DNA from: Hydrogenophaga sp.
Lineage (GTDB): Bacteria > Pseudomonadota > Gammaproteobacteria > Burkholderiales > Burkholderiaceae_C
DNA length: 33,442 nucleotides
NCBI GenBank assembly: GCA_018993155.1
Contig: JAGKSX010000092.1
Coordinates: 1 to 33,442, forward strand
Reading direction: 5' to 3'
Positions within the stretch are counted from its first letter, which is position 1. Every line of letters starts with the position of its first letter. The notes under the pieces were generated by a model, which made no database searches, had not been told where the DNA came from, and saw only the letters and a list, made by a program, of their open reading frames with translations. Positions 1 to 33,442 of the stretch are shown one piece after another. The position numbers were made by a program, and so were the translations under genes.

Positions 1-33
1 GGGGCGGGGGGGTGGGGGGGGGGGGGGGGGGGG
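1..33. other. Near-homopolymeric G tract at window end, probable artefact
   Basis: Of the first 33 bases, 31 are G (exceptions at 5 and 13). Read in the lpiA frame it would encode a glycine run in the middle of a membrane protein, which the family does not have. Poly-G at a contig end is typical of two-colour Illumina reads running past the template. I treat base 34 as the first trustworthy base. Confidence 0.75.
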
Positions 34-1659
34 AGGCGCGGCGCGGCCACGCGGGTGGTGAAGGCGGCGGCGAGCCTCTCGCCCCTGTTGTTGTCGGCCT
101 TCACCTGGGTGGTGGGCGTGGTGTTGCTGGTCTCGGGCGTGACGCCGGCCACCGAGGACGCGACCGAGCTGCTCTCGCGCCACATGCCGTTGCCCGTGGT
201 GGAGGCGGCGCACTTCCTGGGCAGCATCGCGGGGCTGGCGCTGCTGTTCGTGGCGCGCGGCATGTTCCTGCGGCTGGACGCGTCGTGGTGGGCCGGCTTG
301 GGCCTGGCGCTGGTCAGCCTCGTGCTGTGCCTGCCCAAAGGCATTGCGGTGTCGGAAGCGGTGCTGCTGCTGGTGCTGGCAGGCGCGCTGGCGCTCTCGC
401 GCAAGCAGTTCAACCGGCGCGCGGCGCTGTTCTCGCAGGCCTTCACCTGGGGTTGGCTGGCCGCGGTGGCGGCGGTGGTGATGGCGGTCACGGCGCTGCT
501 GTTCTTCGTGTACCGCGATGTGGACTATGTGAACCAGGTCTGGTGGCAGTTCGAGTTCGACGGCTACGCGCCGCGTTCGCTGCGCGCGCTGGTGGCGGTG
601 TGCCTGCTCACGCTGGCGGTGGCGCTGAGCCAGTTGTTGCGCCGGCCGCAGGCGGTGCTGGTCAAGCCCGACAGCGGTGCGCTGGAGCAGGCGGCGCGCA
701 TCGTGCGGGCCCAGCCCTCGGCGGGGGCGGGGCTGGTGATGATGGGAGACAAGAGCCTGATGGTGTCGGACACGCAGCGGGCGTTCATCATGTTCGGTCG
801 ACGGGGCCGTTCGTGGGTGGCGCTGTACGACCCGGTGGGGCCGGTGAACGAGTGGGCCGAGCTGGTGTGGCGCTTCGTGGAACAGGCGCGCGAGTCGGGC
901 GGGCGCGCGGCGTTCTACCAGGTGCGGCCCGAGGGGCTGCCGGTGTACCTCGACGCGGGCCTGCGCGTGCACAAGCTCGGCGAATGCGCGCTGGTGGACC
1001 TGCCCACGTTCACGCTGCAGGGCAAGGCGCGTGCGAACCTGCGCCACGGCGTGGCACGCGCGCAGCGCGATGGCCTGAGTTTCGAGGTGTTGATGCCGGA
1101 GCAGGCCGTGGAGGTCTTCAGCCAGCTCCAGCTGATCTCGGATGCGTGGCTGAGCGAGCACCACACGGCGGAGAAGGCGTTCTCGCTGGGCGCGTTCCGG
1201 CGCGACTACGTGCTGCGACAGCCGGTGGCGGTGGTGCGGCAGGGCGAGCGCATCGTGGCCTTCGCCACGCTGTTGCGCACCGACCAGAAACTGGAGGCGA
1301 GCGTGGACCTGATGCGCCAAATGCCCGACGCGCCGCGCAGCGCGATGGATTTTCTGTTCGCGCAGACCATCCTGCACTTCCAGGCGCAGGGTTACCAGCG
1401 CTTCAACCTGGGCATGGTCCCGCTCTCGGGCATGGCGCAGCACCCGCTGGCGCCCAACTGGCACCGCCTGGGCCGGCTGCTGTTCAACCACGGCGAAAAC
1501 TTCTACAACTTCCAGGGCCTGCGCGCGTTCAAGGAAAAATTCGACCCGGTCTGGGAGCCGCGCTACCTGGCCTCGCCGGGCGGCTTCGCGCCGTTTTTCA
1601 TCCTGGCCGACGTGGCCGCGCTGATCGCGGGTGGCCTGCGCAAGGTGATCTCCAAATGA
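1..1659 (+). CDS. lpiA: Lysyl/aminoacyl-phosphatidylglycerol synthase (LpiA/MprF family), 5'-truncated by window edge
   Basis: This is the C-terminal part of a membrane enzyme that transfers an amino acid (usually lysine) from aminoacyl-tRNA to phosphatidylglycerol, lowering the negative charge of the membrane. The visible protein begins with several hydrophobic membrane segments (roughly the first 200 residues). A soluble DUF2156/GNAT-like catalytic domain follows, with blocks such as LVMMGDKSLMVSD, ARANLRHGVARAQRDG, NLGMVPLSGM and FKEKFDPVWEPRYLA. Family members are about 850 residues, so some 300 N-terminal residues lie outside the window. The frame is open to base 1. An internal GTG at 55 is not a credible start, because residues before it (from about base 34) still look like protein, while bases 1-33 are a poly-G artefact. 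Its TGA overlaps the acvB ATG. Whether it adds lysine or alanine cannot be told from the sequence; the acvB partner favours lysine. Confidence 0.9.
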   Translation, partial: GAGGWGGGGGGRRGAATRVVKAAASLSPLLLSAFTWVVGVVLLVSGVTPATEDATELLSRHMPLPVVEAAHFLGSIAGLALLFVARGMFLRLDASWWAGLGLALVSLVLCLPKGIAVSEAVLLLVLAGALALSRKQFNRRAALFSQAFTWGWLAAVAAVVMAVTALLFFVYRDVDYVNQVWWQFEFDGYAPRSLRALVAVCLLTLAVALSQLLRRPQAVLVKPDSGALEQAARIVRAQPSAGAGLVMMGDKSLMVSDTQRAFIMFGRRGRSWVALYDPVGPVNEWAELVWRFVEQARESGGRAAFYQVRPEGLPVYLDAGLRVHKLGECALVDLPTFTLQGKARANLRHGVARAQRDGLSFEVLMPEQAVEVFSQLQLISDAWLSEHHTAEKAFSLGAFRRDYVLRQPVAVVRQGERIVAFATLLRTDQKLEASVDLMRQMPDAPRSAMDFLFAQTILHFQAQGYQRFNLGMVPLSGMAQHPLAPNWHRLGRLLFNHGENFYNFQGLRAFKEKFDPVWEPRYLASPGGFAPFFILADVAALIAGGLRKVISK

Positions 1660-3047
1660 AGATGAAGACCTCGATCATCACGGCCTGTCTGCTGGCGGTG
1701 CTCGCGTCACCGGCGACGGCGCGCGCGCAGGCCTCGACGCCTGTGGCCCCGGTCGAAACGCTTTCGCACGGCAACTTCAAGAACCTGTCGCTGTACCGGC
1801 CACCGGGCGAGGCCAAGTCCTTCGTGCTGTTCCTCTCGGGCGAGGGCGGCTGGACGCCCGCGCTGGCCGCCCAGGCGCAGGCCCTGGCGGGGCAGGGCGC
1901 GCTGGTGGCCGGCATCCACACGCCGCGCCTGCTGGCCGCACTGACCAAGGACGGCGGTGACTGCCTGCTGCCCGATGGCGATCTGGAAAACCTCTCGCAC
2001 TTTTTGCAGGGCTATGCGCGCCTGCCGGCCTACTTTCCTCCGCTGCTGGTGGGCGAAGGGCAGGGCGGCACGCTGGCCTACGCGATGCTCGCGCAGGCAC
2101 CTGTGGATACCTTTGGTGGCGCGATCTCGATGGCCTTCTGCCCCGCGCTGGCGGTGCGGCGGCCGCTGTGCAAGGGCGAGGGTGTTCACTTCTCACGCCG
2201 TGCCGATCGGACCGCCCTCACGCTGTTGCCGTCGCCGCAGTTGCGCGCGCCCTGGACCGTGCTGCAGGGCGGCGCGAACACTGCCTGTGCCACCGCCGAC
2301 GTGCAGGCCTTCGTGGGGCAGGTGCACGGCGCCGAGCTGGTGGGCGTGGCGGGTGCCGACACCACGCCGGCGCTGCTCGACGCGCAGCGCAAGCTCAGCC
2401 GGTTGCCCGCTGCGGTGGCGCTCGCGCCCGACACCGGCGTGGCCGACCTTCCTTTGGTGCCCGTGCCCTCCAGCGGCACCTCGGACACCTTCGCCGTGCT
2501 GCTCTCGGGCGACGGCGGCTGGGCGGGCATCGACAAGGAGCTGGCCGCGAAGTTCGCGGCGGCGGGCGTGCCGGTGGTGGGGCTGGACTCGCTGCGCTAC
2601 TTCTGGTCGGCGCGCACGCCCGAGGGTCTGGCCAAAGACCTGGACCGCGTGCTGCGCAGTTTCGCCGTGCAATGGAAGAAGAGCCGGGCGCTGCTGGTCG
2701 GCTATTCGCAGGGCGCGGACGTGCTGCCCTTCGCGGTGCCGCGCCTGCCCCCGAGCTCGCGTGGGCTGGTGGCGCACACGGTGCTGATCGGGCCAGGCGA
2801 GAAAGCGTCGTTCGAGTTCCGCCTGAGCAACTGGGTCAAGCGCGACAGCGGCGGCCTGCCGCTCAAGCCCGAGCTGCAGAAGCTCACCGCCGGCGACACC
2901 CTGTGCGTCTTCGGCACCAACGACCGCGACACGGTCTGCCCGCGCGTGCCCACGACACAGGTGACGCCGGTGCCGCTGCCGGGCGACCACCATTTCAACG
3001 GTGAGTACCAGAAGCTGGCCGACGAGATCCTTCGGCGCACGCGCTGA
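1656..3047 (+). CDS. acvB: AcvB/VirJ-family lysyl-phosphatidylglycerol hydrolase, periplasmic
   Basis: 463-aa exported protein of the AcvB/VirJ family. In Agrobacterium, AcvB hydrolyses lysyl-phosphatidylglycerol in the periplasm, opposing LpiA. A signal peptide (about residues 1-26, ending in ATARAQA) precedes two tandem VirJ-like alpha/beta-hydrolase domains. Both begin with a similar strand and loop (VLFLSGEGGW, then AVLLSGDGGW). The second has a clear nucleophile elbow, GYSQG, with Ser at about residue 351. The matching site in the first domain reads GEGQG, with Gly at about 135 in place of Ser, so only the C-terminal domain should be catalytic. A late NDRDTVCP and GDHHFNG supply the likely Asp and His. 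The ATG overlaps the lpiA stop (ATGA), which indicates translational coupling. The same frame stays open far upstream inside lpiA, but the signal peptide and the overlap fix the start at 1656. A terminator follows at 3141. Confidence 0.9.
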   Translation: MKMKTSIITACLLAVLASPATARAQASTPVAPVETLSHGNFKNLSLYRPPGEAKSFVLFLSGEGGWTPALAAQAQALAGQGALVAGIHTPRLLAALTKDGGDCLLPDGDLENLSHFLQGYARLPAYFPPLLVGEGQGGTLAYAMLAQAPVDTFGGAISMAFCPALAVRRPLCKGEGVHFSRRADRTALTLLPSPQLRAPWTVLQGGANTACATADVQAFVGQVHGAELVGVAGADTTPALLDAQRKLSRLPAAVALAPDTGVADLPLVPVPSSGTSDTFAVLLSGDGGWAGIDKELAAKFAAAGVPVVGLDSLRYFWSARTPEGLAKDLDRVLRSFAVQWKKSRALLVGYSQGADVLPFAVPRLPPSSRGLVAHTVLIGPGEKASFEFRLSNWVKRDSGGLPLKPELQKLTAGDTLCVFGTNDRDTVCPRVPTTQVTPVPLPGDHHFNGEYQKLADEILRRTR

Positions 3048-3140
3048 CTGCCGGGCGCTCGCGGTTCGCGTGGCTAGGCGAACCGTTTCGATCATGCACG
3101 CACTTCGACGGGTTGGATCGCGTGCAGCGCGTCCATCGCG

Positions 3141-3162
3141 ACGCGCGTGTGCGCGTTTTTTT
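3141..3162 (+). terminator. Rho-independent terminator after lpiA-acvB
   Basis: ACGCGC-GTGT-GCGCGT hairpin (six-base arms, tetraloop) running into a run of seven T (3156-3162), 94 bases after the acvB stop. It ends the lpiA-acvB unit and argues that the next gene has its own promoter and starts downstream of it. Confidence 0.65.
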
Positions 3163-3228
3163 GTGACCCTTCAGAAAGTGTGTGCCTTCTTGAACTCGAT
3201 CTCTCTCCAGAGCTTGCGCATCGAATCC

Positions 3229-4218
3229 ATGTCTCTGGAATTTTTATCCTCCAATCACTCAGGCAATGCTGTGCGAGACCTTGCCGTGCGGCTGGGACTG
3301 CTCCCCCCCAGCTACCCCATGGGGAGTCAGCTCGGCACGGTGCTGGGGCATGTGGAGCACGAACTGGAACGGCGCGAGTTCGCGGCGCGGTGGCAGTTTG
3401 CAACCAGTGTGCAACCCGTGGCGAGGCAACGGTTCAACGCAGCGGACCGGCAAGTGCTGCAGGATTGGTGGGACACCACGCGGCTGGGCTTCACGCCCAT
3501 GATGAGCGAGGCGACATTCACGGTGGACGACCACACCGATCTCCAGACCCGTCTGCAGCAGGTCGACGATTTCGATGAGAACGCGGTGGCTGTGCAGATG
3601 GATGACCTGCGGCGTGCGCGCGGCCGGATCGTTGCTTCGCTGGATGATTTGAAGAAGAACGAGAAGAAGCAGGTGCTTTGGCAATGGCTCGATGGCGTTT
3701 GCGCATCGGGCCTGCCAGCACACGAGCAAGCCCGGTTGATCGGAGAGTTCGCACCCCACGTGCGTGGCCTGGAGCCCACCGAGGTCGTGGAGTCGGTCTG
3801 GAACCACTGTCTCGGTGGGTTGACTGCAATCGCCCAAAGGCTGCCTCGCGATCAGGCGCTGAACGAGCAGTTGTTGCAGATCGTCGAAACCTTCCCTGTG
3901 CTCCAGAAGGTGCGCTACCCCAACAACCCCTTGGTCCTTCTTGCCGAGTGCCGCGAGCAGATGGGGCAGGCAGGGTACCCGGAGGTTGTGTCGGCTTTGT
4001 ATCTCACTGCGGCACGGCAAGTCGCCGCGAGCCTGCATCAGGACGCGGAGCAAAGCCATCCTGCATTCAGCAATCTGCTTCGGCAGATTGAGCAGGGCGT
4101 CAGCGCCGGAGATGGGATTCCTCTGCAGCAGATGAGGGCGGTGCTTGACCCGGCGATTGCGCGCAGTGGCCACTCGGTGCGCACAGCGTGGGAGGCGTTT
4201 CTCGACGTGTACCGCTAA
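3229..4218 (+). CDS. Hypothetical protein, helical, unknown function
   Basis: I do not recognise this 329-aa protein. It has no signal peptide, membrane segment or clear catalytic motif. It is rich in Gln, Glu, Arg and Leu and looks mostly alpha-helical, with possible coiled coil around DLRRARGRIVASLDDLKKNEKK. The start is uncertain. The ATG at 3229 gives a natural N-terminus but has only a weak Shine-Dalgarno; a TTG at 3190 is the main alternative. Frame continues upstream to 3001, but that stretch overlaps acvB and the terminator at 3141-3162, so earlier starts are unlikely. Base composition is visibly less GC-rich than in the flanking genes, with more A/T at third codon positions, which hints at an accessory or transferred gene. 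It converges with the FMN reductase gene 10 bases away. Protein-coding status is likely from the long frame; function is open. Confidence 0.7.
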   Translation: MSLEFLSSNHSGNAVRDLAVRLGLLPPSYPMGSQLGTVLGHVEHELERREFAARWQFATSVQPVARQRFNAADRQVLQDWWDTTRLGFTPMMSEATFTVDDHTDLQTRLQQVDDFDENAVAVQMDDLRRARGRIVASLDDLKKNEKKQVLWQWLDGVCASGLPAHEQARLIGEFAPHVRGLEPTEVVESVWNHCLGGLTAIAQRLPRDQALNEQLLQIVETFPVLQKVRYPNNPLVLLAECREQMGQAGYPEVVSALYLTAARQVAASLHQDAEQSHPAFSNLLRQIEQGVSAGDGIPLQQMRAVLDPAIARSGHSVRTAWEAFLDVYR

Positions 4219-4228
4219 GGCCGACGTA

Positions 4229-4816
4229 TCAAGGGGCCAAACGCTGCGCCGCCCACAGTGCCTGATCGACGACACCCTTGACACCCTGGCGCGCTGGTTC
4301 GGCCAGCTGCCCGCTGGCGTCGAAGGCCTCGCCCGCACGCGCCAGCGCGAACTGGCGCGGGGTCAGCCAGCACTGCAAATTCAATAGCAGTGGAGATAGG
4401 TGGGATAGGCTTCTCACGCCACCCAGGCCGCCGGGTGAGGCGCTCAGCAGGCCCACCACCTTGCCCGCGAAGGGCTTGAGGCCGTCGCCCCAAGCCGGGT
4501 CGCCCTTGACGGGGCTGGAGACCCAGTCGATGGTGTTCTTGAGCAGGCCGGTGTAGCTGCCGTTGTACTCGGGTGAGCAGATTACCCACGCCGGGTGGGC
4601 GTAAAAGATCTCCTTGAGGCGGACCGCGGCGGCCGGCGTGCCGCGCGCCTCCAGGTCGGCGTTGTACATCGGCAGGTCGAAGTCGGCCAGTTCGAGGTGG
4701 GTCACCGGGGCACCAGCGGCGCGCGCGAGGTCGGCGGCGACCTGGGCCAGGCGGCGGTTGTGGGACTGGGCGCGGGTGCTGCCCGCGAAGACGAGAAGGG
4801 GTGGAAGGGTGCTCAT
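4229..4816 (-). CDS. NAD(P)H-dependent FMN reductase (flavodoxin-like)
   Basis: 195-aa flavodoxin-fold oxidoreductase of the FMN_red family (SsuE/ChrR/azoreductase relatives). These use NAD(P)H to reduce FMN, quinones, azo dyes or metal ions in the cytoplasm. The phosphate-binding loop near the N-terminus reads [15 protein letters not shown]. The family's flavin-binding signature [18 protein letters not shown] lies near residue 85. Length is normal for the family. The start at 4816 places the FAGSTR strand immediately after the first residues, as in homologues; the Shine-Dalgarno is weak. It is transcribed divergently from mnmG across a 137-base gap. The physiological substrate cannot be assigned: no sulfonate or chromate genes are adjacent. 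Confidence 0.88.
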
Positions 4817-4898
4817 GGCCGGGATTCTGGCACCGCCGCCACGCAGCATTCCTGCGTTCCGTGAGAGGCTGCAGGGGGCAGGAAATCCCCAACGGTGG

Positions 4899-4904
4899 GA
4901 CAAT
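4899..4904 (+). promoter_or_regulatory. Candidate -10 element of mnmG promoter
   Basis: GACAAT within GGGACAATCGC, 49 bases before the mnmG start. The same GGGACAATCGC string occurs before the cobalamin adenosyltransferase gene at 18718-18728. No good -35 is visible at 16-18 bases, so support comes from position and recurrence only. Confidence 0.3.
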
Positions 4905-4953
4905 CGCAGGTTGCCCGGGCGCGCCGGGCCTGCATTTCCCCGGAAGAAGCACC

Positions 4954-6921
4954 ATGTTGTACCCACAGGAATTCGATGTCATCGTCGTTGGCGGCGGGCA
5001 CGCCGGCACCGAGGCCGCGCTGGCCGCCGCGCGCATGGGCTGTGCCACGCTGCTGCTCACGCACAACATCGAGACCTTGGGCCAGATGAGCTGCAATCCG
5101 TCGATCGGTGGCATCGGCAAGGGCCATCTGGTGAAAGAGGTGGATGCGCTGGGCGGCGCGATGGCGTTGGCCACGGACGAGGGCGGGATCCAGTTCCGCA
5201 TTCTCAACAGCTCCAAGGGCCCGGCGGTGCGCGCCACGCGTGCCCAGGCCGACCGCGTGCTCTACAAGGCCGCGATCCGCCGCACGCTGGAGAACCAGCC
5301 CAACCTCTGGCTGTTCCAGCAGGCGGTGGACGACCTGATGGTCGAAGGGGACCGTGTGACGGGGGCCGTGACGCAAGTGGGCATCCGCTTCCGGGGCCGC
5401 ACGGTGGTGCTGACGGCCGGCACCTTCCTGGACGGCAAGATCCATGTGGGCCTGAACAACTACGCGGCCGGCCGCGCGGGCGACCCGCCGGCGGTGTCGC
5501 TCTCGGCCCGTCTGAAAGAGCTGCAGCTGCCGCAAGGCCGCTTGAAGACCGGCACGCCGCCGCGCCTGGACGGGCGCAGCATCGACTATTCCAAATGCAC
5601 CGAGCAGCCCGGTGACGGCGTGCCTGGCGGCATGAATCCGGACCGCCCGGTGCCGGTGTTCAGCTTCATGGGCAGCACGGCCATGCACCCGCAGCAGGTG
5701 CCCTGCTGGATCACGCACACCAACGAGCGCACGCACGACATCATCCGCTCCGGCTTCGACCGCAGCCCCATGTTCACCGGCAAGATCGAGGGCGTGGGCC
5801 CGCGTTACTGCCCGAGCGTGGAAGACAAGATCAACCGCTTCGCGGACAAGGACAGCCACCAGATCTTCCTGGAGCCCGAGGGCCTGACCACGCACGAGGT
5901 CTACCCCAACGGCATCTCGACCAGCCTGCCGTTCGACATCCAGTACGCGCTGGTGCGCAGCATGCCGGGACTGGAAAACGCGCACATCCTGCGCCCGGGC
6001 TACGCCATCGAGTACGACTACTTCGACCCGCGCTCGCTCAAGAACAGCTTCGAGACCAGGCAGATCCAGGGCCTGTTCTTTGCCGGCCAGATCAACGGCA
6101 CCACGGGCTACGAAGAGGCGGCGGCACAGGGCCTGTTCGCCGGGCTGAATGCCGCGCTGCAATGCCGGGGCGAAGCAGCCTGGCTGCCGCGCCGCGACGA
6201 AGCCTACCTGGGCGTGCTGGTGGACGACCTCGTTACCCAGGGCGTGACCGAGCCCTACCGCATGTTCACCAGCCGCGCCGAGTTCCGCCTGCAGCTGCGC
6301 GAGGACAACGCCGACATGCGCCTGACCGAGGCCGGCCGCCGCCTGGGCTTGGTGGGCGACGCGCAATGGGACGCCTTCTGCCGCAAGCGCGACGCGGTTT
6401 CACGTGAAACAGAGCGGCTGAAGGCGACCTGGGTGAATCCGCGCAACCTGCCGGCGGAAGAGAGCGAGCGGGTGCTGGGCAAGGCGATCGAGCACGAGCA
6501 CAACCTGTTCGACCTGCTGCGCCGACCCGGGGTGGCCTATGCCGACCTCGTGGGCATGGACGGCGGCAAGCTCGCGGGCCCCGAGGTTTCACGTGAAACA
6601 CTGGCTGAACTGCTCGAACCGGTGGTGGAGCAACTGGAGATCGCGGCCAAGTACTCGGGTTACATCGACCGCCAGAAGAACGAGGTGGAGCGTGCTGCCC
6701 ACTACGAGGGCCTGAAGTTGCCGGCCGACCTCGACTACCTGCAGGTGACGGCGCTGTCGTTCGAGGCACGGCAGAAGCTGGCCAAGCACCGGCCCGAGAC
6801 CCTGGGCCAGGCGTCCCGCATTTCGGGCATCACACCGGCGAGCATCTCCCTGTTGTTGATCCACCTGAAGAAGGGTGGCTTCAAGGGCTTTGCCACCCTG
6901 CCTGCCGACGCCGCCGCATGA
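4954..6921 (+). CDS. mnmG: tRNA uridine-5-carboxymethylaminomethyl modification enzyme MnmG (GidA)
   Basis: 655-aa FAD enzyme that, with MnmE, installs the cmnm5 group on U34 of certain tRNAs. The N-terminal FAD-binding motif is [17 protein letters not shown]. The family signatures [13 protein letters not shown] and [13 protein letters not shown] follow, with [12 protein letters not shown] in the middle and the C-terminal helical domain ending in [17 protein letters not shown]. The ATG at 4954 has a good Shine-Dalgarno (GGAAGAAG) and matches the family N-terminus; frame open further upstream is ignored. Length is slightly above the E. coli protein (629). Its stop overlaps the rsmG ATG. Two parS sites lie inside the gene, each encoding VSRET in the same frame, at positions where I do not expect family conservation. 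Confidence 0.97.
6396..6411. promoter_or_regulatory. parS: parS site 1 (inside mnmG)
   Basis: GTTTCACGTGAAAC, a perfect 14-base palindrome at 6397-6410, identical to the core of the widely conserved chromosomal parS to which ParB binds; 15 of 16 bases match TGTTTCACGTGAAACA. It is read through as VSRET in MnmG. Confidence 0.92.
6585..6600. promoter_or_regulatory. parS: parS site 2 (inside mnmG)
   Basis: Second perfect GTTTCACGTGAAAC (6586-6599), 189 bases after site 1 and in the same codon frame, again encoding VSRET. 15 of 16 bases match the extended consensus. Confidence 0.92.
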
Positions 6922-7583
6922 GCGATCTGCGCGCCACCCTGCAGGCCGGGCTGCAGTCGCTCCAGCTCGGCCTCGATGCCCGTCAGGTCGATCTGCTGCT
7001 GGACTACCTGGGCCTGCTCCAGAAATGGAACAAGGTCTACAACCTCACGGCCGTGCGCGACCCGGCCGAGATGATGACGCACCACCTGCTCGACAGCCTG
7101 GCCGCCATCGGCCCGTTGCTGCGGCAGACGCAGGGCAGGGCGTTGCAGCTGCTGGACGTGGGTTCGGGCGGTGGGCTGCCCGGCGTGGTGATCGCCATCG
7201 CCTGTCCGCAGATCCAGGTGACCTGTGTGGACACGGTGGCCAAGAAGGCGGCCTTCATCCAGCAGGCGGCGGCCACGCTCAAGCTGTCCAACCTGCGTGG
7301 CCTGCATGCGCGGGTGGAAAGCCTGAACGCGCTCTCGGGGCAAGGCTACGAGGTCGTGTGCTCGCGGGCGTTTGCCTCTCTGGTGGACTTCACGAACTGG
7401 TCGCGCAGCGCCCTGGTCGAGGGTGGCGTCTGGATGGCCATGAAGGGCAAGCACCCGGCGGATGAACTAGGTGCCTTGAAGGCCGTGGTGGACGTGTTTC
7501 ACGTGGAACAACTCCAGGTGCCGGGCCTCGATGCCGAGCGCTGCATCGTCTGGATGCGCCCAACCCCCGGCGCTGTTGCCTGA
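6918..7583 (+). CDS. rsmG: 16S rRNA (guanine527-N7)-methyltransferase RsmG (GidB)
   Basis: 221-aa SAM-dependent methyltransferase that methylates N7 of G527 in 16S rRNA; loss confers low-level streptomycin resistance in other bacteria. Visible motifs are the N-terminal [19 protein letters not shown], the SAM-binding [16 protein letters not shown], then [16 protein letters not shown] and the [10 protein letters not shown] strand. The start overlaps the mnmG stop (ATGA), the classical gidA-gidB arrangement. An imperfect parS lies near its 3' end (encoding VFHVEQ). Length is typical. Confidence 0.96.
7495..7510. promoter_or_regulatory. parS: parS site 3, one mismatch (inside rsmG)
   Basis: TGTTTCACGTGGAACA, one mismatch from the 16-base parS consensus. 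It lies in the coding sequence of rsmG, 895 bases beyond site 2. Weaker than the others, but it sits in the same cluster. Confidence 0.7.
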
Positions 7584-7644
7584 ACATCACAGCCGGCGGG
7601 TGGCGGGCGCTTAAACTCGACCCTCCACTTCTCGGGGTTCCTCC

Positions 7645-8259
7645 ATGTTCGGCATCGCAGATTACGGCGCTTTCGTGGCCGCCATCGTCCTCTTTTTGCT
7701 CATTCCCGGACCCGGGAACCTGGCGCTCATCACCTCCACCGGCAAGGGTGGCGTGAGCGGCGGGCTGGCCGCCACCTTCGGTGTGATCGCCGGTGACCAG
7801 GTGCTGATGTGGCTGGCCGTGGCCGGTGTGGCCGCCTTGCTGGCCGCCTACCCGGCGGCTTTCAGTGCGGTGCAGTGGCTGGGCGCGGCCTACCTGGCTT
7901 GGCTGGGCTGGAAGATGCTGACCGCCAAACCCGGCGACGCCCCGGTGCTCAACATCCGCCCGCGCCAGTACTTCCAGCAGGCGGCCGTCATCACCCTGCT
8001 CAACCCCAAGGCCATCGTGTTCTACATGGCTTTCTTCCCGCTGTTCGTGGACCCGGCCCGCCACCAGGGCCTGATCACCTTCGGTGCCATGGCCGTCACC
8101 GTGGCCGTTCTCACCTTCCTCTATGGTCTGGTGGCCGTGCTGCTCACCCACTTCCTGGCCGCGCGGCTGCGCGCCAACCCGGTCATCGGCCGCACGCTGG
8201 AGAAGCTGGCGGGGGTCTTCCTCATCGGCTTCGGCATCAAGCTGGCCCTCTCCAAATAA
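7645..8259 (+). CDS. LysE/RhtB-family amino-acid exporter
   Basis: 204-aa inner-membrane protein of the LysE/RhtB efflux family, which exports amino acids and related metabolites. About six hydrophobic segments are visible. The family signature near the N-terminus reads LLIPGPGNLALITSTGKGG, and LLNPKAIVFYMAFFPLFVD lies in the middle. Length is normal. A TTAAACT sequence at 7611-7617 could be the -10 of its own promoter. It sits between rsmG and parA, an insertion I regard as common in Comamonadaceae. The substrate cannot be read from the sequence. Confidence 0.9.
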   Translation: MFGIADYGAFVAAIVLFLLIPGPGNLALITSTGKGGVSGGLAATFGVIAGDQVLMWLAVAGVAALLAAYPAAFSAVQWLGAAYLAWLGWKMLTAKPGDAPVLNIRPRQYFQQAAVITLLNPKAIVFYMAFFPLFVDPARHQGLITFGAMAVTVAVLTFLYGLVAVLLTHFLAARLRANPVIGRTLEKLAGVFLIGFGIKLALSK

Positions 8260-8270
8260 GAAGCAGCATC

Positions 8271-9041
8271 ATGGCGAAAATCTTTTGTGTGGCGAACCAG
8301 AAGGGCGGGGTGGGCAAGACCACCACCACCGTCAACCTGGCCGCCGGCCTGGCCAAGGTGGGCCAGCGGGTGCTGATGGTGGACCTGGACCCCCAGGGCA
8401 ACGCCACCATGGGCTCGGGCGTGGACAAGCGGCAGATGACGCTCTCGGTGTACGACGTGCTGCTGGAGTCGGCCTCGGTGGCCGAGGCGGCGGTGTATTC
8501 GGAGAAATGCGGTTACCACGTGCTCGGGGCCAACCGCGAGCTGGCCGGGGCCGAGGTCGAGCTGGTGGAGGTGGAGCGGCGCGAGAAGCGCCTGAAAACC
8601 GCCCTGGCCGAGGTGGGGGATGCCTACGACTTCGTGTTGATCGACTGCCCGCCCAGCCTGTCCATGCTCACCCTCAACGGCCTGTGCGCGGCGCACGGTG
8701 TGATCGTGCCCATGCAATGCGAGTACTTCGCGCTCGAAGGCCTGACCGATCTGGTCAACACCATCAAGCAGGTGCACGCCAACCTGAACAAGGACCTGGC
8801 CATCATCGGCCTGCTGCGCGTCATGTTCGACCCCCGCATCACCCTGCAGCAGCAGGTGAGCGACCAGCTCAAGGCCCACTTTGGCGACAAGGTGTTCGAC
8901 ACGGTGATCCCGCGCAACGTGCGCCTGGCCGAGGCACCCAGTTACGGCCTGCCCGGCGTGGTCTTCGACCCGGCGGCCCGGGGCAGCCAGGCCTTCGTGG
9001 CGTTTGCGCAGGAGATGGTTGCGCGCATCGGCAAGCTCTAA
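8271..9041 (+). CDS. parA: Chromosome-partitioning ATPase ParA (Soj)
   Basis: 256-aa deviant-Walker ATPase that moves ParB-parS complexes along the nucleoid. The deviant Walker A box is KGGVGKTTT (residues 11-19). MVDLDPQGNATMGSG and LIDCPPSLSMLTLN supply the A' and B motifs. The C-terminus IPRNVRLAEAPSYGLP is typical of chromosomal Soj proteins. The ATG is 11 bases after the lysE stop, so the genes may be co-transcribed. It lacks the long N-terminal DNA-binding extension of plasmid type Ia ParA proteins, which supports a chromosomal locus. Confidence 0.96.
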   Translation: MAKIFCVANQKGGVGKTTTTVNLAAGLAKVGQRVLMVDLDPQGNATMGSGVDKRQMTLSVYDVLLESASVAEAAVYSEKCGYHVLGANRELAGAEVELVEVERREKRLKTALAEVGDAYDFVLIDCPPSLSMLTLNGLCAAHGVIVPMQCEYFALEGLTDLVNTIKQVHANLNKDLAIIGLLRVMFDPRITLQQQVSDQLKAHFGDKVFDTVIPRNVRLAEAPSYGLPGVVFDPAARGSQAFVAFAQEMVARIGKL

Positions 9042-9049
9042 AGGGCTTT

Positions 9050-9065
9050 TGTTTCACGTGAAACC
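9050..9065. promoter_or_regulatory. parS: parS site 4 (parA-hydrolase junction)
   Basis: Perfect GTTTCACGTGAAAC at 9051-9064, nine bases after the parA stop. The GTG start codon of the next gene (9058-9060) is part of the palindrome. Confidence 0.92.
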
Positions 9066-9597
9066 TCAGAACATCCTCATCCTCCCCGGCTGGCAGAACA
9101 GCGGCCCCGACCATTGGCAGAGCCGCTGGGAGGCCAGCCACGGCTACCACCGGGTGGAGCAGCACGACTGGATGCGCCCCAAGCGCGGCGACTGGATCGC
9201 GCGCCTGGAAGAGGTGCTGCTGGGCTGCGATGAGCCGGCGGTGCTCGTGGCGCACAGCCTGGGCTGCCTGCACACGGCGGCCTGGGCCTCGCACTCGAAG
9301 AACACCGATCGCGTGAAGGCCGCGCTGCTGGTGGCGCCCGGCGACGCCGAGCGGGATGAAATGCGCCCCGTGCTGCCCAGCTGGTCACCGATTGCCATGC
9401 AGCGCCTGCCGTTCCCCAGCGTGCTGGTGGGCAGCCGAAACGACCCGTACTGCAGCTTCGAGCGGGCCCAGGCGTTTGCCATGGCCTGGGGCTCGCGCTT
9501 CGTCGACCTGGGCGAAGCCGGCCACATCAACGCAGAGTCCGGTCTGGGCGACTGGCCGACCGGCCATGCCGTGCTGGCCGAACTCATGAACCTCTGA
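9058..9597 (+). CDS. RBBP9/YdeN-family alpha/beta hydrolase
   Basis: 179-aa small serine hydrolase of the RBBP9/YdeN family (DUF1234-like), with no established substrate in bacteria. The N-terminal strand ILILPGWQNSGPDHWQ is the family hallmark. The nucleophile elbow is AHSLG, with probable Asp in SRNDPYCS and His in EAGHINAESG, so the triad is complete. The start is inferred as GTG at 9058 because the family N-terminus begins there; AAGGG at 9041-9045 is a rather distant Shine-Dalgarno, and a TTG at 9049 is the alternative. The start codon lies inside parS site 4. It sits between parA and parB and is probably co-transcribed with them. Confidence 0.88.
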   Translation: MKPQNILILPGWQNSGPDHWQSRWEASHGYHRVEQHDWMRPKRGDWIARLEEVLLGCDEPAVLVAHSLGCLHTAAWASHSKNTDRVKAALLVAPGDAERDEMRPVLPSWSPIAMQRLPFPSVLVGSRNDPYCSFERAQAFAMAWGSRFVDLGEAGHINAESGLGDWPTGHAVLAELMNL

Positions 9598-9617
9598 TTT
9601 TTGAAAGAAGAAGACCC

Positions 9618-10544
9618 ATGGTCACCAAGAAACCCAAGGGCCTCGGCCGCGGACTCGAAGCCCTGCTGGGGCCCAAGGTGGAAGAGGGCGCCGCCGCGCC
9701 GACCGCCGCCGAGGGTGCGCCCAACAGCCTGCCCGTGACCGAGCTGGTGGCGGGCATGTACCAGCCGCGCACCCGCATGGACGAGGGCGCGCTGTACGAG
9801 CTGGCGGAGTCGATCAAGGTCCAGGGCGTGATGCAGCCCATCCTCGTGCGCCAGCTGGCCGACGGCCCGAACGCCGGCAAGTACGAGATCATCGCGGGCG
9901 AACGGCGCTTCCGCGCCTCCAAGCTGGCCGGCCTGGACAGCGTGCCGGTGCTGGTGCGCGACGTGCCCAACGAGTCCGCCGCCGCCATGGCGCTGATCGA
10001 GAACATCCAGCGCGAAGACCTCAACCCGCTGGAAGAGGCCCACGGCCTGCAACGGCTGGTGAAAGAGTTTGGGCTCACTCACGAACAGGCGGCCCAGGCC
10101 GTAGGGCGCTCGCGCAGCGCCGCGAGCAACCTGCTGCGCCTGCTGCAGCTGGCCGAGCCGGTGCAGACCATGTTGATGGCGGGCGACCTCGACATGGGCC
10201 ACGCGCGCGCGCTGCTGGCCCTGGACAAGGCGCACCAGATCACCGCCGGCAACCAGATCGCGGCCAGGAAGATGTCGGTGCGCGAGGCCGAGGGCCTGGT
10301 GAAGAAGCTGGGCGCCGAATTTGCGCTGGCGCCGCAAAAGCTCAAGAAAGAGAAATCGCGCGACATCCGCCGGGTGGAAGAAGAGCTGGCCGATCTGCTG
10401 ACGGCGGATGTCGAGGTGCGGGTCAAGAAGCGCGTGAAGCGCCACGGCCGCTTCGAGGACATGGGCGAAGTGGTGATCCAGTTCGGCTCGCTGGAGGCCC
10501 TCAACGGCATCATCGACCGCCTGCGCGGCACGGCTGCCCACTGA
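9618..10544 (+). CDS. parB: Chromosome-partitioning protein ParB (Spo0J)
   Basis: 308-aa DNA-binding CTPase that loads at parS and spreads along neighbouring DNA. The N-terminus KPKGLGRGLEALLG is typical and includes the ParA-stimulating region. The CTP-binding motifs GERRFRA and ENIQREDLNPLEEA follow. The central helix-turn-helix includes LTHEQAAQAVGRSRSAASNLL, and the C-terminus carries the dimerisation domain. Its sites are the four parS sequences between 6396 and 9065. The ATG has a purine-rich upstream stretch (GAAAGAAGAAG). Tandem hairpins at 10550-10582 follow the gene. Confidence 0.97.
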   Translation: MVTKKPKGLGRGLEALLGPKVEEGAAAPTAAEGAPNSLPVTELVAGMYQPRTRMDEGALYELAESIKVQGVMQPILVRQLADGPNAGKYEIIAGERRFRASKLAGLDSVPVLVRDVPNESAAAMALIENIQREDLNPLEEAHGLQRLVKEFGLTHEQAAQAVGRSRSAASNLLRLLQLAEPVQTMLMAGDLDMGHARALLALDKAHQITAGNQIAARKMSVREAEGLVKKLGAEFALAPQKLKKEKSRDIRRVEEELADLLTADVEVRVKKRVKRHGRFEDMGEVVIQFGSLEALNGIIDRLRGTAAH

Positions 10545-10549
10545 CGGCG

Positions 10550-10582
10550 CCGCCTGCGGCGGAGAAACAGGCCTGTTTCTCC
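10550..10582 (+). terminator. Tandem hairpins after parB, including a perfect 22-base palindrome
   Basis: A CGCCG-CCTG-CGGCG hairpin is directly followed by a perfect palindrome at 10561-10582 (arms GGAGAAACAGG / CCTGTTTCTCC). Only four T follow (10587-10590), so this is a plausible but not canonical terminator. A protein-binding palindrome is the alternative. Confidence 0.5.
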
Positions 10583-10701
10583 CGGCTTTTCCCCGCATTG
10601 CGCCACTTGACAGACGCATAACCTGAGCTGGCCCGGTTTTGCGGCGTTGTGCCTTGCTCTGAAAGTTGCCACTCGACTTGGGCCACCTGAGGAGGGTACC
10701 C

Positions 10702-12258
10702 ATGTCGCAACGCTTGAATCTGGGGCAGCGGCTGCTGCTCATCAATGCCACGCTCGTCGTGCTGCTGCTGGCCGTCGCGGCCACGGTCTGGATCATGATG
10801 GGCCGGGTGGTGGAGGCTGCCGAACGCATCAACCAAACCAACGTGCCCCAGCTGCAGATCATTGCCGAGCTGGAGCTCAATGTCACCCGCACCTCGCTGC
10901 AGGTGCGCCATGCGATCCTCTCGCGCAACCCCCAGGAACTCGACGCCACGCTGGCGGACATCGGCGAGAAGAAACGCCTGCTGCTTGAAGCGCTCAAGAT
11001 GTTCGGCGAGGGCATGATCGACGAGGCCGGGCGACAGGCCTTCGCGCCCCTGCCGGCCCTCATGACCGAGTTCTGGCGCATCGGCGAGGCCAACGTGAAG
11101 CTCATCCAGGAAGGCAAGAAGGACGAAGCCTTCGCCTACCTGGTGGACCACACCATCCCCGCGCGCAATGCCCTGTTGAAGCCCTTGGCCCAGGAGAAGA
11201 AGCGCCAGGGCGAGCGCCTGGCCTTCCGCATCGACGAGATCGAGAGCCTCTCGAAGCTCGACCGCAACATCGTGGTGGTCTCCGTGGTGGTCGTTGCCCT
11301 GGGGCTGGCCGGGCTGGCGATCTACCTGCGCAAGGTGGTGCACTCCCTCGGCGCCGACCCCGATGAACTCAAGCGCATCGCCGACGCGGTGGCGTCTGGC
11401 GACCTCGGCGTGTCCATGCGGGTGCGCGAAGGCGACACGCACAGCGCCCTGGCCAAGCTGCGCACCATGACCGAACGGCTGGCCACGTCCGTGCACGCCG
11501 TGCGTCAGGGGGCCGAGGCCGTCTCCAACGGCAGCGCGGAAATCGCCTCGGGCAACAGCGACCTCTCGCGCCGCACCGAAAGCCAGGCCAGCGCCCTCGA
11601 ACAGACCTCGGCATCGATGGAGCAGCTGGGCAGCACCGTGACCCAGAACGCGGAACACGCGCGCACCGCCAACCAGCTCGCGCAGGGCGCCTCCAGCGTG
11701 GCCCAGCAGGGCGGCGAGGTGGTGAACCAGGTGGTCGACACCATGAAGGGCATCGAGAACAGCTCGCGCAAGATTGCCGACATCATCGCGGTGATCGACG
11801 GCATTGCCTTCCAGACCAACATTCTGGCGCTCAACGCGGCAGTGGAAGCCGCGCGCGCCGGTGAGCAGGGCCGGGGCTTCGCGGTGGTGGCTGGCGAGGT
11901 GCGCAACCTCGCGCAGCGCTCCGGGCAGGCCGCGAAAGAAATCAAGGACCTGATCGGCGAGAGTGTGGAGCGTGTGGAACGCGGCGTCACCCTGGCCGAC
12001 AAGGCCGGCACCACCATGCAGGAGGTGGTGGGCAGCATCCGCCGCGTCTCCGACCTGGTGGGCGAGATCAGCAGCGCCAGCGCCGAGCAGAGCGCCGGGG
12101 TGTCCCAGGTGGGCGAGGCCGTCCTGCAGATGGACCAGACCACCCAGCAGAACGCCGCGCTGGTCGAGCAGATGTCCGCCTCGGCCACCAGCCTGCGGCA
12201 GCAGGCCGAAGACCTGGTTCGGGCGGTGGCGGTGTTCCGGCTGGGCGCGGCGGCCTGA
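10702..12258 (+). CDS. Methyl-accepting chemotaxis protein
   Basis: 518-aa transmembrane chemoreceptor that signals to CheA/CheW. TM1 is about residues 12-34. A four-helix-bundle type periplasmic domain follows (about 35-188), then TM2 (about 189-210), a HAMP domain and a long cytoplasmic coiled coil. The highly conserved tip lies at about 380-400 ([19 protein letters not shown]). There is no C-terminal NWETF-like pentapeptide for CheR docking. The ATG at 10702 is preceded by a strong GAGGAGGG Shine-Dalgarno; an upstream in-frame ATG at 10666 is rejected because it lacks one. No other chemotaxis gene is nearby, so this is an orphan receptor. The ligand is unknown. Confidence 0.94.
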
Positions 12259-12303
12259 GCCCGGTTGCAGGCTTTCACAGGTGTGGCGGGCACTTCTGAG
12301 CAC

Positions 12304-12338
12304 AATGGGGGGGGTGTCCCACACACCATCCCATTTTT
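12304..12338 (+). terminator. Possible terminator between chemoreceptor and lipoprotein genes
   Basis: Nested inverted repeats: outer AATGGG/CCCATT and inner GGTGT/ACACC, with a small internal loop, running into five T (12334-12338). The structure ends three bases before the GGAG Shine-Dalgarno (12341-12344) of the next gene, so it could also be a leader structure controlling that gene. Confidence 0.4.
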
Positions 12339-12351
12339 CAGGAGCCTCCCG

Positions 12352-13161
12352 ATGACGATGTCGAACCTCTCCAGCCAACGCGTGTCCCGCCGTCCCCTGC
12401 TGGGCGCCCTGGCCACGGGCCTGCTGCTCACGGCCTGCGGCACGCCCGTCACCAACCCGCCGTCCTACACCGTGACCGGCACGGCCCGCTTCGAAGGGAC
12501 GATCGCCCTGCCGCCCAACGCGGTGCTTGACGTGTCGGTGGCCGACGTGTCCCGCGCCGATGGCGGCTCCGTCACGCTGGCCCACTTCGCCGGCCCCGCC
12601 AGCGGCCCGCAGCCGCTGCGCTTCAGCCTGCCGGTGGAGCAACGGCGGGTGCAGGAGAAGGGCAGCTACTCGGTGCGCGCCGAGATCCTGGGGGATGGCA
12701 AGGCCTTGTACGTCACCGACAGCGCCTACCTCGTCCTCGGCCACTCGGGCACGACCCATGCCGACGTGCTGCTGCGCCCGGTCGATACCCGCGCGCAGCC
12801 CGCCGCGCCCCGAATCGAGAACGTGCGCTGGGTGCTGGTGTCGCTCGACGGCCAGCCCTTGCCCGCGCAGGACCCGGCCAAGGCGCCGCACTTCGTCTTG
12901 AACAGCGAGGGCCGCCGCGTGACCGGCTCGGGAGGCTGCAACGAACTCATCGGCACCTACACCCTGAACGGCCAGGCCCTGCAGATGCTGCGCGGCCCAC
13001 GCCGCGAACTGCAGACCTGTGCGGCCGACATGGAACGCGAACGCGCCTTCATGTTCGCGCTGGCCACCACCGAACAGTGGGCCATGCAGGGCCCGCGCCT
13101 GCGCCTGCTGGACAGGCTGGGCGCGCAAGTGGCGGTGCTGGAGGCGCGCCCGGCGCCCTGA
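12352..13161 (+). CDS. Lipoprotein with YbaY-like and META (HslJ-type) domains
   Basis: 269-aa predicted lipoprotein. The N-terminus has two arginines (SRRPLLGALA), a hydrophobic stretch and the lipobox LLTACG with Cys29, so export may use the Tat route. A YbaY-type domain (about residues 35-150, with EGTIALPPNAVLDVSVADVS) precedes a C-terminal META/HslJ domain. The latter carries the hallmark VTGSGGCNELIGTY and a second Cys in LQTCAADM. Such domains occur in envelope stress or heat-shock proteins of unclear biochemistry. The ATG at 12352 has a GGAG Shine-Dalgarno eight bases away; frame open further upstream crosses the putative terminator and is not used. Confidence 0.85.
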   Translation: MTMSNLSSQRVSRRPLLGALATGLLLTACGTPVTNPPSYTVTGTARFEGTIALPPNAVLDVSVADVSRADGGSVTLAHFAGPASGPQPLRFSLPVEQRRVQEKGSYSVRAEILGDGKALYVTDSAYLVLGHSGTTHADVLLRPVDTRAQPAAPRIENVRWVLVSLDGQPLPAQDPAKAPHFVLNSEGRRVTGSGGCNELIGTYTLNGQALQMLRGPRRELQTCAADMERERAFMFALATTEQWAMQGPRLRLLDRLGAQVAVLEARPAP

Positions 13162-13245
13162 CGCCTTCCGATCGAACCCCCGGGGGTACGCGCATCGGGG
13201 TGTCGGTGCGTCGATTCGTTCCCTGAACAGAGCCATTCAATGACC

Positions 13246-13269
13246 CATGACGCGAACTCGTGCGTCATG
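13246..13269. promoter_or_regulatory. Inverted repeat upstream of the two-component operon
   Basis: CATGACGC-N8-GCGTCATG, perfect eight-base arms separated by eight bases. It is located 115 bases before the leader ORF of the response-regulator gene, in a 254-base intergenic region. The geometry suits a dimeric regulator operator. The bound protein is unknown. Confidence 0.45.
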
Positions 13270-13383
13270 TGCGTTGTGGCGCGCGTGCCGAAATAGATTG
13301 CTCGGCTGAGCGTTCTTGAGCCCAGGCCCTCTTTCAGGTGGGGCCCATACGAACAATTCAAGAACCGAGGGAGGACATCCAAC

Positions 13384-13419
13384 ATGGGTTCGTTATTCCT
13401 GAGTTCTCCCGCGCGATGA
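13384..13419 (+). CDS. 11-aa leader ORF overlapping the response-regulator start
   Basis: A short frame encoding MGSLFLSSPAR. Its ATG is preceded by AGGGAGGA (13367-13374) at good spacing, a much better ribosome site than any in front of the following gene. Its TGA overlaps the regulator ATG (ATGA at 13416-13419). A TTA leucine codon, rare in this GC-rich DNA, is its fourth codon. This is likely a coupling device that delivers ribosomes to the regulator start. No peptide function is claimed. Confidence 0.45.
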   Translation: MGSLFLSSPAR

Positions 13420-14078
13420 GCCATTTCGACATCCTCATCGTCGAAGACCACCCGCTGATGATCCGTTCGATCACGGCCAGTCTGGCGGTGCTGCACCCGC
13501 AGGCCCACGCGGACTGTGGCGTCGTGACCGTGGGCTCGCTGATGCAGGCGAAGAACCGCTTGCTGCGGCGGCGCGAGCCGCCCGGCTTGGTCATCGCCGA
13601 TCTCAATCTGCCGGATTCCCGGGGGTTGGCCACCTTGCGCGCCCTGCGGGAGGTGGCGCCGGGCATCGCCATCGTCGTCTTCAGCGCCAGCGACGACAAA
13701 TCCACCGAGCAGGCCGCGCTCGATCTGGGTGCGCAGGCCTTCATCTCAAAGTCGGCGCTGCCACAGAGCTTCATCCAGAAGCTCCAGCCATTCCTGCCAG
13801 GATCGGCAGCGCCGTGCGGTCCGGCTCTGTCGGTGCCGGCCAGCTCGGGGGAGGTGCCACATCACCCCGTCGATCTGCTCACGGAGCGCCAACGTGCGGT
13901 GCTGGCCGAGGTGGCCAGTGGCTACCGCAACCGGGAGATCGCGTTGCGCCTCAAGATTGGTGAGCAGACCGTCAGCACCCATCTGAACACCATCTTTCAA
14001 CGTCTGGGCGTGCAGAACCGGACGCAGGCCTCCATGCAATACATGGCATGGGCCCAAGCGCATGGCATGCTGGGTTAG
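13416..14078 (+). CDS. Two-component response regulator, NarL/LuxR (FixJ-type output)
   Basis: 220-aa regulator with an N-terminal receiver domain and a C-terminal LuxR-type helix-turn-helix. Receiver residues are acidic E10 and D11, phospho-acceptor Asp62 (VIADLNLPDS), Ser90 and Lys112 (ISKSA). The DNA-binding domain begins at LLTERQRAVLAEVASG and includes IGEQTVSTHLNTIFQRLGV. The start at 13416 is chosen because the receiver begins at once (SHFDILIVEDHP) and overlaps the leader ORF stop. A GTG at 13338 in the same frame is the alternative and would add 26 residues unlike a receiver. It overlaps the next gene, a histidine kinase, by 17 bases, so the two form a cognate pair. Target genes are unknown. 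Confidence 0.92.
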   Translation: MSHFDILIVEDHPLMIRSITASLAVLHPQAHADCGVVTVGSLMQAKNRLLRRREPPGLVIADLNLPDSRGLATLRALREVAPGIAIVVFSASDDKSTEQAALDLGAQAFISKSALPQSFIQKLQPFLPGSAAPCGPALSVPASSGEVPHHPVDLLTERQRAVLAEVASGYRNREIALRLKIGEQTVSTHLNTIFQRLGVQNRTQASMQYMAWAQAHGMLG

Positions 14079-15933
14079 ACAGCTGCTTATGGCGGCCCTA
14101 CTGTTCGGGGCTTGGACCAGTGCGGCCGCGATGGCGCTGGACCCCGCCACGGACCGAGTGCCGCTGTGGTCGGCGCTGCAGGCCGTGGCCGACGCCCGGG
14201 GCGAATACGGTCCCGAACAGATCGCTGCACGGGTCGCATCGGGTCAGGCGGCCCGCCTGCCGCACGCCAACCACGCCTTTGGCCATGGCTTGCCTTACCC
14301 CTATTGGGCGCAGCTCACACTGAACAACCCCGACGCCAAGCCCCGATCGTGGGTGCTCACCTACGAACTGCCGACCCAGGATGAGGTGCGGTTGTGGCTG
14401 CAGGACGACCGCGGGCAGTGGGTGGAGCATGCGCAGCTGGAGCGTCTTCGCGCCTTCGCCATCTCCTCCGGTCTGCTCTACCCAGCCTGGCGGCTCCACT
14501 TGCAGGGGCGGCAGGAGGTGCGCCTGATGCTGCGGCTCGATGGCTACAACCTCATGCGCTTTCCCTTGTTCGCAATGCAGGACGACGCCTTCGTACTGAC
14601 GCAGGGAAAGCTGCACCTGGGCATCGGCATGATGTTGGCCGTGCCCCTGGTGGTGGTGCTGTACGTGCTGACGCTGATCCCGGTGGCGGCGGACCGCTCA
14701 CTGCCTCTGTTCCTGGCCATGGCAGCCTGCGAGATGCTGGGGGCCATGTGGGTCTCCGGCGCGATGCACCATCTGCTGCCGTGGCTGGATCGCTGGCAGA
14801 CCGGGTGGCTGGGCTGGGCCGGCTACGTCGGCCTGCTCGGACTGAGCGCCTTGCACGCCCGGGTGTTCCTGGACACGCGCGCCGAGGACCCCATGGCGGA
14901 CCGTTTGCTGCGCCTGGGCGCATGGCTCTGGCTGATGGTCGTGCCGCTGGTGGCGTGCCTCTGGCCCTACACCTCCCGCCGGATGCTGGTGATGGGCGGA
15001 ACTCTCTACGCCTTCGCCATGATGGTCCTGGCCTTGCGCCACGCCATCCGGCGCGCGGAGATGCATCGCTTGCTGTTTCTGGCCGTGTGGGGGGTCTATG
15101 CGTTCTCGGGCCTGCTGTATGTGCTCTATCGGCTGATGGAACTGCCCATCCATGTCACCCTGATCTCCAACTTCGTGCAGGGCTCCCTGGTGGCGGCCTT
15201 GTTGGGTTGCGCGGTCAGTGCGCAGATTCTGCGCAGGCGCAACCTGCTGCGCGCCAGCGTCTCGCGGGCGCAAGACCGCAGCCTGCTCTATGCCGCCGCG
15301 CAACACGACCTTCTGCAACCACTGCAGAGCGTGAACCTGTACGTGCAAGCTTTGCGGGATGCACCACTGCGCAATCAGGAGGGGCTTCTGCAAGGCATTG
15401 ACGAAGCCATGAGAACCGTCAACGACTTCGTGGTCAGCATGCGCCAGATGAGCTCGAACGAGCAACCCGTACTGGACCTCAAGGTGGTCAGCCTGCATGC
15501 CGTGCTCGAACCCGTGGTGCAGGAGTTTCGCCAGTGGACGCGGGCGCACCACATCACCCTGCGCTACCTGCCGGTGCACCGGCTTGTTCGCACCGACGTG
15601 TTGATGCTGCAGCGCATCGCCCGCAACCTGCTGTCCAACGCCTTGCGCTACACGGACGAAGGCGGCCGCATCCTCATCGGCTGCCGTCGCCGGCGGGGGC
15701 GCCTGTGGCTCATGGTGATCGACACCGGCATCGGCATGAGCGAGGCCGATGCGGCCCAGTGCTTCGAGGCATTCCAGCGCGGCGGCGAGCTGGAGCGCGT
15801 GCCCGAAGGCATGGGCATTGGGCTGTACAGCGTCAAGCGCATGGCGACCTTGCTGGGGCAGTCGACCACGCTCACAAGCGTGTCGGGCAAGGGGACGGCG
15901 GTGGGGGTGTCGATCGCGGACGGTGGTCTCTGA
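14062..15933 (+). CDS. 7TM-DISM sensor histidine kinase
   Basis: 623-aa membrane kinase. A signal peptide (about 1-25) leads into a periplasmic 7TMR-DISMED2-type beta-sandwich (about 30-175, with PYWAQLTLNNP), which in relatives binds carbohydrate-like or other small ligands. Seven hydrophobic segments follow (about 185-395). The cytoplasmic kinase has an H-box AQHDLLQPLQSVNLY with His415, N-box RIARNLLSNALRYT, G1 box DTGIGM and G2 box GMGIGLYSVKRMA. The H-box resembles the HDLRQPL type found in kinases that pair with LuxR-type regulators, rather than the HisKA_3 type of NarX. It overlaps the upstream regulator gene by 17 bases. A start at 14089 is possible but would shorten the signal peptide. 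Confidence 0.9.
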   Translation: MACWVRQLLMAALLFGAWTSAAAMALDPATDRVPLWSALQAVADARGEYGPEQIAARVASGQAARLPHANHAFGHGLPYPYWAQLTLNNPDAKPRSWVLTYELPTQDEVRLWLQDDRGQWVEHAQLERLRAFAISSGLLYPAWRLHLQGRQEVRLMLRLDGYNLMRFPLFAMQDDAFVLTQGKLHLGIGMMLAVPLVVVLYVLTLIPVAADRSLPLFLAMAACEMLGAMWVSGAMHHLLPWLDRWQTGWLGWAGYVGLLGLSALHARVFLDTRAEDPMADRLLRLGAWLWLMVVPLVACLWPYTSRRMLVMGGTLYAFAMMVLALRHAIRRAEMHRLLFLAVWGVYAFSGLLYVLYRLMELPIHVTLISNFVQGSLVAALLGCAVSAQILRRRNLLRASVSRAQDRSLLYAAAQHDLLQPLQSVNLYVQALRDAPLRNQEGLLQGIDEAMRTVNDFVVSMRQMSSNEQPVLDLKVVSLHAVLEPVVQEFRQWTRAHHITLRYLPVHRLVRTDVLMLQRIARNLLSNALRYTDEGGRILIGCRRRRGRLWLMVIDTGIGMSEADAAQCFEAFQRGGELERVPEGMGIGLYSVKRMATLLGQSTTLTSVSGKGTAVGVSIADGGL

Positions 15934-15975
15934 GGTGCGCGGGCCGGGCGCACGGCGGCCAAACGGTTCGTGCGA

Positions 15976-15993
15976 ATCCAAGTTTTCTTGGAT
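15976..15993. repeat. Small perfect hairpin downstream of the kinase gene
   Basis: ATCCAAG-TTTT-CTTGGAT, seven-base arms with a TTTT loop, 43 bases after the kinase stop. No T tract follows, so it is not a classic terminator. It may be a transcript 3' end or an operator in front of the next lipoprotein gene. The remainder of 15934-16131 shows nothing I recognise. Confidence 0.35.
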
Positions 15994-16131
15994 GGGCAAA
16001 AGCGATTCAGCGCACCAGAATCGCGACGCAGCGAACAGAGAGGCCCAGTCCTCCGCTGCCGCGCTGAACCCGTTCGAGCCGACCCAACCAAGCATTCGGC
16101 CCATCCTCTTTCATACAAGGGAATGAAGTCA

Positions 16132-16716
16132 ATGGATACCACCGCTAGAACCTTGAGGATGCTTGCACTCCTCGCCATCGCAACGGGGCTGATGGGGTGC
16201 GCAAGCCACATCTTGAAGGAGGAGCAACGCGGCCATTTCACGCGCATGAATGCGCTGACCGTCAACTATGAAAAGAAGGCCTCGCTCTCGGGCCGATACA
16301 CCAGCGTGACCGATGCGAACATCCAAGCGAAGCATCTGGATTGGAGTCGGCACATCGCTCAGAAGCAGGAGGATATGCCGGTCCTGCTGATGCACCTCGA
16401 AAACGGCCTCAACAGGTTTCTGGTGCCGGCGCTCGCCAATCGAAATGTCCGCGTGCTTGCCGAAAAAGTCGATGGGGCCGATGGCCAACTGCGCATCAAG
16501 CCTGCAGGCTTCACGGTTGAGTGCGGTTCGCTCAATCTCATTTGCACTTCAAAGATGCAGGTCGAAGTCAGCCTGGTTGACCACCGCCAAGGCGATGCGC
16601 TATGGACCGCCAAGTTTTCCGTGGGAAAGGAGTTTGGATCGACGCAGACAGAAGAGGTCCTGCAGAAGTTCTATGCACAGGTGGTTGACCGGCTCATTCA
16701 GATGCAAGCCATTTAG
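16132..16716 (+). CDS. Putative lipoprotein, unknown function
   Basis: 194-aa predicted lipoprotein. The signal sequence has a hydrophobic core (MLALLAIATG) and lipobox LMGC with Cys23. The mature part is helical near its start (ILKEEQRGHFTRMNALTVNYEKKASLS), then mixed, with two cysteines (ECGSLNLIC) and a DALWTAKFSVG strand. That pattern is reminiscent of small outer-membrane-associated lipoproteins, but no family is recognised. AAGGGA at 16117-16122 is nine bases from the ATG at 16132, so I prefer that start over the ATG at 16123, which abuts the same Shine-Dalgarno. GC content is lower than in neighbours. It converges with the flavin dehydrogenase gene. Confidence 0.75.
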   Translation: MDTTARTLRMLALLAIATGLMGCASHILKEEQRGHFTRMNALTVNYEKKASLSGRYTSVTDANIQAKHLDWSRHIAQKQEDMPVLLMHLENGLNRFLVPALANRNVRVLAEKVDGADGQLRIKPAGFTVECGSLNLICTSKMQVEVSLVDHRQGDALWTAKFSVGKEFGSTQTEEVLQKFYAQVVDRLIQMQAI

Positions 16717-16819
16717 GCTTCCCAGCTGGGGCACGACGCAGCCCTCGTTTTGATGGCCGCACCTGTTTCGCCGACAAAGCCGGATTCGGTTCCTTAAAAC
16801 CGCTGCCGGCTTGGCGCGA

Positions 16820-18244
16820 TCAAAGCGCGAAGATCTTCCCCGGGTTCATGATGTTGTCCGGGTCGAGCGCGCGCTTGATGGTGCGCATCATGTCGACCGC
16901 GCCGGTGCCGGCCTCGGACACCAGGAAGTCCATCTTGTGCAGGCCCACGCCGTGTTCGCCGGTGCAGGTGCCTTCCAGGCTCAGCGCGCGCGCCACCAGC
17001 TTGTGGTTGAGCTCCTCGGCCAGCGTGTGCTCTTCGGGCTTGTTGGGGTCGATCAGGTAGCCGAAGTGGAAGTTGCCGTCGCCCACGTGGCCGACGAGGA
17101 AGTAGGGCAGGCCGGCCGCGTCGGCCTCGGTCACCGAGTCCAGCAGGCAGTCGGCCAGGCGGCTGATGGGCACACAGGTGTCGGTGGAGATCGCGCGGCA
17201 GCCCGGCTTGCTCTGGATCGCGGCGAAGTAGGCATTGTGCCGCGCCGTCCACAGGCGCGTGCGCTCCTCGGGCGTGTCGGCCCATTCGAAGGCGTTGCCG
17301 CCGAACTCGCTGGCGATCTCCTGCACCGTCTCGGCCTGTTCCTTCACGCTCGCGGGCGAGCCGTGGAATTCCATCAGCAGCATGTTCTCTTCGCGCAGGC
17401 CGAGCTTGCTGTGCGTGTTGACCATGCGCACGGTGTTGTGGTCGATGAGTTCGCAGCGCGCGATCGGCACGCCGAGCTGGATCACCTGGATCACGGTGCG
17501 CACCGCGGCTTCGATGGTGGGGAAGGAGCAGGTCGCGGCCGAGATGGCTTCGGGCAGCGGGTAGAGCTTGAGCGTGATCTCGGTCATCACACCCAGCGTG
17601 CCTTCGCTGCCCACCATCAGGCGCGTGAGGTCGTAGCCGGCGCTGCTCTTCCTGGCGCGCGTGCCGGTGCGGATGACCTCGCCGCGCGCGGTGACGACTT
17701 CGAGCGCCAGCACGTTCTCGCGCATGGTGCCGTAGCGCACCGCGTTCGTGCCCGAGGCACGCGTGGCCGACATGCCGCCGATGGAGGCATCGGCGCCCGG
17801 GTCGATTGGGAAGAACAGGCCTTCGCTTTTCACCGCCTCGTTGAGCGCCTTGCGCGTCACGCCGGGCTGCACGGTCACCGTCAGGTCTTCGGCGTTGATG
17901 GACAGCACGCTGTTCATGCGGCTCACGTCGATGCTGATGCCCCCTTGCACGGCCAGCAGGTGGCCTTCGAGCGAGGAGCCCACGCCGAAGGGGATCACCG
18001 GCACGCGGTGCTGGGCGGCCAGCTTCACGGCATCGGCCACGTCCTGCGTGCTCTGGGCGAACACCACGGCGACCGGCGGCGGCACCTCGTATACCGACTC
18101 GTCGCGCCCGTGCTGCTCGCGCACCACCAGGGCGGTGGAGCACTGCGCGCCGAATCGCGCCTGCAGGGCCGTGAGGAACTCGGCCGGGACGGCGCGCTGG
18201 TGGACTTCGGGGGTGAGGTGGCTCAGGGCAGTGGGGGCGTTCAT
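16820..18244 (-). CDS. FAD-linked D-lactate/2-hydroxyacid dehydrogenase (GlcD/Dld type)
   Basis: 474-aa flavoprotein of the PCMH/GlcD family, which oxidises D-2-hydroxyacids such as D-lactate or glycolate and passes electrons to cytochrome c or quinone. The FAD-binding domain shows VIPFGVGSSLEGHLLAVQGG and DPGADASIGGMSATRASGT. The C-terminal cap shows GHVGDGNFHFGYLID and GTCTGEHGVGLHK, typical of D-lactate dehydrogenase (cytochrome) including human LDHD-like proteins. The start at 18244 has a GGAG Shine-Dalgarno about nine bases upstream. A TAAACT on the minus strand (18285-18290) could be its -10. It stands alone, without glcE or glcF, which favours D-lactate over glycolate, but the substrate is not proved. 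Confidence 0.88.
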   Translation of the reverse strand: MNAPTALSHLTPEVHQRAVPAEFLTALQARFGAQCSTALVVREQHGRDESVYEVPPPVAVVFAQSTQDVADAVKLAAQHRVPVIPFGVGSSLEGHLLAVQGGISIDVSRMNSVLSINAEDLTVTVQPGVTRKALNEAVKSEGLFFPIDPGADASIGGMSATRASGTNAVRYGTMRENVLALEVVTARGEVIRTGTRARKSSAGYDLTRLMVGSEGTLGVMTEITLKLYPLPEAISAATCSFPTIEAAVRTVIQVIQLGVPIARCELIDHNTVRMVNTHSKLGLREENMLLMEFHGSPASVKEQAETVQEIASEFGGNAFEWADTPEERTRLWTARHNAYFAAIQSKPGCRAISTDTCVPISRLADCLLDSVTEADAAGLPYFLVGHVGDGNFHFGYLIDPNKPEEHTLAEELNHKLVARALSLEGTCTGEHGVGLHKMDFLVSEAGTGAVDMMRTIKRALDPDNIMNPGKIFAL

Positions 18245-18284
18245 GGGGCTTGTCTCCGGCAGCAGTGGGGGTGTGCAGCCGGTC

Positions 18285-18290
18285 AGTTTA
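18285..18290 (-). promoter_or_regulatory. Candidate -10 element for the flavin dehydrogenase gene
   Basis: TAAACT on the minus strand, 41 bases before the start codon, in the context CTTAAACTGA. A similar TTAAACT precedes the LysE gene. No convincing -35 is visible. Confidence 0.3.
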
Positions 18291-18330
18291 AGCCTTGGGG
18301 GCCGCCGTGTGCGGCCCGCGCGTTCCGCCC

Positions 18331-18558
18331 TCAGCGGCGAGCGGGCAAGAGGGCGGTGGCGGCGTTCAGGCGCACGGGACGCGGTGTGTCGGCCTGGCGC
18401 GAGGACGGGGTGAAGGCGGAGAGGGCGTGGCGCGTGGGTGGTGCGACCTGCACGCTGGAGAGACCGGCCAGCCCCAGGGCGCAGGCGGCCATCAGCTGCA
18501 CGCTGCGTTTCTCGAAATCCGAGATGGAGAGCGGGGACTGGAGACGAAAGCGGGACAT
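18331..18558 (-). CDS. Small protein, 75 aa, unknown function
   Basis: A 75-aa frame whose ATG is preceded by a very strong Shine-Dalgarno (AAAGGAG, eight bases away), better than those of most genes here, so I believe it is translated. One hydrophobic stretch (VQLMAACALGLAGLSSVQVA, about residues 20-39) could be a membrane segment or weak signal. The rest is Arg-, Ala- and Pro-rich. It lies 86 bases upstream of the flavin dehydrogenase gene on the same strand and divergent from the cobalamin adenosyltransferase gene. I recognise no family. Confidence 0.55.
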   Translation of the reverse strand: MSRFRLQSPLSISDFEKRSVQLMAACALGLAGLSSVQVAPPTRHALSAFTPSSRQADTPRPVRLNAATALLPARR

Positions 18559-18719
18559 CGGTGTGACTCCTTTGAAACGAGGAACGAAGTCGCATTACGC
18601 CCGCATCACCGGCCCGGGCCAAGCGCTTTTGCGTGCCGTTGCGCTCTGCCAAACACCCTTGCCTCAGACACATTTCCCCTCATCCGGTTACGGGTTCCGG
18701 CCGGATGCCCGACCTCGGG

Positions 18720-18725
18720 GACAAT
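18720..18725 (+). promoter_or_regulatory. Candidate -10 element of the cobalamin adenosyltransferase promoter
   Basis: GACAAT in GGGACAATCGC, identical in context to the candidate before mnmG, 34 bases before the start codon. No clear -35. Confidence 0.3.
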
Positions 18726-18758
18726 CGCTGTCTCACATCGGCCAACAAGAGGCATTTC

Positions 18759-19325
18759 ATGGGCAACCGACTCACCCAGATCGCCACCCGCACCGGCGAC
18801 GCCGGCACCACCGGGCTGGGCGACAACACCCGCGTTTCCAAAGACAGCCTGCGCGTGCACGCCATGGGCGACGTGGACGAGCTCAACTCGCACATCGGCG
18901 TGCTGCTGTGCGAGGAGATGCCCGAGGGCGTGCGCCAGCTGCTGGTGGAGATCCAGCACCAGTTGTTCAACCTGGGCGGTGAGCTTTCCATCCCGGGGTT
19001 TGAACTGCTCAAGCCCGAGGCCGTGCTCGCGCTCGACGAGGCGCTGGCCACGCACAACGAGGCCTTGCCGCGCCTGCAGGAGTTCATCCTGCCCGCCGGC
19101 AACCGAGCGGCCAGCCAGGCCCATGTGTGCCGCACGGTGGCGCGCCGCGCCGAACGCGCCGTGGTCGCGCTGGGCCAAGCCGAAGAGCTGAAGGAAACGC
19201 CGCGCCAGTACCTCAACCGCCTGAGCGACCTGATGTTCGTGCTCGCGCGCGTGCTCAATCGCATGAACGGCGGTGACGACGTCTATTGGAAGAGCGAGCG
19301 TCTGGCCAAGGCCGACGCACCATGA
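18759..19325 (+). CDS. Cob(I)yrinic acid a,c-diamide/cob(I)alamin adenosyltransferase, PduO type
   Basis: 188-aa PduO-type corrinoid adenosyltransferase, which transfers 5'-deoxyadenosine from ATP to cob(I)alamin to make coenzyme B12. The N-terminal ATP-binding motif is TRTGDAGTTGLGD. GDVDELNSHIG and the C-terminal YLNRLSDLMFVLARVLN are further family signatures. The start at 18759 has a CAAGAGG Shine-Dalgarno six bases away. No other B12 gene is in the window, so it probably serves salvage or coenzyme supply for mutase-type enzymes elsewhere. The stop overlaps the next start (ATGA). Confidence 0.94.
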   Translation: MGNRLTQIATRTGDAGTTGLGDNTRVSKDSLRVHAMGDVDELNSHIGVLLCEEMPEGVRQLLVEIQHQLFNLGGELSIPGFELLKPEAVLALDEALATHNEALPRLQEFILPAGNRAASQAHVCRTVARRAERAVVALGQAEELKETPRQYLNRLSDLMFVLARVLNRMNGGDDVYWKSERLAKADAP

Positions 19326-19684
19326 AAGGCGCGGGGCTGTTGGCGCTGGGCATGATGACGGCCGCCGCCATGGTGGCGGCACCAGCCGTGGCGCAAGGCA
19401 AGAACAAAAATGCGGACAAGACCGCAGAGGTGACGCTGGTCTGCGAAGCGGTCTACCTGCCCGCGCGCACCACGTGGACGCGCACCGTGCGCATCGGTTA
19501 CGACAAGAAGCGCGTGCGCGCGGTGCACATCGACGGCGTGCCGGTCTACACCTTCTCGGTGCAGGAGACCGTGATCCTCACCGCGGTCGACAACGAGCGC
19601 ATCCAGATCGACACCGCCGCCCAGACCTGGGCCAGCGATTTCCGGGGCCAGGCCACGGCGCAGGGGCGCTGCGAACGCGGCTGA
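19322..19684 (+). CDS. Small periplasmic protein, unknown function
   Basis: 120-aa exported protein. A signal peptide (about residues 1-25, ending AAPAVAQG) is followed by a short lysine-rich linker and a beta-rich domain (TRTVRIGYDKKRVRAVHIDG, VPVYTFSVQETVILTAVDNE). There are two cysteines (LVCEAV near the domain start and GRCERG at the end) that could form a disulfide. The ATG overlaps the adenosyltransferase stop, so translation is coupled, although no functional link to B12 is evident. I recognise no named family. It converges with the thioesterase gene 12 bases away. Confidence 0.8.
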   Translation: MKGAGLLALGMMTAAAMVAAPAVAQGKNKNADKTAEVTLVCEAVYLPARTTWTRTVRIGYDKKRVRAVHIDGVPVYTFSVQETVILTAVDNERIQIDTAAQTWASDFRGQATAQGRCERG

Positions 19685-19696
19685 GCCGCCGACCGG

Positions 19697-20119
19697 TCAG
19701 CGCGGCCCCAGCACCGCCATCGTGATGCGCGAGACGCAGGTGAGTTCGCCCGCCTCGTTCGTCAGGTCGATCTGCCAGACCTGCGTGGTGCGGCCGATGT
19801 GCACCGGCCGCGTGACGCCGGTCACCCAGCCGCTGGTGGCGCCCTTGAGGTGGTTGGCGTTGATGTCCAGGCCTACCGCGCGGTGGCCTTCGGGGCAGCT
19901 GTAGGCCGCGCCGCACGAGCCCAGTGTCTCCGCCAGCACCACGCTCACGCCGCCGTGCAGCAGGCCATAAGGTTGTTTGGTGCGGGTGTCCACCGGCACG
20001 CGGGCGCGGATGAAGTCGTCGCCGACCTCCAGGAACTCCACGCCAAGGTGTTGCACGGCGGTGTCCTTGTGGATGGCGGTGAGTTCGGCGACGGAGAGGG
20101 GTTTTTTCCAGATGGGCAA
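19697..20119 (-). CDS. Hotdog-fold acyl-CoA thioesterase (PaaI/YdiI/MenI type)
   Basis: 140-aa hotdog thioesterase, hydrolysing an acyl-CoA or aryl-CoA. The family signature GLLHGGVSVVLAETLGS contains His55 and the likely catalytic Glu64. ANHLKGATSGWVTG and GRTTQVWQIDLTNEAGEL complete the fold. It resembles E. coli YdiI, a 1,4-dihydroxy-2-naphthoyl-CoA and general aroyl-CoA thioesterase. The start is TTG at 20119, supported by AGGAG seven bases upstream and by family length. A minus-strand TATAGT at 20146-20151 may be the -10. The substrate is not determined. Confidence 0.9.
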   Translation of the reverse strand: MPIWKKPLSVAELTAIHKDTAVQHLGVEFLEVGDDFIRARVPVDTRTKQPYGLLHGGVSVVLAETLGSCGAAYSCPEGHRAVGLDINANHLKGATSGWVTGVTRPVHIGRTTQVWQIDLTNEAGELTCVSRITMAVLGPR

Positions 20120-20145
20120 GGTCGGGCTCCTGTGATGGTGGCGTC

Positions 20146-20151
20146 ACTATA
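20146..20151 (-). promoter_or_regulatory. Candidate -10 element for the thioesterase gene
   Basis: TATAGT on the minus strand, one mismatch from TATAAT, 27 bases before the TTG start and just upstream of its AGGAG. No good -35 at 17-18 bases. Confidence 0.35.
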
Positions 20152-20242
20152 GGAGACGGCCGGTTCCGATGCAGAAGGCGGCGAATGCCTACAGACGGCG
20201 GCGGCGCGCGCCCGCACCATCCAGGGTGGAGCAACCCCTTTC

Positions 20243-21523
20243 ATGACACTCGCACGCCGCTGGGCCCTGGCCGCAGCCGCCCTGGTGGCGCTGTTGGTGT
20301 TCGCCTGCCTGGCCGTGTGGGCGTGGCTGCCCAGCGACGACGAGCTGGCGCGGCGGCTGGAGGCCGAGTTCGAGGCCCGCCTGGGCCAGAAGCTCGTGGT
20401 GGGCTCGGTGCGCTGGCGCGTGCTCGGCGTGCCGGAAGTCGAGGTGCTGGACGCCCGCACCGAACAAGCCGAAGCCATCGAGGTGCGGCGCATCGCGATC
20501 CGCCCCCGGCTCATGCCCTTGTGGCGCAAGCAACTGGTCATCGACCGCCTGGAGGTGGAGGGCGCCGTGGTGCCGCGCAAGGCGCTGGCCGCCTACCGGG
20601 GCAAGACCACCGACAGCCAGGCGGGCGCGCTGGTCCTGCGCTCGATCGTGTTCAGCGACGTGACCTACATCTCCTACAGCGAGGTGCCGGTGGTGTACGA
20701 GGGCGAGATCGAGCTGGACGAGGACCGCCGGCCGGGCCGCCTGCAGATCCGCCGGCCAGACGCGAATCCACCGGTCTCGCTGGACGCCACGCGCGACGGC
20801 CGAGCCGAAGGCGATGCGGACCGCTACCAGCTGCGTGTGCAGGCAGGTGGCGGATCGGCGAACGGCCAGGCGCGGCTGGCCACCTCGGCCGAGGGCCGCA
20901 TGGTGCTGCAAGGGGAACTTGCGCCCCGGCGCGTGGACGTGGCGGCGCTGATGGACGCCTTTCACCGGCGTTCGTTCATTGGTGGCCTTGCCTCGGGTCG
21001 AACGGCACTGAGCGCCGAAGGCGACACGGCGGTTGAGCTGTTCCGCTCGCTGCGCACGCGCAGCGTGCTCGACGTGGAGCGCGCCCGCATGCTGCGCATC
21101 GACCTGGACAAGGCCATCAAGTCCCTGGGTCAAGACCGCGAGGGCCAGACGCCGCTGGACAGCCTCAGCGGCGTCATGGCCACGCGCAACACCGAGCAAG
21201 GCATGCGGACGGAGTTCACCGAGGTGAAGGCGGTGGCGGGCAGCTACAGCGCCACGGGCAAGGCCACGCTGCACCGCCAGCAGATCGACGCACAAGGGGA
21301 GCTGTCGATCGGTGGCGGCATCGTGAGCGTGCCCTTCGCCGCCAAGGGGCCCACGCGCGAGCCGGCGGTGGAGATTTCCTGGGGCGCCCTGGCCGGAGCG
21401 GCGGTCGGCACGGCGATCCTGCCGGGCATCGGCACCGCCATCGGGTCCAGGATCGGTGGCGCGGTCAGCGGGCCGCCGAAGGTGGGGGCGGACAAGGCCG
21501 CCCCCGAGCGCACGCGCCGGTGA
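20243..21523 (+). CDS. AsmA-like membrane-anchored protein
   Basis: 426-aa protein with one N-terminal membrane anchor (about residues 8-30) and a long periplasmic beta-rich part. The opening after the anchor (DDELARRLEAEFEARLGQKLVVGSVRWRVLGVPEVEVLDAR) matches the AsmA-family start. A C-terminal AsmA_2-like stretch resembles SVLDVERARMLRIDLDKAIKSLGQ and SLSGVMATRNTEQGM. AsmA-like proteins help move or balance phospholipids and outer-membrane components. The C-terminus has a glycine-rich segment (AVGTAILPGIGTAIGSRIGG). It is shorter than E. coli AsmA (617). The start has only a weak Shine-Dalgarno (GGTGGAG, distant). It converges with uraA six bases away. Confidence 0.8.
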   Translation: MTLARRWALAAAALVALLVFACLAVWAWLPSDDELARRLEAEFEARLGQKLVVGSVRWRVLGVPEVEVLDARTEQAEAIEVRRIAIRPRLMPLWRKQLVIDRLEVEGAVVPRKALAAYRGKTTDSQAGALVLRSIVFSDVTYISYSEVPVVYEGEIELDEDRRPGRLQIRRPDANPPVSLDATRDGRAEGDADRYQLRVQAGGGSANGQARLATSAEGRMVLQGELAPRRVDVAALMDAFHRRSFIGGLASGRTALSAEGDTAVELFRSLRTRSVLDVERARMLRIDLDKAIKSLGQDREGQTPLDSLSGVMATRNTEQGMRTEFTEVKAVAGSYSATGKATLHRQQIDAQGELSIGGGIVSVPFAAKGPTREPAVEISWGALAGAAVGTAILPGIGTAIGSRIGGAVSGPPKVGADKAAPERTRR

Positions 21524-21529
21524 AGAGGC

Positions 21530-22831
21530 TCAGGCCTTGGGCGTGGCCCGGCCGCGGTTGAGCAACGCGTACAGGATGATCGCGCCGAAGGTGGCCGTTC
21601 CGATGCCCCCCAGCGCGAAGCCGCCGAACTTCAGCGTGTAGTCGCCCGTGCCCAGGATCAGCGTGATCGCGGCCACCAGCAGGTTCTTGTTGTCGGAGAA
21701 ATCGACCTTGTTGTCGACCCAGATCTTGGCGCCGGCGATGGCGATCAGGCCGAACACCACGATGGACACGCCGCCCATGACGGCCAGCGGAATGGCCTGG
21801 ATCAGCGCGCCGAACTTCGGGCTGAAGCCCAGCAGCACGGCCATCAGGCCGGCCACCAGGAAGATCGCGGTGGAGTAGATCTTGGTCGCGGCCATCACGC
21901 CGATGTTCTCGGCGTAGGTCGTCACGCCGGTGCCGCCCGCGCTGCCGGCCACCATGGTGGCCACGCCGTCGCCGATGAAGGCGCGGCCCATGTACTGGTC
22001 CAGGTTGCGGCCGGTCATGGCGGTCACGGCCTTGATGTGGCCCAGGTTCTCCGCCACCAGGATGATGGCCACCGGCGCGATCAGCAGCATGGCGTTCATC
22101 TGGAACACGGGCGCGCTGAAGTTGGGCATGCCGAACCAGGCGGCGTTGGCGATGCCGGAGAGGTCCAGCGGCTTGCCCATGCCCAGCCCGTTCGTGAGCA
22201 CGGCGTAGATGAGGCTGGCGATGATCAGGCCCATGAGGATCAGCAGGCGCTGGACCATGCCGCTGGTGAACACGGCCACCAGCGCGACGCAGACGAAGGT
22301 GATGCCCTGCATCCAGGCGTCGAAGCCGGTGGGCGCCATGTTCTTGATGGGGATGCCGGCCAGGTTCAGACCGATCACCGCGACCACCGCGCCGGTGACC
22401 ACCGGCGGCATGAAGCGCTCGATCCAGCCCGTGCCCACGGCCTGCACGATGGCGCCGATGAGGGTGTAGACCAGGCCGCAGGCGATGATGCCGCCCAGCG
22501 CCACGCCGATGTTGGCGTTGGGGCCCGGGCCTGCGTAGCCGCTGGCGGCGATCACCACGCCGATGAAAGCGAAGCTCGAACCCAGGTAGCTGGGCACCTT
22601 GCCGCCGGTGATGAGGAAGAAGATCAGCGTGCCGATGCCGCTCATGAGGATGGCGACGTTGGGGTCGAAGCCCATCAGGATGGGGGCGAGCACCGTGGCG
22701 CCGAACATGGCGATCAGGTGCTGCACGCCCATCACCGCCGTCTGCGGCCAGGGCAGGCGCTCATCGGGCGCGATCACGCCGCCGTGGTTGAGCGTGGAAG
22801 CCGATTTCTCCGTCCAGTTGAACATGCCCAT
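21530..22831 (-). CDS. uraA: Uracil permease, NCS2/UraA family
   Basis: 433-aa nucleobase-proton symporter of the inner membrane with the 14-segment UraA fold. The substrate-binding motifs of UraA are present: AENLGH (Glu261, His265) and [14 protein letters not shown] (Glu308), matching the Glu241/His245 and Glu290 regions of E. coli UraA. The length matches the family (429 in E. coli). The start at 22831 is set by a strong GAGGAGA seven bases upstream; frame open beyond it lies in the leader. A small terminator-like hairpin with six U lies in the leader between the likely promoter and the start. Xanthine specificity is less likely given the motif. Confidence 0.9.
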
Positions 22832-22859
22832 GGCACGGTCTCCTCGTTGTCGTGTTGTG

Positions 22860-22880
22860 AAAAAAGGCGCCCCTCGCGCC
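22860..22880 (-). terminator. Terminator-like hairpin in the uraA leader (possible attenuator)
   Basis: On the minus strand: GGCGC-GAGGG-GCGCC followed by TTTTTT, ending 28 bases before the uraA start. No minus-strand gene lies immediately upstream, so the transcript it would stop is uraA's own. The stem is only five base pairs but all G-C. Just upstream, GCGGGCA-CAA-TGCCTGC can form another stem. Confidence 0.5.
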
Positions 22881-22918
22881 GCAGGCATTGTGCCCGCAAA
22901 GCCACCGAGCCGCAGCAG

Positions 22919-22935
22919 ACTTAACACGCTTAAGT
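22919..22935. promoter_or_regulatory. Inverted repeat in the divergent uraA-terC region
   Basis: ACTTAA-CACGC-TTAAGT, perfect six-base arms, midway in the 209-base divergent region. Its arms also read as TTAAGT -10-like elements on each strand. It could be an operator or back-to-back promoter elements. Confidence 0.35.
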
Positions 22936-23040
22936 TTCGGCCCCTGGGCGCGCAAAGTTTACGCAGAACCCCGCATGAAGGAGGCCGTTTTTCGCTCCTA
23001 AAGTGCCTTCACCCTTCAAACCTGAAACGCTGGAGACACC

Positions 23041-23730
23041 ATGGAATTCCTCAGCACCGCCGACTTCTGGGTCGGTCTGGTGAAGATCATCTGGATCAAC
23101 ATCATCCTGTCGGGCGACAACGCCGTCGTCATCGCGCTGGCGGCGCGCTCGCTGCCGGCCGAGCAGCAAAGAAAAGCCATCCTGTTCGGCTCGGGCGCGG
23201 CCGTGGTGCTGCGCATCGTGCTCACGGTGGTGGCGGCCAAGCTGCTGGAGCTGTCGTTCCTGCAGGTCATCGGCGGCGTGCTGCTGCTGTGGATCGGCTA
23301 CCAGCTGCTCAGCGGCGACGAAGATGGTGAAGACGGGCACCACAAGGGCACGGGCACCATGATGGCCGCCATCCGCACCATCCTGATCGCCGACCTGGTG
23401 ATGAGCCTGGACAACGTGATCGCCGTGGCCGCGACCGCGCAGGGCAACATGGTGCTGCTGATCCTGGGCCTGGCGATCAGCATTCCATTGGTGGTCTTCG
23501 GCTCCACGCTGATGATCCAGCTCATGGGGCGCTTTCCGGTCATCGTGACCCTGGGCGCCGCCCTGATCGGCTGGGTCGGCGGCGAAACCGTCGTCAACGA
23601 CCACCTGATGCAGGGCTACACCATGGCCCACCCCTGGCTGCACTACGTCGCGGCGGCCACGGGTGCGCTGCTGGTGGTGGGGCTGGGCAAGTTCATGCAG
23701 GCCCGCACCACGCGCAAGGCCGAGGCCTGA
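23041..23730 (+). CDS. TerC/YjbE-family integral membrane protein
   Basis: 229-aa membrane protein of the TerC family (YjbE-like subgroup), proposed to export metal ions, with manganese shown for several relatives. Hydrophobic segments fill most of the protein. The two family acidic motifs are present: [17 protein letters not shown] near residue 20 and [16 protein letters not shown] near 120. A short His/Asp-rich loop ([13 protein letters not shown]) follows the third segment. The start has a GGAG six bases upstream. A TAAAGT at 22999-23004 may be its -10. I looked for a yybP-ykoY manganese riboswitch upstream and saw none. Confidence 0.88.
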
Positions 23731-23763
23731 GCGGGGCGCAGGCGCCCTGGCCCCGCGCGTCTC

Positions 23764-25086
23764 TCAGCCGATCGCGGGCAGCACCTCGCCACGGCTCTCG
23801 CCGAAGCCGATGCGCGCCGCGCCCGGCTTCTCGCACCAGCCGCGCAGGATCACCGTGTCGCCGTCTTCCAGGAAGCGGCGCTGCGCGCCGATGCCCGGCA
23901 GCGGCACGTCCTTCGTGCCGCCCACGCTGAGTTCCACGATGGCGCCGGCTTCTGCGTGCGTGGGGCCCGAGATGGTGCCCGTGCCCAGCAGGTCGCCCGG
24001 CTGCAGGTTGCAGCCGCCCACGCTGTGCTGCGCGACCATCTGCGCGATGGTCCAGTACTGGTGGCGAAAGCTGGTGGCCGAGAGGCGGTCGGGCGCGATG
24101 CCGCGCTCGCGGTGCTCGCGCGACTCCAGCCGCACTTCGAGCTGCACATCCACGCCGCCGCGCTCGCTGTTGGCCGTGCTGTCCAGGTAGGCCAGTGGCT
24201 GCGGCTCGTCGGCAGGGTGCGCGAAGGGCACGCGGTAGGGCGCGAGCGCTTCCAGCGTCACGATCCAGGGCGAGACCGTGGTGCAGAAATTCTTGCCCAG
24301 GAAGGGGCCGAGCGGCGCCATTTCCCAGAACTGGTGGTCGCGCGCCGACCAGTCGTTGAGCAGGCACATGCCGAAGATGTGCTGCTCGGCCTCGGCCAGC
24401 GGAATCGGCTGGCCCATGGCGTTGCCCGGGCCGATGTAGAAGCCCATCTCCAGCTCGTAGTCCAGGCGCTTGCAGGCGCCATAGACCGGCGCGGCGGCAC
24501 CCGGTGCCATGGCCTGGCCCATGGGGCGGCGAAACGCCGTGCCGCTGACCACCACGCTGGAGGCGCGGCCGTGGTACGCGATCGGCAGCCACTGGAAGTT
24601 GGGCGTGAGTGGGTCGTCCGGGCGCATCACGCGGCCCACGTTGCGCGCGTGGTGGATGGATGTGTAGAAGTCGGTGTAGTCGCCGATGCGCGTGGGCACG
24701 CGCATCTCCACCTCGGCCTGCGGCACCAGGCTGGCGCGCAGCGCGTTCACGCCGGGGCCGTTGGCGCCGGTCTTGAGCAGGTCGAACAGCGCGTGGCGCA
24801 GCGCGCGCCAGGCGCCCGGGCCCAGGGCCAGGAAGTCGTTGAGCGCGTCGCCGGTGCAGGCGTTGACAGCCTGTGCGGCCGGGCCGGACACCGCGTTGTC
24901 GCGCGCGATGGCCGCCAGGTCGATCACCTGGTCGCCGATGGCCACGCCGCCCCGGAAGGCTTCGCCCGAACCCTTGCGGCGGAAAACGCCGAAGGGCAGG
25001 TTCTGGATCGGGAAATCGGTGCCCGGGGCGTTGGCCGATTCGAGCCAGCTGCGGGTGTTCGCGTCGTGGGTGTGGTTGAGTTCCAT
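23764..25086 (-). CDS. fahA: Fumarylacetoacetase
   Basis: 440-aa fumarylacetoacetate hydrolase, cleaving fumarylacetoacetate to fumarate and acetoacetate, the last step of homogentisate (Phe/Tyr) breakdown. An SH3-like N-terminal domain precedes the FAH catalytic domain. Metal ligands match the mouse enzyme: Asp139 (DYTDF), Glu211 and Glu213 (YELEMGFYIG) and Asp245 (LLNDWSARD), with catalytic His146 (SIHHARNVG). It is the full-length type, not the short acylpyruvase type. It is the last gene of the TetR-controlled minus-strand unit; AacS, encoded at the other end, would take its acetoacetate. hmgA, its usual partner, is absent. A 102-base gap holding a repeat separates it from the cyclase gene. 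The start at 25086 has AGGAA upstream. Confidence 0.94.
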   Translation of the reverse strand: MELNHTHDANTRSWLESANAPGTDFPIQNLPFGVFRRKGSGEAFRGGVAIGDQVIDLAAIARDNAVSGPAAQAVNACTGDALNDFLALGPGAWRALRHALFDLLKTGANGPGVNALRASLVPQAEVEMRVPTRIGDYTDFYTSIHHARNVGRVMRPDDPLTPNFQWLPIAYHGRASSVVVSGTAFRRPMGQAMAPGAAAPVYGACKRLDYELEMGFYIGPGNAMGQPIPLAEAEQHIFGMCLLNDWSARDHQFWEMAPLGPFLGKNFCTTVSPWIVTLEALAPYRVPFAHPADEPQPLAYLDSTANSERGGVDVQLEVRLESREHRERGIAPDRLSATSFRHQYWTIAQMVAQHSVGGCNLQPGDLLGTGTISGPTHAEAGAIVELSVGGTKDVPLPGIGAQRRFLEDGDTVILRGWCEKPGAARIGFGESRGEVLPAIG

Positions 25087-25109
25087 GAGGGTTCCTGTGC
25101 TGAAGAAAG

Positions 25110-25188
25110 ACGATCCGGCGCCGGGCCGCCCCAAGCCGGATCAGCCTCCTCGGGGGGCAGCGACCCGCGCAGCGGCGGAGCGTGGGGG
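25110..25188. repeat. GC-rich intergenic element between cyclase and fahA genes
   Basis: A stretch with GGCCGCCCCAAG, CCTCCTCGGGGGGCAGCGAC and GGAGCGTGGGGGC motifs. From memory this resembles a dispersed non-coding repeat common between genes in Comamonadaceae. It begins directly after the cyclase stop and can form hairpins, so it may punctuate the operon transcript. Copy number could not be checked. Confidence 0.5.
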
Positions 25189-25995
25189 CTATGCGGTGGC
25201 CTGAAGTGCGTCGTCGAAGATGGCGACCGCGCGCGTCCAGCCAGCGGACGCGCCACGGATCTTGTGCGGGAAGCAGGAGATGAAGAAGCCGGTGGGCGGC
25301 AGGGCCTCCAGGTTGTGCATCTTCTCGATGTGGCAGTAACCGATGTCGCGCCCCGCCTTGTGGCCTTCCCAGATCAGCGAGGCGTCTTTCGTCTCGCCGT
25401 ACTTCTGCGCGGTGTGCACGAAGGGGGCGTCCCAGCTCCAGGCGTCGGTGCCGGTCAGGCGCACGCCGCGCTCCAGCAAATACATGGTGGCTTCGTAGCC
25501 CATGCCGCAGCCGGCCGAGACGAAGTCGTTGTGGCCGTAGCGCGAGCCGGCGCGTGTGTTGACCACCACGATCTCCAGCGGCTTAAGGGTGTGGTTGATG
25601 CGCTTCAACTCGGCTTCCACGTCGGCGGCCGTGACCACGTAACCGTCGGCGAAGTGGCGGAAGTCCAGCTTCACGCCGGGCTGGAAGCACCATTCCAGCG
25701 GCACGTCGTGGATGGCGATCGCGGGCTTCTTCTCGCCCAGCGCCTTGTCCATGGTGGAGTGGAAGTGGTAGGGCGCATCGAGGTGCGTGCCGTTGTGCGT
25801 GGAGAGCTGCACCAGCTCCACGGCCCAGCCTTCACCGTCGGGCAGGTCTTCCTTCTTCAGCCCGGGGAAGAAGGGCTCGATCTGCTCGAAGGTGTTGTCG
25901 TGCGTGAAGTACTGGATCTTGGGGGCGAACGCGGGCGGGTCGCTCACCACGTCGTTCTCCAGGTAGATGGACAGGTCGATGAATTTGCGGGGCAT
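25189..25995 (-). CDS. Cyclase-family metal-dependent hydrolase (isatin hydrolase/kynurenine formamidase-like)
   Basis: 268-aa member of the cyclase family (PF04199), metal-dependent hydrolases that include isatin hydrolase and KynB-type formamidases. The metal site motif is HNGTHLDAPYHF, with His67, His71, Asp73 and His77. A C-terminal GASAGWTRAVAIFDD resembles isatin-hydrolase-like members. No tryptophan-pathway gene is near, so a kynurenine role is doubtful; amide, lactam or lactone opening is more general. The start at 25995 has GGAGAA five bases upstream. It lies 29 bases after a permease gene within the TetR-controlled unit, so it probably acts on the imported compound. The exact substrate is unknown. 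Confidence 0.85.
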   Translation of the reverse strand: MPRKFIDLSIYLENDVVSDPPAFAPKIQYFTHDNTFEQIEPFFPGLKKEDLPDGEGWAVELVQLSTHNGTHLDAPYHFHSTMDKALGEKKPAIAIHDVPLEWCFQPGVKLDFRHFADGYVVTAADVEAELKRINHTLKPLEIVVVNTRAGSRYGHNDFVSAGCGMGYEATMYLLERGVRLTGTDAWSWDAPFVHTAQKYGETKDASLIWEGHKAGRDIGYCHIEKMHNLEALPPTGFFISCFPHKIRGASAGWTRAVAIFDDALQATA

Positions 25996-26024
25996 GGTGG
26001 TTCTCCAAGGGAGCGAGGTGGGAT

Positions 26025-26801
26025 TCAGGGGCGCTGCCAGCGCAGCAGCGAGCGTTCGGCCACGGCGAGCAGTACGTTGCTCGCAAAGCCCATGGCGCCC
26101 AGCAGCACGATGCCGGCGAACAGTTCGCTGGCCTGGAACGAGCGCGCGGCCAGCAGGATGGCCTGGCCCAGGCCGGGTTGCGAGGCGATCATCTCGCCCA
26201 CCACCGAGACGATGAGCGAGACCGTCATCGACAGCCGCATGCCGGCCAGGATGTCGGGCATCGCATTGGGCAGGCCGATCTTGAGCACGAAGGCCAGGTG
26301 GCTGAGTTCCAGCGAGCGCGAAACCTCGCGCAGCTGCTTGTGCACGTTGGCCAGGCCATGCAGCGTGGCCAGCAGCACCGGCCACATGGCGCCGAAGGCG
26401 ACCACGGCCAGCACCATGCCGCCCGACAGACCGAACAGCGCGATGGCCAGCGGCATCACGGCCGAGGCGGGCAGCGGGCGGATGAACTCCAGGGTCGGGC
26501 CGATCCATTCGCTGGCGCGCCGCGAGCTGCCGATCAGCGCGCCCAGGGCGATGCCCAGCGCGCTGGCCAGCACCCAGCCACTGAACATGCGGCTGAGCGT
26601 GGCCCAGGTGTAGGCCGCCAGGTCGCCGCCGGCCAGGCCCTGCACCAGGCTTTGCAGCGTGGCCTGCGGCGTGGGCAGGAAGGCGCGATTGACCCAGCCG
26701 CTGGTGCTGGCGGCCCACCACAGGGCGATGAAGGCCCCGAGCACGAGGGCCGAGCCCGAGGCACTGCCCAGGGCCGAGAGGGTGCGGGTGGTTTTGATCA
26801 T
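26025..26801 (-). CDS. ABC transporter permease 2 (NitT/TauT/SsuC type)
   Basis: 258-aa inner-membrane permease of the binding-protein-dependent type (BPD_transp_1), with about six hydrophobic segments. The ATPase-coupling loop region reads EVSRSLELSHLAFVLKIGLPNAMPDILAGMRLS. Its start overlaps the stop of the preceding permease gene (ATGA on the minus strand). It is clearly different in sequence from permease 1, so the importer probably uses a heterodimeric channel, unusual in this family, where one permease normally forms a homodimer. Substrate unknown. Confidence 0.9.
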   Translation of the reverse strand: MIKTTRTLSALGSASGSALVLGAFIALWWAASTSGWVNRAFLPTPQATLQSLVQGLAGGDLAAYTWATLSRMFSGWVLASALGIALGALIGSSRRASEWIGPTLEFIRPLPASAVMPLAIALFGLSGGMVLAVVAFGAMWPVLLATLHGLANVHKQLREVSRSLELSHLAFVLKIGLPNAMPDILAGMRLSMTVSLIVSVVGEMIASQPGLGQAILLAARSFQASELFAGIVLLGAMGFASNVLLAVAERSLLRWQRP

Positions 26802-27547
26802 GCGGCCTGCTCCCCCATGGCGCGCGCCACGCGGCGCTGCAGCGCGAGCGCGCCGACGTTGATGACGTAGCCTACGACACCGATCCAGGCCAGCCAGGCC
26901 AGCATCAGCGCCGGGTCCAGGCTTTGTTGCGCGATCATCATCGCGTAGCCCATGCCGTGCGGGTTGGCCGCGATCTCCACCGTGACGGCGACCACCAGGG
27001 CGATCGCCACACCCAGGCGCAGCGCCACGAACAGGCGCGGCACGATGGCCGGGCCGATGATCCAGGCGAAACGCTGTCGTGGCGTGAGCTCCAGTGCGCG
27101 CGCCACCTCCAGCAGGCGGGGCTCGACCTGTTGCACCGCGGCCTGCGTGAGCACCAGCATGGGCCACAGGCAGGCAAAGGCGACCACGCTGAGCTCCATG
27201 CGCAGGCCGAAACCGAACACCAGCATGGCCAGTGGGATCAGCGCCACCGACGGAATGGGGCGCGCGACTTCCACGCTCAGGAAACCGAGCTGCGCGGCGC
27301 GGCGCGACAGGCCCAGCAGCGTGCCCAGCAGCAGGCCGCCTAGCGCGCCGATCAGCAGGCCCAGCGCGGCCGTGCCCAGGGTGAAGGCCGTGGCCTCCAG
27401 CAGCGAGCCGTCGGTGATCGCGCCGCCGAAGGCGCGCAGCGCGGCGCTGGGCGGGGCGATGGCATCGCTGCCCCGGCCCGTGGTGCGGGCCCAGATTTCC
27501 AGCGCGCCCAGCAGCAGAGCCGGGAACGCAAGGGACTTCAGCTTCAT
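26798..27547 (-). CDS. ABC transporter permease 1 (NitT/TauT/SsuC type)
   Basis: 249-aa permease with the same fold. The coupling loop region reads EVARALELTPRQRFAWIIGPAIVPRLFVALRLG. The N-terminus is a membrane segment (LAFPALLLGALEIWARTTG). It begins three bases after the ATPase stop and overlaps permease 2 by four bases, so the set is tightly coupled. The ARPIPSVALIPLAMLVFGFG segment is typical of SsuC/TauC-like permeases. Together with the ATPase and binding protein it makes a complete importer. Confidence 0.9.
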   Translation of the reverse strand: MKLKSLAFPALLLGALEIWARTTGRGSDAIAPPSAALRAFGGAITDGSLLEATAFTLGTAALGLLIGALGGLLLGTLLGLSRRAAQLGFLSVEVARPIPSVALIPLAMLVFGFGLRMELSVVAFACLWPMLVLTQAAVQQVEPRLLEVARALELTPRQRFAWIIGPAIVPRLFVALRLGVAIALVVAVTVEIAANPHGMGYAMMIAQQSLDPALMLAWLAWIGVVGYVINVGALALQRRVARAMGEQAA

Positions 27548-27550
27548 CGT

Positions 27551-28318
27551 TCAGTGCCCGAGGTAGTGATAGAGCTCGCGGCGCAGGCGCAGGAACTCGG
27601 GGTGCTCCTTGGTGCTGAGCTGGTCGCGCGGCTGCGGCAGCGGCACGTCGATCAGCGCGGCCAGGCTGGGCAGCTCTGGGGTGGGGTTGCTGCGCAGCGC
27701 GATCACGCGGTCGCCCAGGTACAGCGCTTCCTCCAGGTCGTGGGTGACGAACATCACCGTCAGACCCTCTTCACGCACCAGGCGCGCCAGCTCGTCCTGC
27801 AGGGTCTCGCGCGTCATGGCGTCGAGCGCGCCGAAGGGCTCGTCCATCAGCATCACGTCGGGCTGCTGGGCCAGGCAGCGCGCGATCTGCACGCGCTGCT
27901 GCATGCCGCCCGAGAGCTGCGCCGGGAACTTGTGCCCGTGCGCGGCCAGGCCCACGGTTTTCAGCACGTGGTCGATGCGCGCGGGCCGTTCGGCCGCCGG
28001 CACGTTCGCCGCCTCCAGCGCCAGGCTCACGTTGGCCTGCACCGTGCGCCAGGGCAGCAGGGCGCGCCCGTAGTCCTGGAACACGAAGGCGACCTCGCGG
28101 CTCGGGCCGGTGATGGGCGCGCCCTGGCGGCGCACGCTGCCCTGGCTGGGCGTCACGAAGCCGGCGGCGGCACGCAGCAGCGTGGTCTTGCCGCAACCCG
28201 AGGGACCGATCACGCACACGAACTCGCCGCGCTTCACCGTCAGTTCGGTGGGTGAGAGGATTTGCCGGCCACCGAGTTCGATGGCGACGCGGTCGAAGTG
28301 CAGAACGGTATCGGTCAT
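27551..28318 (-). CDS. ABC transporter ATP-binding protein (NitT/TauT/SsuB type)
   Basis: 255-aa ATPase with all motifs intact: Walker A GPSGCGKTT (about residue 38), Q-loop FVFQDYGRALLPW, signature LSGGMQQRVQIARC, Walker B VMLMDEPFGALD and H-loop VTHD. It powers the importer. Two starts are possible: the ATG at 28318, which gives the family-type N-terminus (TDTVLHFDRVAIELGG) but has no Shine-Dalgarno, or a GTG at 28357 that overlaps the binding-protein stop (GTGA) and would add 13 residues. Coupling through the GTG is quite plausible; I keep the ATG on family length. Confidence 0.9.
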   Translation of the reverse strand: MTDTVLHFDRVAIELGGRQILSPTELTVKRGEFVCVIGPSGCGKTTLLRAAAGFVTPSQGSVRRQGAPITGPSREVAFVFQDYGRALLPWRTVQANVSLALEAANVPAAERPARIDHVLKTVGLAAHGHKFPAQLSGGMQQRVQIARCLAQQPDVMLMDEPFGALDAMTRETLQDELARLVREEGLTVMFVTHDLEEALYLGDRVIALRSNPTPELPSLAALIDVPLPQPRDQLSTKEHPEFLRLRRELYHYLGH

Positions 28319-28353
28319 GGTCGAAGCGGCGCTGGCGTGGGGCGTGGCGTGCC

Positions 28354-29295
28354 TCACTTGGCGATCAGGCGCGCCACGTCGGGCACCGTCTTGAGCATGC
28401 CCTGGTCCTTCATGAGGTCAACCCAGTAGCTGAGCTGCTTCTCGGTCACCACCGCCATGGGGGGCGAGATCTGCACCTTGGCGATCACCTCGGGCGGCAG
28501 CTTGATGTACTTGCCGATGGCCGCGCGCACGGCACCGTCGTTCTTCGGCTGGTTCATGAAGGCCGCGGCCTCCTGCACGGCCTCGCGGAAGCCGCGCGCG
28601 GCCGCCGGGTTCTTGGCCACCCAGTCGCGGCGCGCGACGTGGATGATGGTGGGCTGGTTCTCGGGCAGGAAGGTCGAGTAGTACGAGGCCACGTAACCCA
28701 CGCCGGAGTCGGTGATGCGGCTCATGAAGGGGTCGGCGCTCACCACGGCGTCCACCGAACCGCCGCGCAGCAGGTCGCCGTGCTGCGGGAACGAGGCTTC
28801 GACGAAGTTCACCTTGGTGTAGTCCACGCCCTGGCTCTTGAGCCAGGCGCGGAAGGTCACGTGCAGGAAGGCGCCCAGGCCGGGCACGCCGATCTTCTTG
28901 CCCACGCAGTCCTGGGCCTTGCGGATGCCGCTGCCGGCCTTGGCCACCAGGCCGAAACCGGTGATGGTCTTGGAGGTCACGCCGGCACCGGCGACCACCA
29001 CGTGGTCCAGGCCGCCGTCCACCGACTGCAGGTACACGCTGGGCGTGGGGCCGCCGATCTGCAGCGAGTCGGCCTGCACCGCCGCCGGGATGGTGGAGTT
29101 GATCGGGATGAACTTGAGTTCCACGTCGAGCAGGCGCTTCTTGAAGTAGCCGTTTTCCGCGGCGACGAACACCGAGGCGAAGTCGGTCACGGCGGTGTAG
29201 CCGAACACGATCTTGGTCGGGCTCTGCGCGAAAGCCGGCAGGCTCATGGCGGCGGGAACGGAGGCCAGGGCGGCCAGGGCGGTGCGACGTTTCAT
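28354..29295 (-). CDS. ABC transporter substrate-binding protein (NitT/TauT/SsuA type)
   Basis: 313-aa periplasmic binding protein. The signal peptide has two arginines (MKRRTALAALASVPAAMS, cleavage near AFAQS), so Sec or Tat export is possible. The mature part has the NMT1/SsuA-like fold: IVFGYTAVTDFASVFVAAENGYFKKRLLDVEL at the start, LQIGGPTPSVYLQSV and KKIGVPGLGAFLHVTF further on. Relatives bind sulfonates, nitrate, thiamine precursors or aromatic acids. Which ligand applies here cannot be read out, but the linked enzymes point to an organic acid or aromatic compound. The start has a strong AAAGGAGA five bases away and overlaps the tetR stop (ATGA). Confidence 0.9.
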   Translation of the reverse strand: MKRRTALAALASVPAAMSLPAFAQSPTKIVFGYTAVTDFASVFVAAENGYFKKRLLDVELKFIPINSTIPAAVQADSLQIGGPTPSVYLQSVDGGLDHVVVAGAGVTSKTITGFGLVAKAGSGIRKAQDCVGKKIGVPGLGAFLHVTFRAWLKSQGVDYTKVNFVEASFPQHGDLLRGGSVDAVVSADPFMSRITDSGVGYVASYYSTFLPENQPTIIHVARRDWVAKNPAAARGFREAVQEAAAFMNQPKNDGAVRAAIGKYIKLPPEVIAKVQISPPMAVVTEKQLSYWVDLMKDQGMLKTVPDVARLIAK

Positions 29296-30002
29296 GTCTG
29301 TCTCCTTTTGGGTGGGGTGATCGAACTCTTCTTGGACGATTCGGGCAGGGCCGCGCGCAGGCCGCCCACGATGAAGCGCACCAGCCGTTCGGCGGCAGCG
29401 GGGTCGCTCGGTGTGTTGATGTGGGCTGACAGCCGCGCGATGCGGTCGTCCACCAGGTGATGCAGCAGCGAGCCCAGCGCGAACTGGTAGCCCCAGGCGG
29501 CTTCGGCGCGTGTGCCATGCGGCAGCACCTCGTGCAACGCGTCGATGAACCGGTTGGCCATCGGGTCGAAGAAGTCGTGCAGCACGCGGTCGGCTTCTTC
29601 GCTGTTGTAGGCCAGCTCGCGGCCCACGAGCTGCGCGTAGTACTGGCCTTCGGGGCTGGAGCGCATGCGGATCACCGGGAACACGAAAGCTTCGACGATG
29701 CGCGTGAGGGTGTTCGGATCGGCGGGGTCCTTGGACACCGCGTCCAGCGCGGCCAGTCGCTCCTCGATGGTGTGGCTCCAGTGCGCGAACACCGCGTGGA
29801 ACAGGTCCTGCTTGGGGCCGTAGTAATAGGCCACCAGCGCCAGCGGGACGCCGGCCTCTTCGGCGATCTGGCGGATCGTCACCGCGTGGTAGCCGCGCTG
29901 CGCGAACAGCTTCTCGGCCGCGAGCAGGATGGCCTGCTGGCGGTCGGGGCGGGGCGCGGCACTCTTCTGGCGACGGGCAGGCTCAGGCTTGCGGGACGGC
30001 AT
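29292..30002 (-). CDS. TetR-family transcriptional regulator
   Basis: 236-aa regulator with an N-terminal TetR DNA-binding domain: RQQAILLAAEKLFAQRGYHA followed by the helix-turn-helix VTIRQIAEEAGVPLALVAYYY (about residues 41-61). A larger ligand-binding C-terminal domain follows. A basic N-terminal tail (PSRKPEPARRQKSAAPRPDR) precedes it. A start at 30017 would add five residues; neither start has a clear Shine-Dalgarno. It lies inside the unit it probably controls, after the lactonase gene and coupled to the binding-protein gene. Inverted repeats at 30031-30046 and 31196-31211 are its likely operators, so it should repress itself, the importer and catabolic genes, and aacS. The inducer is unknown. 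Confidence 0.92.
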   Translation of the reverse strand: MPSRKPEPARRQKSAAPRPDRQQAILLAAEKLFAQRGYHAVTIRQIAEEAGVPLALVAYYYGPKQDLFHAVFAHWSHTIEERLAALDAVSKDPADPNTLTRIVEAFVFPVIRMRSSPEGQYYAQLVGRELAYNSEEADRVLHDFFDPMANRFIDALHEVLPHGTRAEAAWGYQFALGSLLHHLVDDRIARLSAHINTPSDPAAAERLVRFIVGGLRAALPESSKKSSITPPKRRQT

Positions 30003-30011
30003 GGTGGTATT

Positions 30012-30023
30012 GAACATGTGTTC
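30012..30023. promoter_or_regulatory. Short inverted repeat at the tetR start
   Basis: GAACA-TG-TGTTC, perfect five-base arms, overlapping the alternative tetR ATG. It lies eight bases from the larger operator and could be an extra binding site or chance. Confidence 0.3.
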
Positions 30024-30030
30024 AAAAATG

Positions 30031-30046
30031 TTGTACACCCGTACAA
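30031..30046. promoter_or_regulatory. Putative TetR operator 1, before tetR
   Basis: TTGTACACCCGTACAA: perfect six-base arms around a four-base centre, 28 bases before the tetR start. It is nearly identical to the site at 31196, and the next five bases (ACCCT) also match. The position allows autoregulation. Confidence 0.72.
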
Positions 30047-30085
30047 ACCCTGGGCCGGGTCGTGCGGAAGGCGGTCGCCGATGTG

Positions 30086-31126
30086 CTACCAGTGCACCAT
30101 GGGCAGGCCGGGCACGGGCGAGGTGAAGAAGGGGATGGTGGTGCCCATGAGGCTGCCGATGTAGACCGTGCGCAGGTCGGGCCCGCCGAAGGTGACGCTG
30201 GCCATCCAGGGCGCCAGCGTGCCGCGCGCGCGCAGCATGTCCTCGGCGGTGAGCGTGCCGTCGTTCATGTGGTCCAGCAGCACCTTCGAGGCCTCGGGGT
30301 TGCCGTCGTCGAGCAGCAGGCGCCGCTCGCCCTGCGGCGTGAGTGCGATCAGCTGGTCCGTCATCACCAGCGTGCACCAGAGGTTGCCGAAGGCGTCGAA
30401 CGCGATGCCGTCGGGGAAGCCACCCAGGTGGGAGGGTCCGAACACCTCGCGGTCGGTCAGGGCGACGCCCTGGGCCGACTCCACCACGCGCATGCGGCTG
30501 ATGTGCGGCCCGGTGGTCTCGACGATGTAGAGCCATTCCTCGGTTGCGTCGAAACGGATCTCGTTGGTGAAGTGCAAGCCGTCGGCCACCACGCGCAGGC
30601 CGCGTTCGTCCACCACCGCGATGTAGCCGTCGCGCACGCGGCTGCTGGCCGCTACGGTCCAGGGGTTCACGCGCGTGGAGACGGTGAGCCAGATGCGGTT
30701 CTTCGAGTCGCGCAGCACGAAGTTGACCTTGCCGATCGCCTCGCCGTCGATGGTGTCGTGCAGCGTGCGCGTCTGTCCGTCGCGCGCCATCACCTCCAGC
30801 CGGTCGGTGCCGAAGTTGGCAATCAGCACGTCGCCGTTGGCCGCGAATGCCAGGCCGTTGGGCAAGGTGCCCTGCGTGTACTTGGCCTCCACGTCGTGCA
30901 GCGAAGCCTGCGCGGCGCTGGCGAAGCGCTGGTCGGCGCGCTGGCCGATGAAGCGCTGCTGCCCATCGGCGCCGATGCGCGTGACGCCGCCGCGCGCGTC
31001 GGCCGCCCACAGCGTGCCGTCGCGCTCGGCCAGGATGCACTCGGGCCGCTGCAGGTCCTGGCCGATGGTGCGGATGGCGGCGCGGTCGACCTCGAAGCCG
31101 TCCAGCGGGTTGTTCGTTGAAGCCAT
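30086..31126 (-). CDS. SMP-30/gluconolactonase-family lactonase
   Basis: 346-aa six-bladed beta-propeller hydrolase of the SMP-30/gluconolactonase/LRE family. Members open sugar or other lactones using one Ca or Zn ion. Typical blade motifs are LQRPECILAERDGTLWAADA, GTLPNGLAFAANGDVLIANF, DGLHFTNEIRFDATEEWLYIVET and GGFPDGIAFDAFGNLWCTLV; the Glu in RPECI, the Asn in FTNEI and the Asp in FPDGI are the expected metal ligands. The start at 31126 follows GGGAC. It is the first gene of the minus-strand unit, just inside operator 2, and is divergent from aacS. The substrate lactone is unknown; no sugar-pathway gene is nearby. Confidence 0.9.
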   Translation of the reverse strand: MASTNNPLDGFEVDRAAIRTIGQDLQRPECILAERDGTLWAADARGGVTRIGADGQQRFIGQRADQRFASAAQASLHDVEAKYTQGTLPNGLAFAANGDVLIANFGTDRLEVMARDGQTRTLHDTIDGEAIGKVNFVLRDSKNRIWLTVSTRVNPWTVAASSRVRDGYIAVVDERGLRVVADGLHFTNEIRFDATEEWLYIVETTGPHISRMRVVESAQGVALTDREVFGPSHLGGFPDGIAFDAFGNLWCTLVMTDQLIALTPQGERRLLLDDGNPEASKVLLDHMNDGTLTAEDMLRARGTLAPWMASVTFGGPDLRTVYIGSLMGTTIPFFTSPVPGLPMVHW

Positions 31127-31195
31127 GGGATGTCCCGGTGGGGCGGGCCGCGGGCTGCGGCCGGCGAAGGGGCATTGAACGGGCGGCGCCGATTC

Positions 31196-31211
31196 TTGTA
31201 CAACCGTACAA
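31196..31211. promoter_or_regulatory. Putative TetR operator 2, lactonase-aacS divergent region
   Basis: TTGTACAACCGTACAA, one base different from operator 1 and followed by the same ACCCT. It lies 69 bases before the lactonase start and 42 bases before the aacS start, so one bound dimer could control both directions. Confidence 0.72.
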
Positions 31212-31222
31212 ACCCTAGTCGT

Positions 31223-31240
31223 ACCGGGCGCGGGCCCGGT
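31223..31240. promoter_or_regulatory. GC-rich hairpin before aacS
   Basis: ACCGGGC-GCGG-GCCCGGT, perfect seven-base arms with a four-base loop, ending 13 bases before the aacS ATG. A TAAGCT at 31242-31247 follows it. If that is the -10, the hairpin lies in promoter DNA; if transcription starts upstream, it would fold next to the start codon. Confidence 0.4.
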
Positions 31241-31253
31241 CTAAGCTCGGCGC

Positions 31254-33332
31254 ATGACCGCGCCCCACGTGCCCCAGATCCGCCTCTACCAGCAATGGCT
31301 CGCTGAGCACCGCGGCCTGCGTTTCGACGACTACGGCGCGCTCTGGCGCTGGTCCATCACCGACCTCGATGGCTTCTGGCAAAGCATCTGGGACTACTTC
31401 GAGCTGCAGTCGCCCACGCCGCACACGGCCGTGCTGGCGAGGAACGTGATGCCTGGCGCGCCCTGGTTTCCCGGCGCGCGCATGAACTACGCGCAGCAGG
31501 TGTTCCGCCACGTGCGGCCGGCGCACGAGGCGGGCTTTGCCGCCGTGGTGAGCCGCAACGAGAAGGGCCGGCACGCCGAATTGAGCTGGCCCGAGCTGCG
31601 GCGCCAGGTCGCCTCGCTCGCGCAGCACCTGCAGGCCCAGGGCGTCCAGCCGGGCGACCGCGTGGCGGCCTACCTGCCCAACATTCCAGAGGCCATGGTG
31701 GCTTTTCTCGCCACCGTGTCCATCGGCGGCGTGTGGAGCATCTGCGCGCCCGACATGGGCACCCACGCCGTGCTCGACCGCTTCCGCCAGATCGAGCCGG
31801 TGGTGCTGATCGCCTGCGACGGCGTGAGCTACGCCGGCCGCGACCACGACCGCCTGGCCGTGGTGGCCGAGCTGCGAGCGGCCTTGCCCACCGTGCGCCA
31901 CGTGGTGCTGCACACCAACCTGGCCGAGGGCGAAGCGGCGCAGGCCGACGCGCTGCGGGCCGCCGCGCCCTGCGCCAGCTTCGCGGCCGCGATCGCGCGC
32001 GACGACGCTGCCACCGCCGCGTTCGAGCCGGTGTGGCTGCCCTTCGACCACCCGCTGTGGATCGTCTACTCCAGCGGCACCACCGGCCTGCCCAAGCCCA
32101 TCGTGCACGGCCATGGCGGCACGGTGATCGTGGGCATGGCGCTCAAGATCCTGCACAACGACGTGGGCTGCAGCTACCACCCCAACAGCTGGGGCGAGCG
32201 CTTCCACTGGTACAGCTCCACCGGCTGGGTGATGTGGAACGCGCAGACCAGCGGCCTGCTCAATGGCACCACTTGCGTGATCTACGACGGCAACCCCGGC
32301 GGCAGCAAGGACAAGCCCGACTGGACCACGCTCTGGCGCTTCGCCGCCGAGCTGGGCGTGACCTTCTTCGGCGCGGGCGCGGCCTTCTTCGCCAACTGCA
32401 TCAAGGCCGGCGTCGACCTGGCCGCGTGTGGCAATCTGTCCGCCGTGCGCGCGCTAGGCACCACCGGTTCGCCGCTCTCGGAAGACGCACAGCGCTGGGG
32501 CACCGAGCAGTTCCGCCGCATCGCGAAGAGCGGCGCGCAGCAGGACATCTGGTGGTGCAACATTTCGGGCGGCACCGACTTCGCGGGCGCCTTCATTGGC
32601 GGCAACCGCGAGCTGCCGCAGACGCCCGGGCGCATGCAGTGCCGGCTGCTGGGCTGTGCGGTCGAAGCGTGGAACGAGCAGGGCCAGCCGGTGATCGACG
32701 AGGTGGGCGAGCTGGTGTGTGCGCAACCGATCCCGTCGATGCCGCTGTACTTCGTGGGCGACGTGGACCACCAGCGCCTGATCGGCAGTTATTTCGACAC
32801 CTACCCGCCGGGCCAGGGCCGCAAGCCCGGGGGTGGCGACCTCGGCCCCGAGGCCGGCGCGGTCTGGCGGCACGGCGACTGGCTGCGCATCGGTGCCGAC
32901 GGCTCCTGCGTGATCTACGGCCGCTCCGACGCCACCATCAACCGCCACGGCCTGCGCATGGGCACGAGCGAGCTCTACAGCGCGGTCGAGGCCCTGCCCG
33001 AGGTCATGGACTCCATGGTGGTGGATCTCGAGTACCTCGGGCGCGAGAGTTACATGCCGCTGTTCGTGGTGCTGCGCGAAGGCACCGTGCTCGACGATGC
33101 GCTCAAGGCGCGCATCAACGACAGCATCAAGACCGCGCTGTCGCCGCGCTTCGTGCCCAACGGCGTGTTTCAGGTGGCGGAGATTCCGCGCACGCTCTCC
33201 GGCAAGAAACAGGAACTGCCGATCAAGAAGCTGCTGCTCGGCCAGCCGCTGGAGAAGGTCATCAACCGCGAGGCCATGGCCAACCCGGGCTGCCTGGACT
33301 GGTATGTGACGTTCGCGGCGTCGCGGGCGTAA
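31254..33332 (+). CDS. aacS: Acetoacetyl-CoA synthetase (acetoacetate-CoA ligase)
   Basis: 692-aa ANL-superfamily enzyme that activates acetoacetate with ATP and CoA to acetoacetyl-CoA, feeding thiolase or polyhydroxybutyrate metabolism. The N-terminal ACAS_N segment (FWQSIWDYFEL) and the AacS-type MPGAPWFPGARMNYAQQ are clear. The ATP-binding loop YSSGTTGLPKP is near residue 275. The adenylation core has SGGTDFAGAF and the hinge GRSDATINRHGLRMG. The C-terminal domain carries the acyl-adenylating Lys in LSGKKQELPIKK (about 650). Length matches the family (about 650-700). No Shine-Dalgarno precedes the ATG. It is divergent from the lactonase gene and shares operator 2. It would use the acetoacetate made by the linked fumarylacetoacetase. 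Confidence 0.95.
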   Translation: MTAPHVPQIRLYQQWLAEHRGLRFDDYGALWRWSITDLDGFWQSIWDYFELQSPTPHTAVLARNVMPGAPWFPGARMNYAQQVFRHVRPAHEAGFAAVVSRNEKGRHAELSWPELRRQVASLAQHLQAQGVQPGDRVAAYLPNIPEAMVAFLATVSIGGVWSICAPDMGTHAVLDRFRQIEPVVLIACDGVSYAGRDHDRLAVVAELRAALPTVRHVVLHTNLAEGEAAQADALRAAAPCASFAAAIARDDAATAAFEPVWLPFDHPLWIVYSSGTTGLPKPIVHGHGGTVIVGMALKILHNDVGCSYHPNSWGERFHWYSSTGWVMWNAQTSGLLNGTTCVIYDGNPGGSKDKPDWTTLWRFAAELGVTFFGAGAAFFANCIKAGVDLAACGNLSAVRALGTTGSPLSEDAQRWGTEQFRRIAKSGAQQDIWWCNISGGTDFAGAFIGGNRELPQTPGRMQCRLLGCAVEAWNEQGQPVIDEVGELVCAQPIPSMPLYFVGDVDHQRLIGSYFDTYPPGQGRKPGGGDLGPEAGAVWRHGDWLRIGADGSCVIYGRSDATINRHGLRMGTSELYSAVEALPEVMDSMVVDLEYLGRESYMPLFVVLREGTVLDDALKARINDSIKTALSPRFVPNGVFQVAEIPRTLSGKKQELPIKKLLLGQPLEKVINREAMANPGCLDWYVTFAASRA

Positions 33333-33358
33333 CTGCAGTCTCGCGCCTGCACCTCGCT

Positions 33359-33420
33359 GGCTCGCGAGCACCGGGCGCTCTGCTCCGCGGGGGTCCCCCG
33401 AACCGGCTTCGCCGGGTCTC
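33359..33420. repeat. Cluster of GC-rich palindromes after aacS
   Basis: Three small structures in the tail after aacS: GCTCGCGAGC (33360-33369), CGGGGGTCCCCCG (33388-33400) and CCGGC-TTC-GCCGG (33403-33415). No T tract follows within the window. It may be a Rho-independent-like 3' end or part of a dispersed intergenic element cut by the window edge. Confidence 0.4.
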
Positions 33421-33442
33421 CTCCCTTACCCCGCTGCGCAGA

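Follow-up and report, generated by a model that had tools for sequence, protein, structure and literature searches.

A TetR-linked gene unit of Hydrogenophaga that pairs a cyclase-family hydrolase with a full-length fumarylacetoacetase: a candidate ring-opening route to acetoacetate

Introduction

Full-length fumarylacetoacetase is usually annotated as the last enzyme of the tyrosine pathway; it yields acetoacetate, which acetoacetyl-CoA synthetase (AacS) activates. In a 33,442-nucleotide stretch of Hydrogenophaga DNA, here called the window, a gene for such an enzyme (FAH) shares a run of genes with a TetR-family regulator, an ABC importer and a cyclase-family hydrolase (CYC), and AacS is encoded divergently. 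The locus raises the question of what a fumarylacetoacetase cleaves in this setting. A preliminary description of the same DNA had proposed one TetR-linked unit of eight minus-strand genes with a divergent AacS and had known of no named pathway with this gene set; no description of such a set was among the matches listed in our search of open-licence literature.

The gene unit and its operator

Pfam and TIGRFAM scores, together with the coordinates, confirm all nine genes in place and order, eight on the minus strand and AacS on the plus strand. The features of the unit are as follows.

23764..25086, minus strand: FAH, full-length fumarylacetoacetase-family C-C hydrolase (TIGR01266, 522 bits; PF01557 and PF09298; residue comparison)
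25189..25995, minus strand: CYC, cyclase-family hydrolase with a metal-type motif, proposed ring opener (PF04199, 118.5 bits)
26025..26801, minus strand: ABC importer permease 2 (PF00528)
26798..27547, minus strand: ABC importer permease 1 (PF00528)
27551..28318, minus strand: ABC importer ATPase, NtrCD/TauB type (PF00005; TIGR01184, 237 bits, below its cut-off)
28354..29295, minus strand: periplasmic binding protein, NMT1/SsuA type (PF09084, PF13379; TIGR01728, 87 bits, below cut-off)
29292..30002, minus strand: TetR-family regulator, TetR_C_30 (PF00440, PF17939; probable start ATG at 30002, read from the sequence)
30010..30052, no strand: operator block before TetR (TTGAAC..GTTCAA and TTGTAC..CGTACAAACCCT)
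30086..31126, minus strand: SMP-30/gluconolactonase-like propeller, optional unit member (PF08450, 66.6 bits)
31196..31214, no strand: second operator copy in the SMP-30/AacS gap (repeat of GGTTTGTACGNNTGTNCAA)
31254..33332, plus strand: AacS, divergent (TIGR01217, 654.8 bits against a cut-off of 520.9)

The nearest solved relatives of the binding protein include binders of bicarbonate, nitrate and thiamine precursors, and they do not indicate its ligand.

The 19-bp sequence GGTTTGTACGNNTGTNCAA is present twice in the window, at 30031-30049 in the TetR/SMP-30 gap and again in the SMP-30/AacS gap. Shuffled versions of the window held a mean of 0.04 matches at three or fewer mismatches, and two matches were reached in none of 100 shuffles; by this test, the shared operator of the preliminary description is real as a repeated site before TetR and before AacS. 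All 12 exact matches in the 10 cluster genomes searched lie at the cluster, and an 8-mer of the operator was found upstream of TetR in 34 members of a 37-member set that contains duplicates. The arrangement at SMP-30/AacS recurs in genome G003 and, with one mismatch, in G011, and no operator at zero or one mismatch was present in the 11 AacS-carrying genomes judged to lack the cluster. AacS itself scored over its cut-off in 48 of 60 Hydrogenophaga genomes, including 11 taken as lacking the unit. We accordingly rejected the idea that AacS serves the unit alone: the gene is genus-wide, and what is conditional is the operator, which lies near AacS only in unit-carrying genomes among those compared.

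Conservation among relatives

The gene unit is real. Its core, TetR-importer-CYC-FAH, recurs in several Burkholderiales genera, and the CYC-FAH pair was found once in Pseudomonas. FAH stands one gene (25 loci) or two genes (2 loci) from CYC in 27 of the 80 CYC loci, and none lies farther away within the fetched flanks; the remaining 53 loci, some of them cut by contig ends, have CYC without such an FAH. The importers are swapped among ABC, TRAP, Bug-type and MFS carriers and the CYC-FAH pair is retained, with at least 10 importer changes on an FAH tree built by a quick method, including one between the sister FAHs of loci L052 (TRAP) and L182 (ABC). SMP-30 is present in three of ten Hydrogenophaga loci and within four genes of CYC in 4/27 CYC-FAH loci, a four-gene rule that misses L057, whose SMP-30 stands farther away. 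Two loci, L070 and L086, keep AacS-SMP30-CYC with neither an adjoining FAH nor the operator; the L070 genome has no full-length FAH, and that of L086 has one elsewhere.

The preliminary description had suggested looking for co-occurrence of all nine families and had allowed that the genes might not be co-conserved in relatives. They are co-conserved as far as the core is concerned, with FAH near CYC in the 27 loci, and this conservation and the repeated operator bear out a single TetR-linked unit. The full set of nine does not hold together: SMP-30 is optional, the ABC importer is exchanged, and AacS is found throughout the genus.

FAH and the tyrosine route

As in the homogentisate pathway (hmgA-maiA-fahA), a full-length FAH making acetoacetate from an acyl-acetoacetate is at hand. 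The window FAH lies far above the TIGR01266 cut-off of 375.3 bits, has both FAA domains (PF09298 and PF01557) and, aligned with mouse FAH (1hyo), keeps the TDFY, ELEM, NDWSARD, LGK and ELS segments, in which we take the catalytic residues to lie. The differences are that the genome has no hmgA match, that the unit has CYC, an importer and TetR, and that Met replaces the conserved Tyr of the WEY motif. This Tyr is found in 15 of 16 FAHs without a CYC link vs 1/40 CYC-linked FAHs, in all five solved FAHs shown in the alignment, and typically in hmgA- and VOC-linked FAHs. Because two changes suffice on the FAH tree (three or four independent pairs, no significance), the exchange mainly marks one lineage and does not amount to repeated proof.

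A search for hmgA gave no matches across this genome (assembly 94% complete), and none in the unit-carrying genomes G001 (three contigs), G023 and G024 (one contig each). The preliminary description had taken both hmgA and maleylacetoacetate isomerase to be absent; this stands for hmgA, which is thus not the source of FAH's substrate here, and fails for the isomerase, which is missing from the nine genes and encoded as a maiA-type protein at C139:8417-9046 (261 bits against a cut-off of 171). The suggested search for a second fahA found a full-length-type copy, split across two contig ends (C120 and C17), that keeps the Tyr and sits two genes from a CYC paralogue.

Among further genomes with CYC loci, 9/14 encode hmgA, and the unit is therefore not restricted to genomes that lack the homogentisate route. 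In eight of the nine hmgA genomes compared, hmgA has a full-length fahA no more than about 1.1 kb away, the ninth (G077) having only a fragment match to fahA near hmgA, and five genomes (G005, G091, G092, G093 and G095) hold hmgA with a separate nearby fahA besides the unit FAH. Since hmgA is either not found or present with its own fahA beside it, the window FAH is not the housekeeping copy; from these surveys and the places of the separate fahA genes we reject it as the sole housekeeping fahA, a possibility that the preliminary description had weighed. That description's further suggestion, that FAH acts on something other than fumarylacetoacetate, is probably correct.

CYC and the enzymes downstream of it

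CYC clears the PF04199 gathering cut-off of 23.1 bits by a wide distance, and the motif HxGTHxDAPxH is invariant across 29 aligned CYC sequences, the window's included. A structure model from 29 sequences has a mean pLDDT of 74, low over the metal-motif region, and supports the predicted fold only.

The product of CYC may be read from its partners. In locus L088 the order is TetR-TRAP-SMP30-CYC-BKACE, with no FAH match in the genome, and in L077, a locus cut by a contig end, it is TRAP-CYC-BKACE; BKACE also adjoins CYC in L135 and L136 and lies two genes from a CYC in L084. The window's own genome has a further TctC-BKACE-cyclase group (C35), whose PF04199 cyclase is longer than CYC. BKACE, the beta-keto-acid cleavage enzyme, likewise makes acetoacetate, so that FAH or BKACE downstream of CYC leads us to expect a beta-keto acid as the CYC product. 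The NCBIfam name '3,5-dioxohexanoate:acetyl-CoA acetone transferase' falls on three of these BKACEs. When its model, NF053538, was run in reverse against 369 genomes from the class to which the window belongs, 11 genomes matched at E 1e-120, 10 of which scored over the cut-off. These matches make up 12 loci, the one in the window's own genome included and several truncated at contig ends; a CYC of the window's type was near 0/12. Three of the 12 look like carnitine-type clusters, one of which, tested with Pfam, has a 3-hydroxyacyl-CoA dehydrogenase and a Rieske oxygenase. Because of these carnitine-like loci and the lack of a nearby CYC of this type, the name is not usable as proof of substrate.

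Proposed pathway

On balance we slightly favour an inducible, oxygenase-free catabolism in which an acidic ring compound with a masked 3,5-dioxo acid is imported and broken down. Its central part, opening of the ring by hydrolysis to give a beta-keto acid on which FAH then acts, appears reasonably probable. TetR would keep the unit and the adjacent AacS silent as long as neither the compound nor a product of it is there, as the repeated operator-like site suggests. The NMT1-type ABC importer (in relatives, TRAP, Bug or MFS carriers) would take the compound up, CYC would open the ring to an acyl-acetoacetate, and SMP-30, where present, would probably assist with a lactone form. A re-tuned FAH would then convert R-CO-CH2-CO-CH2-COOH to R-COOH and acetoacetate, a C-C hydrolysis predicted from the family reaction, and AacS, going by its family, would supply acetoacetyl-CoA to central metabolism. 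In favour of this reading are the CYC-FAH pairing under importer exchange, the operator, the hmgA findings, the loci with BKACE in FAH's position, and the published cyclase precedent and pyrone- or lactone-type intermediates cited below. Against it weigh the 53 CYC loci without such an FAH, the loci L070 and L086, the small number of Tyr-to-Met changes, the Tyr kept by the second FAH of this genome, the hmgA genes of the nine further genomes, the unspecific NCBIfam name and the possible C-N cleavage by CYC.

Most likely, the substrate belongs to a class that jointly comprises 4-hydroxy-2-pyrones, related beta-keto lactones and cyclic 1,3-diketones. The 4-hydroxy-2-pyrone type as such is a tentative choice, held at somewhat under even chances, and triacetic acid lactone itself (R = methyl), the simplest candidate, is unlikely to be the compound; styryl- or aryl-pyrones and oxo-delta-lactones from flavonoid A-ring cleavage fit as well. 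We consider it highly unlikely that an intact phloroglucinol-type ring in its keto form, or the isomeric pyrone triacetic acid lactone, is hydrolysed by CYC directly to 3,5-dioxohexanoate, with FAH giving acetate and acetoacetate.

Were triacetic acid lactone the substrate, the CYC step would equal triacetate-lactonase (EC 3.1.1.38), to our knowledge an activity known from biochemistry and not linked to any sequence. No paper on this enzyme was among our literature matches, and hence it has so far no tie to PF04199. We likewise know of no sequences assigned to the phloroglucinol-type ring-opening and triacetate-hydrolysing activities. In riboflavin/lumichrome catabolism, the 40-kDa Co(II)-dependent pyrone hydrolase LumW acts ahead of a cupin hydratase and an aldolase (PMC12746152, excerpt). 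Hydrolysis of a pyrone and acetoacetate among the end products are shared with the proposed route; the other product, pyruvate, and the hydratase and aldolase steps are not. LumW is set beside CYC by description only.

Alternative readings and known systems

A rather unlikely alternative is that the unit is the lower part of a flavonoid or polyphenol pathway: it would take up 3-oxo-delta-lactones or aryl-pyrones that this or another bacterium has formed by A-ring cleavage and finish them to an aryl acid and acetoacetate. At 19/80 loci, CYC relatives of 73-77% identity belong to fde- and ifc-like clusters of the FMO/VOC-dioxygenase/cupin kind, and both CYC kinds occur in G005, G024, G026 and G034 (flavonoid-type neighbours Pfam-tested in G024 only). 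The intermediates in the excerpted literature are also of the fitting kind, namely a 3-oxo-delta-lactone from naringenin (PMC10755750) and a 2-hydroxy-4-pyranone from isoflavone (PMC11069340), within the oxo-delta-lactones or hydroxypyranones of these pathways (PMC11069340, PMC10755750, PMC11303751). However, in the same excerpts a flavin hydroxylase and an extradiol dioxygenase come first, and no oxygenase is among the unit's nine genes; the flavonoid-type clusters found here, moreover, employ a short FAH-family protein, not in the window's unit, instead of full-length FAH. According to the excerpt of PMC10755750, the fde enzymes past the first two steps lack experimental verification, and the cyclase is not named there.

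Improbable, in our judgement, is a dihydrophloroglucinol-type route, in which CYC would be a retro-Claisen cyclohydrolase of a cyclic 1,3-diketone and FAH would replace the triacetate acetoacetate-lyase. The anaerobic phloroglucinol pathway of Clostridium scatologenes (PGR-DPGC-TfD-TAL) offers the precedent: there, dihydrophloroglucinol is opened by an enzyme of the same 'cyclase' family, and triacetate, a 3,5-dioxo acid, is subsequently split to acetoacetate by a member of the BKACE family (PMC10470551, excerpt), much as BKACE takes the place of FAH after CYC in L088 and L077. Against this, the nine genes include no reductase (PGR) or hydroxyacid dehydrogenase (TfD); BKACE is acetyl-CoA dependent, whereas the window has the hydrolytic FAH, and DPGC is likened to CYC by family.

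CYC could equally cleave a C-N bond, by analogy with its structural neighbours, and it is doubtful, though conceivable, that it works as an amidase on a lactam, in the manner of isatin hydrolases and kynurenine formamidases, with FAH cutting the resulting keto acid. Among solved folds, isatin hydrolases come nearest, ahead of other PF04199 proteins and kynurenine formamidases, but identity to isatin hydrolases is about 20% in the fold match (best E 4e-5 by phmmer and 7e-7 by profile, no close relation), and CYC scores 30 bits on arylformamidase KynB TIGR03035, far below the cut-off of 223; a nitrogen-handling gene is absent among the nine, and the downstream FAH and BKACE call for a beta-keto acid.

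Scarcely credible, finally, is the housekeeping tyrosine/homogentisate route, with FAH as the genome's fahA beside unrelated neighbours: the equivalog score, the mouse alignment, the maiA-type isomerase and the hmgA genes of the nine further genomes speak for it, and against it stand the hmgA searches here and in the three unit carriers, the five genomes with an hmgA-near fahA plus the unit FAH, the unit-specific operator and the conserved CYC pairing.

Implications

If the proposed oxygenase-free pathway is true, a full-length fumarylacetoacetase has been recruited from the tyrosine route into a different, inducible pathway. In our Hydrogenophaga survey, FAH scored over its cut-off in 34 of 60 genomes and hmgA was found in five, so that many tyrosine-route annotations of FAH may mislead. 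The pathway likewise suggests a function, open to testing, for a cyclase-family enzyme found repeatedly in flavonoid-type clusters. Should the phloroglucinol-type or triacetic acid lactone reading prove true, two hydrolases would degrade a ring, neither oxygen nor reductant nor CoA being needed until the final step, and sequences would be gained for the ring-opening and triacetate-hydrolysing activities.

Gene content and regulation

The window makes up contig C173 of a draft genome of 4.9 Mb (176 contigs, 94% complete) whose nearest named relatives, as judged by the cyclase-family hydrolase CYC, are Hydrogenophaga. Gene and family checks bore out the preliminary description of nine genes at 23764..33332 in their content, their strands and the divergence of the acetoacetyl-CoA synthetase (AacS), and the nine include no oxygenase, dehydrogenase or ligase other than AacS.

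Genes of the unit, 23764..33332
Full-length fumarylacetoacetase (FAH, encoded by fahA), minus strand
Cyclase-family hydrolase (CYC, PF04199), minus strand
Two permeases, minus strand
ATPase, minus strand
NMT1-type binding protein, minus strand
TetR regulator, minus strand
SMP-30 protein, minus strand
AacS, plus strand, divergent from the other eight genes

The block upstream of the window's TetR gene has the form AGGGTTTGTACGNNTGTNCAA...TTGTACNNNCGTTCAATA. The 8-mer ACAAACCC is present in 34 of the 37 TetR upstream regions compared, a set that includes close kin and three places each taken from two sources (loci L037/L057, L051/L058 and L052/L066); the block is absent from the TetR upstream regions of L059, L078 and L084 (3 of 37). 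Across the 715,175 bases of the compared loci, CGTACAAACC occurs 34 times, 32 of them in TetR upstream regions. An operator shared with AacS had been proposed from the sequence, and the window indeed carries two exact copies of a 19-bp repeat, one before TetR and the other between SMP-30 and AacS (shuffle mean 0.04). A search of ten genomes that carry the cluster placed every one of the 12 exact matches at it, along with the sole one-mismatch match; two-mismatch matches, 11 of 12 of which lie away from it, are about equal in number to those of a reversed control pattern (13). The only cluster carrier among 12 further genomes, G078, also has the exact site at its cluster. No site with zero or one mismatch was found in the other 11, all with AacS above the cut-off, that were taken as cluster-less because 8 had no CYC match and the other 3 had no FAH above the cut-off. 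AacS itself exceeded the cut-off in 48 of 60 Hydrogenophaga genomes, and further copies are present in some, the window's own genome among them. AacS is therefore widespread in Hydrogenophaga, and among the compared genomes the operator adjoins it in unit carriers only. On this pattern the genes look like one regulatory unit, with the operator-like sites as probable targets of TetR binding.

A conserved CYC-FAH pair with exchangeable importers

From 13 Hydrogenophaga places with CYC at 87% identity or more, 10 with wide flanks were examined. FAH, TetR and AacS are each present in all 10 and SMP-30 in 3, while 6 have an importer of the ABC type and 4 have TRAP-sized genes, which were checked against Pfam in L041. 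A wider survey covered the best 80 of 578 CYC loci from the genome collection, with FAH counted at a minimum of 40% identity and 300 residues. Of these 80 loci, 27 have FAH no more than two genes from CYC, with 25 at a distance of one gene and 2 at a distance of two; none was found farther away in the flanks examined, and 25 of the 39 loci with CYC at 80% identity or more have FAH. The 27 CYC-FAH loci include TetR in 22, AacS in 14, an ABC importer in 17 and a TRAP importer in 5; in the other five, similarity points to nearby Bug-type binding proteins, except for Pseudomonas piscis, which has an MFS carrier. A quick FAH tree, on which the importer was assigned from genes up to six away, calls for no fewer than 10 changes of importer. 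That importers are exchanged while CYC and FAH stay together speaks for a pair that serves a single class of imported substrate.

The remaining 53 of the best 80 loci, without FAH by this measure, comprise 19 of flavonoid type, defined by a minimum of 4 among 8 marker genes, and 34 that belong to neither type, some cut by contig ends. In the flavonoid-type clusters, assigned to the fde group of flavonoid A-ring cleavage clusters by families and published descriptions rather than by sequence comparison to H. seropedicae, CYC at 73-77% identity accompanies a flavin monooxygenase, a VOC protein, a Rieske protein, a cupin and a short FAH-family protein (Pfam-tested in L045). In work on the ifc system of flavonoid A-ring cleavage, it is the cupin that acts on the pyranone, so CYC is not established as the ring opener there. 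The window's own genome holds, on contig C97 (L048, 5261-15804), a TctC/Bug binding protein and a CYC paralogue (70%) near a LigB dioxygenase, an FAD monooxygenase, a short FAH-like protein and a gamma-glutamyltranspeptidase-like gene, possibly another ring-cleavage cluster using CYC.

A probable role of FAH outside homogentisate breakdown

The preliminary description had proposed searching the genome for hmgA, of the homogentisate pathway, and for a second fahA. The 94% complete genome gave no hmgA match, so hmgA is not the source for the window FAH, and a second, split FAH is present. Nor was hmgA found in the unit carriers G001 (three contigs), G023 and G024 (one contig each). In the genus sample, hmgA exceeded the cut-off in 5 of 60 genomes and full-length FAH in 34 of 60. 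Genomes with hmgA mostly keep fahA close to it: a full-length copy lies beside hmgA in Hydrogenophaga G005, G064, G080 and G083, and at this place in G077 there is a fragment match only. Of 14 further genomes that have CYC loci, 9 gave hmgA above the cut-off; fahA places were compared in G091, G092, G093 and G095 (the genomes of L060, L061, L073 and L095), and each has a full-length fahA beside hmgA. The window FAH is thus very unlikely to be the homogentisate enzyme.

In alignment, the window FAH retains the active-site stretches of mouse FAH. Its Met256 stands at a site occupied by Tyr in FAHs linked to hmgA or VOC genes, a position that presumably lines the pocket, given its spacing along the stretch with the metal-binding Asp. 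In deduplicated rows, this Tyr is absent from 39 of 40 CYC-linked FAHs and present in 15 of 16 others; the sole CYC-linked exception is the split FAH of the window's own genome. Only two changes on the tree suffice for this trait, which is therefore mostly a lineage mark. The split FAH belongs to a second group of TetR-like, cyclase, TctC-binding-protein and FAH genes, divided over two contig ends (L009, 3710-6751, on C120; L010, 6932-7834, on C17), with a CYC paralogue at 57% identity.

A further FAH group in Hydrogenophaga (L172, 4088-7900; L173-L175, L177, L178, L183-L185) has a single-domain VOC/glyoxalase gene directly before fahA, Pfam-tested in L172, L174, L183 and L185 and matched by a same-sized gene in the others. 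L172 and L174 also carry a 563-aa FAD monooxygenase (Pfam-tested), and four others a gene of 519-570 aa. In most of these genomes hmgA had no match; in G080 it lies elsewhere. The VOC protein may be a ring-cleaving dioxygenase or isomerase that has gone unrecognised.

Replacement of FAH by BKACE

In L088, from a Rhodoferax MAG with no FAH match in its genome, TetR, TRAP, SMP-30 and CYC genes are followed by a beta-keto-acid cleavage enzyme (BKACE; PF05853, 364 bits). L077, cut by a contig end, has TRAP and CYC genes and then another BKACE; L135, which also has a thiolase, and L136 likewise have a BKACE adjoining CYC, and L084 has one at a distance of two genes from a CYC. In the phloroglucinol pathway of PMC10470551, the ring is opened by a Mn-dependent 'cyclase'-family enzyme with 25% identity to isatin hydrolase, and triacetate is cleaved by a BKACE-family enzyme that uses acetyl-CoA to give acetoacetate and an acyl-CoA. 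The structure model of CYC resembles isatin hydrolases, at ~20% identity. Thus two unrelated enzymes, both able to release acetoacetate, follow the same CYC. BKACE substrates are, by family name, beta-keto acids, and the common requirement of the two enzymes is a beta-keto acid, which for FAH, by its known reaction, is an acyl-acetoacetate.

The BKACEs of L088, L135 and L136, not that of L077, exceed the cut-off of the NCBIfam model '3,5-dioxohexanoate:acetyl-CoA acetone transferase'. This name is a hint only, because members of the model also occur in apparent carnitine clusters and none of the 12 loci in a reverse neighbourhood test had such a CYC nearby.

The window's own genome has a BKACE of this model (NF053538, 545 bits) on contig C35 (L257, 9736-13710), flanked by a TctC/Bug-like gene on one side and by a longer PF04199 cyclase (332 aa) on the other. 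This group, next to a LysR-type regulator, contains a further cyclase-BKACE pair.

Proposed pathway

Once the unit is induced, an acidic ring compound would be imported; CYC would open its ring, giving a 3,5-dioxo acid, a C-C bond of which FAH would hydrolyse; AacS would then carry out the activation step, and SMP-30 may act as an accessory lactonase. AacS being the only ligase among the nine genes, which encode neither oxygenase nor dehydrogenase, the substrate should already carry a masked dioxo acid. 4-Hydroxy-2-pyrones do so and fit this demand, and they are acidic, which suits these importer types. The scheme does not explain how acetoacetate or another keto acid would arise at two loci: L070 (6714-10810) and L086 (6723-10801) have AacS, SMP-30 and CYC with neither FAH beside them nor the operator; no full-length FAH was found in the genome of L070, and that of L086 has one elsewhere.

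Among the matches listed, no description of a TetR-importer-CYC-FAH-AacS unit was found in open-licence papers. Its parts belong to known families; what is new here is their combination and the use of a full-length FAH outside homogentisate breakdown.
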